Shown here in pieces: positions 1 through 64,000 of a stretch of 64,000 nucleotides of DNA. The notes under the pieces are model-generated. The model did no database searches. It saw nothing but the letters and a program-made list of their open reading frames with translations, and had not been told where the DNA came from. Source of the stretch: an uncultured Prevotella sp. (lineage in GTDB: Bacteria; Bacteroidota; Bacteroidia; Bacteroidales; Bacteroidaceae); NCBI GenBank assembly GCA_905236455.1, contig CAJOPT010000004.1, positions 19,157-83,156 on the forward strand, written 5' to 3'. Positions within the stretch are counted from its first letter, which is position 1. Each line of letters opens with the position of its first letter. The translations under genes and the position numbers were made by a program.

Positions 1-842
1 CTTTTGCAGGAGCTGCAATCGGAGAGTATTTCCGAGATAGAGGTTATCCTGCTTTGGTTGTGTACGATGACCTTTCAAAGCAAGCTGTCGCTTATCGCGA
101 AGTATCATTAATCCTCCGTCGCCCTTCAGGACGCGAAGCTTATCCTGGTGATGTGTTCTATTTACATTCACGTCTATTGGAGCGTGCCGCAAAGATAAAC
201 GAGCAGCAGGAAGTAGCTGAGCAGATGAATGACTTACCTGCGTGCATGAAGGGACATGTACGTGGTGGCGGCTCACTTACAGCCCTCCCAATTATTGAGA
301 CACAGGCTGGTGATGTATCTGCATATATTCCGACAAATGTAATCTCAATTACAGATGGTCAGATATATCTTGAGTCTGATCTCTTTAACCAAGGTTTCAG
401 ACCAGCAATCAATGTAGGTATTTCTGTATCACGTGTTGGAGGTTCCGCACAAATCAAGTCAATGAAAAAAGTAGCTGGTACACTTAAGATTGATCAGGCT
501 CAGTATAGGGAGTTGGAGTCTTTCTCAAAGTTCTCTAGCGACATGGATGCGGTTACCGCAATGACTCTTGACCGTGGTCGAAAGAATAATCAGCTACTTA
601 TTCAGCCACAATATAGTCCAATGCCTGTTGGTGAGCAGATTGCCATTTTATATTGTGGTGTACATGGATTAATGCATAATGTCCCAGTTGATAAAGTTCG
701 TGAGTGTCAGGATGCGTTCTTAGACAAGATGCGCAATACTTATTCAGACACAATCGCCACACTTGGCTCTGGAAAACTTTCAGAAGAAGTTACCACTACC
801 ATTGAGAAGGTGATGGAAGATATTGCAGGACAGTATAAATAA
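1..842 (+). CDS. atpA: ATP synthase F1 subunit alpha, C-terminal part (5' end outside window)
   Basis: Frame stays open to the window edge ([63 protein letters not shown]), a classic AtpA motif; the ORF-track start at 54 is internal. Confidence 0.97.
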
Positions 843-850
843 AATTGCCT

Positions 851-1816
851 ATGCCAAGTTTAAAGGAAATAAAGACAAGAATCGCAAGTGTCAACTCCAC
901 TCGCAAAATCACTAGTGCAATGAAGATGGTTGCTTCAAGTAAGCTCCATCACGCACAGGTGATGATTGAGAATATGCTTCCATATGAAACGATGTTAGAA
1001 CATATCCTCAAGACTTTTCTTGCCAGTGAAGCCGACGCCACGACAGTATTCAGTCTGGAGCGTCCTGTCAAGAGGATTGCCCTTGTTGTCTATAGTTCGA
1101 ATAGTTCTTTATGTGGTGGCTTTAACGCAAACATCATAAAGATGATGACTCAGACAATAGAAGAATACAAACATCTTGGCAAAGAGAATATTATTATCTA
1201 TCCGATAGGGCGAAAGGTCGCAGAGAAAGTCAATAAGCTTGGTTTTTCCTCAGGTGGTGACTTTACGGATTTGGCAGATAAGCCTTATGTGGCAAAATGT
1301 ATTGAAATCGCACAAGAACTTGGAAAGAAATTTGTTGATGGCGAGATTGACAAGGTGGAAATGATATATCATCATTTCAAAAGTGCCGGCAGTCAGATTC
1401 TTACAAGGAAGACATTCCTTCCAATTGATATTACCGAAGAGCTAAATACTGATAAAGAACGTGATTTAACATCAAACATTGTCACTAAAAAGGCTCAGGA
1501 TTATCTAAAAAAGAATCAGCAGAAAAAAGAACGTGAGAAGGTTGACGTTAAGCCCTTAGCTGACATCTTTATAGTAGAACCTGACATGGATACAGTTCTT
1601 TCGCAACTCATTCCGAAACTAGCTCATCTAATGCTTTATACAGCCGCCCTAGACAGTAATGCCTCAGAACATGCTGCACGTATGGTTGCAATGCAGACGG
1701 CTACTGATAATGCAGATGAATTATTAAGGCAACTTAACTTGCAGTACAACAAGTCCCGTCAGCAAGCAATCACTAACGAGCTTCTTGATATTGTCGGAGG
1801 ATCTGTAAATAACTAA
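851..1816 (+). CDS. atpG: ATP synthase F1 subunit gamma
   Basis: MPSLKEIKTRIASVNSTRKITSAMKMVASSKL N-terminus and a conserved C-terminal AMQTATDNADELLRQLNLQYNKSRQQAITNELLDIVGG. ATG at 851 preferred over TTG at 845. Confidence 0.97.
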   Translation: MPSLKEIKTRIASVNSTRKITSAMKMVASSKLHHAQVMIENMLPYETMLEHILKTFLASEADATTVFSLERPVKRIALVVYSSNSSLCGGFNANIIKMMTQTIEEYKHLGKENIIIYPIGRKVAEKVNKLGFSSGGDFTDLADKPYVAKCIEIAQELGKKFVDGEIDKVEMIYHHFKSAGSQILTRKTFLPIDITEELNTDKERDLTSNIVTKKAQDYLKKNQQKKEREKVDVKPLADIFIVEPDMDTVLSQLIPKLAHLMLYTAALDSNASEHAARMVAMQTATDNADELLRQLNLQYNKSRQQAITNELLDIVGGSVNN

Positions 1817-1846
1817 TAGTTATTTTACGCGGACTAATCTATAAAT

Positions 1847-1888
1847 AAATTGGTGGAAAGATACTAATGTGTATCTTTCCACCAATTT
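1847..1888. terminator. Bidirectional intrinsic terminator-like hairpin between convergent atpG and the C11 peptidase
   Basis: Perfect 18-bp inverted repeat aaattggtggaaagatac (1847-1864) / gtatctttccaccaattt (1871-1888), 6-nt loop. Confidence 0.8.
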
Positions 1889-3045
1889 GTTTGTATTTTT
1901 GCTTCAACAACCATACTATTTAAAGTGGGATCACTTATCGTTATACCACAGAAAGTATTAATCGGAAAAGTACGTTCTGTTGAGCTATAATAAACAGTAT
2001 ATATAAATGGTGTTGCGACTGCTTTGACTACAATATCGCTAAGTTTTGCTCTGACTTGTGAGCAAAGATTTTCATCAGGACACAAGTGAGATACATAGTC
2101 ATAGAAATCATAAAACACCGTCTCGTTATATCCATCAAGTTTCTGGATTTCTGATAGTTTTGAGTTATCTATAGAATAACGATTGTTGATTGTTTTCATC
2201 AACGATACAACATTTGCGGTCTCTTTACAGTTTATTGCGGAAAGTGTGCCATAAGGATATTCATATTCTTGGTAAAAAGTCAGAAACTCATCACAGATCT
2301 TCTGGTAGTCTGGATTCTCTGACGACAGGTATTTCCAAACTTTGTTATATGGCAACCCAACACTCATGATTTCAGATGTTGAAGCTATAAGATAGTCTGA
2401 TACATAACGCAAATCATAAGCTGTCTCAATATTTGCCATATAACAATCATCAAAACAGATATAATCCAGGGTTTGAATATCAGATTTTCTGATGCCCTCT
2501 GCCAATTCTGTAATATTTGCCTGTGTACCTCTAGTCGAACCACCATAGGCTCTTTTGGGGGCAGAAACTTTTGTTCCTTCTTGTGGGGTAATACCCTTAG
2601 GAAGCCATCCTGAGCCATGAGCACCAATAATCATGGAGTAATTTGGGGTAGGGGAGGCTGAATAAGCATCGTTAAGTACGGTTTTTATACCGTCTTCTGT
2701 TACCACCGACTGTCTGTAATATTTCTTTAACGTGTCACGAACACAACTGCCATTAACATATTTCACTTCAAACATTGTCGCATTATTATAAGTTGAAGCA
2801 ATGTAAACCAATAAGCGAGTTGTCCCTAACCCTCCTTGTTCCTTTATTGCATTCTCCACACTTTGAACATTTTGCTCAAGTCTCCTTGTAAGACTTCCAG
2901 ATGTACTTTGATCCGTACCTGTCCATGGGAGATACATTAGTACTGTATTAGTCGTATAGACCTTTTCTGGTTCTGGTTCATCACTATTCCTACATCCTGT
3001 AAAAACAGTTAACAACAGCGTTATGACCAATAACGGATTTCTCAT
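1864..3045 (-). CDS. Clostripain-like (peptidase family C11) lipoprotein
   Basis: Lipobox-like LLTVFTGC signal; MIIGAHGSGW (catalytic His context) and DYICFDDCYMANIE (catalytic Cys context) as in clostripain-family proteins. Confidence 0.85.
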   Translation of the reverse strand: MRNPLLVITLLLTVFTGCRNSDEPEPEKVYTTNTVLMYLPWTGTDQSTSGSLTRRLEQNVQSVENAIKEQGGLGTTRLLVYIASTYNNATMFEVKYVNGSCVRDTLKKYYRQSVVTEDGIKTVLNDAYSASPTPNYSMIIGAHGSGWLPKGITPQEGTKVSAPKRAYGGSTRGTQANITELAEGIRKSDIQTLDYICFDDCYMANIETAYDLRYVSDYLIASTSEIMSVGLPYNKVWKYLSSENPDYQKICDEFLTFYQEYEYPYGTLSAINCKETANVVSLMKTINNRYSIDNSKLSEIQKLDGYNETVFYDFYDYVSHLCPDENLCSQVRAKLSDIVVKAVATPFIYTVYYSSTERTFPINTFCGITISDPTLNSMVVEAKIQTNWWKDTH

Positions 3046-3055
3046 ACAAATAACT

Positions 3056-5821
3056 CTATACCTTCAATTTCTTAAGTTCACTTATCGTTTCTTTTAATGA
3101 AGAAATCTTTTCAAGAGAGTCATGCTCCTTTTTGCGCTCCATCTCAACAACAGCTTCTGGAGCATTAGCAACAAAACGTTCATTAGATAACTTCTTACGT
3201 ACCCCGATAAGAAAACCTTCAAGGTGTTTCAATTGAGCCTCAGCTTTTATGAGCTCTGACTCAATATCAATCATGTCACCAAGGGGAACCGCATATTCGC
3301 TTGTATCTACCATAAAGGCAGATGCATCGCTTGTTTTCTCTGCAACAACTGCTATATCAGTCAGATTAGCCATCTTACTAATCACAGCATCATAGGCTTT
3401 ATAATGATTCTCACCTATGACTTGCAATTTAAGTGATTCTTTCGGTGCAATATTCTTTTGACTTCTTACCATGCGGACTCCGCTAACTATCTGCTTCATA
3501 TGATCAATGTCAGCGATAAGCTTTCTGTCGTCCATCGACGATGTTGCCATCTCAAGTTTCTCACACATGATACTCTCTCCTGCTTTGCGCTCATATAAAG
3601 CTTGCCATAACTCCTCAGTAATGAAAGGCATGAATGGATGCAGCATCTTCAGCAATATATCAAAATATCGCAAAGTATCATCATAAGTCTTCTTGTCGAT
3701 AGGCTGGGGCTTGCCATCAATATAGGCAGGTTTAACCATTTCGAGATACCAACTGGAGAATTCGTCCCAGAACAACTTATAGACTACCATCAATGCCTCA
3801 GAGATACGATATTTAGAGAAAAGATCTTGCAACTCTTCATTTGCCTGTTTCAGTTTTGCCTCAAACCAAACCGTGGCTGTTTTACATGCCTCTGGTTGCG
3901 CATTGTCTGCAACTGTCCAACCTTTTACAAGACGGAATGCATTCCATATTTTATTGTTAAAGTTACGTCCTTGTTCACAAAGATTTTCATCAAACAGTAT
4001 ATCGTTTCCCGCAGGAGCTGAAAGCATCATGCCCATACGCACACCGTCAGCACCAAACTTATCTATCAACTCAATAGGGTCTGGAGAATTACCGAGGGAC
4101 TTAGACATCTTTCTCCCCAGTTTATCACGTACAATACCTGTAAAATAAACATTCTTAAACGGAATCTTACCGGTATACTCTTCGCCTGCCATAATCATTC
4201 GGGCTACCCAGAAGAAAATAATATCTGGTCCTGTCACGAGGTCAGAAGTCGGATAATAATAGCTAATTTCCTCATTGTCTGGATTATTTATGCCATCAAA
4301 CAGTGAAATTGGCCATAGCCACGACGAGAACCAAGTGTCTAAAGCATCTTCTTCCTGATGAAGATCAGATATTTGCAGGGATTCATTTCCACTAGCCTTG
4401 CGAGCTAACTCCAAAGCCTTTTCTGGAGTCTCAGCTACTACAAACTTCTCTTCAGCACATTTGGTACCTACAATTGCGTTATCTTTTACAACCTGCGAAT
4501 CATCTGAATAATAATATGCCGGAATGCGATGTCCCCACCACAACTGTCGTGATATACACCAATCCTGAATGTTTTCCAGCCAGTTCTTGTATGTATTTAC
4601 ATACTTTTGTGGATAGAACTTCATTTCTCCATTAAGCACTGGAGGAAGTGCTATATCTGCAAAGTGTTGCATCTTTAGGAACCACTGTAGTGAGAGACGC
4701 GGCTCAATGGCTGTGTCTGGGTTACGCTCAGAATAGCCAACCTTGTTGGTATAATTTTCAATGCGCTCCATAAGCCCAGCTTCTTGCAAGTCCTTAGCTA
4801 TCTGCTTGCGACAGTCGAAACGATCCATGCCAACATATAGGGTACTTTGATCAGAAATAGTACCATCCGCATTAAATATATCTATAGTTTCCAGGTTGTG
4901 AGTCTTTCCTAACATATAATCATTAGTGTCATGTGCAGGAGTAACTTTAAGGCAACCTGTACCAAATTCTATATCTACATAACGATCTTCTATAACAGGT
5001 ATTACACGTCCTACCAGCGGAACAATTACTTTGCGTCCCTTTAGCCATTGATTCTTAGGATCCTTTGGATTAATACACATGGCAGTATCACCCATAATTG
5101 TCTCAGGACGCGTAGTGGCAACTACGGCATAGTAGCCATGATCGTCTTTGTGAATTACATTACCAGCTTGCTCCAGTTCTACTTGATTCTCCAACTGATT
5201 CAAATTATCCACATAATATTTTAGGTGATACAGATGACTTTGTTCTTCACGATAAATGACTTCCTCGGTAGAGAGAGCTGTCAGTGCCTTTGGGTCCCAG
5301 TTCACCATACGAAGTCCACGGTATATGAGACCTTTATTATACAAATCAACAAATACTTTGATAACGCTTTTTGAACGTGTCTCATCCATTGTAAATGCTG
5401 TGCGATCCCAGTCACAACTTGCTCCTAAACGCCGCAATTGCTTCAAAATGATACCTCCATGCTCATGAGTCCAGTCCCACGCATGTTCCAAAAACTGTTC
5501 ACGAGTTAAGTCATGTTTCTTAATACCCTCACCAGCAAGCTTCTTCACAACTTTTGCCTCTGTTGCTATCGAAGCATGGTCTGTGCCAGGCACCCAACAT
5601 GCATTCTTTCCATCCATTCGAGCGCGGCGCACAAGGATGTCCTGAATCGTATTATTTAACATGTGTCCCATATGGAGCACACCCGTTACATTAGGTGGGG
5701 GTATAACTATAGTATAAGGTTCACGTCCATCGGGTTTACTACTAAAAAGTTTGTTGTCCAACCAATATTGGTACCATTTAGATTCCACTTGTTGTGGATC
5801 ATACTTAGTCGCTAATTCCAT
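3056..5821 (-). CDS. valS: Valyl-tRNA synthetase
   Basis: [16 protein letters not shown] (HIGH), [12 protein letters not shown] (KMSKS), [18 protein letters not shown]-terminal coiled coil. Confidence 0.98.
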
Positions 5822-5861
5822 TATATTATATTTCTTATTATATTTTCATTTATTAAAACTG

Positions 5862-5869
5862 CAAAGTTA
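5862..5869 (-). promoter_or_regulatory. Putative Bacteroidetes sigma-ABfr -7 element for valS
   Basis: TAACTTTG on minus strand, with TTTG at 5889-5892 (19-nt spacing). Confidence 0.6.
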
Positions 5870-5984
5870 CACAAAATTGCGTGCAGAACAAAAAAATAAT
5901 TTATTTTTTACGCTTAGATCACCTCAAAACTGTTCTAAATCAGTTCCTTTCATCCGGGAAAGGATATAAAATAACCTAAGAATT

Positions 5985-7787
5985 CTATGAATTAAACTCA
6001 CTTAGTTCTAACCACCGCATAACTTTTATATCCAATTCCTCTTTTAATTTGGGGAGACGTATACTATTTGTTGTAAGTTCATCTACAGAAAGTGTACCAC
6101 TACATAGTAAATCTTCAATTTGTTTCTGTTCTTCTTCTAAAAGGTTTATATCATTTTCCAATTGCTCATATTCACGTTTTTCCTTATATGTCATTTTCCT
6201 CTTTGAAGGCTGAGTGACAGAAGTAGAGCTTGGTATTGGGGCTATATTATGCTTCTTCTTTATATTCTCTTTATCTGTTTTCTGTTCCTCTTTTGTTTTA
6301 AGACTATTCCAAGTGCGGTATTGCGTATAATTCCCAGGAAAATCTTTAATTTTACCATGTCCCTTAAAGACTAATAAGTGATCTACTATTTTATCCATAA
6401 AATACCGGTCATGGCTTACTACAATAACACATCCTGGAAAGTCTTGCAAATATTCCTCTAAGATTTGTAGAGTCTGTATGTCCAAATCGTTTGTTGGCTC
6501 GTCGAGTACGAGAAAATTAGGATTCCGTAACAATACTGAACATAAGTGAAGTTTACGTTTTTCTCCTCCGCTAAGCTTATAAACGTAATTATTTTGTTGT
6601 TCTTGGGTAAATAGGAAATGTTGTAGAAATTGTGAAGCGGAAACATGTTTGCCTCCACCGATGTCGATATATTCAGCAATATCCTTTATGATATCAATAA
6701 CTTTCTGATCATCTCGGAATTGAATACCTTCTTGTGAGAAATACCCAAAACGTACAGTCTCGCCAATATCAAATTTTCCTTTGTCGAGGGGTTCGATTCC
6801 TAACAATAGCTTAATAAAGGTTGATTTACCTGTACCGTTACTACCGACAATGCCCATTTTCTCAAAACGAGAAAAATTATAGTAGAAATCGTCTAATATG
6901 ACATTATCGCCAAAAGCCTTACTAACATACTGACATTCAAATATTTTAGAGCCAATATAAACATTACGCGACTTCAAGCGCATCTGACGTTCTTCCATTC
7001 GTTGCTTTGCTATTCTCTCCAGATCATAGAATGCCTCCTCCCGATATCGGGCTTTATGTCCCCTTGCCTGTGGCATTCTGCGCATCCATTCAAGTTCTGA
7101 CCTGTAAAGATTGTTTGCCCTGGCAATCTCTGCACGCTTATTATCTAAACGAGCCTGTCTTTTTTCAAGAAAATATGAGTAATTCCCACGATAAGTAAAT
7201 AATGCTTGGTCATCAAGTTCAAGAATAATGTTACAAATACGATCAAGAAAAAAGCGGTCATGTGTTACCATAAGCAATGTTTTGTTGCCACGTGTGAGAT
7301 ATCCTTCCAACCACTCAATCATTTCGATATCAAGGTGATTAGTGGGCTCATCCAAAATAAGGAAGTCTGGTTCTGTAATAAGTACATTCGCCAGTGCAAC
7401 ACGCTTTTGCTGTCCTCCTGACAATTGTCCCATTTCCTGTGTCAGGTCATTGATTTTCAGCTGAGTAAGAATCTGTTTAGCTTTAAGTACCCGTTCCTCA
7501 TCGCCTTTATGATTAAAGCATGCGTCCAGAACACTATCAGAAGGATTGAATACGGGAGTCTGTTCAAGAAATGATATCCGTAAATTGTTTCGATATACAA
7601 TTTTACCAGAATCGTAACCTTCCATACCCATAAGAATGGATAGTAGCGTGGATTTCCCAGTCCCATTACGCGCTATAAGTCCAACTTTTTGTCCTTCAGA
7701 TATGGAAAAGGATATGTTGTTGAACAACACTTGCGCTCCAAATGTCTTTGTAAGATTTTGGACATCGAGATATGGAATGTTTGGCAT
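5985..7787 (-). CDS. ABC-F family ATP-binding protein (Uup-like)
   Basis: Two ABC domains (GLIARNGTGKST, GIVGSNGTGKST; LSGGQQKR, LSGGEKRK) and a C-terminal coiled coil; no TM segments. Start at MPNIPYLD (7787) preferred over the longer ORF. Confidence 0.93.
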   Translation of the reverse strand: MPNIPYLDVQNLTKTFGAQVLFNNISFSISEGQKVGLIARNGTGKSTLLSILMGMEGYDSGKIVYRNNLRISFLEQTPVFNPSDSVLDACFNHKGDEERVLKAKQILTQLKINDLTQEMGQLSGGQQKRVALANVLITEPDFLILDEPTNHLDIEMIEWLEGYLTRGNKTLLMVTHDRFFLDRICNIILELDDQALFTYRGNYSYFLEKRQARLDNKRAEIARANNLYRSELEWMRRMPQARGHKARYREEAFYDLERIAKQRMEERQMRLKSRNVYIGSKIFECQYVSKAFGDNVILDDFYYNFSRFEKMGIVGSNGTGKSTFIKLLLGIEPLDKGKFDIGETVRFGYFSQEGIQFRDDQKVIDIIKDIAEYIDIGGGKHVSASQFLQHFLFTQEQQNNYVYKLSGGEKRKLHLCSVLLRNPNFLVLDEPTNDLDIQTLQILEEYLQDFPGCVIVVSHDRYFMDKIVDHLLVFKGHGKIKDFPGNYTQYRTWNSLKTKEEQKTDKENIKKKHNIAPIPSSTSVTQPSKRKMTYKEKREYEQLENDINLLEEEQKQIEDLLCSGTLSVDELTTNSIRLPKLKEELDIKVMRWLELSEFNS

Positions 7788-7835
7788 TGGGATTCGTTTC
7801 TGACTAAATGAAAATGATGAATAAAAATTCATCCC

Positions 7836-8429
7836 TCATTTTCCATTACATGATTCAATATATTCTAGTAATTCTTGACGTCCTAACTTACTCTCAGAGC
7901 TCGTAATAAAATACGGAGGCAGTTCTTCCCATCGATCCATCATAGCATTAAGCCATTTCTCCACATTTATTTTAATTTTCTGGGAAGATAACTTGTCAGC
8001 TTTTGTAAAAACAATGGAAAATGGTATACGGCTTTCACCAAGCCAATCAATAAACTCACGATCTATTTTCTGTTGTTCATGACGGATGTCAATTAGAACA
8101 AAGACATTTATTAATTGTGATCTCATCAATAGATACTGTGAAATCATCTGCTCAAGCTTATTCTGTATACTTTTTGACTGCTTGGCATAGCCATATCCTG
8201 GTAGATCAACTAAATACCATTCGTTATTGATGATAAAATGATTAATAAGGAGGGTCTTGCCAGGAGTTGATGAGGTCTTGGCAAGACCCTTTTTATTACA
8301 AAGCATATTAATCAAACTCGACTTACCTACATTTGAGCGTCCAATGAAAGCAAACTCCGGTTTATTATCTTTCGGACACTTCGATAATGTGGGGGAAGAG
8401 AGTGAAAAAAAAGCCGTTTTTATTTCCAT
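7836..8429 (-). CDS. engB: Ribosome biogenesis GTP-binding protein YihA/YsxC (EngB)
   Basis: [39 protein letters not shown] motifs. Confidence 0.96.
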
Positions 8430-8457
8430 TTATTTTTATTTTGATCATAAATCACAA

Positions 8458-9738
8458 TCACCATGCAAAAAGTGGATAATCCTTCATCGTAAGATTAACC
8501 TTCTCTCTGACACTGCTGATAACCTTATCATCTTCTGGAGAGTTCAACACTTGCTCTATAAGCTCTGCAATAAGGATCATCATATCTTCCTTGGCACCAC
8601 GCGTGGTAATGGCTGCTGTTCCCAAGCGTATACCTGATGTCTGGAATGCAGAACGACTGTCAAAAGGAACCATATTTTTATTTGCTGTAATATCAGCGGC
8701 AACAAGAGCATTTTCCGCTATTTTTCCAGTTAGGTTCGGGTATTTTGACCGTAAGTCCACAAGCATTGAGTGATTATCAGTTCCGCCACTGACAATGTCA
8801 AAGCCACGTCTGATAAGCTCGTTAGCTAGTACAGATGCATTCTTCTTTACCTGTTGCGCATATTCTTTCCATGCAGGAGAAAGATTCTCTTTAAATCCTA
8901 CAGCCTTGGCTGCAATGACATGCTCAAGTGGACCGCCTTGCTGTCCTGGGAACACAGCTGAGTTTATTAAGGAACTCATCTTGCGAACTTCGCCTTTCTT
9001 TGTGGTTAATCCCCATGGATTATCAAAATCTTTTCCTAAAAGGATAATACCACCACGTGGACCACGTAGTGTTTTGTGTGTGGTTGATGTTACAATATGA
9101 GCATACTTCAAAGGATTATCAAGTAAGCCTGCGGCAATGAGTCCTGCCGGGTGTGCCATATCTATCATCAAAAGAGCACCAACCTCATCTGCTATTTTTC
9201 TCATTCGAGCATAATCCCACTCACGACTATATGCAGAACCGCCACCTATTATAAGTTTCGGTTTATATTGGTGGGCAAGATTCTCCATCTCATCATAATC
9301 AACACGTCCTGTTTCTTTATTAAGATTGTATCCAACAGGCTTGTAAAGAATACCAGATGTATTAACGAGTGAGCCGTGAGACAGATGACCGCCATGGTCA
9401 AGATTTAATCCCATAAACACATCACCTGGCTTAAGTACCGTTAACAGGACGGCAGCATTTGCCTGTGCTCCTGAATGTGGTTGGACATTGGCGTATTCAG
9501 CTCCAAAGAGCTTGCATACGCGGTCTATGGCTAACTGCTCTACTTGGTCTACGACCTGGCAACCACCATAATAGCGATGCCCAGGATAACCCTCCGCATA
9601 CTTATTTGTCAAGTATGAGCCCATAGCCTCCATAACCTGGTCACTAACAAAATTCTCACTGGCGATAAGCTCAATACCTTTTAATTGCCGCTGATGCTCT
9701 CGCTCAATTAAGTCGAAAATTTGCTGATCTCTTTCCAT
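8458..9738 (-). CDS. glyA: Serine hydroxymethyltransferase
   Basis: [45 protein letters not shown]. Start at [12 protein letters not shown] (9738); the longer ORF runs through the promoter. Confidence 0.97.
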
Positions 9739-9777
9739 TGTTATTATTTGTTTTAATGTAAAATACCTTATGGTTTG

Positions 9778-9785
9778 CAAAGATA
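9778..9785 (-). promoter_or_regulatory. Putative -7 element for glyA
   Basis: TATCTTTG on minus strand 40 nt upstream of the glyA ATG. Confidence 0.55.
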
Positions 9786-9834
9786 CAAAAAAATCAAGGA
9801 AGAGAAAAGAAAATAAAAATAAAATGAGTTTTAT

Positions 9835-9865
9835 TTTGTATTTCACACGCTTAATTGTATCTTTG
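9835..9865 (+). promoter_or_regulatory. Putative promoter for mltG
   Basis: TTTG (9835-9838)-N19-TATCTTTG (9858-9865). Confidence 0.65.
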
Positions 9866-9927
9866 CAAGATGTTTAAAGAATTTATAATGATATTTTAAA
9901 GACCTAAAATAAAAGATTAATAAGATT

Positions 9928-10989
9928 ATGTCCAAAAGAAATATTTCCAAAAATATAAACAAAGGAGCAAGAAAGAGAAAGAAGAAAGCTTATACTATTT
10001 ATTTTTTACTATTTATTCTATTTGTTATTGCAGTTACCCTTGCTTGTTTCCTCTTCACTCCAATGGCAAAAGGGGATACTAAGACTGTATATATTGATAC
10101 CGATGATGATATTGATTCTGTATATACAAAGATGCAATCTTTATCGACAGCTCATAGTATGCAAGTATTCAAATGGTTGACAGATATTTCTGGATATGCA
10201 AATAACATACATACTGGAAGATATGAGTTTGGAAGCAAAGGTGCACTTCAGATATTTCGCAAAATGCGTAATGGCTCACAGGATCCGTTGCATCTTACGA
10301 TTAATTCAGTTAGAACTGTCGACAGACTGGCGCAGGATGTCAGTAAGCGTATGATGTTTGGTAAAGAAGATTTACTAAATGCATTAAAAGATAGTATCAC
10401 ATGCAAGAAATTCTCACGTAAACCGGAAACTATTGTTGCCATGTTTATACCAAACACCTACGATATCTACTGGGACATCTCCGTAGAAAAATTCTTAGAA
10501 CGAATGCATAAAGAATCTGATCGGTTCTGGAACGAAGACCGCAGAGAAAAAGCTAAAAATGCAAATCTTTCACCTGACGAAGTAATGATATTGGCAAGTA
10601 TCGTAAATGAGGAAACCGCTGTGGAGAAAGAGATGCCGATGGTTGCAGGAATGTATATCAATCGACTTCACAAAGATATGCTTCTACAAGCAGATCCAAC
10701 TGTTAAATTTGCCACACAGAAATTTGAAGCACGACGTATATATAACTCTATGCTTAAAATTGACAGTCCCTATAATACTTACAGGTATAAGGGCTTACCT
10801 CCTGGACCAATATGTATTCCCTGTATAGCGGCAATAGAAGCTGTTTTGAACTATACCCACCATGACTATATCTTCATGTGTGCGAAGGAAGACTTTAGCG
10901 GAACCCATAATTTCGCTCGCACATACCAAGAGCATCAAGCTAATGCTGCCAAATATGCAAAGGCTCTAAATAACAGAGGAATTCATTAA
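9928..10989 (+). CDS. mltG: Endolytic transglycosylase MltG (YceG-like)
   Basis: Single N-terminal TM; ILASIVNEETAVEKEMPMVAGMYINRLHKDMLLQADPTVKFA; YNTYRYKGLPPGPICIPCIAAIEAVLN. Confidence 0.95.
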   Translation: MSKRNISKNINKGARKRKKKAYTIYFLLFILFVIAVTLACFLFTPMAKGDTKTVYIDTDDDIDSVYTKMQSLSTAHSMQVFKWLTDISGYANNIHTGRYEFGSKGALQIFRKMRNGSQDPLHLTINSVRTVDRLAQDVSKRMMFGKEDLLNALKDSITCKKFSRKPETIVAMFIPNTYDIYWDISVEKFLERMHKESDRFWNEDRREKAKNANLSPDEVMILASIVNEETAVEKEMPMVAGMYINRLHKDMLLQADPTVKFATQKFEARRIYNSMLKIDSPYNTYRYKGLPPGPICIPCIAAIEAVLNYTHHDYIFMCAKEDFSGTHNFARTYQEHQANAAKYAKALNNRGIH

Positions 10990-10993
10990 TTTA

Positions 10994-12634
10994 ATGCAAA
11001 AAATGATTCACGAATACCAAATAAGAGTCTTGCCTGAGCGGGCTTTTGACGAACAAAGCCTACTTTCCTATGTGGCACAAGAAAAAGGTATTGATGCCCG
11101 TACCATAAAACATATTCGCATATTGAAGCGTTCTGTTGACGCCCGTCAGCGCACTATATATATAAATATGAAAGTACGCATATATGTCAATGAAATGCCA
11201 CAAGACGACGCATATGTGCCTACGATATACCATGATGTCAGCGACAGACCTCAAGCTATTGTCGTTGGAGCAGGTCCTGGAGGATTGTTTGCAGCTCTGC
11301 GACTTATAGAATTAGGCATAAAACCTATAGTTATTGAGCGAGGAAAAAATGTTCATGACAGAAAAAAAGATTTGGCTTTGATTAGCAAGACACAAACATT
11401 AGATCCAGAGAGTAACTACTGTTTTGGAGAGGGTGGGGCTGGAGCCTATTCTGATGGAAAACTATATACTCGCAGCAAGAAACGTGGTAATACAGATAAG
11501 ATCCTAAATGTATTTTGTCAACATGGTGCCCCTTTAGCAATACTATCTGATGCCCATCCCCATATAGGAACAGATAAGCTACCGAAAGTTATTGAAAATA
11601 TGCGCAATACTATATTGCGTTATGGAGGAGAAGTACACTTTCAAACAAAGATGACACAGTTAATAATTGATTATTCATCAACATTGAAAGGTAACTCTTC
11701 TGGTCGAGTAATAGGTGTTGTGGCTGAGAAAAAATCAGATTTCAACTCTCAACTTTCTAATACACTTGAGTTGCGGGGGCCGGTAATTTTGGCAACAGGA
11801 CATTCTGCGCGTGACATTTACCGTTATCTGGTAGAGACAAATATTAATGTCGAGGCAAAGGGAATAGCTGTAGGCGTGCGACTTGAACACCCATCAAAAC
11901 TTATAGACCAGATTCAATACCACAACAAGCAGGGAAGGGGAAAATATCTTCCCGCTGCAGAATACTCATTTGTAACCCAAGCAGATGGGAGAGGTGTGTA
12001 TTCTTTTTGCATGTGTCCTGGAGGATTTGTAATCCCTGCTGCTACTGGACCAGAACAAATAGTAGTTAATGGCATGTCACCATCAAGTCGCAGGACGCAA
12101 TGGAGTAACAGTGGTATGGTTGTAGAGATAAGGCCAGAAGACTTGCCTGCATACCAAGAACAAGGAATTGACGAATCACCATTAAAAATGATGTTTTTTC
12201 AAGAAGAATTGGAACGAATAACATGGCAACAAGGAAATCGTAAACAAATAGCACCTGCACAACGCATGGCAGATTTTGTTAATAACCGATTATCATACGA
12301 TCTTCCAAAAAGTTCTTATGCGCCGGGGCTGATATCGAGCCCTCTACATTTTTGGTTACCAATAAATATCACAAAACGTTTACAGGAAGGATTTAAAACA
12401 TTTGGTAGGAATGCTCATGGATTCCTTACTAATGATGCCGTGATTATAGCTGTTGAGACTCGTACAAGCTCACCTGTACGCATTTTGCGAGACAAAGAAA
12501 CGCTACAACACATTTCTATAGAAGGGCTATTCCCTTGCGGTGAAGGGGCAGGGTATGCCGGTGGCATTGTTAGTGCAGGTGTTGATGGTGAACGTTGCGC
12601 TGAGGCATGCCAAACATACATGACAACATTTTAG
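10994..12634 (+). CDS. NAD(P)/FAD-dependent oxidoreductase, YdiF-like uncharacterised dehydrogenase
   Basis: VVGAGPGGLFAALRLIELG dinucleotide fold; GEGGAGAYSDGKLYTR; C-terminal GLFPCGEGAGYAGGIVSAGVDGERCAEA. Confidence 0.9.
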   Translation: MQKMIHEYQIRVLPERAFDEQSLLSYVAQEKGIDARTIKHIRILKRSVDARQRTIYINMKVRIYVNEMPQDDAYVPTIYHDVSDRPQAIVVGAGPGGLFAALRLIELGIKPIVIERGKNVHDRKKDLALISKTQTLDPESNYCFGEGGAGAYSDGKLYTRSKKRGNTDKILNVFCQHGAPLAILSDAHPHIGTDKLPKVIENMRNTILRYGGEVHFQTKMTQLIIDYSSTLKGNSSGRVIGVVAEKKSDFNSQLSNTLELRGPVILATGHSARDIYRYLVETNINVEAKGIAVGVRLEHPSKLIDQIQYHNKQGRGKYLPAAEYSFVTQADGRGVYSFCMCPGGFVIPAATGPEQIVVNGMSPSSRRTQWSNSGMVVEIRPEDLPAYQEQGIDESPLKMMFFQEELERITWQQGNRKQIAPAQRMADFVNNRLSYDLPKSSYAPGLISSPLHFWLPINITKRLQEGFKTFGRNAHGFLTNDAVIIAVETRTSSPVRILRDKETLQHISIEGLFPCGEGAGYAGGIVSAGVDGERCAEACQTYMTTF

Positions 12635-12668
12635 TATATTGCAAAAATAATTATAAAAAATACCTATC

Positions 12669-15068
12669 ATGAATAGAATTAACACATTACTGGCTGTTTT
12701 TATTATGATATTTTCATCGGTATCATACCTTGTTAAAGCACAACCGCGTGAAATTATTTCTCTAAATAGCAATTGGCATTTTGCCTTAGGCGACGCATCA
12801 AACATGGAAAAAGACTACACTCACGGAACCGAATATTTTACATATCTTGCAAAGGCTTCTTCTGCAGATCACAACCGTGGACCTGCCTGGGAAAAATTTG
12901 ACGATACTTCATGGAAAATTGTGAATTTGCCACATGATTGGGTCGTAGATCTTCCATACTCTTCAGAGGCAAGTCATAGCCATGGCTATAAGCAGGTCGG
13001 ATGGCGATATCCTCAAAACAATGTTGGATGGTATCGTTATTGTTTGTCTTTGCCAAAAGAAGACGAAGGGAAGTATATTGCCATTAAGTTCGAAGGTATT
13101 TTCCGTGATGCAGAAGTATTTTGTAATGGCTTTTATTTAGGTCATGAACGTAGCGGTTATGCCACTCAGACATATAATCTTACCGAATATTTGAATTATG
13201 GCGGAGATAATATTATTACGGTAAGATGTAATGCATCAACAGAGGAAGGATGGTATTATGAAGGTGGAGGTATATACAGGAATGTATGGTTAATAAAAAC
13301 ATCTCCTATACATTTGATTTCAGATAAGGTTTATTATGAAACAATAATAGAAGATGGACGGACGACCTTAACTGCACATGCTGAAGTTGACAATCCGTCA
13401 GGAGAGAGTTATACCATTGAGCACTCTCTTAGTGATGCTACTGGTGAAAAGATAGTGTCATTCACGGCTTCAACTGTTATAACACAACCTCAAATGTGGT
13501 CTATAGAAAATCCATATCTTTACACATTAACAACACATCTATTTGACTCTAAAGGTCATCTATGTGATGAAGTTAAGACAAAGGTAGGTATAAGAAAGAT
13601 TGTATTCAGTAATGAGCATGGACTGCTACTCAACGGAAAACCAATAGAGCTGAAAGGCTCTAATCTTCATCTTGATCATGCTGGAACAGGTGTGGGTATT
13701 CCAGACGGATTATGGGTGTATAAAGTAAAAAAAATGAAAGAATTAGGGAGCAATGCTATTCGCTGTTCACATAATCCTGCAAGTCCAGCTATGCTTGACG
13801 TATGCGATTCTCTCGGCATGTTGGTTATTGACGAGAACCGCCTAATGGGTACTAATTCTGAACATTTAGGATTGCTTCAACGTATGATAGAACGTGACCG
13901 CAACCATCCATGTGTCATTCTATGGAGCATTGGCAATGAGGAATGGGCAATAGAAAGTGGTGAGAAAGGTGAGAAAATTGCCCGTAAGATGTCTGATTTT
14001 GTACATAATATTGATCCGACACGCCTTACCACATACGGCAATTCTGGCGGTTTTGGGTTGGTGAAGAATGTAGATATACATGGATATAACTATATCATAC
14101 AGAATGACGTACAAAACCGCAAACGACAGTATCCAGACTGGTTCATCATTGGTACTGAAGAAACCAGTGGGTGTGGTACCCGTAATGTATATTGGACAGA
14201 CGATAATAAAGGATGGATGAAGTCTATAAATTATGCTGGTGAAGAACGCTCTAACAATGAAAAGAACGTTATAGAGCGCGGTTGGAAATTTTATACAGAA
14301 AATCCATGGGCAGGAGGATTATTTTATTGGACAGGTTTTGACTATCGTGGGGAACCCAATCCTATGAAATGGCCAGCAACCGGCTCTCAGTTCGGTATAC
14401 TTGACTATTGTGGATTCCCAAAAGATGAGGCTTATTACCTTAGATCTTGGTGGACAGATGAGCCAGTACTCCATATATTCCCCCACTGGAATCTAAAAGG
14501 ACATGAAGGCGATACAGTGGAGGTATGGGCGTATTCTAACTGTGACGAGGTGGAACTTATACAAGACGGGAAGTCCTTAGGTAAGAAAAAGATGCCACGT
14601 AATGGTCATCTCGAATGGAATACAATCTATAAGCCGGGTAAATTGACTGCTAATGGATATAATAAGGGGAAAAAGATTCTTACAAAACGGATAGAGACAA
14701 CTGGCGAAGCTACAAAGGTTAGTCTTCAGACACCGAAGAATTGTATCCATAATGACGGCAAAGACGTTATGGTTGTTGACATCACTCTTTACGATTCTAA
14801 GAACAGAGTTGTTCCTGACGCATGTGATAAATTGATTTTATCAGTAAATGGTCCAGCTGAAATTCTTGGATGGGGTAATGGAGATCCTGGTTTCAAAGAA
14901 CCTGAACGCCCTCAAACATCAGATAAGCAAAATGCAACAATCCACGCATTTATGGGTCATGCACAAGTTATATTACGCGGTCTTGATAATGAAACTGGAA
15001 CAATTACTTTATCTGTATCTTTGCCAAAGGGAAAAGCTGCAAGTATACAGAATGTTTTAATAAAATAA
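12669..15068 (+). CDS. Glycoside hydrolase family 2 protein (beta-galactosidase-like)
   Basis: Signal peptide; PHDWVVDLP, ILWSIGNEEWAIESG (acid/base context), GTEETSG, GLFYWTGFDYRGEPNPMKWPATGSQFGILDYCGFPKDEAYYLRSWW. Confidence 0.93.
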   Translation: MNRINTLLAVFIMIFSSVSYLVKAQPREIISLNSNWHFALGDASNMEKDYTHGTEYFTYLAKASSADHNRGPAWEKFDDTSWKIVNLPHDWVVDLPYSSEASHSHGYKQVGWRYPQNNVGWYRYCLSLPKEDEGKYIAIKFEGIFRDAEVFCNGFYLGHERSGYATQTYNLTEYLNYGGDNIITVRCNASTEEGWYYEGGGIYRNVWLIKTSPIHLISDKVYYETIIEDGRTTLTAHAEVDNPSGESYTIEHSLSDATGEKIVSFTASTVITQPQMWSIENPYLYTLTTHLFDSKGHLCDEVKTKVGIRKIVFSNEHGLLLNGKPIELKGSNLHLDHAGTGVGIPDGLWVYKVKKMKELGSNAIRCSHNPASPAMLDVCDSLGMLVIDENRLMGTNSEHLGLLQRMIERDRNHPCVILWSIGNEEWAIESGEKGEKIARKMSDFVHNIDPTRLTTYGNSGGFGLVKNVDIHGYNYIIQNDVQNRKRQYPDWFIIGTEETSGCGTRNVYWTDDNKGWMKSINYAGEERSNNEKNVIERGWKFYTENPWAGGLFYWTGFDYRGEPNPMKWPATGSQFGILDYCGFPKDEAYYLRSWWTDEPVLHIFPHWNLKGHEGDTVEVWAYSNCDEVELIQDGKSLGKKKMPRNGHLEWNTIYKPGKLTANGYNKGKKILTKRIETTGEATKVSLQTPKNCIHNDGKDVMVVDITLYDSKNRVVPDACDKLILSVNGPAEILGWGNGDPGFKEPERPQTSDKQNATIHAFMGHAQVILRGLDNETGTITLSVSLPKGKAASIQNVLIK

Positions 15069-15075
15069 AAGAATT

Positions 15076-15711
15076 ATGAAGGCTGCCTTATTTGACCTTG
15101 ATGGAGTAATATTTAATACAGAGTCTCAATACTCTGTGTTCTGGGGAGGAGAATGTCGCCGTTATCACCCAGAGATTCCACATTTGGAAAATATTATAAA
15201 AGGACAGACTTTACCTCAAATACTTAATGGGCATTTTGATGATGTAAAAGATGAACATCAAAGCATCATCAAAAGACTATATGAGTTTGAGGCTAACATG
15301 AGATATGATTACCTTCCTGGGCTGGAAGCTTTCCTTAACGAACTCAACCGGCACGGTGTGAAAACTGCAATTGTCACAAGTAGTAACAAAGAGAAGATGG
15401 AATGTGTATATAGCCAACACCCTGAATGTCGTAAGAGGTTTGATGCTATATTAACTTCAGAGGACTTTGCAGAAAGCAAGCCCTCACCAGACTGTTACCT
15501 AAAAGCAGCTGCCTGTTTCAACATAAAGCCAAAAGACTGCGTTGTTTTTGAAGACAGCTTCAATGGTTTGAAAAGCGGACGAGCCAGTGGCGCTTATGTT
15601 GTAGGATTAGCAACAACAAACTCGAAGGAGGCTATAGCCCCATTCGCAGACGTTGTCATTGATAATTTTATCGGATTAACCCTGAATGAGTTATCTGAAA
15701 TTCAATTTTAA
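15076..15711 (+). CDS. HAD-IA hydrolase, beta-phosphoglucomutase-like
   Basis: ALFDLDGVIFNTES, TSSNKEKM, SKPSPDCYLKAA, VFEDSFNGLKSGRASGAYVVGLATT. Confidence 0.9.
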   Translation: MKAALFDLDGVIFNTESQYSVFWGGECRRYHPEIPHLENIIKGQTLPQILNGHFDDVKDEHQSIIKRLYEFEANMRYDYLPGLEAFLNELNRHGVKTAIVTSSNKEKMECVYSQHPECRKRFDAILTSEDFAESKPSPDCYLKAAACFNIKPKDCVVFEDSFNGLKSGRASGAYVVGLATTNSKEAIAPFADVVIDNFIGLTLNELSEIQF

Positions 15712-16443
15712 GAATTCTTCAGCTTTTGCCAAATCCTCTGGAGTGTCAATTCCAACAGTCTCCACATTTGTTAATCCAACGCGTATGCGATAGCCGTTTT
15801 GAAGCCACCTCAATTGTTCAAGGCTCTCTGCTATCTCCAAAGATGATTGAGGCAAACAAGTTATCGCATGCAAAGTTTCTGCCCTATATGCATATAAACC
15901 TATATGTTTAAGGAAAGGATAGTCCGATAGCCATGCTGACTCATCTTTACCTCTTACGAATGGTATTACGGAACGTGAAAAATACATGGCAAATCCATGA
16001 TTATCAACGACTATTTTAGGAGAGTTTGGATTCTTTACCGCATCCATATCGGTAAAAACTTTGCCTAATGTAGCTATCTGTGTTGACGGATCATCAAAAC
16101 ACTTCATTATTGTTTCGAGCTGTTCCTCTTGTATAAACGGTTCATCTCCCTGAATATTAATAATAACGTCAGAGGAAACATTACCATTAATCTTTCTGTA
16201 TGCCTCCTCTATACGGTCAGTACCACTCTTATGGTCACTACGCGTCATTATAACATTTACACCAAATTCCTCAACGGCGTGTTTGATGCGTTCGTCATCA
16301 GTTGCCACATATACATCATTAAGTACTTTTGAGACTTGTTCTACAACCCTATGAATAACTAATTTTCCACCGAGAACAGCTAATGGTTTCCCAGGAAAAC
16401 GCGTTGAAGCATAACGAGCAGGGATAATACCAATAAATTTCAT
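15691..16443 (-). CDS. kdsB: 3-deoxy-manno-octulosonate cytidylyltransferase
   Basis: GIIPARYASTRFPGKPLAVLGGK; NIQGDEPFI; KHIGLYAYR. Confidence 0.97.
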   Translation of the reverse strand: MKFIGIIPARYASTRFPGKPLAVLGGKLVIHRVVEQVSKVLNDVYVATDDERIKHAVEEFGVNVIMTRSDHKSGTDRIEEAYRKINGNVSSDVIINIQGDEPFIQEEQLETIMKCFDDPSTQIATLGKVFTDMDAVKNPNSPKIVVDNHGFAMYFSRSVIPFVRGKDESAWLSDYPFLKHIGLYAYRAETLHAITCLPQSSLEIAESLEQLRWLQNGYRIRVGLTNVETVGIDTPEDLAKAEEFLKLNFR

Positions 16444-16496
16444 ATTACAATTATTTTAAATTTTGCTTAGAATAAACAAAAGAATTCACATATATA

Positions 16497-18938
16497 CTAA
16501 TGTATTTTCACGCTCTCATTACCAACTTTTAGTATATAGATATCGTGCCGTGAACTTGTTGGCATATACATATCGCTGCCATCAGATATTAACTGGCGAA
16601 TTAGCATGCCATGGACATCATACAACCTGACCATAATTCCTGGCTCTAAAGATTTAATCTCAATGTTATTGCCATCATAGCTCCATGACCATTTTTTTGT
16701 GCTGTTAACAATATCAATGCCGCTAGTATTACCAATAATTGGTGTTATAATTAACGCCTGACATACAGGCATGTTAAAAGAATATGTCTTCTGCGGTATT
16801 TCTTCTTGTATAGAAGTGCCATTAGTGTTCTTTACGACCTTCCACCCAGTTATAGTACGCCCATTTGATGGCACACCTTCCAGTGTAATGTTCCTGTTGG
16901 CAAAGAATTTACCGTCAAATATTCCTTTTGAAAGTGTTATACCATTAAAATTTATACCAACACCTTCTGTATCGTAACTGTCGTTATTAATTTTTAGTAT
17001 CGTTGGAGCTCCCAAACCATAATAGTCTGCAATCTGATTATAGAAATTATCAGTGCGCAAATTAAGCCAATTACGAGCAGTGGATAACTCACTGTCATAA
17101 TTAGGCCACCATTGATTAATAAGCTTGCGATGAATAGGATATTCTGTTTTTATCATCTCATACATAGGATTCCACACTTCACAAATTCTCTTATAATTAA
17201 GGAAATCCCCCATGTATATGGCAGTTCTATCAATAAATTCCCGTTTAAAATCAGCATCTTCCATCATACGGCGGAATAAACGAGTATGCTCATATTGGTT
17301 AGCCCAATTACGATTGCCATCATAATTTGGATTATAGAGCCACTCAAATGTCTTATAATTAGCTTGTGAGCCATAAAGTCCCAACCCGAAATCAGTGTCT
17401 TTTGCGACAAAACGCCATCGTCCTTCTGGAGTTCGTGGTCTCCACATCATAATATTGTTGCCTGGAAAATCCTGATTATTATAATAGAGATTCATTATCA
17501 TAAGATTGATAAACTCTTTCCAGTCAATCCATTTTTCATATTCCTGTAGAGTATGACCATGCTCTGCATAGAATGTTTGGAACTCCTCGAAGTTCTCCAT
17601 GTCACCTTCCTTAAGTTCCCACCAGTTTTCAATCATATCTATGTCTTCAAGCCCGTCATAGTGAGTGTATATATTATCTTCATTACTACGCTCACGGATA
17701 TTGAGAATTCCCTTATAAACACCATTAATATAGATTATTGCAGGTCTCCATGCCTGCCAGTCTAAATCTGAATTTTGTGCCATAGTGCGTTGTATAATAG
17801 CATCACGCTGGTAGAGGTAGTCAAAATCATTTCCTGCATTACGTAGTAATATTGACTTGAAGTCTGTAATCCCTGGTCGTTGATCAGGGAAGAACTCGTA
17901 GCTCAGTCGTTTTGTACCAAAACGTTTGTTTGCATATATAATCAAAGATTTCAACATAGCGCCTCTTGATGCTCCTCCTTGTATTCTGGTCTCACATAGT
18001 TGGTTAAGCTTGCTTTCTTGATTAGCATCCTCAAAATATTCAAAATTAACGGGGCGTCTCCAATTAAACTCATAGTTTTTTTTACCACTTTGATAATTTC
18101 CTTCAACGTATATGCCAATTTTATTGTCATTCAAATATTTGGAATTTGTAGAAATAGAAATTATTGGAAGTGTTGGGATATTTGCAGAATAAATATATGA
18201 ATGAGTGACTGCACGCGGTGAGAGGTAGCCGTCACAGAACAATTTCGCACGTATTATACGAGATGAATTAATAGTGATTTGAGATGTTAACTGTACACTG
18301 TTGTTAGTTGGCTCGCTTCCGTCGTATGTCACTCTTATTATCGTTCCTGGAGGAGCATCATTAGGAATAGAGATGTTTAGGTTTATGACAGGGTGCCCAG
18401 TAACAACTTTTCCTGGTTCTGAAAACACCGGGTCGCCAAGAATCTTATCACAAATTCTTTCACAGTTTGCAGCCCCGGGAGTCGGTGTATACTGATATCC
18501 CCATGTGTTACTTCCATCGTTCTGTCGTCCGTAAGCAATATCAGGAGCAGGCTGTTTCTTTATGTTTATCACTTTATCTTCAATAGTATTATTATGGAAG
18601 AGATATATTGCACCTCCTTTTCCTGAGTCTAATTTAAAATCTGTGTGAAGTCCTTTCGCCTCTTTGTCACAATATATAAGTACATATTGATGTGGTACAA
18701 CAACCTTGCTTGGCAGTTGCCATGCCTGAGCAGCAATATCGGTATTACCAAGTTTATATTCACTGAGATTTATGCTAGTATTCCCAGAATTATAAAGTTC
18801 AACCCAAGAATCTGGGAAATCATTTAAGTCATCCATAATACAGTCTACATTCGACTGCATAAACTCATTAATGAGCAGTTGCGCATGGCATGTATATATG
18901 CTTAATACCAATAGAGGGAATATTAATATTTTTTTCAT
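16497..18938 (-). CDS. Secreted CotH-kinase-family protein with lamin-tail-like N-terminus and T9SS-like C-terminal domain
   Basis: Signal peptide; LLINEFMQSN...DSWVELYNSGNTSINLSEYKLG (LTD-like); RIQGGASRGAMLKSLIIYANKRFG and GILNIRERSNEDN (CotH-like); C-terminal VRLYDVHGMLIRQL...DIYILKVGNESVKIH. Confidence 0.85.
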   Translation of the reverse strand: MKKILIFPLLVLSIYTCHAQLLINEFMQSNVDCIMDDLNDFPDSWVELYNSGNTSINLSEYKLGNTDIAAQAWQLPSKVVVPHQYVLIYCDKEAKGLHTDFKLDSGKGGAIYLFHNNTIEDKVINIKKQPAPDIAYGRQNDGSNTWGYQYTPTPGAANCERICDKILGDPVFSEPGKVVTGHPVINLNISIPNDAPPGTIIRVTYDGSEPTNNSVQLTSQITINSSRIIRAKLFCDGYLSPRAVTHSYIYSANIPTLPIISISTNSKYLNDNKIGIYVEGNYQSGKKNYEFNWRRPVNFEYFEDANQESKLNQLCETRIQGGASRGAMLKSLIIYANKRFGTKRLSYEFFPDQRPGITDFKSILLRNAGNDFDYLYQRDAIIQRTMAQNSDLDWQAWRPAIIYINGVYKGILNIRERSNEDNIYTHYDGLEDIDMIENWWELKEGDMENFEEFQTFYAEHGHTLQEYEKWIDWKEFINLMIMNLYYNNQDFPGNNIMMWRPRTPEGRWRFVAKDTDFGLGLYGSQANYKTFEWLYNPNYDGNRNWANQYEHTRLFRRMMEDADFKREFIDRTAIYMGDFLNYKRICEVWNPMYEMIKTEYPIHRKLINQWWPNYDSELSTARNWLNLRTDNFYNQIADYYGLGAPTILKINNDSYDTEGVGINFNGITLSKGIFDGKFFANRNITLEGVPSNGRTITGWKVVKNTNGTSIQEEIPQKTYSFNMPVCQALIITPIIGNTSGIDIVNSTKKWSWSYDGNNIEIKSLEPGIMVRLYDVHGMLIRQLISDGSDMYMPTSSRHDIYILKVGNESVKIH

Positions 18939-18965
18939 TATTTAGCTATTTTCTGATTGTCTGTG

Positions 18966-18973
18966 CAAAAGTA
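18966..18973 (-). promoter_or_regulatory. Putative -7 element for the CotH gene
   Basis: TACTTTTG on minus strand 28 nt upstream of ATG. Confidence 0.55.
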
Positions 18974-18991
18974 GCAAAAAAAATCTAATTA

Positions 18992-19023
18992 TTTGGATAT
19001 GTTACTGTTTTTTATTACTTTTG
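18992..19023 (+). promoter_or_regulatory. Putative promoter for ileS
   Basis: TTTG (18992-18995)-N20-TACTTTTG (19016-19023). Confidence 0.65.
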
Positions 19024-19145
19024 CAAACTTAATTAAATAGACTGCAAGTGGTCTGCAATGCAAAAAGTAAATTTTATTTTTAAATAAACAGATCATAACA
19101 GGATTTCAATCACAATAAAAAGGAACAAAATAAGAAACAAGTATC

Positions 19146-22100
19146 ATGGCTAAAAAATTTGCCGAACACAATGGTTTGAACCTCACCGCAACCAATAAAG
19201 AGGTTTTAGAGCAATGGGAGCAAAAAGACATCTTCCATAAAAGTATTGACGAGAAAGAAGGTTGTCCTCAGTTTGTTTTCTTTGAGGGTCCACCTTCAGC
19301 CAATGGTCATCCAGGTATTCACCATGTGCTTGCTCGAAGTATTAAAGATACCTTCAACCGTTATAAGACTATGAAAGGATTCCAAGTTCACCGTAAAGCC
19401 GGATGGGATACCCATGGACTTCCTGTTGAACTTGGCGTGGAGAAAGAATTAGGAATTACCAAGGCCGACATAGATAATCATGAGTCTCCCCGGTATATCT
19501 CTACAGAGGAATATAACAAGAAATGTCGCGAGAACGTTATGAAATTTACAGCGGAATGGCGTGACCTTACCGAGAAGATGGGTTATTTCGTAGACCTTGA
19601 TCATCCATACATAACATACGACAACAAATATATTGAAACTTTATGGTGGCTACTCCGACAACTATACGAAAAGGGTCTTCTATATAAAGGATATACAATA
19701 CAGCCATATTCACCTGCTGCAGGAACAGGACTTTCCTCACATGAACTGAACCAACCAGGTTGTTATCGTGATGTAAAAGACACTACAGTTACAGCTTTAT
19801 TTGAAGTTACAACACCTAAGGATGAATGGACAAAATGGGGGAAGCCCTATTTCGTAGCATGGACAACAACGCCATGGACACTCCCTTCAAACACAGCCCT
19901 TTGTGTCGGTCCCAAGATAAATTATGTTGCCGTTGAGACATACAATGCATATGACGGTGATAAAATCACAGTTATCATGGCAGAGAGTCGTGTAAATGCT
20001 TATTTTAGTCCAGAGGGACAAATTACAGACAACGACGAACTTCCAGATTATAATAAAGGTGAAAAATTAGTTCCTTACCGCATTATCGGTCATTATACTG
20101 GATTAGAATTGGTTGGCTTGAAATACCGTCAGCTAATGCCATGGGTGAGACCTTCAGCTAAACTTGATAATAATGCTGCCGACTATGTTAAAGCATACGC
20201 AGCTGCTAATACAAGCAAGGTGTTCACAAGTGAAAATGGTAAAGATAAGTTTGTTGAAATGGAGAGTGAGGCATTCCGTGTTATCCAAGGTGACTATGTT
20301 ACGACAGAGGATGGTACTGGAATAGTACATATTGCTCCTACATTCGGTGCTGATGATGCTAAGGTTGCTAAAGACGCCAACATTCCAAGTTTATTCTTAA
20401 TAAACAAGAAAGGTGAGACTCGTCCCATGGTTGACTTGGAAGGAAAGTATTATGCTATTGACGAACTTGACAGTAATTTCCTCAAAGCATGTGTTTCTTT
20501 GGATAAATATAAACAGCATGCTGGTGACTATGTAAAGAACGCATACGCCCCAGAGTTCAACATTGATGGTAAATATGATGAGAAGGCAGCCTTAAAGGCC
20601 GAAGACCTTAATATAATCATCTGTATGGAGATGAAGCGAGATGGAACAGCCTTCAAGATAGAAAAGCATGTACACAACTATCCACATTGCTGGCGCACTG
20701 ACAAGCCTGTACTTTACTATCCTCTCGACTCTTGGTTTATCCGCAGTACTGCCAAAAAAGAACGGATGTGTGAATTGAACAAGACTATTAACTGGCAACC
20801 AGAATCAACGGGTACTGGACGTTTTGGCAACTGGCTGGAGAATCTAAACGATTGGAACCTGTCACGTAGCCGTTTTTGGGGAACACCATTACCAATATGG
20901 CGCAGTGATGACGGAAAAGAAATATGTATCGGCAGCGTAGAGGAGTTATATAATGAGATAGACAAAGCTGTTGCCGCTGGGGTTATGACATCAAACCCTC
21001 TGAAAGCAAAAGGCTTCATTCCAGGTGACTATTCACAGGAGAATTATGACAAGATAGACCTCCACAGGCCATACGTAGACCATATAATACTTGTCAGTGA
21101 TGACGGCAAGCCTATGAAGCGTGAGAGCGATCTCATTGACGTGTGGTTTGATTCAGGTTCAATGCCATACGCACAAGTACATTATCCTTTTGAGAACAAG
21201 GATGCGATAGACAAGAACTTTTCATTCCCCGCAGACTTTATAAATGAAGGTGTTGACCAAACACGTGGTTGGTTCTTTACGCTACATGCCATTGCAACTA
21301 TGGTTTTTGATTCCGTAGCATTCAAAAATGTTATCTCAACAGGTTTAGTACTTGACTCTAAAGGTAACAAAATGTCCAAGCATGTTGGTAATGTTGTCAA
21401 TCCATTCGACATGATAGAGAAGTATGGTGCGGATGCTGTGCGTTTCTATATGATGACCAACTCTGAGCCATGGGACAATTTGAAATTCGATCCGAATGGT
21501 GTAGATGAGGTTCGTCGTAAGTTCTTCGGAACCTTATATAATACATACAGCTTCTTTGCGTTGTATGCCAATGTTGACGGCTTTGACAACGAGCGCTATG
21601 CCGCTAAGATACCTCAGACTTCTGACCGTCCGGAGATTGACCGCTGGATATTGTCAAAGGTCAATACCCTCATAAAAGACGTAACGAAGGAACTAGACAG
21701 CTATGACCCTACTCGAGCTGGCCGTCTGATAGACACCTTTGTCAATGATGACCTCTCTAACTGGTATGTGCGTCTTAATCGTAAACGTTTCTGGGGAACA
21801 GACATGAGTTCCGATAAGTTGTCAGCATACCATACCCTCTATACTTGCCTTATTACAATATCAAAGCTCCTTGCACCCTTTGCACCATTCTTTGCCGACC
21901 AGCTATATGTAGACCTTGGAGGAGAGAAGGAAAGTGTTCACCTAGATTTGTTCCCAGTAGCAGATGAGTCGCAAATAGACAAAGAGCTTGAGGACAGAAT
22001 GGGAATGGCACAAAAGATTACTTCCATGGTTCTTGCTCTGCGTAAGAAAGTTAACATCAAGGTTCGCCAACCATTACAGGCTTTGATGATTCCTGCTATG

Positions 22101-22715
22101 GACTACCGTCAGAGGAAATACATTGAGGCAGTTAAAGACCTTGTTCTCAATGAGGTAAATGTCAAGGAGCTGAATTTTGCAGAAGGTGCCGGAATCTTGG
22201 TAAAGAAAGTGAAGTGCAACTTCCGTACTATGGGAAAGAAGTTCGGTAAGTTGATGAAGGGTATAGCCTCTCAGATGAGCGAGCTGTCTCAAGAAGAAAT
22301 CTCTGCATTTGAAGTCTCAGGTATCCATACTCTTACAGTAGATGGGCAAGAAGTTAATATTGAAATTGCTGATGTCGAGATTATAAGTGAGGATATACCA
22401 GGCTGGCTTGTAATTAACGAAGGCAATCTTACAGTAGCATTGGAGATAGAGCTTTCCGACGAGCTTCGCCAGGAAGGTATGGCACGTGAGCTTATAAGCC
22501 GTATACAGAACCTGCGCAAGGAGAATGGTCTTGAGATTACCGACCGCATAAAGATAACAGTGTCACCTCAGGTACAGTCAGATGCCTCTATCAATACCTT
22601 TGCCGAATACATCAAGACACAAGTACTTGCCAAGGATATTGTCATTGCCGACAATGATGGGACAGAGGTTGACTTCGATGAATTCAAGCTAAATATCAAG
22701 ATAGAGAAAGTCTAA
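19146..22715 (+). CDS. ileS: Isoleucyl-tRNA synthetase
   Basis: FEGPPSANGHPGIHHVLARSIKD (HIGH-type), KMSKHVGNVVNP (KMSKS), AWTTTPWTLPSNTAL editing domain. Confidence 0.98.
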   Translation: MAKKFAEHNGLNLTATNKEVLEQWEQKDIFHKSIDEKEGCPQFVFFEGPPSANGHPGIHHVLARSIKDTFNRYKTMKGFQVHRKAGWDTHGLPVELGVEKELGITKADIDNHESPRYISTEEYNKKCRENVMKFTAEWRDLTEKMGYFVDLDHPYITYDNKYIETLWWLLRQLYEKGLLYKGYTIQPYSPAAGTGLSSHELNQPGCYRDVKDTTVTALFEVTTPKDEWTKWGKPYFVAWTTTPWTLPSNTALCVGPKINYVAVETYNAYDGDKITVIMAESRVNAYFSPEGQITDNDELPDYNKGEKLVPYRIIGHYTGLELVGLKYRQLMPWVRPSAKLDNNAADYVKAYAAANTSKVFTSENGKDKFVEMESEAFRVIQGDYVTTEDGTGIVHIAPTFGADDAKVAKDANIPSLFLINKKGETRPMVDLEGKYYAIDELDSNFLKACVSLDKYKQHAGDYVKNAYAPEFNIDGKYDEKAALKAEDLNIIICMEMKRDGTAFKIEKHVHNYPHCWRTDKPVLYYPLDSWFIRSTAKKERMCELNKTINWQPESTGTGRFGNWLENLNDWNLSRSRFWGTPLPIWRSDDGKEICIGSVEELYNEIDKAVAAGVMTSNPLKAKGFIPGDYSQENYDKIDLHRPYVDHIILVSDDGKPMKRESDLIDVWFDSGSMPYAQVHYPFENKDAIDKNFSFPADFINEGVDQTRGWFFTLHAIATMVFDSVAFKNVISTGLVLDSKGNKMSKHVGNVVNPFDMIEKYGADAVRFYMMTNSEPWDNLKFDPNGVDEVRRKFFGTLYNTYSFFALYANVDGFDNERYAAKIPQTSDRPEIDRWILSKVNTLIKDVTKELDSYDPTRAGRLIDTFVNDDLSNWYVRLNRKRFWGTDMSSDKLSAYHTLYTCLITISKLLAPFAPFFADQLYVDLGGEKESVHLDLFPVADESQIDKELEDRMGMAQKITSMVLALRKKVNIKVRQPLQALMIPAMDYRQRKYIEAVKDLVLNEVNVKELNFAEGAGILVKKVKCNFRTMGKKFGKLMKGIASQMSELSQEEISAFEVSGIHTLTVDGQEVNIEIADVEIISEDIPGWLVINEGNLTVALEIELSDELRQEGMARELISRIQNLRKENGLEITDRIKITVSPQVQSDASINTFAEYIKTQVLAKDIVIADNDGTEVDFDEFKLNIKIEKV

Positions 22716-22820
22716 CATAAGATTATAAAATACACACAAATAAATCTTTATAGAATAATTTAACTAATAGTTTACAACAATGACGGCAACATGATTAGCT
22801 GTCACCTAAAAATCAATCTC

Positions 22821-23204
22821 ATGGCAAAAAAAACACGTTACAATGATGAAGAACTGGAAGAGTTCCGTTCCATTATTAATGAGAAATTGAGGACCACACG
22901 TGAGGACCATGCTTCAACGATGCGTATCTTAATGAATCAAGACTCAAATGATGTTGACGACACGTCACCTACCTACAAAGCGTTAGAGGAGGGTAGCACA
23001 ACGCAGTCGAAAGAGGAACTGGTACAAATGGCACAACGGCAACAAAAGTTCATACAAGGTTTGGAAGCAGCTCTTGTGCGCATAGAAAACAAAACGTATG
23101 GAATTGACCGTATCACGGGAGAGTTGATACCAAAAGAACGCCTTCGTGCCGTACCTCATGCGACACTCAGCGTAGCATCTAAAATGCAACAGAAAAAGAA
23201 GTAA
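22821..23204 (+). CDS. TraR/DksA-family protein lacking zinc-finger cysteines
   Basis: N-terminal coiled coil; ALVRIENKTYGIDRITGELIPKERLRAVPHATLSVASK aligns with the DksA-family C-terminus. Start at MAKKTRYNDEEL. Confidence 0.9.
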   Translation: MAKKTRYNDEELEEFRSIINEKLRTTREDHASTMRILMNQDSNDVDDTSPTYKALEEGSTTQSKEELVQMAQRQQKFIQGLEAALVRIENKTYGIDRITGELIPKERLRAVPHATLSVASKMQQKKK

Positions 23205-23905
23205 TGTATAAGAGAAAAGGAGTACTTGCCTGTGTGATCGTAATTCTGTTATTGTTAACAGACCAGGCAATAAAGATTGCGGTAAAATTAAATATGCCGT
23301 TATATGATGATATTGAGATCTTTAGTTGGTTTCATATCAGGTTTATAGAAAACAACGGCATGGCGTGGGGTATGGAGCTTGGCAGCAAGTTACTCTTGAG
23401 CACTTTGCGCATTGTGGCTGTAGGTTTCCTCTCGTGGTATATTTGGAAACAAGTACGAGTAAATGCTAAAACCGGATATATAGTATTGTTGTCAATGATT
23501 TGCGCAGGAGCCGCAGGCAATATATTTGACTCACTTTTCTACGGACAGATTTTTACAGAATCTACATCTGTTCACATAGCTACGTTGACATCTTTCGGTG
23601 AAGGATATGCCCAAGTATTAAGAGGAAAAGTAGTAGATATGTTCTATTTCCCTCTGATAGAATCTACATTTCCCGAATGGTTTCCGATATGGGGCGGAGA
23701 GCATTTTGTCTTTTTCAGTCCAATATTCAATTTTGCAGATGCCTGCATATCTGTAGCTGTTTTTATACTGTTGATATTCTACAGAGATTGTCTTAACAAT
23801 CAACCAGAAGAAGTCCACGCGACTAATATGACAGCACCTGGGAAAAATTTGGAAAATACAAATGAGAATGTAACAGCAACCAAGAGAGACTTTTCAGAAA
23901 GCTGA
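23204..23905 (+). CDS. lspA: Lipoprotein signal peptidase (signal peptidase II)
   Basis: LLTDQAIKIAVK; RFIENNGMAWGM; GAAGNIFDSLFYG; FFSPIFNFADACISV. Confidence 0.95.
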   Translation: MYKRKGVLACVIVILLLLTDQAIKIAVKLNMPLYDDIEIFSWFHIRFIENNGMAWGMELGSKLLLSTLRIVAVGFLSWYIWKQVRVNAKTGYIVLLSMICAGAAGNIFDSLFYGQIFTESTSVHIATLTSFGEGYAQVLRGKVVDMFYFPLIESTFPEWFPIWGGEHFVFFSPIFNFADACISVAVFILLIFYRDCLNNQPEEVHATNMTAPGKNLENTNENVTATKRDFSES

Positions 23906-23906
23906 T

Positions 23907-24770
23907 ATGAGACGTCCATTTCTTTCAATGATACTAATGGCAGTGATTATGCTTGCCTCGTGTAAGCCATCAGTGCCAAGAAAATATATCCAGCCAAGTG
24001 ACATGGAGGATATTCTTTATGATTATCATGTAGCAATGGGAATGCTTGAGCCTCAATTTTCCACAAGTTCCAGTGACGAGAGTAATTTGATAAAGAACAG
24101 GACGTACAAATTAGGTGTCCTTAAAAAACATGGAGTGACGGAAAAAGAGTTTAATGAATCTCTTGAGTATTATGTGCGCCACGCAGACCGCCTACATACC
24201 ATCTACGAGAATATTGCCGACAGGCTGTCAGATGAACTGATGGCACAAGGAGCCTCCATAAACGATATTAATCAATATGGAGCACTCACTGAACGTGGCG
24301 ACACTGCGAATATATGGCCTGAGCGCAAGTCAGTTGTACTGTCACCCCATCCACCATATAACTCTCTAACATTCCATATAGACACCGACTCTGCTTTCCA
24401 CAAAGGTGACCGTCTGATATTAAGCTTCGAGTCTCAGTACATTGTCCAGGAGGGTTCCCGCGACGCTGTTGTTGAGATTGCGATGACTTTAGGCAATGAC
24501 AGTGTAGTCTCTCAAACATCACATATTATGGGAAACACCCATAACTCTATCCAGATTGCAGATGAGAAGAAACTGGGAATAAAAAATGTCAGAGGATACA
24601 TCATGCTTAATGCAACGAATAACGAACAGTCTTCCTCCACTCTGAAGCTGGCATGTCTTTATAATATTAAGCTTGTAAGAATGCATATAAAGGATAAGGA
24701 AAAGACTGAAAAACCAAAAGGAGGTATTCTTACAATAGAAACATCGCAAAAAGACTCTTTAGCAGAATAA
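23907..24770 (+). CDS. DUF4296-type lipoprotein
   Basis: Lipobox MLASCKPS; RKYIQPSDMEDILYDYHVAMGM, typical of DUF4296 proteins next to lspA in Bacteroidetes. Confidence 0.85.
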   Translation: MRRPFLSMILMAVIMLASCKPSVPRKYIQPSDMEDILYDYHVAMGMLEPQFSTSSSDESNLIKNRTYKLGVLKKHGVTEKEFNESLEYYVRHADRLHTIYENIADRLSDELMAQGASINDINQYGALTERGDTANIWPERKSVVLSPHPPYNSLTFHIDTDSAFHKGDRLILSFESQYIVQEGSRDAVVEIAMTLGNDSVVSQTSHIMGNTHNSIQIADEKKLGIKNVRGYIMLNATNNEQSSSTLKLACLYNIKLVRMHIKDKEKTEKPKGGILTIETSQKDSLAE

Positions 24771-24815
24771 AGAGTAGGGAATTGGTAATAATAAAGGATG
24801 ATGACATAATAACAT

Positions 24816-25064
24816 ATGAGAAGGATAGCAGTACATAAGATTCATGCTGGAGAAACAATCATACATAATTGTGTCGTTGAGATATGTGGAAAATATGTTG
24901 TAAGATACTATCCTTTTAGCAGGGAATTGCCAATGACGGAATGGTTGGGAGGTACCATAGAGTTTAGGGAAGATAATCCGGGAAAGTTCTCGGCATATAA
25001 GGACAACCGCCTCATTTGTGAGAATAACCAACAGGCAAACGTCATATTGCATAGAACACAATGA
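24816..25064 (+). CDS. Small hypothetical protein (82 aa)
   Basis: Same-strand ORF between the DUF4296 gene and nadC; no competing ORF has a better claim. Family not recognised. Confidence 0.65.
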   Translation: MRRIAVHKIHAGETIIHNCVVEICGKYVVRYYPFSRELPMTEWLGGTIEFREDNPGKFSAYKDNRLICENNQQANVILHRTQ

Positions 25065-25130
25065 GGATAAATCGCCCTAATATTATTATAATAAAGACAA
25101 TAAGGAATAATCATTTAAAAACTTAACATT

Positions 25131-25979
25131 ATGCTATCTGTAGACCAATTAGAAGACTTAATGATAGACCTCGCTTTTGCAGAGGATATCGGTGACGGAG
25201 ATCATACAACATTGTGTTGCATCCCTGAAGATGCCATGGGTAAATCCCATCTACTCATAAAGGAAGATGGAATACTCGCCGGAGTAGAAGTGGCAAAACG
25301 AATCTTTGCACGTTTCGACCCAACGATGCAGGTAGAGGTTCTTATAAACGACGGCGCAAGAGTCAAGGTAGGAGACATCGCAATGGTCGTAACGGGAAGA
25401 GTGCAATCACTGCTGCAGACAGAGCGTCTTATGCTAAATGTCATGCAACGCATGAGTGGTATCGCAACCACGACTAACAAATATGTGGAGCGCTTGAAAG
25501 GTACTAAGACACGTGTTCTTGATACTCGCAAGACAACACCTGGTCTCCGTATGATAGAGAAACAGGCTGTGAAGATCGGCGGTGGCGTGAACCATCGTAT
25601 AGGACTTTTTGACATGATCCTCCTCAAAGACAACCATGTAGACTTTGCCGGAGGCATAACCAATGCAATTAACCGCTGCCACAAATATCTTGAGGAGAAC
25701 GGGTTGTCGCTTAAGATGGAGATAGAAGTACGTAACTTTGATGAGCTGAAACAGGTGCTCGACTGTGGCGGTGTTGATAGAATCATGCTGGATAACTTTA
25801 CGGTAGCTGACACAAAGAAAGCCGTAGATATCATTGCCGGCAGATACGAGACAGAATCCAGTGGGGGTATTACCTTTGATACCATTCGTGATTATGCCGA
25901 ACAGGGAGTAGATTATGTTTCAGTAGGTGCTCTTACCCATTCTGTAAAAGGACTGGACATGAGTTTCAAGGCATGCTAA
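25131..25979 (+). CDS. nadC: Nicotinate-nucleotide pyrophosphorylase (carboxylating)
   Basis: LAFAEDIGDGDHTT; LLQTERLMLNVMQRMSGIATTTNKYV; LDTRKTTPGLRMIEKQAVKIGGGVNHRIGLFDMILLKDNHV. Confidence 0.97.
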   Translation: MLSVDQLEDLMIDLAFAEDIGDGDHTTLCCIPEDAMGKSHLLIKEDGILAGVEVAKRIFARFDPTMQVEVLINDGARVKVGDIAMVVTGRVQSLLQTERLMLNVMQRMSGIATTTNKYVERLKGTKTRVLDTRKTTPGLRMIEKQAVKIGGGVNHRIGLFDMILLKDNHVDFAGGITNAINRCHKYLEENGLSLKMEIEVRNFDELKQVLDCGGVDRIMLDNFTVADTKKAVDIIAGRYETESSGGITFDTIRDYAEQGVDYVSVGALTHSVKGLDMSFKAC

Positions 25980-26000
25980 CTATAAATATACAATGAAGAT

Positions 26001-27659
26001 ATGAGAAAGCTATTTTTTATAATATGTCTTTTTGTGAGTGCTGCAGTGTCGGATGTGATGGCATGTACTAATTTCATCGTAGCCAAAGGAGCCTCTACAG
26101 ACGGCTCTGTCATCTGCACATATAATGCTGACGACTATGGCATGTTCCAAAACTTATGCCATTTCTCCGCAGGTACCCATGCCAAAGGTGAGATGCGCAA
26201 GATTTATGACTGGGACACAGATGTCTATCATGGTGAGATTCCTGAAGCGTCTGTAACATACAACGTAATAGGTAATATCAATGAGTGGCAGGTAACTATC
26301 GGCGAGACTACCTATGGTGGCAGAGAGGAGATGGTTGACACAACAGGTATATTAGATTATGGGTCACTGATATATGTGACTCTTCAGAGAGCCAAATCAG
26401 CCCGTGACGCCATCAAGATTATGACAACGTTGGCAGAGACTTACGGATATAACTCAGAGGGTGAGACCTTTACCGTTTGCGACCCAAACGAAGCATGGAT
26501 TGTAGAGATGATGGGATGTGCCTCCGATCGTAAGGCATCCAAGGAGCGTGTGGTATGGGTTGCTATGCGCATTCCCGACAATGCCATCTGCGGACATGCC
26601 AACCAAAGCCGTATTGGCAAGTTTAATATGAAAGACAAAGATAATGTGCTGTTCTCTAAGAATGTTGTGAGATATGCCCGCCAAAACGGATGGTTTACTG
26701 GCAAGGATGCTGACTTTTCATGGAAGATGGCATATGCAAAACCCGACTTCTCTGGTCGCCGTATCTGTGATGCACGAGTATGGAGTTTCTTCCGTAAGTT
26801 TGACAAGAGCATGGACCGATACTTGCCATGGGCATTAGGCAAGGATCCTGATGCAGAAGACATGCCATTGTGGATTGTCCCAGATCATAAGGTTAGTGTG
26901 CAAGAGGTGGAGGCATGTATGCGTGACCATTTTGAAGGTACGCCGTTGTCACTCGACCAGGACTTGGCGCAGGGTGCATGGGATATGCCGTATCGTCCTA
27001 CGCCTTTGTATTTTGAGGTTGACGGAAAGAAATATTTCAACGAACGTCCTACATCTACCCAGCAGACAGGCTTCAGTTATGTATCGCAAATGCGCTCATG
27101 GCTCCCACGTGAGATTGGCGGTGTGCTTTGGTGGGGCAATGACGATGGTAACATGATTGCCTATACGCCGATATACTGTAGCATGACCATACAGCCTGAA
27201 TGTTATAACACGCCAGGAGCAGATGCGGTGACATTCTCCGACAAGAATGCTTTCTGGGTATGCAACTGGGTTAGCAATATGGTTTATCCGCGCTATGCGC
27301 AGATGTTCCCTTCGCTAAAAGAAGTGCGTGACTCCCTGGAACAAAGCTACTTCGCAAAGCAACCAGTCATAGAGAAAGAGGCACAAACTATCTATGAGCA
27401 ACAAGGAGCTGAAGCTGCCGCGACATTCCTTAACAAATACAGCGTTGAAGTGGCCCAACAGATGCTGGAGCGTTGGAGACTGCTGGCATATTATCTTATT
27501 GTAAAATACAATGACATGGCTGTGAAACCTGAGGAAAATGGGCATTTCAAACGCACTCAGGAGGGACTTGGTGCCAAGGTCGTGCGTCCAGGATATTCTG
27601 AGTATACACGCAGGGCACTGGTAAATCAGACTGGTGAGAAGTTTGCTATTCCACAGTAG
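26001..27659 (+). CDS. C69-family dipeptidase
   Basis: Signal peptide followed by [25 protein letters not shown] (N-terminal catalytic Cys); [27 protein letters not shown]. Confidence 0.93.
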
Positions 27660-27679
27660 CAATAACAACTAATAATAAA

Positions 27680-28450
27680 ATGAGTAAAGGAAAACTACAG
27701 AAGTTTGCAGAGATGGAGACGTTCAAGAACGTCTTCCAATATCCGTATTCAGTAGTAGAGAACGTGCCATTCGAGATGAAAGGGCAATGGAGAGAATTGT
27801 ATTTCCACAATAACAACCCCATTGTTCTGGAGTTGGGATGCGGAAAGGGAGAGTATACCGTGGGACTGGCACGACGATATCCCGACATAAACTTCATCGG
27901 TGTAGATATCAAAGGGGCAAGAATGCACAAGGGAGCAAAGGAAGCATTGGAGAATAACATGTCGAATGTGGCATTCCTTCGTACAAATATCGAAGTCATT
28001 GACCGTTTCTTCTCAGAGAATGAGGTTCAGGAGATATGGCTTACGTTCAGTGACCCACAGATGAAGAACCCTCGTAAACGATTGTCATCGACATTCTTCA
28101 TGGAGCGCTACCGCCGGTTTCTGACAGACGGGGGTGTAGTACACTTGAAGACCGACTCCAACTTCCTCTTCACATACACCACCTATATGGTCGAGAAAAG
28201 CAATCTTCCATTGTTGTTCCGTACCGAGGATCTCTACCATGATGAGCGTATCGATGATGCCACGAGGGAGATACTGTCAATCAAGACTTATTACGAAAGC
28301 CAGTGGATAGAGCGCGGACTGAATATCAAATACATGAAGTTCGCCTTGCCCCACGATGCCACATTGCGAGAGCCTGACGTGGAGATAGAGCTCGATGATT
28401 ACCGAAGCTACAAGCGCACTAAACGCAGTAGCCTTGAGAAAAGCAAATGA
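27680..28450 (+). CDS. trmB: tRNA (guanine-N7-)-methyltransferase
   Basis: [51 protein letters not shown]. Confidence 0.95.
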
Positions 28451-28482
28451 CAAATGCTACACCCGAAACATAAGCCTAAAGA

Positions 28483-28517
28483 AGATGTCACTTCTACTAA
28501 GAGTGGAAGTGACATCT
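28483..28517. terminator. Bidirectional hairpin between convergent trmB and ald
   Basis: Perfect 12-bp stem agatgtcacttc/gaagtgacatct, 11-nt loop; weak T-tracts. Confidence 0.6.
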
Positions 28518-28576
28518 AAAGAGTGTGGATGTGTCGTTTTCTCTTGTTAAGGGTATTAAGTCAATTCTAAATTATT

Positions 28577-29683
28577 TTATTTGTCCCACGGTGAGTAGGG
28601 CAGCCCCCAAACTTTAGCTACAGCCTCGTAGGTACACTTGCCATCAACCATGTTGACACCCTTGGCAAGAGCCTCGTCATCCTTGCATGCCTGAACCCAG
28701 CCCTTGTCAGCAAGTGCCAGTGCATAACGTAGCGTGGCATTGGTGAGAGCTGTTGTAGAAGTGTTTGGTACTGCTCCAGGTATATTCGCCACGGCATAAT
28801 GAACGATGCCGTCGATAGTATATACAGGATCACTGTGAGTAGTAGGGTGGGAGGTCTCGAAGCATCCACCTTGGTCTATCGCAACGTCAACAAGTACCGT
28901 ACCAGGCTCCATCAATGCCAGCATATCCTTAGTGATAAGCTTAGGTGCCGCATCACCCGGTATAAGTACAGAGCCAATTACAATGTCTACATCGGGAAGT
29001 TCCTGTCGGATGTTATGCTCTGAGGAATACAGGGTATGGACATTTGCCGGCATCTCGGCGGCAAGCTGCTTCAGACGAGGCAGCGACACGTCAGTAATCG
29101 TAACGTCAGCTCCCATGCCAGCAGCTATCCTTGCCGCAGCCTCACCGACAGTACCACCTCCAAGCACAAGCACCTTTGCTGGTTTTACCCCAGGAACTCC
29201 AGCCATGAGCTTACCTTTGCCCCCCTTAGTCTTCTGAAGGTAATATGCGCCGTTCTGTGTAGCCATTCTACCTGCGACCTCGCTCATCGGAATAAGCAGA
29301 GGCAACGAACGGTCTCTCTTCTCAACAGTCTCATAGGCAATACATACCGCTCTGCTCTTGAGCATAGCGTCTGTAAGTGGTTTGTCACAAGCGAAGTGAA
29401 AATAGGTAAAGAGCACCTGTCCCTTGCGTATAAGACCATATTCCGGCTCTATGGGTTCCTTCACTTTTACAATCATATCAGCCTGAGCATACACATCCTC
29501 AATAGAGGGGAGAATTGTAGCGCCCACTTTCTGATAAGCTTCATCGGAAAAGCCGCTTCCTTCTCCAGCGGTGTGCTGCACACAAACAGAATGGCCATGT
29601 CTTATTAACTCAGCTACGCCAGATGGTGTCATACCGACTCTGTTCTCATTGTTTTTGATTTCTTTTGGAATTCCTACTTTCAT
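28577..29683 (-). CDS. ald: Alanine dehydrogenase
   Basis: MKVGIPKEIKNNENRVGMTPSGVAELIRHGH; VLVLGGGTVGEAAARIAAGMGADVTI; AVANIPGAVPNTSTTALTNATLRY. Confidence 0.97.
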   Translation of the reverse strand: MKVGIPKEIKNNENRVGMTPSGVAELIRHGHSVCVQHTAGEGSGFSDEAYQKVGATILPSIEDVYAQADMIVKVKEPIEPEYGLIRKGQVLFTYFHFACDKPLTDAMLKSRAVCIAYETVEKRDRSLPLLIPMSEVAGRMATQNGAYYLQKTKGGKGKLMAGVPGVKPAKVLVLGGGTVGEAAARIAAGMGADVTITDVSLPRLKQLAAEMPANVHTLYSSEHNIRQELPDVDIVIGSVLIPGDAAPKLITKDMLALMEPGTVLVDVAIDQGGCFETSHPTTHSDPVYTIDGIVHYAVANIPGAVPNTSTTALTNATLRYALALADKGWVQACKDDEALAKGVNMVDGKCTYEAVAKVWGLPYSPWDK

Positions 29684-29718
29684 GATACTTATTATGTTTT
29701 GGTTAGTAATATTCGATA

Positions 29719-29726
29719 CAAATATA
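29719..29726 (-). promoter_or_regulatory. Putative -7 element for ald
   Basis: TATATTTG on minus strand 36 nt upstream of the ald ATG. Confidence 0.5.
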
Positions 29727-29752
29727 CATAAAAAGACAACATGTATGGAATA

Positions 29753-29793
29753 CTTCTTTAACTTCTTTAACTTCTTTAACTTCTTTAACTTCC
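29753..29793. repeat. 9-bp tandem repeat (CTTCTTTAA)x4 plus partial CTTCC copy
   Basis: Direct reading: cttctttaa at 29753-29761, 29762-29770, 29771-29779, 29780-29788, then cttcc. Confidence 0.97.
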
Positions 29794-29803
29794 ATATTTG
29801 TTA

Positions 29804-29811
29804 TACCTTTG
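29804..29811 (+). promoter_or_regulatory. Putative -7 element for the DUF5715 gene
   Basis: TACCTTTG ending 7 nt before the ATG at 29819. Confidence 0.6.
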
Positions 29812-29818
29812 CAGTCAA

Positions 29819-30634
29819 ATGAGGAAAAAGAGAATTACAAAAAGAAAATTCCTGTCAGGATTCATAGCCGTAACAATGATACTGGCACTCGTAAGGTGTA
29901 TATTCCCACAAATTGCTGAAACACCTCAGCAAGACGGAATCAAAGAGGAAGAGAACGGTATGACAGAAGAAGAGTTGAAGCAGGAATTAGCTGAAATTGA
30001 CAGGCATATAGACTCTATAACAGACAATAACACAGGAAAGGAAAGCGGACGTTTCTTTGACGGCAAGCATCCTATATTAAGTGTTCCTTCGTATAAGGAA
30101 GAGTTTCCTGACTCCAATGCCCTCCAGCTGACCGCTGCCGAACACTTCGGCGTCTCACCAGTGTCAAACAGACTTGATGCCGAACAGCGCAAGAACGATC
30201 TGGTGTACATAGGTAGTAACCCTTACTTTTTCGTAAAGGAGCTGACGGCAAGTATTCCATATCTCATACCTCGTGCGTCAATATTGCTGCAAGACATCGG
30301 CAAGAACTTTTTTGACAGCCTGCAAGTAAAGCAGATTTCTTTGCATAAGATAATTGTTACCAGCGTATTACGCTCTAAAGAGGATGTGGCAAAATTACGT
30401 ACACACAACCGCAATGCCACGGAAAACTCTTGCCATCTGTATGGTACGACGTTTGATATATCGTATACCAAATTTGTCACGGTAAGCAATCCTGACGCTC
30501 TTCCACGAAGGGAAGTACAGAACGACACTCTCAAATTTGTTCTGAGCGAGGTGTTACGTGACTTGCGTAATCAACAAAGATGTTATGTGAAGTATGAGGT
30601 GAAGCAAAGCTGCTACCATATCACCGTGAGATAA
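29819..30634 (+). CDS. DUF5715-type protein; M15-peptidase-like motif
   Basis: N-terminal TM; VTSVLRSKEDVAKLRTHNRNATENSCHLYGTTFDISYTKF; C-terminal CYVKYEVKQSCYHITV. Start MRKKRITKRKF at 29819. Confidence 0.8.
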   Translation: MRKKRITKRKFLSGFIAVTMILALVRCIFPQIAETPQQDGIKEEENGMTEEELKQELAEIDRHIDSITDNNTGKESGRFFDGKHPILSVPSYKEEFPDSNALQLTAAEHFGVSPVSNRLDAEQRKNDLVYIGSNPYFFVKELTASIPYLIPRASILLQDIGKNFFDSLQVKQISLHKIIVTSVLRSKEDVAKLRTHNRNATENSCHLYGTTFDISYTKFVTVSNPDALPRREVQNDTLKFVLSEVLRDLRNQQRCYVKYEVKQSCYHITVR

Positions 30635-30687
30635 GCATAAAAAATCAGGTTCTCAAGTTATGGGATTCAAATTTCAAGTATAAGACA

Positions 30688-31659
30688 ATGAAGGAAATCA
30701 AATGGGGATTCATAGGCTGTGGTGAGGTTACAGAAAAGAAATCAGGACCGGCATTTAATGAAATTGACGGATCACAGATTGTAGCAGTTATGAGCCGTAC
30801 TGAGAAACGCGCACGTTCGTATGCGGAGCGCCATGGTGTCAGGAAATGGTATACTGACGCCCAGAAGCTTATTGATGATCCCGATGTCAATGCAATATAT
30901 ATTGCCACGCCACCTTCCTCGCACGCCACATACGCAATTATGGCGATGCGTGCCGGCAAACCAGTATATGTTGAGAAACCATTAGCGGCATCGTATGAGG
31001 ACTGTGTGCGCATAAACCGCATTAGTGAGCAAAGTGGTATTCCTTGTTTTGTCGCATATTACAGGCGTTACCTTCCATATTTCCAGAAAGTAAAAGAGCT
31101 GGTAGCCGACGGAACCATAGGGAAGGTGATGACGGTTCAGATAAGATACGACTGTCCACCACGTGAGGATGATCTTAACCACCCATGGCGTGTCATTCCG
31201 GAGATTGCAGGTGGTGGCTACTTTTACGATATGGCTCCTCATCAGTTAGACTTGCTTCAAGAAATTTTTGGCGTCATAGTACGCGCACACGGATATTGCT
31301 CCAACAGGGCGGGCATATATGAGCCAGAAGATACAGTGAGCGCAGCTTTCATGTTTGAGAACGGTATTCATGGTAGTGGCTCATGGTGTTTCGTAGGACA
31401 TGAAAGTGCCCGTGAAGATCGAATTCAGATTATCGGAGACAAAGGAACTCTGAGCTTCTCCGTTTTTAATTACGAGCCAATACATCTATACCTTACAGAG
31501 GGAATGCAGTCAATTGTAGTACCCAACCCTCCATACGTACAGTTACCATTGATAAAGGCCGTAATAGAACATCTTCAAGGTGTCGGGCTCTGCACAAGTA
31601 CAAGCATTAGCGCAACACCTACCAACTGGGTTATGGACAGGATTTTAGGAAAATTATAA
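30688..31659 (+). CDS. Gfo/Idh/MocA-family oxidoreductase
   Basis: KWGFIGCGEVTEKKSGPAFNE; NAIYIATPPSSHATYAIMAMRAGKPVYVEKPLA. Confidence 0.95.
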   Translation: MKEIKWGFIGCGEVTEKKSGPAFNEIDGSQIVAVMSRTEKRARSYAERHGVRKWYTDAQKLIDDPDVNAIYIATPPSSHATYAIMAMRAGKPVYVEKPLAASYEDCVRINRISEQSGIPCFVAYYRRYLPYFQKVKELVADGTIGKVMTVQIRYDCPPREDDLNHPWRVIPEIAGGGYFYDMAPHQLDLLQEIFGVIVRAHGYCSNRAGIYEPEDTVSAAFMFENGIHGSGSWCFVGHESAREDRIQIIGDKGTLSFSVFNYEPIHLYLTEGMQSIVVPNPPYVQLPLIKAVIEHLQGVGLCTSTSISATPTNWVMDRILGKL

Positions 31660-31663
31660 GATT

Positions 31664-32905
31664 ATGTCCTGTTGTATGAGATTATTCCAGATTATTCTTC
31701 TTTCCCTGTTGTGCCATGCTGCAATGGGAAAGGACTATTCTTGTGAATATCCAGATTACAATCATAAGGAGGATACTGATACTATATATCAAGAAAACAA
31801 GCTTGAGGAGGATTCCTGTAATGGTATACAGCCGCAATATACCGTGAACTGGCAACGTCCTGAGCCTTCAGAGAAGAAGAATATCATACAACGCACTATA
31901 TCTGCTTTATACAAAATCGTAAAAGGATTTAATGACACTGATGATAATTATATTGAGCCACAGTATTATAATTATGCAGTAATGCTCCAGAATACTAACA
32001 ATTATGAGATTTACCGCCTCAGTAGCCGTGATCGACAAAACATTACTTTTGCACCGGAGCCAACGATAAAGTTAGGACCATATGCAGGATGGCGATGGGT
32101 TTTCCTTGGCTATACAATAGACCTCAGACATGTGAACTTTACAAATGGAGACGATACTAAAAAAGAATATGACATAAGCTTATACAGCTCGATGTTAGGC
32201 ATTGACATATTCTACCGCATAAGTGGCAATGACTATCATATCAGGAGTATGTCACTGGGTGAGGGTATTGACACATCACCTATGAAGGGCGTAAAGTTTT
32301 CTGGATTTAAGTCAAGTGTTAAAGGTTTCAATCTCTATTACATTACAAACCATCATCGTTTTTCCTATCCGGCAGCTTTTAGCCAAAGTACCGTACAACG
32401 TATAAGCGCAGGCTCACCACTGATAGGTATCGGATATACTAATCACCAACTGTCTGTAGATTGGGATAGCTTTAGCAATCTTGTCAGAGAGAAATTGGGC
32501 AGAGACTATCTCGAACTAATTGACTCGACGCTGATGGTGAAATCTGTAAGTTATACAGATTTCTCACTCAGTGGCGGATATGCATATAATTGGGTGTTTG
32601 CAAAGAATTGGCTGTTGGCAGCTTCTTTGTCGCTGGCATTGTCATACAAGCATTCTGAGGGTGATGTTAGTGGGAAATGGTATACTTTCCGGGATTTCTC
32701 ATTTGAGGACCTCAGCTTTGATGGCATAGGGCGTTTTGGAATTGTATGGAACAATACTAAATGGTATGCGGGAATGAGCACTATCCTACATGCATACAAC
32801 TACCATAAAAGCCGCTTCTATACTAACAACGTGTTTGGTGCCCTCAATATTTATTTTGGTGTCAACCTCGGACGAAAAAGCCAATACCGTAAGAAGAAAG
32901 GGTAG
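31664..32905 (+). CDS. DUF4421-type secreted protein
   Basis: Signal peptide; IKLGPYAGWRWVFLGYTIDL, typical of DUF4421 proteins; beta-rich C-terminal half. Confidence 0.8.
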   Translation: MSCCMRLFQIILLSLLCHAAMGKDYSCEYPDYNHKEDTDTIYQENKLEEDSCNGIQPQYTVNWQRPEPSEKKNIIQRTISALYKIVKGFNDTDDNYIEPQYYNYAVMLQNTNNYEIYRLSSRDRQNITFAPEPTIKLGPYAGWRWVFLGYTIDLRHVNFTNGDDTKKEYDISLYSSMLGIDIFYRISGNDYHIRSMSLGEGIDTSPMKGVKFSGFKSSVKGFNLYYITNHHRFSYPAAFSQSTVQRISAGSPLIGIGYTNHQLSVDWDSFSNLVREKLGRDYLELIDSTLMVKSVSYTDFSLSGGYAYNWVFAKNWLLAASLSLALSYKHSEGDVSGKWYTFRDFSFEDLSFDGIGRFGIVWNNTKWYAGMSTILHAYNYHKSRFYTNNVFGALNIYFGVNLGRKSQYRKKKG

Positions 32906-34118
32906 GATTGCGTAAGATATATACCATACACCTTATTAATATAGCTAATGCTATAAAATACATTCCTTCAGCATAGCATTGGAAGAGTCCTCCTATAAGA
33001 AAGATAATGTCAAAGGCAAGAAGTATCTTCCAATAAACATGCAAAACATGTCTTCGTGCAGCCTTTACAACAGGGTAGAGAAAAAAAAGTGACAATGGAT
33101 TTAATATGAGAATCTGCAAATTGACACTTACTGTAGGATGCTGGGAGAACACCATCAGCAATAAAACTATACCTGCTACACCTGTCGTCAAAAGAAGTAA
33201 CAAATCTACCAGCCAATAAATTCTCTTCGTCTTTATCTCAATCAATGTGATAATAACCGTCAGCAACAACACAAGCCCCATGGCAATGCGCGGAGTGATT
33301 TTCCCCCAAAAAGATTCCGTAAGTGTCGTTTCCTTATTTAATTTCTGTGGCGGCAGGAGGAAGAATTTGTTCTTCACCAACCTCCTGCTTGTGCCATTCT
33401 CTTTAATCACGAGCTTATCAAACAGATTCCTAAGACTATCAGGAAGAAATTCCTTAGCCGAAATAGATGTGGGAAAATCTGCCTTTATACCTAAAAGAAG
33501 ATCATTGCCGAACCTTGCCCATGGATGATTCTCTGTCCATTGATGTATCATGGATCGATAACTGTTTCCATTTTCCGGAACAATCCCATTCTCAACTTCT
33601 GCATTCAAGTGCTTTAAAAGTATATCTCTTGCCCTTGTAGTGCAGTTATCATAGAAATAGTTATATCTATATATTCTGTTTTGTGGCTGATAATTTTCAT
33701 AGATATCCCTCGATATTAGCAGTTTCTCCTGATTTGTCAAACTCAAATCCTGCTGGATAATCCATCTATTGTCATATTGATATTCCTTTAGTATAAGATC
33801 CATTGGAAATATTCCCATTTCATAATCGGTAATACCAAATACAAAACGTGGAATAAAGTATTCCTGCTCAAAGCTGAAAACACCATAGTTTATCGCCAAG
33901 TCACTGCCTTTCCTCAAATCATGGTACCGTATTGCCGTATGACCATAATAACTATATACCTCATCTCCAGGTCCACATGTCAGTAAGCTTATCTCTATAG
34001 AGTCCATTGCTGACAACGCTTCTTCTATGAAGGGCGAATATTGCGCATTGGTATTTATCCAGAAAAGAGATAAAAATGCAGCAAAAACTATCTTAAAAGA
34101 ACTTTTTATCTGTTTCAC
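32862..34118 (-). CDS. DUF4105-type membrane protein
   Basis: SLLTCGPGDEVYSYYGHTAIRYHDLRKGSDLAINYGVFSFEQEYFIPRF; YNYFYDNCTTRARDIL; C-terminal TM helices. GTG at 34118 (VKQIKSSFKIVFAAFLSLFWINTNAQ) gives a clean signal peptide; the listed ORF extends to 34202. Confidence 0.85.
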   Translation of the reverse strand: MKQIKSSFKIVFAAFLSLFWINTNAQYSPFIEEALSAMDSIEISLLTCGPGDEVYSYYGHTAIRYHDLRKGSDLAINYGVFSFEQEYFIPRFVFGITDYEMGIFPMDLILKEYQYDNRWIIQQDLSLTNQEKLLISRDIYENYQPQNRIYRYNYFYDNCTTRARDILLKHLNAEVENGIVPENGNSYRSMIHQWTENHPWARFGNDLLLGIKADFPTSISAKEFLPDSLRNLFDKLVIKENGTSRRLVKNKFFLLPPQKLNKETTLTESFWGKITPRIAMGLVLLLTVIITLIEIKTKRIYWLVDLLLLLTTGVAGIVLLLMVFSQHPTVSVNLQILILNPLSLFFLYPVVKAARRHVLHVYWKILLAFDIIFLIGGLFQCYAEGMYFIALAILIRCMVYILRNPTLSSYGIGFFVRG

Positions 34119-34122
34119 GATG

Positions 34123-34130
34123 CAAAAATA
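34123..34130 (-). promoter_or_regulatory. Putative -7 element for the DUF4105 gene
   Basis: TATTTTTG on minus strand immediately upstream of the candidate GTG start at 34118. Confidence 0.45.
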
Positions 34131-34174
34131 ACTTATTATTCTCATTTTAATGCTATTATTTCGATTTTTTTCAA

Positions 34175-34182
34175 TAATTTTG
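34175..34182 (+). promoter_or_regulatory. Putative -7 element for the outer-membrane protein gene
   Basis: TAATTTTG 24 nt upstream of ATG 34206. Confidence 0.5.
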
Positions 34183-34205
34183 CGACTTGAATTAATAAAC
34201 AACGC

Positions 34206-35513
34206 ATGAAAAAATTTATAGTGACCGCTTGGATGGCGGTTTTCTCAATGGTCGCATTTGCGCAAAGTAGTACCAAATCACCATATAGCCAATATGGTCT
34301 TGGTGTATTGGCAGATCAATCAAATGGCTTTAATAGAGGTATGAATGGTCTTGCATACGGATTGCGTGAGCACAATCAGGTGAATTTTAAGAATCCTGCT
34401 TCATATTCGGCTATTGACTCTCTATCTTTCATATTCGATGCCGGAGTGAGTCTCCAACTGTCTAATTTCGAGGAAAACGGTTTAAGGAAGAATGCTAAGA
34501 CCGCAAACTTTGAATATGCTACAGCCGCATTTCGCATTGCAAAACACTTCGGTGCCAGTTTCGGTATTATGCCTTTTTCTAATATTGGATATGATTTCTC
34601 TAACACGGAGAGGGTTAACGAGTTCCCTTCCACAACTACGGCATCAACCACATATACCAATACATTTCATGGAGAGGGAGGTCTTCATCAAGTATATATT
34701 GGAGCAGGCTGGGAACCAATTCGAGGAATCTCCCTCGGCGTCAATTTCTCATATCTTTGGGGAGAGTACACTCGTTCTGCCATTAATAGCTACAGTGATG
34801 CGTACGTCAATACGATATCCAAGATTTATGCAGGGTCGGTAAGTAGCTATAAGGTGGATTTCGGTATTCAGCTATCAAGAATGATAACCAAGACAGACAG
34901 GCTGACATTAGGTGCCGTATATAACATGGGACATAAGTTAGGTGCCGATCCTGAATGTCTCTTGATTTCATCGAAATCCCAATATGCTCAGAATGATACC
35001 ACTAAGTTTACGGTAAAAGACGGATTAGCCATACCTGATATGTTTGGCGGAGGTATTTCGTGGGAGCATAACAACCAATTTGCTATTGGCATAGACTACC
35101 AATGGCAGAGATGGAGCAAAATTGACTTCCCTATATATACCATAACAAACGACCAGCCTTCATATAAGTTAGTGTCTAATCAGTTTTCAGATAACCATAA
35201 GCTGACGTTTGGAGGAGAATACTGCAAAAATGAAAGAGCCCGTTCCTTCCTTGGACGCTTGCACTATCGTGCGGGCGTCTCATATGCTACACCATATCTA
35301 AAAATCAATGGTGAGGACGGTCCTCGTGAGGTATCTGTCAGTGCCGGATTTGGTATACCTATTATTAATGGTTACAACAATCGCTCCATCTTGAATATTA
35401 GTGGGCAATGGGTAAATCAAAAAGCAAGCGGGTTCATTAATGAAAACTCATTTAGAATAAACATATGCTTCACTTTCAATGAAAGATGGTTTGCTAAGTT
35501 CAAGGTCGAGTAA
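34206..35513 (+). CDS. Outer-membrane beta-barrel protein (OmpP1/FadL-like)
   Basis: Signal peptide ending AFAQ; SPYSQYGLGVLADQSNGFNRGMNGLAYGLR; repeated beta strands; C-terminal RINICFTFNERWFAKFKVE. Confidence 0.8.
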   Translation: MKKFIVTAWMAVFSMVAFAQSSTKSPYSQYGLGVLADQSNGFNRGMNGLAYGLREHNQVNFKNPASYSAIDSLSFIFDAGVSLQLSNFEENGLRKNAKTANFEYATAAFRIAKHFGASFGIMPFSNIGYDFSNTERVNEFPSTTTASTTYTNTFHGEGGLHQVYIGAGWEPIRGISLGVNFSYLWGEYTRSAINSYSDAYVNTISKIYAGSVSSYKVDFGIQLSRMITKTDRLTLGAVYNMGHKLGADPECLLISSKSQYAQNDTTKFTVKDGLAIPDMFGGGISWEHNNQFAIGIDYQWQRWSKIDFPIYTITNDQPSYKLVSNQFSDNHKLTFGGEYCKNERARSFLGRLHYRAGVSYATPYLKINGEDGPREVSVSAGFGIPIINGYNNRSILNISGQWVNQKASGFINENSFRINICFTFNERWFAKFKVE

Positions 35514-35557
35514 TTCCTAATTAAGTAATTGGTTAATAGTGTACAAGATAATTGTGT

Positions 35558-36199
35558 ATGTTGAGTAGGATATTTTGTGGGTGCCTCTTTGTTGCATCAT
35601 TTCTAACTGTTATATCATGCTCTGAAGAACATGAACATATTGCACCTGCCGTCCATGATCGCGATTCTGTTCCAGTTATGGTTAGCTACGGGGTTAACAC
35701 CCTGATATCAGACTCTGGTATTATAAAATACCGTATTGTCACAGAACGCTGGGAGGTAAACGACAAGAAGAAGCCATCAAGGTGGGTGTTTGATAAAGGT
35801 ATATTGTTGACACAATTTGACCAGACACTGCACATTCAGTCATACATTCAATGTGATACTGCATTTTACTTTGACAAGCAAAGACTGTGGGAACTTCATG
35901 GAAGGGTACGTATATTAACCAAACAAGGTGTGAATTTCAGAAGTGAACAACTTTTCTGGGATGAGAACAAACATGAGATATGGTCTCGCCGCTATTCTTA
36001 TCTTAAAACTCCTGAAAGACAGCTTGAGGGAAAATATTTCAAAAGCGATGAGAAAATGACTAAATATGTTGTCACAAACACTAAGGGCGCCTTTGAACGC
36101 AGTGACTTCGGAATGGAAACAACAAATCCAAGAGATTCCATGCGCCAGGCTCAACAACAAAAACAAGCTGAACCAATAAGAATAAGCTCTGGGGTATAA
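35558..36199 (+). CDS. lptC: LPS export ABC transporter periplasmic protein LptC
   Basis: Lipobox-like VISC; SYGVNTLISDSGIIKYRIVTERWEV...FDKGILLTQFD; TKQGVNFRSEQLFWDENKHEIWS. Confidence 0.85.
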   Translation: MLSRIFCGCLFVASFLTVISCSEEHEHIAPAVHDRDSVPVMVSYGVNTLISDSGIIKYRIVTERWEVNDKKKPSRWVFDKGILLTQFDQTLHIQSYIQCDTAFYFDKQRLWELHGRVRILTKQGVNFRSEQLFWDENKHEIWSRRYSYLKTPERQLEGKYFKSDEKMTKYVVTNTKGAFERSDFGMETTNPRDSMRQAQQQKQAEPIRISSGV

Positions 36200-36228
36200 A
36201 AAGAAAATCTCTATAGCATACAGATAAT

Positions 36229-37509
36229 ATGTACATAACTCTCATTATAGGAATACTCATCACTATGATTCTGTCAGCTTTCTTCTCTGGCATGGAGATA
36301 GCTTTTGTATCAAGCAACCGTCTGCTGGCAGAGATGGATAAAGAAAAAAATGGTTTGGCACAACGGTGCATATCGATGTTCTATGCCAATCCAAATGCCT
36401 TTGTCTCCACAATGCTTGTTGGAAACAATATTGTGTTAGTAGTATATGGTATCCTTTTCGCAAAGTTATTTGACGCAACTCTTTTTCAGAATTTCGATTC
36501 TGGTATGCGTGTTGCCCTTGACACTATATGCTCAACTATAATAGTACTGTTTACCGGTGAATTTATTCCAAAGACCTTCTTTAAGAATAATCCGAACAAG
36601 CTACTGACATTGTTTGCTCCTTTGGCGTATTTCTTTTATATCATCCTTTGGCCGATAAGCAGGTTCGCTACTTTCTTGAGCCGTATATTCTTAAGGTTGT
36701 TAAATGTAAGAGTAGATACAGAAAATGATGATGGCGCTTTTACAAAAGTTGACCTGGACTATTTAGTTCAATCTACAATTGACAATGCACGTAGTGAGGA
36801 TGAGATTGAGGATGAGGTGAAAATTTTCCAAAATGCGCTGGAGTTTCCGGATACTAAAGTTCGAGACTGCATGGTTCCGCGAACAGAGATAAACGCAATA
36901 GAGTGGGGGGACTCACTGGACGGTCTTAAACAGCGTTTCATGGAGAGTGGCAACAGCAAAATTATTGTATACAAAGAAGATATTGACCATATCGTGGGAT
37001 ACATTCATTCCTCTGAGATGTTCAGAAACCCAACGGACTGGCATGATAGTGTTCGTGAGCTTCCTTTTGTTCCAGAAACAATGGCTGCACAGAAACTTAT
37101 GAAGATTTTCTTACAGCAGAAAAGGACGTTAGGAGTTGTCGTTGATGAGTTTGGCGGTACTAGCGGTATCGTAAGTCTAGAGGATATTGTGGAAGAGATC
37201 TTTGGTGATATCGAGGATGAGCATGACTCAACAAAATATATAGCCAAGCAGACTAACGAGCATGAATATGTTCTTTCTGCCAGACTTGAGATTGACAAAG
37301 TTAATGAGATGTTTGATATTGGACTACCAGAGAATGAAGACTATATGACTGTTGGAGGCTTCATACTACATTATTATCAAAGTTTCCCTAAACTGAATGA
37401 GGTTGTGAAAATAGGAAAATTCTCTTTTAAGATAATCAAAAATACAATGACAAAGATTGAGCTTGTCAAATTAACTGTTGACGATGGCTCGGAGAAGCAT
37501 ACAAAATAA
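36229..37509 (+). CDS. CNNM/CBS-domain transporter (hemolysin C / CorC family)
   Basis: ILSAFFSGMEIAFVSSNRLLAEMDK; VRDCMVPRTEINAIEW; VVVDEFGGTSGIVSLEDIVEEIFGDIEDEHD. Confidence 0.95.
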   Translation: MYITLIIGILITMILSAFFSGMEIAFVSSNRLLAEMDKEKNGLAQRCISMFYANPNAFVSTMLVGNNIVLVVYGILFAKLFDATLFQNFDSGMRVALDTICSTIIVLFTGEFIPKTFFKNNPNKLLTLFAPLAYFFYIILWPISRFATFLSRIFLRLLNVRVDTENDDGAFTKVDLDYLVQSTIDNARSEDEIEDEVKIFQNALEFPDTKVRDCMVPRTEINAIEWGDSLDGLKQRFMESGNSKIIVYKEDIDHIVGYIHSSEMFRNPTDWHDSVRELPFVPETMAAQKLMKIFLQQKRTLGVVVDEFGGTSGIVSLEDIVEEIFGDIEDEHDSTKYIAKQTNEHEYVLSARLEIDKVNEMFDIGLPENEDYMTVGGFILHYYQSFPKLNEVVKIGKFSFKIIKNTMTKIELVKLTVDDGSEKHTK

Positions 37510-37604
37510 GGGAAAATGCCTGTTTATATGTTCATAAAACGTGCGAAATAGGCACAAAGGGTGTTTTTTTTCAAAAAAAATATCGCTATTTACTTTTTTC
37601 TTTG

Positions 37605-37612
37605 TACTTTTG
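37605..37612 (+). promoter_or_regulatory. Putative -7 element for the PPIase gene
   Basis: TACTTTTG 56 nt upstream of ATG. Confidence 0.5.
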
Positions 37613-37667
37613 TACGCATTTTGCGAATACATGGAATAATAATTAAAAAAAACGATAAATTTAAACA

Positions 37668-39821
37668 ATGGCAGCATTAGGAAAAATTAGAAGCAGAGGC
37701 GTGACTCTTATTATAATAATCGGTCTCGGTCTCTTTGCCTTCATCGCTGAGGAGGCATTCCGCTCTTGCAATGGCATTAAAGGTCAGGCAAGTCAGCAAA
37801 TTGGTGAAGTCTTAGGTGAGAAAATCAGTGTACAGGATTTTCAAAAGCTTGTTGATGAGTATCAGGACGCTGTGAAGTTCACCATGCAACGTGATAACTT
37901 ATCTGAAGATGAGCTGAACCAACTTAAAGATCAGGTATGGCAACAGTATATTGCCAATACCGTTGTGGAAAACGATGCAAAGAAAGTAGGGCTTACTGTT
38001 ACAGAGGAAGAGCTTCAGAACGTATTAAACGAGGGAACCAACACACTCCTCGCACAGACTCCATTCGTAAATCAGCAGACTGGACGTTTTGATGTTAACA
38101 TGCTCAAACAATTCCTTGATCAGTATAATAAAGCTAAGAATTCTAATGACCCTCAAGCAAGACAGCAGATAGACCAACTGACAAGTATCTATAATTATTG
38201 GTTGTTTGTTGAGAAGAATCTCCGTTCCCAGCTTCTTGCTCAGAAATATCAAGGACTGCTCTCTCGTTGTATCTTGTCAAACAAGGTTGAGGCAAAGATG
38301 GCTTTCAATGGCAAGAATGAGGAGAGTCAGATTCAGTTGGCTACTTTGGCATACAATACCATTAAGGATACTGACGTTAAAGTTGATGATTCAGAACTTC
38401 AGGCTAAATACGATGAACTGAAGCCAATGTTCAAACAACGGATTGAGACCCGCGATATAAAGTATGTTGACGTACAGATTAAAGCTACAGCATCAGACCG
38501 TTCTGGTTTGTCTAAAGAAATGAATGATTTCCAGAAGCAGTTGGCTGAGACCACAGATCCCGCTCAGGTAGTTAGCAAGAGTGCGTCACAAATTCCATAT
38601 ATCGGCGTTCCTGTATCAAAAAAGGCTTTTCCACAAGATATTGCAGCAAAGCTTGACTCCATGGCAATTGGCACAAGTGCTGTGTTTGAAAGCAAAAATG
38701 ACAATACATTTAATATTGTCCGTTTAATGTCAAAAACATCTGTTCCTGATTCTGTCCAATATCGTCAGATTCAGGTTGTCGCATCATCTGTAGATGAGGC
38801 ACGTTCTAAGGCAGACAGTATTATGACAGCTTTGCAGGGTGGGGCAGACTTTGAGACTCTTGCAAAGAAATATGGTCAGACTGCTGAAAAAGTATGGTTT
38901 ACAGGTCGTCAATATGAGGGTGCTCCTTCTATGAGTCAGGATAATCGTCAGTATATTGAGACTCTTATCAATACTGGTGTAAACGAAACCAAGAACCTTT
39001 CTCTGACTCAAGGAAATGTTATTATGCAGGTAGTTGACCGCCGTGCTATGACTGATAAGTACACTGCAGCTGTAATAAAGAAGTTTATTGATTTTACAAA
39101 GGAGACTCGTGCAGCTTCTTATAATAAGTTTAGTGAGTTTGTTACAAAATGTACAACTATTGAAGACCTTGAGAAGATAGCTGCTAAGTATGGCTACAAA
39201 GTTCAAGAGCAGGCAAATGTTTCTACTGCCGATCACAACGTAGCTGGTATTAGAGCAACTCGTGATGCCTTAAAATGGATTTTTGCAGCTAAGGAAGGTG
39301 AAATAAGCCCACTGTATGAGTGCGGTGATAATGACCACATGCTTGTTGTAGCTTTGACAAAGGCTCATCCACAGGGCTATCGTGACGTCAAAGACACTCA
39401 GGTTCAAGAGTTTCTCAGACGTGAAGTGTTGAAAGACAAGAAGGCTGATATGCTTATGGCAAAGGTAAAGGGTGTTAACAGCATCTCGGCTGCAAAGGCT
39501 AAGGGAGCAAAAGTTTCCACTCTTGACCAGATTACATTCGCATCACCAACATTTATCCCAGAAACTGGTGCCGCTGAGCCAGCTTTGTCTGGTGCCGTTG
39601 CTGCCACACCTTCTGGCAAATTCTCAAAAGCTCCAGTCAAAGGAAATTCGGGTGTTTATCTTTTTCAGGTGGTAAAGAAGACAAAGCGTGCTGACGCTAA
39701 ATATGATGAGAAGGCAGAAATTAGAACTGCTGCTCAACAAAACACTCAGATTTTGAGTAACTTCATGCAGGATCTTGTTCAGAAAGCAAATGTTGTTGAT
39801 AACCGTTATTTGTTCTTCTAA
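37668..39821 (+). CDS. SurA/PpiD-like periplasmic peptidyl-prolyl isomerase
   Basis: N-terminal TM, SurA_N-like helices, parvulin-like segment (QYRQIQVVASSVDEARSKADSIMTALQGGADFETLAKKYGQ). Confidence 0.9.
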   Translation: MAALGKIRSRGVTLIIIIGLGLFAFIAEEAFRSCNGIKGQASQQIGEVLGEKISVQDFQKLVDEYQDAVKFTMQRDNLSEDELNQLKDQVWQQYIANTVVENDAKKVGLTVTEEELQNVLNEGTNTLLAQTPFVNQQTGRFDVNMLKQFLDQYNKAKNSNDPQARQQIDQLTSIYNYWLFVEKNLRSQLLAQKYQGLLSRCILSNKVEAKMAFNGKNEESQIQLATLAYNTIKDTDVKVDDSELQAKYDELKPMFKQRIETRDIKYVDVQIKATASDRSGLSKEMNDFQKQLAETTDPAQVVSKSASQIPYIGVPVSKKAFPQDIAAKLDSMAIGTSAVFESKNDNTFNIVRLMSKTSVPDSVQYRQIQVVASSVDEARSKADSIMTALQGGADFETLAKKYGQTAEKVWFTGRQYEGAPSMSQDNRQYIETLINTGVNETKNLSLTQGNVIMQVVDRRAMTDKYTAAVIKKFIDFTKETRAASYNKFSEFVTKCTTIEDLEKIAAKYGYKVQEQANVSTADHNVAGIRATRDALKWIFAAKEGEISPLYECGDNDHMLVVALTKAHPQGYRDVKDTQVQEFLRREVLKDKKADMLMAKVKGVNSISAAKAKGAKVSTLDQITFASPTFIPETGAAEPALSGAVAATPSGKFSKAPVKGNSGVYLFQVVKKTKRADAKYDEKAEIRTAAQQNTQILSNFMQDLVQKANVVDNRYLFF

Positions 39822-39868
39822 AAAGAAAACTGATAAGAGATAATTTATTTAACTATAATATTTTATTG

Positions 39869-39901
39869 AGGTGGAACTTTTTATAAGTTCCACCTTTTTT
39901 G
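39869..39901 (+). terminator. Intrinsic terminator of the PPIase gene
   Basis: aggtggaactt (39869-39879) / aagttccacct (39885-39895), 5-nt loop, followed by a T-run. Confidence 0.9.
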
Positions 39902-40031
39902 ATTATTTCTTTTATTCTATAAGTAAATATTTGTGTATAGAGAGAAAGATATATTGCAAAAAAATTATTAATTTTGTAGCCATTGATAGAATGAAGGGCT
40001 TTCCTAAGCCTAAATTTGCATAATCGGCATT

Positions 40032-42095
40032 ATGATAAATAAAGTGTCTGGATTATTATGTATGCTCTTTTTAACTATTACTACTATTAAATTAAATGGA
40101 GCAAATGAAAATAATGAGATATTGCTTAAGGTCTTTCATTACCAAGAGCAGTTCAAGAATTCTATGCCAGATTCAATTATCACCAATGCATACATGAAAT
40201 ATACAATAAACATTGCAAAGAAGAACGCTCTTCTTATGACTGTTCCGACAATGTACAGACCATATAGAATGAAAGAAAGGAAATTCTTTACAGAGAACTA
40301 TTCCAATATTATATACTACAATCGTGATAAGGTAAAAGTTAAAAGACAAATAAAAGTTACGACAAATACAAGAGGTAACGACCTCTTTGACTATATGTTG
40401 AAATTTCTTGGACCTGATATATATGAGCCGACAATTGTTGAGAACATTTTATTATCCCCTTTTAATAAACACAACAGGAGATTTTATATTTATCATAACA
40501 TTGCAAACGATAGCATTACCACAACTATTCGATTTCGTCCTAAAGTAAAGAACACTCAACTTGTTCGTGGTGATGCGGTCATTGAGAATGCCACTGGCCG
40601 CATTGTTTTGTATCAAATACGCGGTGAATACGATATGGTACGTTTTAATCTATATGCCATAATGGGAAAAGAAGGATACAAAAGCCTGTTTCCTATAGAA
40701 TGTAACGTTAATGCGCGACTCTCGTACATAGGAAACAAGGTGTTATCTAATTTTCATGCAATATATGAACTTGATAAGACACTTCCAGACTCAATAGTAG
40801 ACTCCAAAGACCGGAGTATTCTTCGTCAGGTCCGTCCCATACCATTATCAAAGCGAGAGAAAGAAATAGTTGATGAGTATCGTGAGAAAAGGAAAACTGA
40901 ACAATTACTGGAAATACATGACACCGCAAAAGTACAAGAAGAGTCTGAGAAACGTAATATGGTTAAATATATTTTCTGGGATGTTATTGGTGATAACCTA
41001 CTAAACAAGATTACCGCAGACTTCGGAGAAGACCAAAAAGGACATCTGCGTATCGGACCTATCTTCAATCCACTGTATTTCGGTTACAATGAGAAACAGA
41101 AGCTTGTATATAAGTTTGATACACGTCTGACATATGCGATAAGTGCTAACAGTGATTTATATGTGAGGTTACGAATGGGATATTCATTCAAATTAGACCA
41201 GTTTTATATAAAGACACCATTCAGATGGAACTTCAACAAACGCAAAAACGGATATATAGAAGCTTATTTCTCTAATGGTGACAGAATTTACAATTCCACC
41301 ATATTAGATCATGTGAAAGAGACTCACCCAAAGCGAATTGATGATCTCGACAACATGAAACTGGATTATTTCCGTGAATTGGAGCTTAAGATGTTTGTAA
41401 ACTACGATTTAACAGAAAAGTTCGGTTTACAGTTAGGTTATGTATACAGACGTAGGTCTGCTATATCGCCTCAACATTTCAAGGAGGTTGACAAACCGAC
41501 ACGTTACAACACCTTCTCACCTATGATGCAATTACAATACCGACCAGCTGGTTATAAAGGAGTTATTCTGACAGCAGACTTTGAGAATGGTCTTAGAAAA
41601 GTCTTCTCTTCTGACGCTAAGTATTTCCGGTTTGAGATTGACGCGTCATATATTCATCAGATGTCTTGCATGCGATCTTTGTCAATGCGAGTCGGAAGCG
41701 GCTTCTATATATTAAAAGGTGATAATCAATATTTTCTTGATTACTCAAATTTCTGTGAAAACAATATTCTTACAGGCTGGAATGATGACTGGACTGGAGA
41801 ATTTGAATTGTTGAATAGTACATGGTACAATGCGTCAGACTATTATTTTCGCACAAACATTACTTATGAATCGCCACTACTGATATTATCTCGTATGCCT
41901 ATTGTGGGACATTTTACAGAGAAAGAGCGCATTTATCTCAGCGGACTGCACGTAAGAAGTCTGCATCCGTATATTGAGTGTGGTTATGGATTTACCAACA
42001 GACTGTTTTCTATGGGAGTGTTTATGGGATTTAGCCAGCAGCATTTCGAAGGTTTTGGCTTTAAGTTTGGTTTTGAGTTATTTAACAACTGGTAA
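40032..42095 (+). CDS. DUF5686-type outer-membrane protein
   Basis: Signal peptide, conserved central region and long beta-barrel C-terminus ending GFGFKFGFELFNNW. Confidence 0.75.
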   Translation: MINKVSGLLCMLFLTITTIKLNGANENNEILLKVFHYQEQFKNSMPDSIITNAYMKYTINIAKKNALLMTVPTMYRPYRMKERKFFTENYSNIIYYNRDKVKVKRQIKVTTNTRGNDLFDYMLKFLGPDIYEPTIVENILLSPFNKHNRRFYIYHNIANDSITTTIRFRPKVKNTQLVRGDAVIENATGRIVLYQIRGEYDMVRFNLYAIMGKEGYKSLFPIECNVNARLSYIGNKVLSNFHAIYELDKTLPDSIVDSKDRSILRQVRPIPLSKREKEIVDEYREKRKTEQLLEIHDTAKVQEESEKRNMVKYIFWDVIGDNLLNKITADFGEDQKGHLRIGPIFNPLYFGYNEKQKLVYKFDTRLTYAISANSDLYVRLRMGYSFKLDQFYIKTPFRWNFNKRKNGYIEAYFSNGDRIYNSTILDHVKETHPKRIDDLDNMKLDYFRELELKMFVNYDLTEKFGLQLGYVYRRRSAISPQHFKEVDKPTRYNTFSPMMQLQYRPAGYKGVILTADFENGLRKVFSSDAKYFRFEIDASYIHQMSCMRSLSMRVGSGFYILKGDNQYFLDYSNFCENNILTGWNDDWTGEFELLNSTWYNASDYYFRTNITYESPLLILSRMPIVGHFTEKERIYLSGLHVRSLHPYIECGYGFTNRLFSMGVFMGFSQQHFEGFGFKFGFELFNNW

Positions 42096-42121
42096 GAAAC
42101 ATAAAAAGAAAGAACATATAT

Positions 42122-45100
42122 ATGGAGGATTTGAGACACACCTCTCCCCCACTGACTGTATACAAAGCCAGTGCCGGTTCTGGCAAGACATTTACTCTTG
42201 CCATAGAATATATTTCATTGCTCATACATAACCCTAAGAATTATGAGCGAATTCTCGCAGTAACGTTTACCAACAAGGCTACGGAAGAGATGAAGATGCG
42301 CATTATCGGACAACTCTATGGAATATGGAAAGAATTGCCTGATTCTAAAGACTATATGGATAAGATTATAGAAAAGACCGGTAAGAATAAAGACACCATA
42401 GTAAAGAATGCCGGTATTGCTCTATCGTTGCTTATCCACCACTACAATCAATTCCGGGTACAGACTATTGATGCCTTCTTCCAAAGTGTTTTACGTAACT
42501 TGGCACGTGAATTAGACCTCACTCCGAGTTTACGAATAGACCTTAACGACCGTCAGGTTGAGGAGGCTGCAGTCGATAATCTTATTTTGGAACTGACACC
42601 AGGTAATCCGCTCATGCATTGGTTACTTGATTACATTAATCATAATATACAAGAAGACCAAAGCTGGAATGTCATTGGAGAGATTAAGAAATTCGGTCTT
42701 AATATCTTTCGGGACTTCTATAAGAAACACGAAATGGAATTAAACCGGCTGATGCAAAGCAATAAATTTTTCGATACATACATAAGCCGGTTACGAGGAC
42801 AACGGCAACGCATACAGGAAGAATACGCAAAAGATATTAAGGAACTGACAAATCTTTTCCAGAACTCAGGATATGACAATCCGGAATATTACAAGTATGC
42901 CAACCAGGGCTCTATATACAAATTTATCCATAGCATACAAGACTGTCCCATAAACAATAATCCCCTGCCCGGACGTGTATTGACATTCATCGATGATCCA
43001 AATAAAATGACTCAAAACGTGGTTGACAAGCAAGAATTCCTTAACTTTGCCAACCAGACATTAATCCCACACTTGAATTCTTTCATAGAAAAACGGACCG
43101 GGCTGTGGTGCGAGTATCAATCAATATCACTGACTCTTAGTCATTTAAGTCAATTGCGACTATTGCATGCCATTGCTGCGAAGGTTGATGAGCTGAACAT
43201 GACAGCAAACCGTTTCCAATTAAGCAACACACAATCGTTACTAAGCAGCCTTATTGCTGATAGTGACTCTCCTTTTATCTTTGAGAAGATTGGCACACAA
43301 CTAAAACACATCATGATAGATGAGTTCCAAGATACCAGTACATTACAATGGAAAAACTTTAAGGTATTGCTTGATAACTGTCTGTCAAACAGCGGATCAC
43401 ACGATTTGATTGTAGGAGATGTCAAACAAAGTATCTATAGATGGCGTGCAGGCGACTGGAAACTGCTCAATGACATTGAACACGATTTCCATCAGGAGCA
43501 ATTAAAGGTAGAGCCATTAGACACAAACTATCGCTCAGAACAGAAAATCATAGAATTCAATAATGTGTTCTTTGAAGAAGCTGTAAAGAAAACAGTTACA
43601 GAACTTGAAAAAGACAACATAAAGAACCATCAGCAACTGACTAAAGCCTATGCTGATACTAGCCAGAAAATAAAAAAATCAAATAAGAAAGGTTATGTAA
43701 GGATTGAGCTTTATCCAAATACCGATTACCAAGACACCATTATGACGCGCCTATTGGAAAGCATTGACGAATTGCTGGAGAAAGGAGTTGCTCTGCATGA
43801 CATTGCTATACTCGTTAGAGCCAATAATGACATTCAAGCAATAGCTACCCTACTCATGCGCGAGCGTCCTGAAATAAACCTAATTTCTGACGAGGCTTTC
43901 CGTCTCGACGCATCTTTGGCTGTAAATATTCTGATAGATACCTTGAGAATTCTCGTGCAACCAGATGATCTTGTTACCCTCGCGCGTCTTACAAAAGCAT
44001 ACCATCAGCATGTTTTAAATGACATGGATGACATGGATGACGTGGTGAACCTCATAGTTACCGACAAATATCCAGAAAGTGATTGTGCGAATAAAAAACA
44101 GAGAATGGCAGAACTTGTAAAAGACAAACTATATAGCACATTACCTGAGGCTTTACGCACTGAGCGTCACCAGCTTCTAACAATGCCACTCGCAGACCTT
44201 GTCGATAAGTTATATGCTCTGTTTCAACTCAATACGCTATTTCATCAAAGTGCTTATATATGTTGTTTTTATGATTGCCTTGGTGAATATCTGCAAGACC
44301 ACGTTGCCGATATAAGCCAGTTCCTGGTGGAGTGGGATGAAAAACTTCACGAGAAAACTATACAAAGCGATGAGACCGACGGCTTAAGAATCATATCCAT
44401 CCATAAGAGTAAGGGGTTGGAGTTCGATACCGTCATTATTCCATTCTGCGACTGGCAATTGGAACGGAATAGCATAATCTGGTGCGAAAAGAAAGAGACT
44501 CCACCTTTCGACCAATTACCAGTCATTCCAATAGACTTCAGCCGTAAGAACATGAAAGGCACTGTATATGAGGAGGACTATCAAGAAGAGCATCTGCAAA
44601 ACATAGTCGACAATATGAATCTCTTATATGTCGCCTTCACCCGAGCTGGCAAAAATCTTATAATAACAGGCAAGCGAATGTCTGAGAAACGTAAGAAAGA
44701 AAAAGCAAGTCTCGTCATCTCATCCAACAGGAGTGAGGTTATTGAAGAATCACTTGAACAGATTTCTAAAGAATTAGAGGAGTGTCGTTATGAAACTCCT
44801 TCCACGGATAAAGATCCTATATTATTCGAATATGGTAAGCTTGAGAATACATTGCTGCAACAAGAAAAGACTGATGACGACCAGGAAGAAACTCAAAATG
44901 TCTTTCTCTCCCCTGCTCTACCGGTAAAAATACATATAGAGACACATACTAGCCCGGTACAATTCTTACAAAGCAACAAAAGTCGTGACTTTGTAAGTGG
45001 TGAAGACGAGACACCGAGAGATACAAGATATATCAAACTTGGTAACATACTGCACTTGTTGTTCTCCACTATTCACACTACAAATGATATCAATGACAAG

Positions 45101-45475
45101 CTACGGGAACTGGAGTTTGACGGTATTCTGTATGATGATGAGATAACTGAGAAAGACATTCGCGAGAAACTAAAGAAAGCCTTTTTAAATAACCATGTAA
45201 AAGATTGGTTCTCAGGAAGATGGAAATTATACAATGAATGTACAATTCTTTCAAAAGACGAAAAAGGAGCTATGGTTGAGTGTCGTCCTGACCGTGTTAT
45301 GGAATCAGATGACGAAATCATTGTTGTTGACTTCAAGTTTGGAAAACCTCACGAGGGATACAAAGACCAAGTTCAAGAATACATGCGCTTGCTGTCACAA
45401 ATGAGTAACAAGCATGTCAAAGGCTACCTTTGGTACGTGCTTCGTCATGAAATAGTTAATGTAGAACGGAAATAG
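42122..45475 (+). CDS. UvrD/RecB-family helicase-nuclease (AddA-like)
   Basis: VYKASAGSGKTFTLAIEYI (Walker A); IMIDEFQDTSTLQW; GDVKQSIYRWRAGDW; LRIISIHKSKGLEFDTVIIPF; C-terminal CRPDRVMESDDEIIVVDFKFGKPHEGYKDQVQEYMRLL. Confidence 0.92.
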   Translation: MEDLRHTSPPLTVYKASAGSGKTFTLAIEYISLLIHNPKNYERILAVTFTNKATEEMKMRIIGQLYGIWKELPDSKDYMDKIIEKTGKNKDTIVKNAGIALSLLIHHYNQFRVQTIDAFFQSVLRNLARELDLTPSLRIDLNDRQVEEAAVDNLILELTPGNPLMHWLLDYINHNIQEDQSWNVIGEIKKFGLNIFRDFYKKHEMELNRLMQSNKFFDTYISRLRGQRQRIQEEYAKDIKELTNLFQNSGYDNPEYYKYANQGSIYKFIHSIQDCPINNNPLPGRVLTFIDDPNKMTQNVVDKQEFLNFANQTLIPHLNSFIEKRTGLWCEYQSISLTLSHLSQLRLLHAIAAKVDELNMTANRFQLSNTQSLLSSLIADSDSPFIFEKIGTQLKHIMIDEFQDTSTLQWKNFKVLLDNCLSNSGSHDLIVGDVKQSIYRWRAGDWKLLNDIEHDFHQEQLKVEPLDTNYRSEQKIIEFNNVFFEEAVKKTVTELEKDNIKNHQQLTKAYADTSQKIKKSNKKGYVRIELYPNTDYQDTIMTRLLESIDELLEKGVALHDIAILVRANNDIQAIATLLMRERPEINLISDEAFRLDASLAVNILIDTLRILVQPDDLVTLARLTKAYHQHVLNDMDDMDDVVNLIVTDKYPESDCANKKQRMAELVKDKLYSTLPEALRTERHQLLTMPLADLVDKLYALFQLNTLFHQSAYICCFYDCLGEYLQDHVADISQFLVEWDEKLHEKTIQSDETDGLRIISIHKSKGLEFDTVIIPFCDWQLERNSIIWCEKKETPPFDQLPVIPIDFSRKNMKGTVYEEDYQEEHLQNIVDNMNLLYVAFTRAGKNLIITGKRMSEKRKKEKASLVISSNRSEVIEESLEQISKELEECRYETPSTDKDPILFEYGKLENTLLQQEKTDDDQEETQNVFLSPALPVKIHIETHTSPVQFLQSNKSRDFVSGEDETPRDTRYIKLGNILHLLFSTIHTTNDINDKLRELEFDGILYDDEITEKDIREKLKKAFLNNHVKDWFSGRWKLYNECTILSKDEKGAMVECRPDRVMESDDEIIVVDFKFGKPHEGYKDQVQEYMRLLSQMSNKHVKGYLWYVLRHEIVNVERK

Positions 45476-45481
45476 AGAAGA

Positions 45482-48343
45482 ATGGAAAATACCTTTTTAT
45501 TGCATGTAGCGAAAGACATGCTTAACAAATATGGAACAAACCAGGCAAACATAGCTGTAGTTTTTCCGAATAAGCGAGCCGCGCTATTTATAAACCAGGC
45601 TTTGACCGCACTTGCTGGCAAACCGGTGTGGTGTCCGAAATATCTGACTATCAGTGAGTTGTTTCGCAACCATTCCAACCTTACAATCGCAGATCCTATA
45701 AAGGCTATTTGTGACCTACATAAGAGCTTCGTCTCTGTAACAGGCAAGGAAGAAACCCTTGACCAGTTCTATGGCTGGGGACAGCTTCTGCTTTCCGACT
45801 TCGATGACATCGACAAGAACAATGCGGATGCGAAAAAAGTTTTTGCCAATCTGCGGGATCTGCGTGAATACGACGATCTTTCATACCTTTCTGAACAGCA
45901 GAAGGAGATTATAAAACGTTTCTTTGGCAACCTCAATGATGACAAGAGTCTTCTACAGAAACGATTTCTGCAACTGTGGGATAGGCTATATCAAGTATAT
46001 ATTGACTATAATGGTCGTCTTAAGAGAGAGGGACTGGCATACGAAGGTATGCTCTATCGCGACGTTATAAGTAGGGAAAATGTCACATTCGAGTATGAGC
46101 ATTACGTATTTGTTGGCTTCAACGTATTGCATGAGGTGGAGCGGTTGCTATTCAAACGTCTAAAGTCGGAGGGGAAAGCCACTTTCTATTGGGACTACGA
46201 CCATTACTACACCGACATAAATTATGAGGGACAAGGTCATGAGGCAGGATTCTATATCCGCCGGCACTTGCTGGAATTTCCAAATGAGCTTGATAACGGT
46301 GACAATAATCTCTATTGTCAGATGAACGAGCCGAAAGATATGACTTTTATCAGTGCCGCGACAGAGAATATACAGGCGCGCTATGTCAGTACGTGGCTTA
46401 GAAGTCTTAAGCGTGACCCGGAATCAAAGAAGGTTGACACAGCAATCGTGCTATGCAACGAGGGACTCCTTCAGACTGTCATTCATAGTATTCCTGACGA
46501 CATAGGCTCTATAAACGTCACCGCAGGATACCCGTTACAACAGACACCCATAGCCTCTCTTGTCACGTTGCTTGTAAATCTGTGGATGAATGGCTTCTCA
46601 AAAAGACATCAAGCGTTCAGATTACACGAGTTAAACAACCTGTTCCGACATCCTTATGCCGTGTTTATCTCGCCTGAGATTCCAGAGCTGCATAGGAATC
46701 TCAATGAAAATCGCATTTATTACATAAAAGCAGATGAGCTTCGTAAAGACGAGAGTCTATCTTATCTCTTTGACTCAATCTTTGAGGAAGACCATGAAAC
46801 TCAAAAGCCACACCTGACAGAATGGCTCAAGACCATAGTCAAGACAGTCGCGCAACATGGCGAAGACAATAATGACGCAATGTTTCAAGAGTCGCTCTAC
46901 AGAATGTATACATTACTTAACCGTTTGTCGGACTTGATTAATTCTGGTGATTTGATCGTTGAGAACACCACGCTACAACGATTGCTGCGACAATTGACTG
47001 CCGCTACCACCATCCCATTCCATGGCGAGCCAGCCAGAGGGGTTCAGATAATGGGAGTGCTGGAAACCAGAAACCTCGATTTCGAGCACGTGCTTATATT
47101 ATCGTGCAATGAGGGTAATATGCCAAAAGGTGTTGATGATGCCTCTTTTATCCCTCATGCGTTAAGGGCTGCATACGGTCTGACGACAATCGATAATAAG
47201 GTGGCTATATATAGTTATTATTTCCACAGGTTATTACAACGCGCAAAGGATGTTACCATATTATATTGCAACGCTACAGAAGGTAGTCATACTGGCGAGA
47301 TGAGTCGTTTCATGTTGCAAATGCTTGTTGAATGGAGGCATTCCATAAAACGGGAGACCTTGCAAGCAGGGCAGACACCAGTTTGGAATCACGTTAAGGC
47401 AATTGAGAAACATGGAGTGGTAACCGACCGTATCAGACATCTGAACGTTCTCTCCCCTACTGCCATCAACACTTACCGGACTTGCCAGATACAGTTCTTC
47501 TATAAGTATGTGGCTGGACTGCGTGAACCAGATCAGACCGACGAGGCGCAAGTAGACAACCGCATCTTTGGTAACATCTTCCACCGCGCCGCACAGCTCA
47601 TGTATGAGCAGCTCCTTCCAGAAGTGATTGAGACTCTTGAGCCAGTTGACTTACTTTTGAAAGAACCCGCCAAACTTGCCACAGTCTTAGACCAGGCTAT
47701 CAGTGAGGAGCTGTTCAACTTACCTAAGGGAACCGTCAGACACCCTGAGCTCAACGGGTTACAAATCATTAACCGTGAGGTCATCTCAACATATCTACTC
47801 CAGTTACTGCGAAATGACAGGAAACTAATTCCTTTCCGCGTCATTGGGCATGAGGTTGATGTGGCATACGATGTAACAATAGGTAACCGTAAGATAAAAA
47901 TCGCTGGACGCATTGACCGTATTGACCAGCCAAACACCGGCACACAGTATTCCAGGTTAAGGGTCGTTGACTATAAAACAGGCTCCCGTCTTGCCAAAGA
48001 TATAAAGAGTATGGATGATGTGTTTGACTCCGCAAAGATACAAACATACCATAACGACTACATCATGCAAGCACTGCTTTATAGTATTATTGTGGGAAAA
48101 CGGCAGGGAGGTAAGGTATCCCCTGCCCTGTTGTTTGTGCAGCGTGCCGGGAAAGATGATTACAGCCCGGTCCTGACCTACAATGGAGAGCCTATTGATG
48201 ATGTTCACACACTTGAGAATGATTTTATGGAGCATCTTAGACAACTGTTGGAGGAACTTTACGACAGCCGACAGCCATTTGTGCCTACAGAGAATAAAGC
48301 ACATTGTTCCTATTGTCCGTATAGAGCCATGTGTGGAAAATAA
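45482..48343 (+). CDS. PD-(D/E)XK nuclease-family protein (AddB-like) with Fe-S cysteine pattern
   Basis: Starts 7 nt after the AddA-like stop; AGRIDRIDQPN...RVVDYKTGSR nuclease motif; NTYRTCQIQFFYKYV and AHCSYCPYRAMCGK cysteines. Confidence 0.9.
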   Translation: MENTFLLHVAKDMLNKYGTNQANIAVVFPNKRAALFINQALTALAGKPVWCPKYLTISELFRNHSNLTIADPIKAICDLHKSFVSVTGKEETLDQFYGWGQLLLSDFDDIDKNNADAKKVFANLRDLREYDDLSYLSEQQKEIIKRFFGNLNDDKSLLQKRFLQLWDRLYQVYIDYNGRLKREGLAYEGMLYRDVISRENVTFEYEHYVFVGFNVLHEVERLLFKRLKSEGKATFYWDYDHYYTDINYEGQGHEAGFYIRRHLLEFPNELDNGDNNLYCQMNEPKDMTFISAATENIQARYVSTWLRSLKRDPESKKVDTAIVLCNEGLLQTVIHSIPDDIGSINVTAGYPLQQTPIASLVTLLVNLWMNGFSKRHQAFRLHELNNLFRHPYAVFISPEIPELHRNLNENRIYYIKADELRKDESLSYLFDSIFEEDHETQKPHLTEWLKTIVKTVAQHGEDNNDAMFQESLYRMYTLLNRLSDLINSGDLIVENTTLQRLLRQLTAATTIPFHGEPARGVQIMGVLETRNLDFEHVLILSCNEGNMPKGVDDASFIPHALRAAYGLTTIDNKVAIYSYYFHRLLQRAKDVTILYCNATEGSHTGEMSRFMLQMLVEWRHSIKRETLQAGQTPVWNHVKAIEKHGVVTDRIRHLNVLSPTAINTYRTCQIQFFYKYVAGLREPDQTDEAQVDNRIFGNIFHRAAQLMYEQLLPEVIETLEPVDLLLKEPAKLATVLDQAISEELFNLPKGTVRHPELNGLQIINREVISTYLLQLLRNDRKLIPFRVIGHEVDVAYDVTIGNRKIKIAGRIDRIDQPNTGTQYSRLRVVDYKTGSRLAKDIKSMDDVFDSAKIQTYHNDYIMQALLYSIIVGKRQGGKVSPALLFVQRAGKDDYSPVLTYNGEPIDDVHTLENDFMEHLRQLLEELYDSRQPFVPTENKAHCSYCPYRAMCGK

Positions 48344-48406
48344 CCACTTATTCGTGAAAAGATTCAAAAAGTATATCTAAAAATATGTAATATGACATTT
48401 TTTGCG

Positions 48407-48414
48407 TATCTTTG
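48407..48414 (+). promoter_or_regulatory. Putative -7 element for the NifU-like/GGGtGRT operon
   Basis: TATCTTTG 38 nt upstream of ATG 48452. Confidence 0.55.
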
Positions 48415-48451
48415 CAGTCAATTACATTACATTAATTTTAATAAGCTAACA

Positions 48452-49153
48452 ATGATTTATTCAAAGGAAGTTGACAACATGTGCGTTGTCGCAAAAGGTC
48501 CAAACCACGGACCAGCTCCTATTCCTGAGGAAGGAAAATGGATTCAGGCAAAAGAAATCAAGGACATCTCTGGCTACACCCATGGCATTGGCTGGTGCGC
48601 CCCACAGCAGGGAGCATGTAAGCTCTCTCTGAATGTGAAAGACGGCATCATTCAGGAAGCTCTGGTTGAGACTATCGGATGTACGGGTATGACTCACTCT
48701 GCAGCCATGGCATCAGAAATCCTGCCAGGCAAGACTATTTTGGAGGCTCTGAACACCGACTTGGTATGTGATGCAATCAACACAGCAATGCGCGAGCTGT
48801 TCCTGCAGATTGTATACGGACGTACACAGAGCGCGTTCTCTGAAGGCGGACTGGTTATTGGAGCAGGATTGGAAGACCTCGGTAAGGGTTTGCGTAGTCA
48901 GACAGGTACACTCTATGGAACAGTTGCCAAGGGTACCCGTTATCTGGAGCTCACCGAAGGCTACATCACCAAGCAGTTCCTCGACAAGGACAGTCAGGTA
49001 TGCGGCTATGAGTATGTTCACCTCGGCAAGATGATGGAGGCTATCAAGAACGGTATGGACGCTAATGAGGCTGTCAAGAAGTTCACAGGCTCTTATGGTC
49101 GTACTACTGCCGAGCAGGGAGTTGTTAAAGCTATTGATCCACGTAAGGAATAA
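48452..49153 (+). CDS. NifU-like iron-sulfur cluster assembly scaffold-type protein
   Basis: MIYSKEVDNMCVVAKGPNHGPAPIPEEGKW; ALVETIGCTGMTHSAAMASEILPGKTILEAL resembles the NifU/IscU N-domain. Confidence 0.8.
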   Translation: MIYSKEVDNMCVVAKGPNHGPAPIPEEGKWIQAKEIKDISGYTHGIGWCAPQQGACKLSLNVKDGIIQEALVETIGCTGMTHSAAMASEILPGKTILEALNTDLVCDAINTAMRELFLQIVYGRTQSAFSEGGLVIGAGLEDLGKGLRSQTGTLYGTVAKGTRYLELTEGYITKQFLDKDSQVCGYEYVHLGKMMEAIKNGMDANEAVKKFTGSYGRTTAEQGVVKAIDPRKE

Positions 49154-49165
49154 GGAGGACGAACG

Positions 49166-50179
49166 ATGATTAGAAAAGTTAGTTTTGAGAGTCAAGAGCG
49201 CCGTATCAATCAGGTACTTGCCGCTTTGAAAGAGAATGGTATCAACAGTATCGAGGAGGCAAACCAGATTTGCGAGGATGCTGGTGTCGATCCATATCAG
49301 ATGTGTGAGGACACACAGCGTATATGCTTTGAGAATGCAAAATGGGCATACGTTTGTGGTGCGGCTATCGCTATCAAGAAAGGTGTAAAGAACGCAGCTG
49401 ACGCTGCTGAGGCTATCGGCATTGGTTTGCAGAGCTTCTGCATTCCTGGTTCTGTTGCTGACGACCGCAAAGTGGGAATCGGACACGGAAACCTTGCAGC
49501 TCGTCTGTTACGCGAAGAGACCGAGTGCTTCGCATTCCTTGCTGGTCACGAGTCGTTTGCTGCAGCCGAGGGAGCCATCAAGATTGCCGAGATGGCTAAC
49601 AAGGTTCGCAAGAAGCCACTCCGCGTTATCCTCAACGGTCTGGGCAAGGATGCAGCTATGATCATCAGCCGTATCAATGGCTTCACATACGTGCAGACAC
49701 AGTTTGACTATTACACTGGTGAGGTGAACGTAGTTAAGGAGACACCATACTCCGATGGTCCGCGTGCCAAAGTGAAGTGCTATGGTGCCGACGACGTTCG
49801 TGAGGGTGTTGCTATTCTCTGGAAAGAGAATGTCGATGTATCGATAACAGGTAACTCTACCAACCCTACTCGTTTCCAGCATCCTGTGGCAGGTACTTAC
49901 AAGAAGGAGCGCACACTCGCTGGTAAGCCATACTTCTCTGTTGCTTCTGGTGGCGGTACCGGTCGTACTCTTCATCCAGACAACATGGCAGCCGGTCCTG
50001 CTTCATACGGTATGACAGACACCATGGGACGTATGCACTCTGACGCTCAGTTTGCAGGCTCCTCATCTGTTCCTGCTCACGTGGAGATGATGGGCTTCCT
50101 TGGTATCGGCAACAACCCGATGGTTGGCGCAACTGTTGCTATTGCAGTTGAGATCGACCTGAAGTTAAACAGACGTTAA
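49166..50179 (+). CDS. GGGtGRT protein
   Basis: SVASGGGTGRTLHPDNMAAGPASYGMTDTMGRMHSDAQFAG contains the eponymous motif; directly downstream of the NifU-like gene. Confidence 0.88.
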   Translation: MIRKVSFESQERRINQVLAALKENGINSIEEANQICEDAGVDPYQMCEDTQRICFENAKWAYVCGAAIAIKKGVKNAADAAEAIGIGLQSFCIPGSVADDRKVGIGHGNLAARLLREETECFAFLAGHESFAAAEGAIKIAEMANKVRKKPLRVILNGLGKDAAMIISRINGFTYVQTQFDYYTGEVNVVKETPYSDGPRAKVKCYGADDVREGVAILWKENVDVSITGNSTNPTRFQHPVAGTYKKERTLAGKPYFSVASGGGTGRTLHPDNMAAGPASYGMTDTMGRMHSDAQFAGSSSVPAHVEMMGFLGIGNNPMVGATVAIAVEIDLKLNRR

Positions 50180-50203
50180 TCATTATTTAATTATCAGCCC
50201 CCC

Positions 50204-50230
50204 AGCCCCCGAAAGGAGTAGCTGGGGGCT
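50204..50230. terminator. GC-rich hairpin after the GGGtGRT gene
   Basis: agccccc (50204-50210) / gggggct (50224-50230); only a weak T-tract follows. Confidence 0.45.
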
Positions 50231-50274
50231 TCTTATAAGCTATTCTCCCATAGGTGGGGGCTTCGTAATAACAG

Positions 50275-51078
50275 ATGAAGGAACTATATCTGTCAAGCAT
50301 ACAAAATCCCAGGATTAAGAAATTGCTTGCACTCCAAAGCAAGTCTTCCTTAAGACGTGAGAGCGGACTCTTTGTTGTTGAAGGTCAACAGGAGATTGGA
50401 CATTGTGTCGATGCCGGCTACGAGATAGCATCGCTATTCTATTGTCCAGACATATTGGAATCAGAAGGAAAGACAGTAGAGTTCTCTCATCTTTCTGCCG
50501 ATGAGTATTTCACCGTCTCAGCTGAGGTATATCAGAAGATAGCATACCGTGGCTGTACGGAGGGAGTTATCGCAGAAGTCAAGGTACGCCAATATACTTT
50601 AGATGACCTCAGATTAGACAAAGCCCCTTTAATAATCGTTCTTGAGCGAGTAGAGAAGCCGGGTAACCTCGGAGCGGTATTGCGCAGTGCCGACGCAGCC
50701 AATGTCAGTGCAGTTATTGTTTGCGATCCTCTGACAGATATCTATAATCCCAACTTGATACGCTCTTCCGTGGGTGCTGTCTTTACCGTACCTTGTGTAT
50801 CCTGTACTTCCGAGGAATGTATTCAATACTTACAGTCACACAACATTCAGATTCTTACCGCACAACTTCAGGACTCACACCTGTATTATGACACAGACAT
50901 GCGATGTGCCACTGCCATTGTCATGGGAACGGAATCCACTGGACTGACTCCGTTATGGCGACAGGCAGCAACCGCACATATCCAGATTCCTATGCTTGGG
51001 CGCATCGACTCCCTGAATGTTTCTGTCAGCGCAGCCATCCTCATGTTTGAGGCGGTAAGACAAAGGGGAAATAATTAG
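50275..51078 (+). CDS. TrmH/SpoU-family RNA 2'-O-methyltransferase
   Basis: IQNPRIKKLLALQSKSSLRRESGLFVVEGQQEI; EKPGNLGAVLRSADAANVSAVIVCDPLTDIYNPNLIRSSVGAVF; IDSLNVSVSAAILMFEAVRQR. Confidence 0.95.
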   Translation: MKELYLSSIQNPRIKKLLALQSKSSLRRESGLFVVEGQQEIGHCVDAGYEIASLFYCPDILESEGKTVEFSHLSADEYFTVSAEVYQKIAYRGCTEGVIAEVKVRQYTLDDLRLDKAPLIIVLERVEKPGNLGAVLRSADAANVSAVIVCDPLTDIYNPNLIRSSVGAVFTVPCVSCTSEECIQYLQSHNIQILTAQLQDSHLYYDTDMRCATAIVMGTESTGLTPLWRQAATAHIQIPMLGRIDSLNVSVSAAILMFEAVRQRGNN

Positions 51079-51080
51079 TA

Positions 51081-51431
51081 TTATACATCACGGAGGCTTT
51101 CCTCCATTTCTGGGATAGCCTTAACTATTTTGCTTAAGAACTCGCTTGAAGCCAGCTTGTCAAGGAGTTCCTGCTTGGTACCAACAGCAAAAAGGCGACT
51201 ATTCAGATACGGCGACTTGTCGTTTCCTACCTGCAACTCAACACCACGCCAAATTTTCTCATTCGGTATCCCTTTTGGTGGAGGAATAACTTTTATCTTT
51301 ACAAAAGAAGTCTTTGTTGCAGAGACAATGTCCGACGTAACCTCAACTTCAGCAAAATCATCACACTCAGGCACCTCAGTCACTACCCGCTTGCTAACTT
51401 CCTCCAGCATTTTCCGTATTCTTTCCTCCAT
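51081..51431 (-). CDS. Hypothetical protein (116 aa)
   Basis: ORF with its own putative minus-strand -7 element TATTTTTG at 51459-51466; family not recognised. Confidence 0.7.
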   Translation of the reverse strand: MEERIRKMLEEVSKRVVTEVPECDDFAEVEVTSDIVSATKTSFVKIKVIPPPKGIPNEKIWRGVELQVGNDKSPYLNSRLFAVGTKQELLDKLASSEFLSKIVKAIPEMEESLRDV

Positions 51432-51458
51432 ATCTTAACAGCATTATATTTCTGGATA

Positions 51459-51466
51459 CAAAAATA
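51459..51466 (-). promoter_or_regulatory. Putative -7 element for the 116-aa hypothetical
   Basis: TATTTTTG on minus strand 28 nt upstream of ATG. Confidence 0.45.
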
Positions 51467-51942
51467 TAAAAATTATTTAGGAAACCACCATAATTTAATG
51501 AGATTCTTTAAGCAAACTATCTAATATAGTATTGTTTACCCACACTCATCACGCCCTTTGGCGCCTGTCAAGGGGAATGCATACCGACTCCATCCACGCC
51601 TCAGTGGTATTAGACGACCTCTTCTCTGACTGACAAATACGGGATAAGAGTAAGCATTCGGAATTTGTCATGACTAAAGCCATATGATAAAGATACAACA
51701 AAAACGACAGCAGTTGACAGAATTCATTACAATCTTTCTACCGCTTATGATTTGCAATCCAACGAGCGAGAACATCTAAGCACTCGGGAGTTTTTCGGAA
51801 TATTGACCTGTTGGAGAGTGTATCTACTAAAATTTATTTAGAATGTAAAAGGGTGCTGAAGAATATCGCCAAGCAACTTCGTTATACAAATGTTTTTGGA
51901 TTTTTCCACGTAATGGTGTTAAACTATCTTAGTTTTTTTCCT

Positions 51943-51950
51943 TACCTTTG
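51943..51950 (+). promoter_or_regulatory. Putative -7 element for the TIGR03915-like gene
   Basis: TACCTTTG 31 nt upstream of ATG 51981. Confidence 0.55.
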
Positions 51951-51980
51951 CTGAGGTAATGATAAGACAGAAAGAAAATA

Positions 51981-52763
51981 ATGCGTATATATACTTTTGA
52001 TAACACGTTAGACGGCTTACTTACAGCCGTTTACGACGCTTTCGCACTTAGGCAGCAGCCTGAGGAGTTGATTGGTGAGGGAGGTCAGATACCATTGTTC
52101 TGCGATGATGTCCATAATGTTAAGACAGCCACAGATAAAGCAGAACGGGTTTGGGCTGGTTTGGAAAGCCGTCTGTCAAAGGAAGCCATACGCATGATAT
52201 CAGTAAGTTGGCTTTCTGAGCTCCAAGAGCTAAACACCCCTTTGTTTCGTTATATCTGTAAGGTTTTCAAGGAACCAAAGAATGCTCCAAGCATTGAGCG
52301 AAACTTCTCCGACCCTGATATTATTACAGTAACAAACATTGCCCGTCGTGTGATGCACGAACAATTACGTATGAAACAGTTCATACGTTTTCAGAAAGCC
52401 AAAGACGGAACATATCTCGGCGTTGTGTCACCAGACCATAATGTCTTGCCACTAATCACCGACCACTTTAGTGACCGTTTCGGTGACCAGCCGTGGCTTA
52501 TCTATGACGCGAAACGTAAATACGGTTATTATTATGACCGCACTGAAGTCGTACATGTAACTTTTGAGAAAGAGTCCACCCTCCCATTCAACCTTGCCAA
52601 CGGTAAGCTTGATGAGCAGACGCTAAGTGATGATGACCAACTGTTTCAGGAGTTGTGGCGCACATATTTCAAATCTATCTGCATAAAGGAGCGGATGAAT
52701 CCAAAGAAACAGCGGAGCGATATGCCCCGCCGTTATTGGAAATATATGACCGAGAAACAATAA
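51981..52763 (+). CDS. TIGR03915-like putative DNA repair/metabolism protein
   Basis: YTFDNTLDGLLTAVYDAFALRQQPEEL; NIARRVMHEQLRMKQFIRFQKAKDGTYLGVVSPDHNVLPLITDHFSDRFGDQPWLIYDAKRKYGYYYD. Confidence 0.85.
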   Translation: MRIYTFDNTLDGLLTAVYDAFALRQQPEELIGEGGQIPLFCDDVHNVKTATDKAERVWAGLESRLSKEAIRMISVSWLSELQELNTPLFRYICKVFKEPKNAPSIERNFSDPDIITVTNIARRVMHEQLRMKQFIRFQKAKDGTYLGVVSPDHNVLPLITDHFSDRFGDQPWLIYDAKRKYGYYYDRTEVVHVTFEKESTLPFNLANGKLDEQTLSDDDQLFQELWRTYFKSICIKERMNPKKQRSDMPRRYWKYMTEKQ

Positions 52764-52768
52764 TCCTT

Positions 52769-55006
52769 TTACTCATCGGCGAACAACTTGCCAGTACCAT
52801 GGATGTGAGTGACGCGGTCGTTGAGCTCACTAAGCTTACCATGATTCCAGCGTTCTGTCGTTCCTACGAGATAACCTGTGATGCGTTGCAGCTTGTCAAT
52901 ATGCTTTCCGCCACATTTTGGACAGACCTCAAGTTTCGGATCGGCATTTTCATATCCGCAATCCATACAGCGGTTACGGTTATGGTTCACACTTCCATAA
53001 CCCATATTAAGGCGATCCATCATATCAACAACACTCATTATAACCTGAGGATTATGTGTGGCATCGCCATCAATCTCCACATAAAAAATATGTCCGCCTC
53101 GGGTAAGGTCATGGTATGGAGCCTCTATCTCAGCCTTATGCCGTGCAGAGCATTTATAATATACCGGCACGTGGTTTGAGTTTGTATAATAGTCACGGTC
53201 GGTAATACCTGGAAGTATTCCAAAGTCCTTACGGTCTTTCTTGGTAAACTTGCCGGCAAGTCCTTCTGCCGGTGTAGCCAGTACACTGTAGTTATGGTGG
53301 TATCGCTCAGAGAACTCATTTGCACGATCACGGAAATAGGTAATAATGCGTAGACCTAACCGTTGGCTCTCCTCCGACTCACCATGGTGTTTTCCGGTAA
53401 GAGCGACGAGACACTCTGCGAGTCCGATAAATCCGATACCTAATGTACCTTGGTTGATTACCGACTCTATCGTATCCTCCGGCTTCAGCTTATCAGCACC
53501 AATCCATAGGGAGCGCATAAGAAGAGGGAACTGCTTTACGAATGCTGTCTTCTGGAACTGAAAGCGGTCGTCAAGCTGTTTTGCAGTGACCTCTAACATA
53601 TTGTCAAGCTTTGCAAAGAAAGCAGCAATGCGGGCTTCCTGATCCTCAATATCCATACATTCGATTGCGAGGCGCACTATATTGATAGTGGAAAACGACA
53701 AATTACCTCTTCCAATACTTGTCTTCTTGCCGAAGCGGTTCTCAAAGACACGTGTGCGACATCCCATGGTAGCCACCTCATGCAAGTATCGCTTTGGATC
53801 ATCAGCCTTCCACTCATCAGATTGGTTATAGGTCGTATCCAGATTCAAGAAGTTCGGGAAGAACCTCCGGGCCGTCACCTTGCATGCCAACTGATATAGG
53901 TCATAATTGGGATCATCCGGCAAATAGTTCACCCCTCGTTTCTTTTTCCATATTTGGATTGGGAAGATTGCGGTCTCACCATTTCCCACACCCTCGTAAG
54001 TGGAAAGGAGAAGCTCACGCATAACACATCGTCCCTCTGCGGAAGTGTCTGTTCCATAATTTATACTCGAGAACACCACCTGGTTTCCACCGCGAGAGTG
54101 AATGGTGTTCATATTGTGTATGAAAGCCTCCATAGCCTGATGCACACGTCCTACAGTCTTATTAACGGCATGTTGCAGTATGCGCTCCTCACCTTGTAAG
54201 CCATCCAATGGCTTCTTCAGATAATCAATCAGCGGCAGTTCATACAGATGGTGGTAGTCTGCTCCGTACAGATCCTCAAGGCTCTTAATCTCCTCGATGA
54301 AGCTGAGGCGCACAAAAGGAGCCAGATAGAAGTCGAAAGCGGGAATAGCCTGTCCACCATGCATCTCATTCTGTGCACATTCCATTGAGATACATGCCAG
54401 CACACTGGCAGTCTCTATGCGTTTAGCCGGACGGCTCTCTCCATGTCCTGCCATAAAGCCACGATGCAGGATATTGTCAAGCGGATGCTGGCAGCATGTC
54501 AAGGACTTCGTAGGATAATAATCCTTGTCATGAATGTGCAGGTAGTTATGCTCCACAGCGTCACGGCTCTCCTCCGACAGCAGATAGTCATCCACAAAAG
54601 GCTTGGTTGTCTCACTTGCAAATTTCATCATCATGCCCGCTGGAGTATCTGCGTTCATGTTCGCATTCTCACGAGTGACATCATTCGACTTTATATTAAC
54701 AATGTCAAGGAACACCTCACGAGTCTTAGCTTTTCTGGCAATACTACGCTGATTCCTATAGGCGATATATTTCTGTGCGACATCCTTACGTGAGCTTTTC
54801 ATCAGCTCAAGCTCAACAGCGTCCTGAATATCCTCTACGGTCATCTGCGACTTACCGCGGGTGTATATTCTGTCTGTTATCAACTGAAGAAGATGCTCAT
54901 CCTCGCCTTTATCCGTATGTATCATTGCCTTACGGATAGCAGCCATAACTTTCTGTTCGTTAAACCCTACAATGCGCCCATCACGCTTTACTACGGTCTG
55001 TATCAT
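52769..55006 (-). CDS. nrdD: Anaerobic ribonucleoside-triphosphate reductase
   Basis: N-terminal ATP-cone (VVKRDGRIVGFNEQKVMAAIRKAM); CMDCGYENADPKLEVCPKCGG zinc site; RITGYLVGTTERWNHGKLSELNDRVTH glycyl-radical loop. ATG at 55006 lies downstream of the putative promoter, so it is preferred over 55057. Confidence 0.95.
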   Translation of the reverse strand: MIQTVVKRDGRIVGFNEQKVMAAIRKAMIHTDKGEDEHLLQLITDRIYTRGKSQMTVEDIQDAVELELMKSSRKDVAQKYIAYRNQRSIARKAKTREVFLDIVNIKSNDVTRENANMNADTPAGMMMKFASETTKPFVDDYLLSEESRDAVEHNYLHIHDKDYYPTKSLTCCQHPLDNILHRGFMAGHGESRPAKRIETASVLACISMECAQNEMHGGQAIPAFDFYLAPFVRLSFIEEIKSLEDLYGADYHHLYELPLIDYLKKPLDGLQGEERILQHAVNKTVGRVHQAMEAFIHNMNTIHSRGGNQVVFSSINYGTDTSAEGRCVMRELLLSTYEGVGNGETAIFPIQIWKKKRGVNYLPDDPNYDLYQLACKVTARRFFPNFLNLDTTYNQSDEWKADDPKRYLHEVATMGCRTRVFENRFGKKTSIGRGNLSFSTINIVRLAIECMDIEDQEARIAAFFAKLDNMLEVTAKQLDDRFQFQKTAFVKQFPLLMRSLWIGADKLKPEDTIESVINQGTLGIGFIGLAECLVALTGKHHGESEESQRLGLRIITYFRDRANEFSERYHHNYSVLATPAEGLAGKFTKKDRKDFGILPGITDRDYYTNSNHVPVYYKCSARHKAEIEAPYHDLTRGGHIFYVEIDGDATHNPQVIMSVVDMMDRLNMGYGSVNHNRNRCMDCGYENADPKLEVCPKCGGKHIDKLQRITGYLVGTTERWNHGKLSELNDRVTHIHGTGKLFADE

Positions 55007-55058
55007 GGTTTTGATATCGTTTAAAGTGATTAGAAATTTCTTATAGATTTTAGTCATG

Positions 55059-55066
55059 CAAAGGTA
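55059..55066 (-). promoter_or_regulatory. Putative -7 element for nrdD
   Basis: TACCTTTG on minus strand 52 nt upstream of ATG 55006. Confidence 0.55.
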
Positions 55067-55170
55067 CTATATTATTTAATAAGAAGCACGCTCCAATTAT
55101 CCCTAAATTAGTTAAAGTATGTCAATCCACTGACAATCAGCAACATGATAAAAGCAGGTTTGATTATATC

Positions 55171-55205
55171 AAAAAAAATCGGATGTCATCCCGACGTCCG
55201 ATTTT
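55171..55205 (-). terminator. Strong minus-strand intrinsic terminator in the groL-nrdD intergenic region
   Basis: About 13-bp stem (55193-55205 / 55175-55187, one G-T wobble), loop of 5, with eight T residues on the minus strand. Confidence 0.88.
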
Positions 55206-55294
55206 CAAAAAACAAACTACTTAAAAACTAATCTACTAAAACAAATCAAAAAAATATCTTTTCGTGGCATCACGCCATTATTTCATTCATTTCT
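55171..55294 (-). ncRNA. Candidate ~120-nt small RNA between groL and nrdD
   Basis: Bracketed by a promoter-like TTG-N20-TACTTTTG (55330-55300, minus) and the intrinsic terminator; no ORF over 17 codons noted. Confidence 0.5.
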
Positions 55295-55299
55295 TAATG

Positions 55300-55330
55300 C
55301 AAAAGTAGTGCTTTTTACATAAACTTGCAA
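55300..55330 (-). promoter_or_regulatory. Putative promoter of the candidate small RNA
   Basis: Minus strand TTG (55328-55330)-N20-TACTTTTG (55300-55307). Confidence 0.6.
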
Positions 55331-55371
55331 GTTTTTGAGTCAAAACAGTGCCCAAAAAACACGATTTTAAC

Positions 55372-55411
55372 ACAAAATGAGGACATTTTCAACTAAATGT
55401 CCTCATTTTGT
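55372..55411 (-). terminator. groSL operon terminator hairpin
   Basis: Perfect 17-bp inverted repeat (55372-55388 / 55395-55411), 6-nt loop, 35 nt downstream of the groL stop. Confidence 0.85.
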
Positions 55412-55445
55412 TAAGCAGATATTACAATTTCTTATTATAATGATA

Positions 55446-57116
<1,671 letters not shown>

Positions 57117-57130
57117 TTATATCGTTATTA

Positions 57131-57400
57131 TTATCCTATCACCGCAAGTACGTCTGACTGGCGCATGATAAGATACTTCTCTCCCTCAAACTCCAATTCG
57201 GTACCACTGTATTTGCCATAAAGAACCTCGTCACCAGCTTTGAGAATCATCTCCTCATCCTTGGTGCCATTGCCTACGGCAACAATCTTTCCATGTAATG
57301 GTTTCTCTTTTGCAGTATCAGGGATAATGATACCGCCAACTTTCTCTTCAGCCGGTGCAGGAAGTACAAGCACCCGATCTGCTAATGGTTTAATGTTCAT
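57131..57400 (-). CDS. groS: Co-chaperonin GroES
   Basis: [79 protein letters not shown]. Confidence 0.98.
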
Positions 57401-57446
57401 AACTTTTATTTTTAAGTTTAATAATTCTTTGTTTACCCCGAATATG

Positions 57447-57462
57447 GCGAAAAGTGTGCCAA
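57447..57462 (-). promoter_or_regulatory. Sigma54-like -24/-12 promoter for groSL
   Basis: Minus strand TTGGCACACTTTTCGC versus consensus TTGGCACGNNNNTTGC; GG and GC correctly spaced, 47 nt from the groS ATG. Confidence 0.5.
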
Positions 57463-57468
57463 AAAAGG

Positions 57469-57515
57469 AAAACTGACAATTCTGTCAGTAATGTCATGAC
57501 AATATTGTCAGTTTT
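57469..57515. promoter_or_regulatory. Clustered TGTCA/TGACA palindromes (operator and/or terminator)
   Basis: aaaactgacaat (57469-57480) is an exact inverted repeat of attgtcagtttt (57504-57515); inner TGACAATTCTGTCA, TGTCATGACA and TGACAATATTGTCA. Confidence 0.7.
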
Positions 57516-57541
57516 TTCTTACTTATATTATAAGAAATGTG

Positions 57542-58888
57542 TCATTTCAACAGATGGCTTTTTATCCATTGCATCTGTCCGAACTCAGTGGCATCACTTG
57601 TCCAATGTTCATTAATAGGTGTTATCAAGCTTTCTTTCTTACATTTCAGTGTATTCCATACGACGTAGCTGGTTGTAGGTGGACAAGTATTATCATTGTA
57701 TCCCCATGTCATGTAAACAGGAGAGACAACGTGTCTGGCAAAGTTCACCACATCATAATATGACAATGTTTTGGCATTATTCGGTGTCAACACATTATCC
57801 ATCTTATTAAAATGAGGATATCCGCCAGTACGACCTTTATCCATATATGCGCACATATCACTCAGAGCCGGATGGTTTACCACACATTGTGTGATGCGTT
57901 TGTCAAGCCCAGCCGTTACCAAGGCAAGAGCGCCTCCCTGACTTCCACCCTGTACAGCCATGTTTCTCCCATCCCATTCCGGTAATGACGCAAGGAGGTC
58001 AATACAACGTATCAATCCCAGATATACATGTTTCATATAATACCGGTCACGATGGTCGACGCCATTCTCTAAATACCCTCCATTATTTGCGTTAAAAGCA
58101 TGACTGAGGTCATCAAAGGTCGCTTTTGGAAGCCTTGGATCCAATCCATGTATCTCAATCTCAAAACGGACAAAGCCATTTTCCGCATAATACTTATGGC
58201 GCAAAGGCTCTTTTATAGTCTTCACACCTGCCCCAGGAGGACAGAGCACGGCAGGACAAGAGCCAGCCTTGGCATCTTTGGGATAAAACAAATAACCGTA
58301 CATGGAATGTCCTTCTTTGTCTATCAATAACTTTATCAGGTAACAGTCTATTTTATCCGTACAATACTCTTTTGCAAGTTCCTTGGTATATCTCAGCGGC
58401 ATTTTCCGCATCTCATTGATATTACTGTTCCAAAACGTCATAAAGTCGGAAGGTTCCTGAGTATATGGAACGAGCTTATTTACAGAGAAGCCTACCTTGA
58501 CATGGTGTGAGACAACGGTTCCATTATCAGAAAAGTTTAAGGTCAAGTCTCTGAAACCAGGTTTCTGACGTGTTCCGATACTCAACTTAGCCCGTCCGTT
58601 TTCCAATTTCACAGATCCTTTCTTATCTGGTTCCTGCATGTCATCAGATAAGTAATAATCAAGCATGCAGTCACATGGTACACCATATTTATATAATTGT
58701 ATTTCCACCGTTGCTTTCTCACCAGTCTCGTACAACCAGTCTGGATGATCAGGCACTGTTACCCACAGATAGTCGCTTCGATAAGGGTAGTTCTCTGCCC
58801 TCACACTATTGCTTATAAACAGAAATACACTCATAAGAAGGAAAAGACACAGCTTCCTCTTAAATAGATTTTTGTTATAATCTTTCAT
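57542..58888 (-). CDS. Acetylxylan esterase / cephalosporin-C deacetylase-like alpha/beta hydrolase (CE7-like)
   Basis: Signal peptide; AVLCPPGAGVKTIKEP; MAVQGGSQGGALALVTAGLDKRI; TWGYNDNTCPPTTSYVVWN. Confidence 0.9.
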   Translation of the reverse strand: MKDYNKNLFKRKLCLFLLMSVFLFISNSVRAENYPYRSDYLWVTVPDHPDWLYETGEKATVEIQLYKYGVPCDCMLDYYLSDDMQEPDKKGSVKLENGRAKLSIGTRQKPGFRDLTLNFSDNGTVVSHHVKVGFSVNKLVPYTQEPSDFMTFWNSNINEMRKMPLRYTKELAKEYCTDKIDCYLIKLLIDKEGHSMYGYLFYPKDAKAGSCPAVLCPPGAGVKTIKEPLRHKYYAENGFVRFEIEIHGLDPRLPKATFDDLSHAFNANNGGYLENGVDHRDRYYMKHVYLGLIRCIDLLASLPEWDGRNMAVQGGSQGGALALVTAGLDKRITQCVVNHPALSDMCAYMDKGRTGGYPHFNKMDNVLTPNNAKTLSYYDVVNFARHVVSPVYMTWGYNDNTCPPTTSYVVWNTLKCKKESLITPINEHWTSDATEFGQMQWIKSHLLK

Positions 58889-58980
58889 TGTTAAAATAGA
58901 TTGTTTTAATAGATATACCTTCTACACCGCAAAGGTACAACAAAATTTATTAATAAGTATCACTTTTCAAAGAAAACGCA

Positions 58981-59010
58981 TTGGAATATCAGAAATATTA
59001 CATATCTTTG
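58981..59010 (+). promoter_or_regulatory. Putative promoter for sppA
   Basis: TTG (58981-58983)-N19-TATCTTTG (59003-59010). Confidence 0.65.
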
Positions 59011-59037
59011 CAAGAGTTTATCTAAATCCGTTATTAT

Positions 59038-60804
59038 ATGAAAGAGTTTTTTAAGTATGTCTTTGCGACTATTGTAGGAATCATCCTACTCTCAATTATC
59101 ATGGGAATACTTGGTATTATGAGTCTTGTTGGAATCGTTGCATCAGGAGAACAGACAAAAAACATACAGGACAACTCGGTACTTGTGGTCAAGCTGTCAG
59201 GTACCATGAGCGAAAGGGCAGAAAATGATATTATGGCTGAGTTTACCGGACAAATGGGTTCTCAGATCGGCTTGGATAATCTGCTCAGTGCCATCAAGAA
59301 AGCTAAGGCGAATGAAAGCGTCAAGGGTATATATATTGAGGCTGGAGCATTTGCCCCTGATTCATACGCCTCACTTCAGGCAGCGCGCAATGCCTTGCTT
59401 GACTTTAAGAAAAGCGGCAAATGGATTGTGGCATACGGAGACTCATATACGCAGGGTGCTTATTATCTCTCGTCCGTTGCCGATAAGTTGTGGGTAAATC
59501 CTGAAGGAATGATAGACTGGCATGGTCTTGCCTCAGAGAAGTTCTTTGTCAAGGATCTTCTGGAGAAGGCTGGAGTTAAAATGCAAGTAGCAAAAGTCGG
59601 CTCATATAAAAGTGCCGTCGAGACATTCATTGGTGACAAGATGAGTGACGCTGACCGCGAGCAGACATTAGCATACATAACCAGTATCTGGAATAATGTA
59701 ACCAAGGACGTTGCTGCCAGCCGGAAGGTGTCGGTAGAGCAGTTGAATGCCTATGCAGACAGCCTTGTCACATTAGCTTCCCCCAGCAGCTATGTCAAGA
59801 TGAGACTTGCTGACGGGCTCCTTTACACAGATCAGGTAAAACAGGAGGTAAAGAAAATGCTTAAGCTCGACGCTGATAAGTCTATCAACCAGTTGAGCAT
59901 TAGTGACATGGCGACAGCCAAGGGCGACACAAAGGGAGATGAGATTGCCGTTTATTATGCCTATGGTGAAATAGTAAGTGGTGTGACGGGAGAGTTCTCG
60001 AGAGAGCATCAGATTGAATCAGAGAAAGTATGTTATGATCTGGAAAAGCTGATGAATGATGATGACGTTAAAGCTGTCGTCCTACGTGTTAACTCTCCAG
60101 GTGGAAGTGCATATGCGTCAGAGCAAATCAACCATTATATAAAAATGCTACAGGCAAAGAAACCCGTAGTGGTATCTATGGGTGGAATGGCCGCCTCTGG
60201 CGGATATTATATCAGCGCACCGGCAAACTGGATTGTCGCCGAGCCGACTACACTGACAGGAAGTATCGGAATCTTTGGAATGTTCCCTGACTTCAGTAAC
60301 CTCCTCACGCAGAAACTTGGAATAAAGTTTGATGAAGTAAAAACAAATAAAAACAGTGCTTTCGGCTCCATGGGACGCCCGTTTAACGCTGAGGAGATGA
60401 GACTTCTTGAGTCATATATTGACAGAGGGTATAACACCTTCCGTCAGCGCGTCGCTGAAGGAAGAAAACTTTCTGTGGATAGTGTCGAGAAGATTGCCCA
60501 AGGTCATGTCTGGACAGGTGAGGATGCGTTAAAGATAAAACTCGTAGACCAACTTGGAGGCTTGGATGTCGCTCTTGCCAAGGCAGCCAAACTCGCAAAA
60601 CTTGAAGAGTATCATGCCAAGAGCTATCCTGCACCAGCCGACTGGTTGGACAATTTCCTTAAAATGACGAAGAAGGGCAGTTATCTTGATGAGGGGCTCC
60701 AGGCTTTTATGGGTGAATACTATGAGCCTTTCATGTTTATCAAGACTATACGCCAGAAAGACCCGGTACAGGCACGCATACCTTATTATATTAATATAAA
60801 GTAA
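59038..60804 (+). CDS. sppA: Signal peptide peptidase SppA (67K-type)
   Basis: N-terminal TM; duplicated domain; VLRVNSPGGSAYASEQI and MGGMAASGGYYISAPANWIVAEPTTLTGSIGIFG. Confidence 0.96.
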   Translation: MKEFFKYVFATIVGIILLSIIMGILGIMSLVGIVASGEQTKNIQDNSVLVVKLSGTMSERAENDIMAEFTGQMGSQIGLDNLLSAIKKAKANESVKGIYIEAGAFAPDSYASLQAARNALLDFKKSGKWIVAYGDSYTQGAYYLSSVADKLWVNPEGMIDWHGLASEKFFVKDLLEKAGVKMQVAKVGSYKSAVETFIGDKMSDADREQTLAYITSIWNNVTKDVAASRKVSVEQLNAYADSLVTLASPSSYVKMRLADGLLYTDQVKQEVKKMLKLDADKSINQLSISDMATAKGDTKGDEIAVYYAYGEIVSGVTGEFSREHQIESEKVCYDLEKLMNDDDVKAVVLRVNSPGGSAYASEQINHYIKMLQAKKPVVVSMGGMAASGGYYISAPANWIVAEPTTLTGSIGIFGMFPDFSNLLTQKLGIKFDEVKTNKNSAFGSMGRPFNAEEMRLLESYIDRGYNTFRQRVAEGRKLSVDSVEKIAQGHVWTGEDALKIKLVDQLGGLDVALAKAAKLAKLEEYHAKSYPAPADWLDNFLKMTKKGSYLDEGLQAFMGEYYEPFMFIKTIRQKDPVQARIPYYINIK

Positions 60805-60856
60805 CGGGTGTGTTGTATTATCAGAGTTAGTTATTAGTAATATCGTGATTTTGCTG

Positions 60857-62026
60857 ATGGAAGGTGACTTTATAAAGATCAACGAATGGCTACTGCCAGC
60901 CAGCTGGATTTACGGGATGATTACAGGGCTAAGGAACCAGCTTTTCGAACTTGGCATCCTTAAAAGCCGGAGTTTCAAAATCCCAGTAATTTCAGTTGGA
61001 AACATTACAGTTGGCGGTTCTGGTAAGACTCCACATGTGGAATACCTCATTCGTTTATTGCAAGACAAAGTCAAAGTCGCCGTCCTCAGCAGAGGATATA
61101 AGCGTAAAAGCAAGGGGTTTATACTCGCTGACGATACCATGACAGCAGATGATATTGGTGACGAGCCATATCAGATGAAGAAGAAATTTCCACAAGTATA
61201 TATTGCCGTTGACAAAAACAGGTGTGAAGGTATTGACAATCTCACCGATGATACCATTGCAAAAGGCACGGAAGTGATTCTCCTTGATGACGCATTTCAA
61301 CATAGATATGTGAAGCCAGGTATCAACATACTCCTTGTTGACTATCACCGGCTTATAATCCATGACAAGCTCCTGCCTGCAGGAAGGCTCAGGGAGTCGA
61401 AGGATGGCAAGTCACGTGCCGACATTGTGATTATAACAAAATGTCCTAAAGACTTGAAAGCTATCAACTTCCGTGTGATCACGAAAGCCATGGGACTTTA
61501 TCCGTACCAAGGATTGTTCTTTACGACCTTAAGCTACAAAAATCCCAAACAAGTTTTTGGAGAGAAGGAAAAACCGCTTGAGAGTATCAGCGGAGAGAAT
61601 GTTCTCTTGCTTACAGGTATTGCGTCACCAAAGCAAATGATAATTGACCTGGAACCGCAATGTAAGTCTATAACCCCGCTCTCCTACCCTGACCATCACA
61701 GGTTCAGAAAATCTGATATTGAGAAGATTAACAGGACCTTCGCGGCGATGCCTTCACCTAAAACTATTATCACAACCGAAAAGGACGCAGTACGTCTTGA
61801 TGGCATACAAGGATTAAGCCAAGAAGTACTTGACAATCTTTACGCTCTTCCAATAGAGATAAAGTTCATGTTGGATCAAGAAAATCTGTTTAACGAAAAA
61901 ATAATCAGCTATGTACGAAAAAATTCAAGAAACAGCATCTTGGCTAAAAGCAAAGATGAGCACAAACCCAAAGACAGCGATCATACTGGGAACAGGCCTC
62001 GGACAATTATCTTCCGAAATAACTGA
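60857..62026 (+). CDS. lpxK: Tetraacyldisaccharide 4'-kinase
   Basis: VISVGNITVGGSGKTPHVEYLIRLLQ; AVLSRGYKRKSKGF; GDEPYQMKKKFPQVYIAVDKNRCEGI; VILLDDAFQHRYVKPGINILLVDY. ATG 60857 or GTG 60845. Confidence 0.95.
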   Translation: MEGDFIKINEWLLPASWIYGMITGLRNQLFELGILKSRSFKIPVISVGNITVGGSGKTPHVEYLIRLLQDKVKVAVLSRGYKRKSKGFILADDTMTADDIGDEPYQMKKKFPQVYIAVDKNRCEGIDNLTDDTIAKGTEVILLDDAFQHRYVKPGINILLVDYHRLIIHDKLLPAGRLRESKDGKSRADIVIITKCPKDLKAINFRVITKAMGLYPYQGLFFTTLSYKNPKQVFGEKEKPLESISGENVLLLTGIASPKQMIIDLEPQCKSITPLSYPDHHRFRKSDIEKINRTFAAMPSPKTIITTEKDAVRLDGIQGLSQEVLDNLYALPIEIKFMLDQENLFNEKIISYVRKNSRNSILAKSKDEHKPKDSDHTGNRPRTIIFRNN

Positions 62027-62720
62027 GGCTTACGAGTTTCCATATTCAGAGATACCAAACTTTCCCGTTTCCACAGTAGAAGGACACACTGGGAAACTTA
62101 TCTTTGGCAAGCTTGGAGGAAAAGATATCCTTGCCATGCAAGGACGTTTCCATTACTATGAGGGGTATAACATGAAGGAGGTGACCTTCCCTATCAGAGT
62201 AATGTATGAGTTAGGAATACAAACCCTTTTTGTCAGCAATGCCGCGGGAGGTATGAATCCGACATTCAAAATTGGCGACATAATGATTATCACCGACCAT
62301 ATCAATATGATGCCAGAACATCCGCTACGTGGGAAAAACTTCCCCACCGGTCCAAGGTTCCCCGACATGCATGAGGCATACAGACATCAGCTCATAGAGC
62401 TTGCAGATGAAATTGCCAAAGAGAAGAATATCCCAGTACAACATGGCGTATACGTTGCCGTGCAAGGTCCTACATTTGAGACCCCAGCGGAATATCGCAT
62501 GTATCGCATTTTGGGCGGTGATGCCGTCGGTATGAGTACCGTTCCAGAAGTAATAGTGGCAAACCACTGTGGCATAAAAGCTTTCGGCATAAGCATTATC
62601 ACAGACCTTGGAGGCTTCGATGTGCCAGTAGCTGTCAGTCATGAGGAAGTGCAGGTTGCAGCCAATAAAGCACAACCGCTGATGACCGAGATTATGCGTG
62701 AGATGATCAGGCGTTCCTAA
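61911..62720 (+). CDS. punA: Purine-nucleoside phosphorylase
   Basis: TAIILGTGLGQLSSEITE; MQGRFHYYEGYNMKEVTFPIRVMYELGI; VYVAVQGPTFETPAEYRMYRILGGDAVGMSTVPEVIVANHCGI. Confidence 0.96.
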   Translation: MYEKIQETASWLKAKMSTNPKTAIILGTGLGQLSSEITEAYEFPYSEIPNFPVSTVEGHTGKLIFGKLGGKDILAMQGRFHYYEGYNMKEVTFPIRVMYELGIQTLFVSNAAGGMNPTFKIGDIMIITDHINMMPEHPLRGKNFPTGPRFPDMHEAYRHQLIELADEIAKEKNIPVQHGVYVAVQGPTFETPAEYRMYRILGGDAVGMSTVPEVIVANHCGIKAFGISIITDLGGFDVPVAVSHEEVQVAANKAQPLMTEIMREMIRRS

Positions 62721-62768
62721 GTATTCATAAATAACATCTTTTGATATATTATCACATATTAATTTCAC

Positions 62769-63848
62769 ATGCAGATAGCAAACCTCGGGGAGTTTGGTCT
62801 TATTGACAGACTCACCAAAAACATAGAGATAAAAAATAAGGCTACAATCTATGGGGTGGGTGACGATTGTGCCGTGATGCATTACCCCGAAACAGAAGTC
62901 CTGGCTACTACCGACATGCTTATGGAGGGTGTACACTTTGACCTTACATATATTGGCATGCGCCATTTGGGATATAAAGCAGCGATGGTCAACATCAGCG
63001 ACATCTTCGCCATGAACGGCACTCCTCGACAACTTATTATCAGCCTTGCTATAAGCAAACGGTTTACCGTGGAGGACATAGAGGAGTTTTATGAGGGTCT
63101 GAGATTAGCGTGCGACAAATGGAACGTTGATATCGTTGGAGGTGACACCACGTCATCTTATACAGGACTTGCTATCAGTATCACTTGTATCGGAGATGCT
63201 CCAAAGGAGAATATAGTATACCGCAACGGGGCCAAAGACACTGACCTGATTTGCGTATCTGGCGACTTAGGAGCAGCCTATATGGGACTACAGCTGCTGG
63301 AAAGAGAGAAAAGCGTCTATTACCAACAAGTTGATGAGGCGCAGAGAAAGAAAGACCAACACGCTTTGGATGAGCTGAGAAACTTCCAACCAGACTTTGC
63401 CGGAAAGGAATACCTACTTGACAGACAGCTTAAACCTGAAGCACGCGGTGACATAATCAAACTGCTCCGCGATAATCATATCCATCCTACTGCAATGATG
63501 GATATCTCTGATGGCTTAAGCAGTGAGCTGATACATATTTGCAAACAAAGCCATTGCGGATGTCGCATATATGAGAAGAATATACCTATTGACTACCAGA
63601 CAGCCGTGATGTGTGAGGAGTTTAATATGAACCTCACAACCGCCGCACTAAACGGCGGCGAAGACTATGAACTCCTGTTTACCGTGCCTATCGGTGACCA
63701 TGAGAAGATAGAACAATTGGAAGGCATACGACTTATAGGTCATGTCACACGTGAGGAGCTGGGGTGTGCATTGATAACCAGAGATGGTAATGAGTTTGAA
63801 CTGAAAGCGCAAGGATGGAATCCACTTTCATCTGTTAATAAAACCTAA
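62769..63848 (+). CDS. thiL: Thiamine-monophosphate kinase
   Basis: GVGDDCAVMHYPETEVLATTDMLMEGVHFDLTYIGMRHLGYKAAMVNISDIFAMNGTPRQ; VDIVGGDTT; MMDISDGLSSELIHIC; ALNGGEDYELLFTV. Confidence 0.96.
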   Translation: MQIANLGEFGLIDRLTKNIEIKNKATIYGVGDDCAVMHYPETEVLATTDMLMEGVHFDLTYIGMRHLGYKAAMVNISDIFAMNGTPRQLIISLAISKRFTVEDIEEFYEGLRLACDKWNVDIVGGDTTSSYTGLAISITCIGDAPKENIVYRNGAKDTDLICVSGDLGAAYMGLQLLEREKSVYYQQVDEAQRKKDQHALDELRNFQPDFAGKEYLLDRQLKPEARGDIIKLLRDNHIHPTAMMDISDGLSSELIHICKQSHCGCRIYEKNIPIDYQTAVMCEEFNMNLTTAALNGGEDYELLFTVPIGDHEKIEQLEGIRLIGHVTREELGCALITRDGNEFELKAQGWNPLSSVNKT

Positions 63849-63897
63849 TTAAGGGAATTTCATTCCACGTTTCTTTCGTTCTTTCATTTTTTATATG

Positions 63898-63905
63898 TAA
63901 CTTTG
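63898..63905 (+). promoter_or_regulatory. Putative -7 element for tRNA-Phe
   Basis: TAACTTTG 21 nt upstream of the tRNA 5' end. Confidence 0.5.
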
Positions 63906-63926
63906 CACCCGCAAAACAAAACCAAT

Positions 63927-63999
<73 letters not shown>

Positions 64000-64000
64000 C

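Follow-up and report, generated by a model that had tools for sequence, protein, structure and literature searches.

Gene organization of the locus

The window, a stretch of 64 kb (G000:C4:19157-83156), was taken from a Prevotella-type genome of 2.57 Mb that is 95% complete. Between groL and nrdD it contains a short intergenic unit on the minus strand, the parts of which are listed in Table 1. A first-pass annotation had proposed a free-standing small RNA gene here, with a TTG-N20-TACTTTTG promoter, a U-rich middle and a terminal stem carrying a 5-nt loop and a T run. All of these elements were indeed present in the sequence, and the U-rich middle turned out to be the most conserved part of the unit.

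Table 1. Features of the groL-nrdD region (window coordinates) and of a second sRNA-like element found in other genomes (coordinates of the respective loci).
Feature	Position	Strand	Remarks
Predicted sRNA, whole	55171..55294	-	About 124 nt in the source genome; start inferred from the -7 box
Promoter TTG (55330)-N20-TACTTTTG; -7 box at 55307-55300	55300..55330	-	Sigma-ABfr type; start inferred near 55294
5' stem-loop TGGC-GTGAT-GCCA	55265..55277	-	Structure recurs across species, letters vary
Less conserved stretch AAAAGATATT, preceding the invariant block	55253..55262	-	Locus comparison
Invariant 43-nt block TTTTTGATTTGTTTTAGTAGATTAGTTTTTAAGTAGTTTGTTT	55210..55252	-	Proposed antisense seed; column conservation, 149 loci
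Intrinsic terminator AAAATCGGACGTC-GGGAT-GACATCCGATTTT and T run	55171..55205	-	C-GNRA(N)-G loop type; covariation
17-codon ORF (MPRKDIF...)	55270-55217	-
17-bp hairpin behind groL	55372..55411	-	Real stem, without canonical T tract
groL	55446..57077	-	Conserved upstream neighbour, same strand
nrdD	52769..55057	-	Downstream neighbour in the source genome only; -7 box TACCTTTG at 55066-55059
Second sRNA-like element, L069 and L075	1597-1501	-
Second sRNA-like element, L070 and L071	1501-1597	+

For comparison across genomes we used a search core of 35 nt, GATTTGTTTTAGTAGATTAGTTTTTAAGTAGTTTG (55247-55213, minus strand), with at most 3 mismatches allowed. A TAnnTTTG box was found no more than 160 nt 5' of this core in 148 of 149 distinct loci, compared with a mean of 27 in shuffled upstream sequences, and its distance to the core ranged from 13 to 125 nt. 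The leader, about 47 nt long in the source genome, differs in length among species, and in some of them the block starts only some 15-25 nt past the -7 box. Leaders longer than 30 nt (n=120) folded better than their shuffled versions, with a mean z of -1.33.

The terminator hairpin AAAATCGGACGTCGGGATGACATCCGATTTT (55205-55175) has 12-13 pairs, a 5-nt loop and one C-A mismatch, and its T run extends to 55171. Covariation in related genomes, proposed beforehand as a check, was evident in this helix: 7 of its 12 pairs showed two-sided changes, 97.7% of the cells were paired, and the covariation score exceeded those of all 500 shuffles and of all slid versions. Of 147 loci, 141 had a loop of the GNRA type, C-GNRA(N)-G. 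The core itself is partly self-paired by prediction (mean unpaired probability 0.41). A hairpin predicted within it (columns 28-50) was rejected; it lacked covariation, because its columns are invariant, and it is broken in a diverged groL-linked homologue (G146).

The first-pass annotation had also left room for a micropeptide or leader peptide encoded by the 17-codon ORF. This did not stand up to comparison: start and length of the ORF varied among loci, the core has stop codons in all three frames, and no conserved ORF spanned the invariant block in the loci compared. Judged by sequence comparison, the unit is a free-standing, non-coding RNA gene with a predicted transcript, having its own promoter and its own intrinsic terminator under selection.

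Conservation and distribution

The core was searched for in 398 genomes of the same genus and in separate samples of the family and the order. The genus is Prevotella as defined by GTDB, equivalent to Prevotella, Segatella, Hoylesella and Xylanibacter at NCBI. The core was present in 253 of the 398 genomes, about 64% of the GTDB Prevotella sampled, and among the matches listed almost all were exact. The reversed core pattern gave 0 matches in the same 398 genomes; together with the -7 box and the covarying terminator helix, this puts the observation beyond chance. Most listed genomes carried one copy; six had two (G061, G064, G091, G197, G349 and G368). Named carriers include Segatella copri (L146), S. 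buccae, Hoylesella buccalis, H. timonensis, Xylanibacter rodentium, X. rarus, Prevotella communis and P. pectinovora.

All 5 core matches in the family sample came from the same genus, with none in the 29 other genera, and the order sample yielded 0 in 294 other Bacteroidales genomes. A BLAST comparison of the groL-nrdD spacer with 60 relatives was consistent with this: 22 same-genus genomes showed 86-96% identity over about 90 nt up to the terminator, and no comparable match was found among the 60 beyond the genus. Columns -5 to +37 of the alignment carried 1.8-2.0 bits over 149 distinct loci, with 2.0 in nearly all of them. Since columns outside the search pattern were also close to 2.0 bits, the conservation is not merely an effect of selecting loci by the core.

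A covariance model further recovered a variant with an indel in G323 and the clearly diverged groL-linked homologue in G146. Its other weak matches in core-lacking genomes were discarded, since they had just the terminator type in common with the sRNA and several of them belonged to FopS or to another sRNA-like family. A second recurrent sRNA-like element, AUUCAUCAUUUAGAAUAAAACUCAGGUUUGUAGAUUAAGUUUA with a GUCGUGAUGAC-type terminator, was observed in same-genus genomes without the groL-linked core (Table 1).

Relation to known small RNAs

An Rfam/Infernal search, which the first-pass annotation had recommended, gave no match at the gathering threshold in Rfam 15. The nearest family was FopS (RF04319), at 17.7-18.5 bits against a cutoff of 56. 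The likeness of the core to the FopS R1/R1' seed (ATTAG-TTTAAG) was reached by 874/2000 and 785/2000 shuffles; as some 40% of shuffles do as well, we do not claim homology, and membership in FopS was rejected. Genuine FopS genes were found in all but one of 28 genomes examined, with 2-7 matches each. Two of them, each scoring 76 bits, lie in the source genome (G000:C25:25162-25230, plus strand, L234; G000:C96:39805-39875, minus strand), so that FopS and the groL-linked sRNA coexist.

FopS and GibS are Bacteroides sRNAs whose published mechanism is pairing at the start regions of catabolic mRNAs (PMC11697453). The groL-linked sRNA resembles them as a stand-alone Bacteroidales sRNA with a sigma-ABfr promoter, in which a mostly single-stranded portion precedes an intrinsic terminator, and it shares a GNRA-like terminator loop with part of the FopS family. 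C-GNRA(N)-G terminator loops, mostly GUGA, recur among different sRNA genes of the genus, several FopS loci included (L230, L235, L241). There are differences as well. FopS is multicopy whereas the groL-linked sRNA is usually single-copy, and the targets predicted for the latter (see below) are intracellular uronate enzymes and not SusC. In Bacteroides, RRM_1 proteins are the partners of FopS, and single-stranded regions of sRNAs are bound by one of them, RbpB (PMC11697453). In the present genus, by contrast, RbpB-type proteins are mostly absent from the genomes tested: no RRM_1 protein was found in the source genome, and 2 of the 23 other same-genus genomes tested had one.

A further candidate for comparison is SrcF, reportedly the "Segatella copri RNA colonization factor" described by El Mouali and colleagues in 2024. 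According to a citation of that work (PMC11814227), SrcF affects genes of nutrient uptake and utilisation, PULs among them. It belongs to the same clade, and the groL-linked RNA is also encoded in S. copri; SrcF enters this comparison by its description. The two may be the same RNA. In the literature searched, to which El Mouali et al. 2024 did not belong, no fragment of the core was printed as a probe or oligonucleotide. BatR of Bacteroides thetaiotaomicron, for which processed forms and a bile phenotype were reported (PMC10861873), is likewise encoded in an intergenic region, is conserved, has a -7 box and a terminator of its own and is predicted to act on mRNAs, but it differs in genus and synteny. 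The groL-linked gene is of a kind already known, the stand-alone regulatory sRNA of Bacteroidales.

Predicted targets

The reverse complement of a 48-nt single-stranded region of the sRNA was used as query against 1951 start regions of a closed relative (G016, 2.4 of 3.17 Mb covered). The two most complementary start regions were those of a uxaA-like gene and of uxaB. These genes encode altronate dehydratase and tagaturonate reductase, consecutive steps in the breakdown of D-galacturonate, the sugar acid of plant pectin; kdgK is responsible for the next step. The uxaA-like gene (PF04295/PF20629, altronate/galactarate dehydratase type) has the TIR aaacaaactcattaataacaatctac followed by ATGAAACAAAC. 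The uxaB gene (NF002969, 606 bits against a cutoff of 359) has the start region aaaaaaactaatc followed by ATG. They are unlinked in G016, at 1.576 and 1.934 Mb, 358 kb apart. Of the other genes of the pathway, kdgK reached a z of 1.33 there, which speaks for the link, and uxaC was unremarkable (0.59). No genome-wide excess of complementary start regions was found in G016, and the evidence for targets therefore comes from the two genes.

Complementarity was then expressed as z relative to shuffled start regions and compared in 17 species for each gene, a set without G016, on which the discovery had been made, and without the closely related G323. The mean z was 1.74 for uxaA and 1.89 for uxaB. 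Random sets of start regions matched for A content gave 0.05 +/- 0.23 and 0.02 +/- 0.21, respectively, and 0 of 20,000 sets scored as high. Control queries also remained low for uxaA/uxaB: 0.28/0.44 with the reversed core, 0.15/0.66 with FopS, 0.17/0.34 with the second sRNA family and -0.39/-0.20 with the sense core. The same was true for other start regions, with 0.06 for neighbouring genes (n=86), -0.58 for groL (n=68) and -0.15 for 552 start regions from the surroundings of groL in named carriers. A single genome lacking the sRNA (G083) gave 0.55 and -0.72; about 48 genomes of the genus have uxaB and no sRNA. In the window's own genome, uxaB had a z of 2.14 and uxaA one of -1.49.

The uxaB signal lay wholly in the 5'UTR (8.2 SE). 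About half of the uxaA signal lay in the first codons, to which protein conservation may contribute, and the excess from the 5'UTR only was 3.5 SE. The 5'UTRs of the uxaA and uxaB orthologues are mutually just 38-40% identical, and the excess is therefore not simply inherited sequence. Predicted duplexes comprised 30-45 nt at -21 to -29 kcal/mol, and most of them covered the AUG. The orthologues were also searched for a common, fixed pairing register, and none was found; because the start regions are A-rich, different offsets score alike. In sequence terms, the excess complementarity at start regions, replicated across species, marks the RNA as a predicted trans-acting antisense regulator, with a weaker case for the uxaA 5'UTR taken by itself.

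Two further observations concern gene context and a transporter gene. On one contig (G009:C30), uxaA (15415), uxaB (29881) and the sRNA (42932) all lie within about 28 kb, whereas other genomes have them at large distances or divided among contigs. The 5'UTR of a SusC/RagA gene of G016 (L357:14822-18052, plus strand) contains ACTAATCTAATAAAACAAA, which is complementary to the core at 18/19 bases.

Four genomes in which neither uxaA nor uxaB was found (G012, G029, G066 and G085) carry the exact core as well. Thus the two genes cannot be the sole reason for its invariance, and there must be additional targets or a partner protein. This raises the question whether a genuine conserved sRNA has its main targets elsewhere, in SusC-type transporters or in A-rich start regions generally, with the uronate link as a side effect or a fluke. 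A U-rich core does match A-rich start regions in general, and one susC start region of G016 matches ACUAAUCUA-UAAAACAAA at 18/19 positions. However, z was near 0 in the A-matched and neighbour-gene controls, the susC-like class as a whole reached -0.21 in G016, and uxaA and uxaB were replicated in species that played no part in their discovery. We consider this explanation unlikely, although it is the strongest competitor to uronate genes as the main targets.

The invariance of the block also has to be weighed in its own right. Seed regions are usually much shorter than 43 nt, which makes a fixed block of this length puzzling. It could instead be a protein-binding site, in a sponge or an RNP scaffold, and the affinity of RbpB for single-stranded regions in Bacteroides sRNAs (PMC11697453) would fit such a role. 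However, RbpB-type RRM_1 proteins were missing from the source genome and from 21 of the 23 others, an internal tandem repeat of the seed, as expected of a sponge, did not rise above shuffles (1048/2000), and protein binding would leave the excess at uxaA and uxaB unexplained. A protein site in place of an antisense region thus appears improbable.

Neighbouring genes

In 135 of 158 distinct loci, groL is the immediate upstream neighbour and has the same orientation, with a median of 197 nt (range 83-441) from its stop codon to the core. The first-pass annotation had credited groL with a terminator of its own and taken the unit as independent of both neighbours. The 17-bp stem is real; it lacks a canonical T tract, however, and is absent from the output of the terminator scan, so that some read-through from groL into the sRNA unit may occur. 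In relatives, a perfect stem of 8 bp or more was present in 47 of 134 groL-sRNA gaps, and 40 of these stems had a T-rich tail. The synteny and the hairpin without T tract could suggest a groL 3'UTR element or a processed groL tail. Against this, the promoter box sits directly ahead of the RNA in all but one of the loci, at variable distance, and the block follows it closely in some species, which makes an origin from the groL transcript very improbable.

Comparison supports independence from nrdD, which adjoins the sRNA solely in the source genome. Across loci, the closest ORF downstream shares the strand of the sRNA in 76 cases and lies on the opposite strand in 48. By synteny, nrdD is a chance neighbour, and no conserved continuity of the unit into it was seen. 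The -7 element assigned to nrdD by the first-pass annotation was confirmed; it ends 2 nt ahead of the first ATG of the nrdD ORF (55057, minus strand), and translation of nrdD probably begins at the ATG near 55006 (minus strand, MIQTVVKRDGR...). That the unit serves nrdD as a leader, attenuator or micropeptide gene, as its position ahead of this gene and the 17-codon ORF might suggest, was rejected as hardly credible, since the position is not conserved, nrdD has its own promoter box and the ORF is unconserved.

Proposed mechanism and significance

We favour a stand-alone antisense sRNA acting in trans, whose most likely effect is to repress galacturonate catabolism at translation initiation, and put the probability of this reading at roughly 60%. 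The conservation, the gene structure and the excess complementarity to uxaB and uxaA in many species are results of comparison. From these we infer a gene that would be transcribed from its sigma-ABfr promoter, in response to some inducing signal, into an RNA with a 5' hairpin, the 43-nt U-rich block and a GNRA-capped terminator. In the cell, the block would pair with the start regions of the uxaB and uxaA mRNAs as a long, interrupted antisense, often across the AUG, and would thereby most likely block ribosome loading. Repression is the suggested direction because of the position of the sites and the published mechanism of FopS. The outcome would be that D-galacturonate catabolism is curbed at tagaturonate reductase and altronate dehydratase, perhaps also at kdgK and others. 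That the block is entirely fixed implies additional targets or a protein bound to it.

A more specific version of the antisense reading can be offered tentatively, at somewhat less than even odds: an sRNA of the whole genus, unchanged across its 43-nt block and different from FopS, GibS and SrcF, would silence intracellular galacturonate (pectin) catabolism directly, at the start codons of uxaB and uxaA. It would do so by long, imperfect pairing, with target sites that shift while the RNA remains constant, in bacteria from which RRM-1 proteins are mostly absent.

To our knowledge, targets have been established for few sRNAs of Bacteroidales, and the described ones are mainly glycan-uptake operons. 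The present sRNA occurs in S. copri and in many species of the rumen, and the targets proposed for it, in central uronate metabolism, are specific and testable. Should it be SrcF, the RNA would already be known and the link to uxaA and uxaB would be a new target hypothesis. If the proposed mechanism is true, one would have to ask how such pairing is achieved in the absence of Hfq and RRM-1 chaperones, and the use of pectin by dominant bacteria of the gut and the rumen would be tied to a single RNA.
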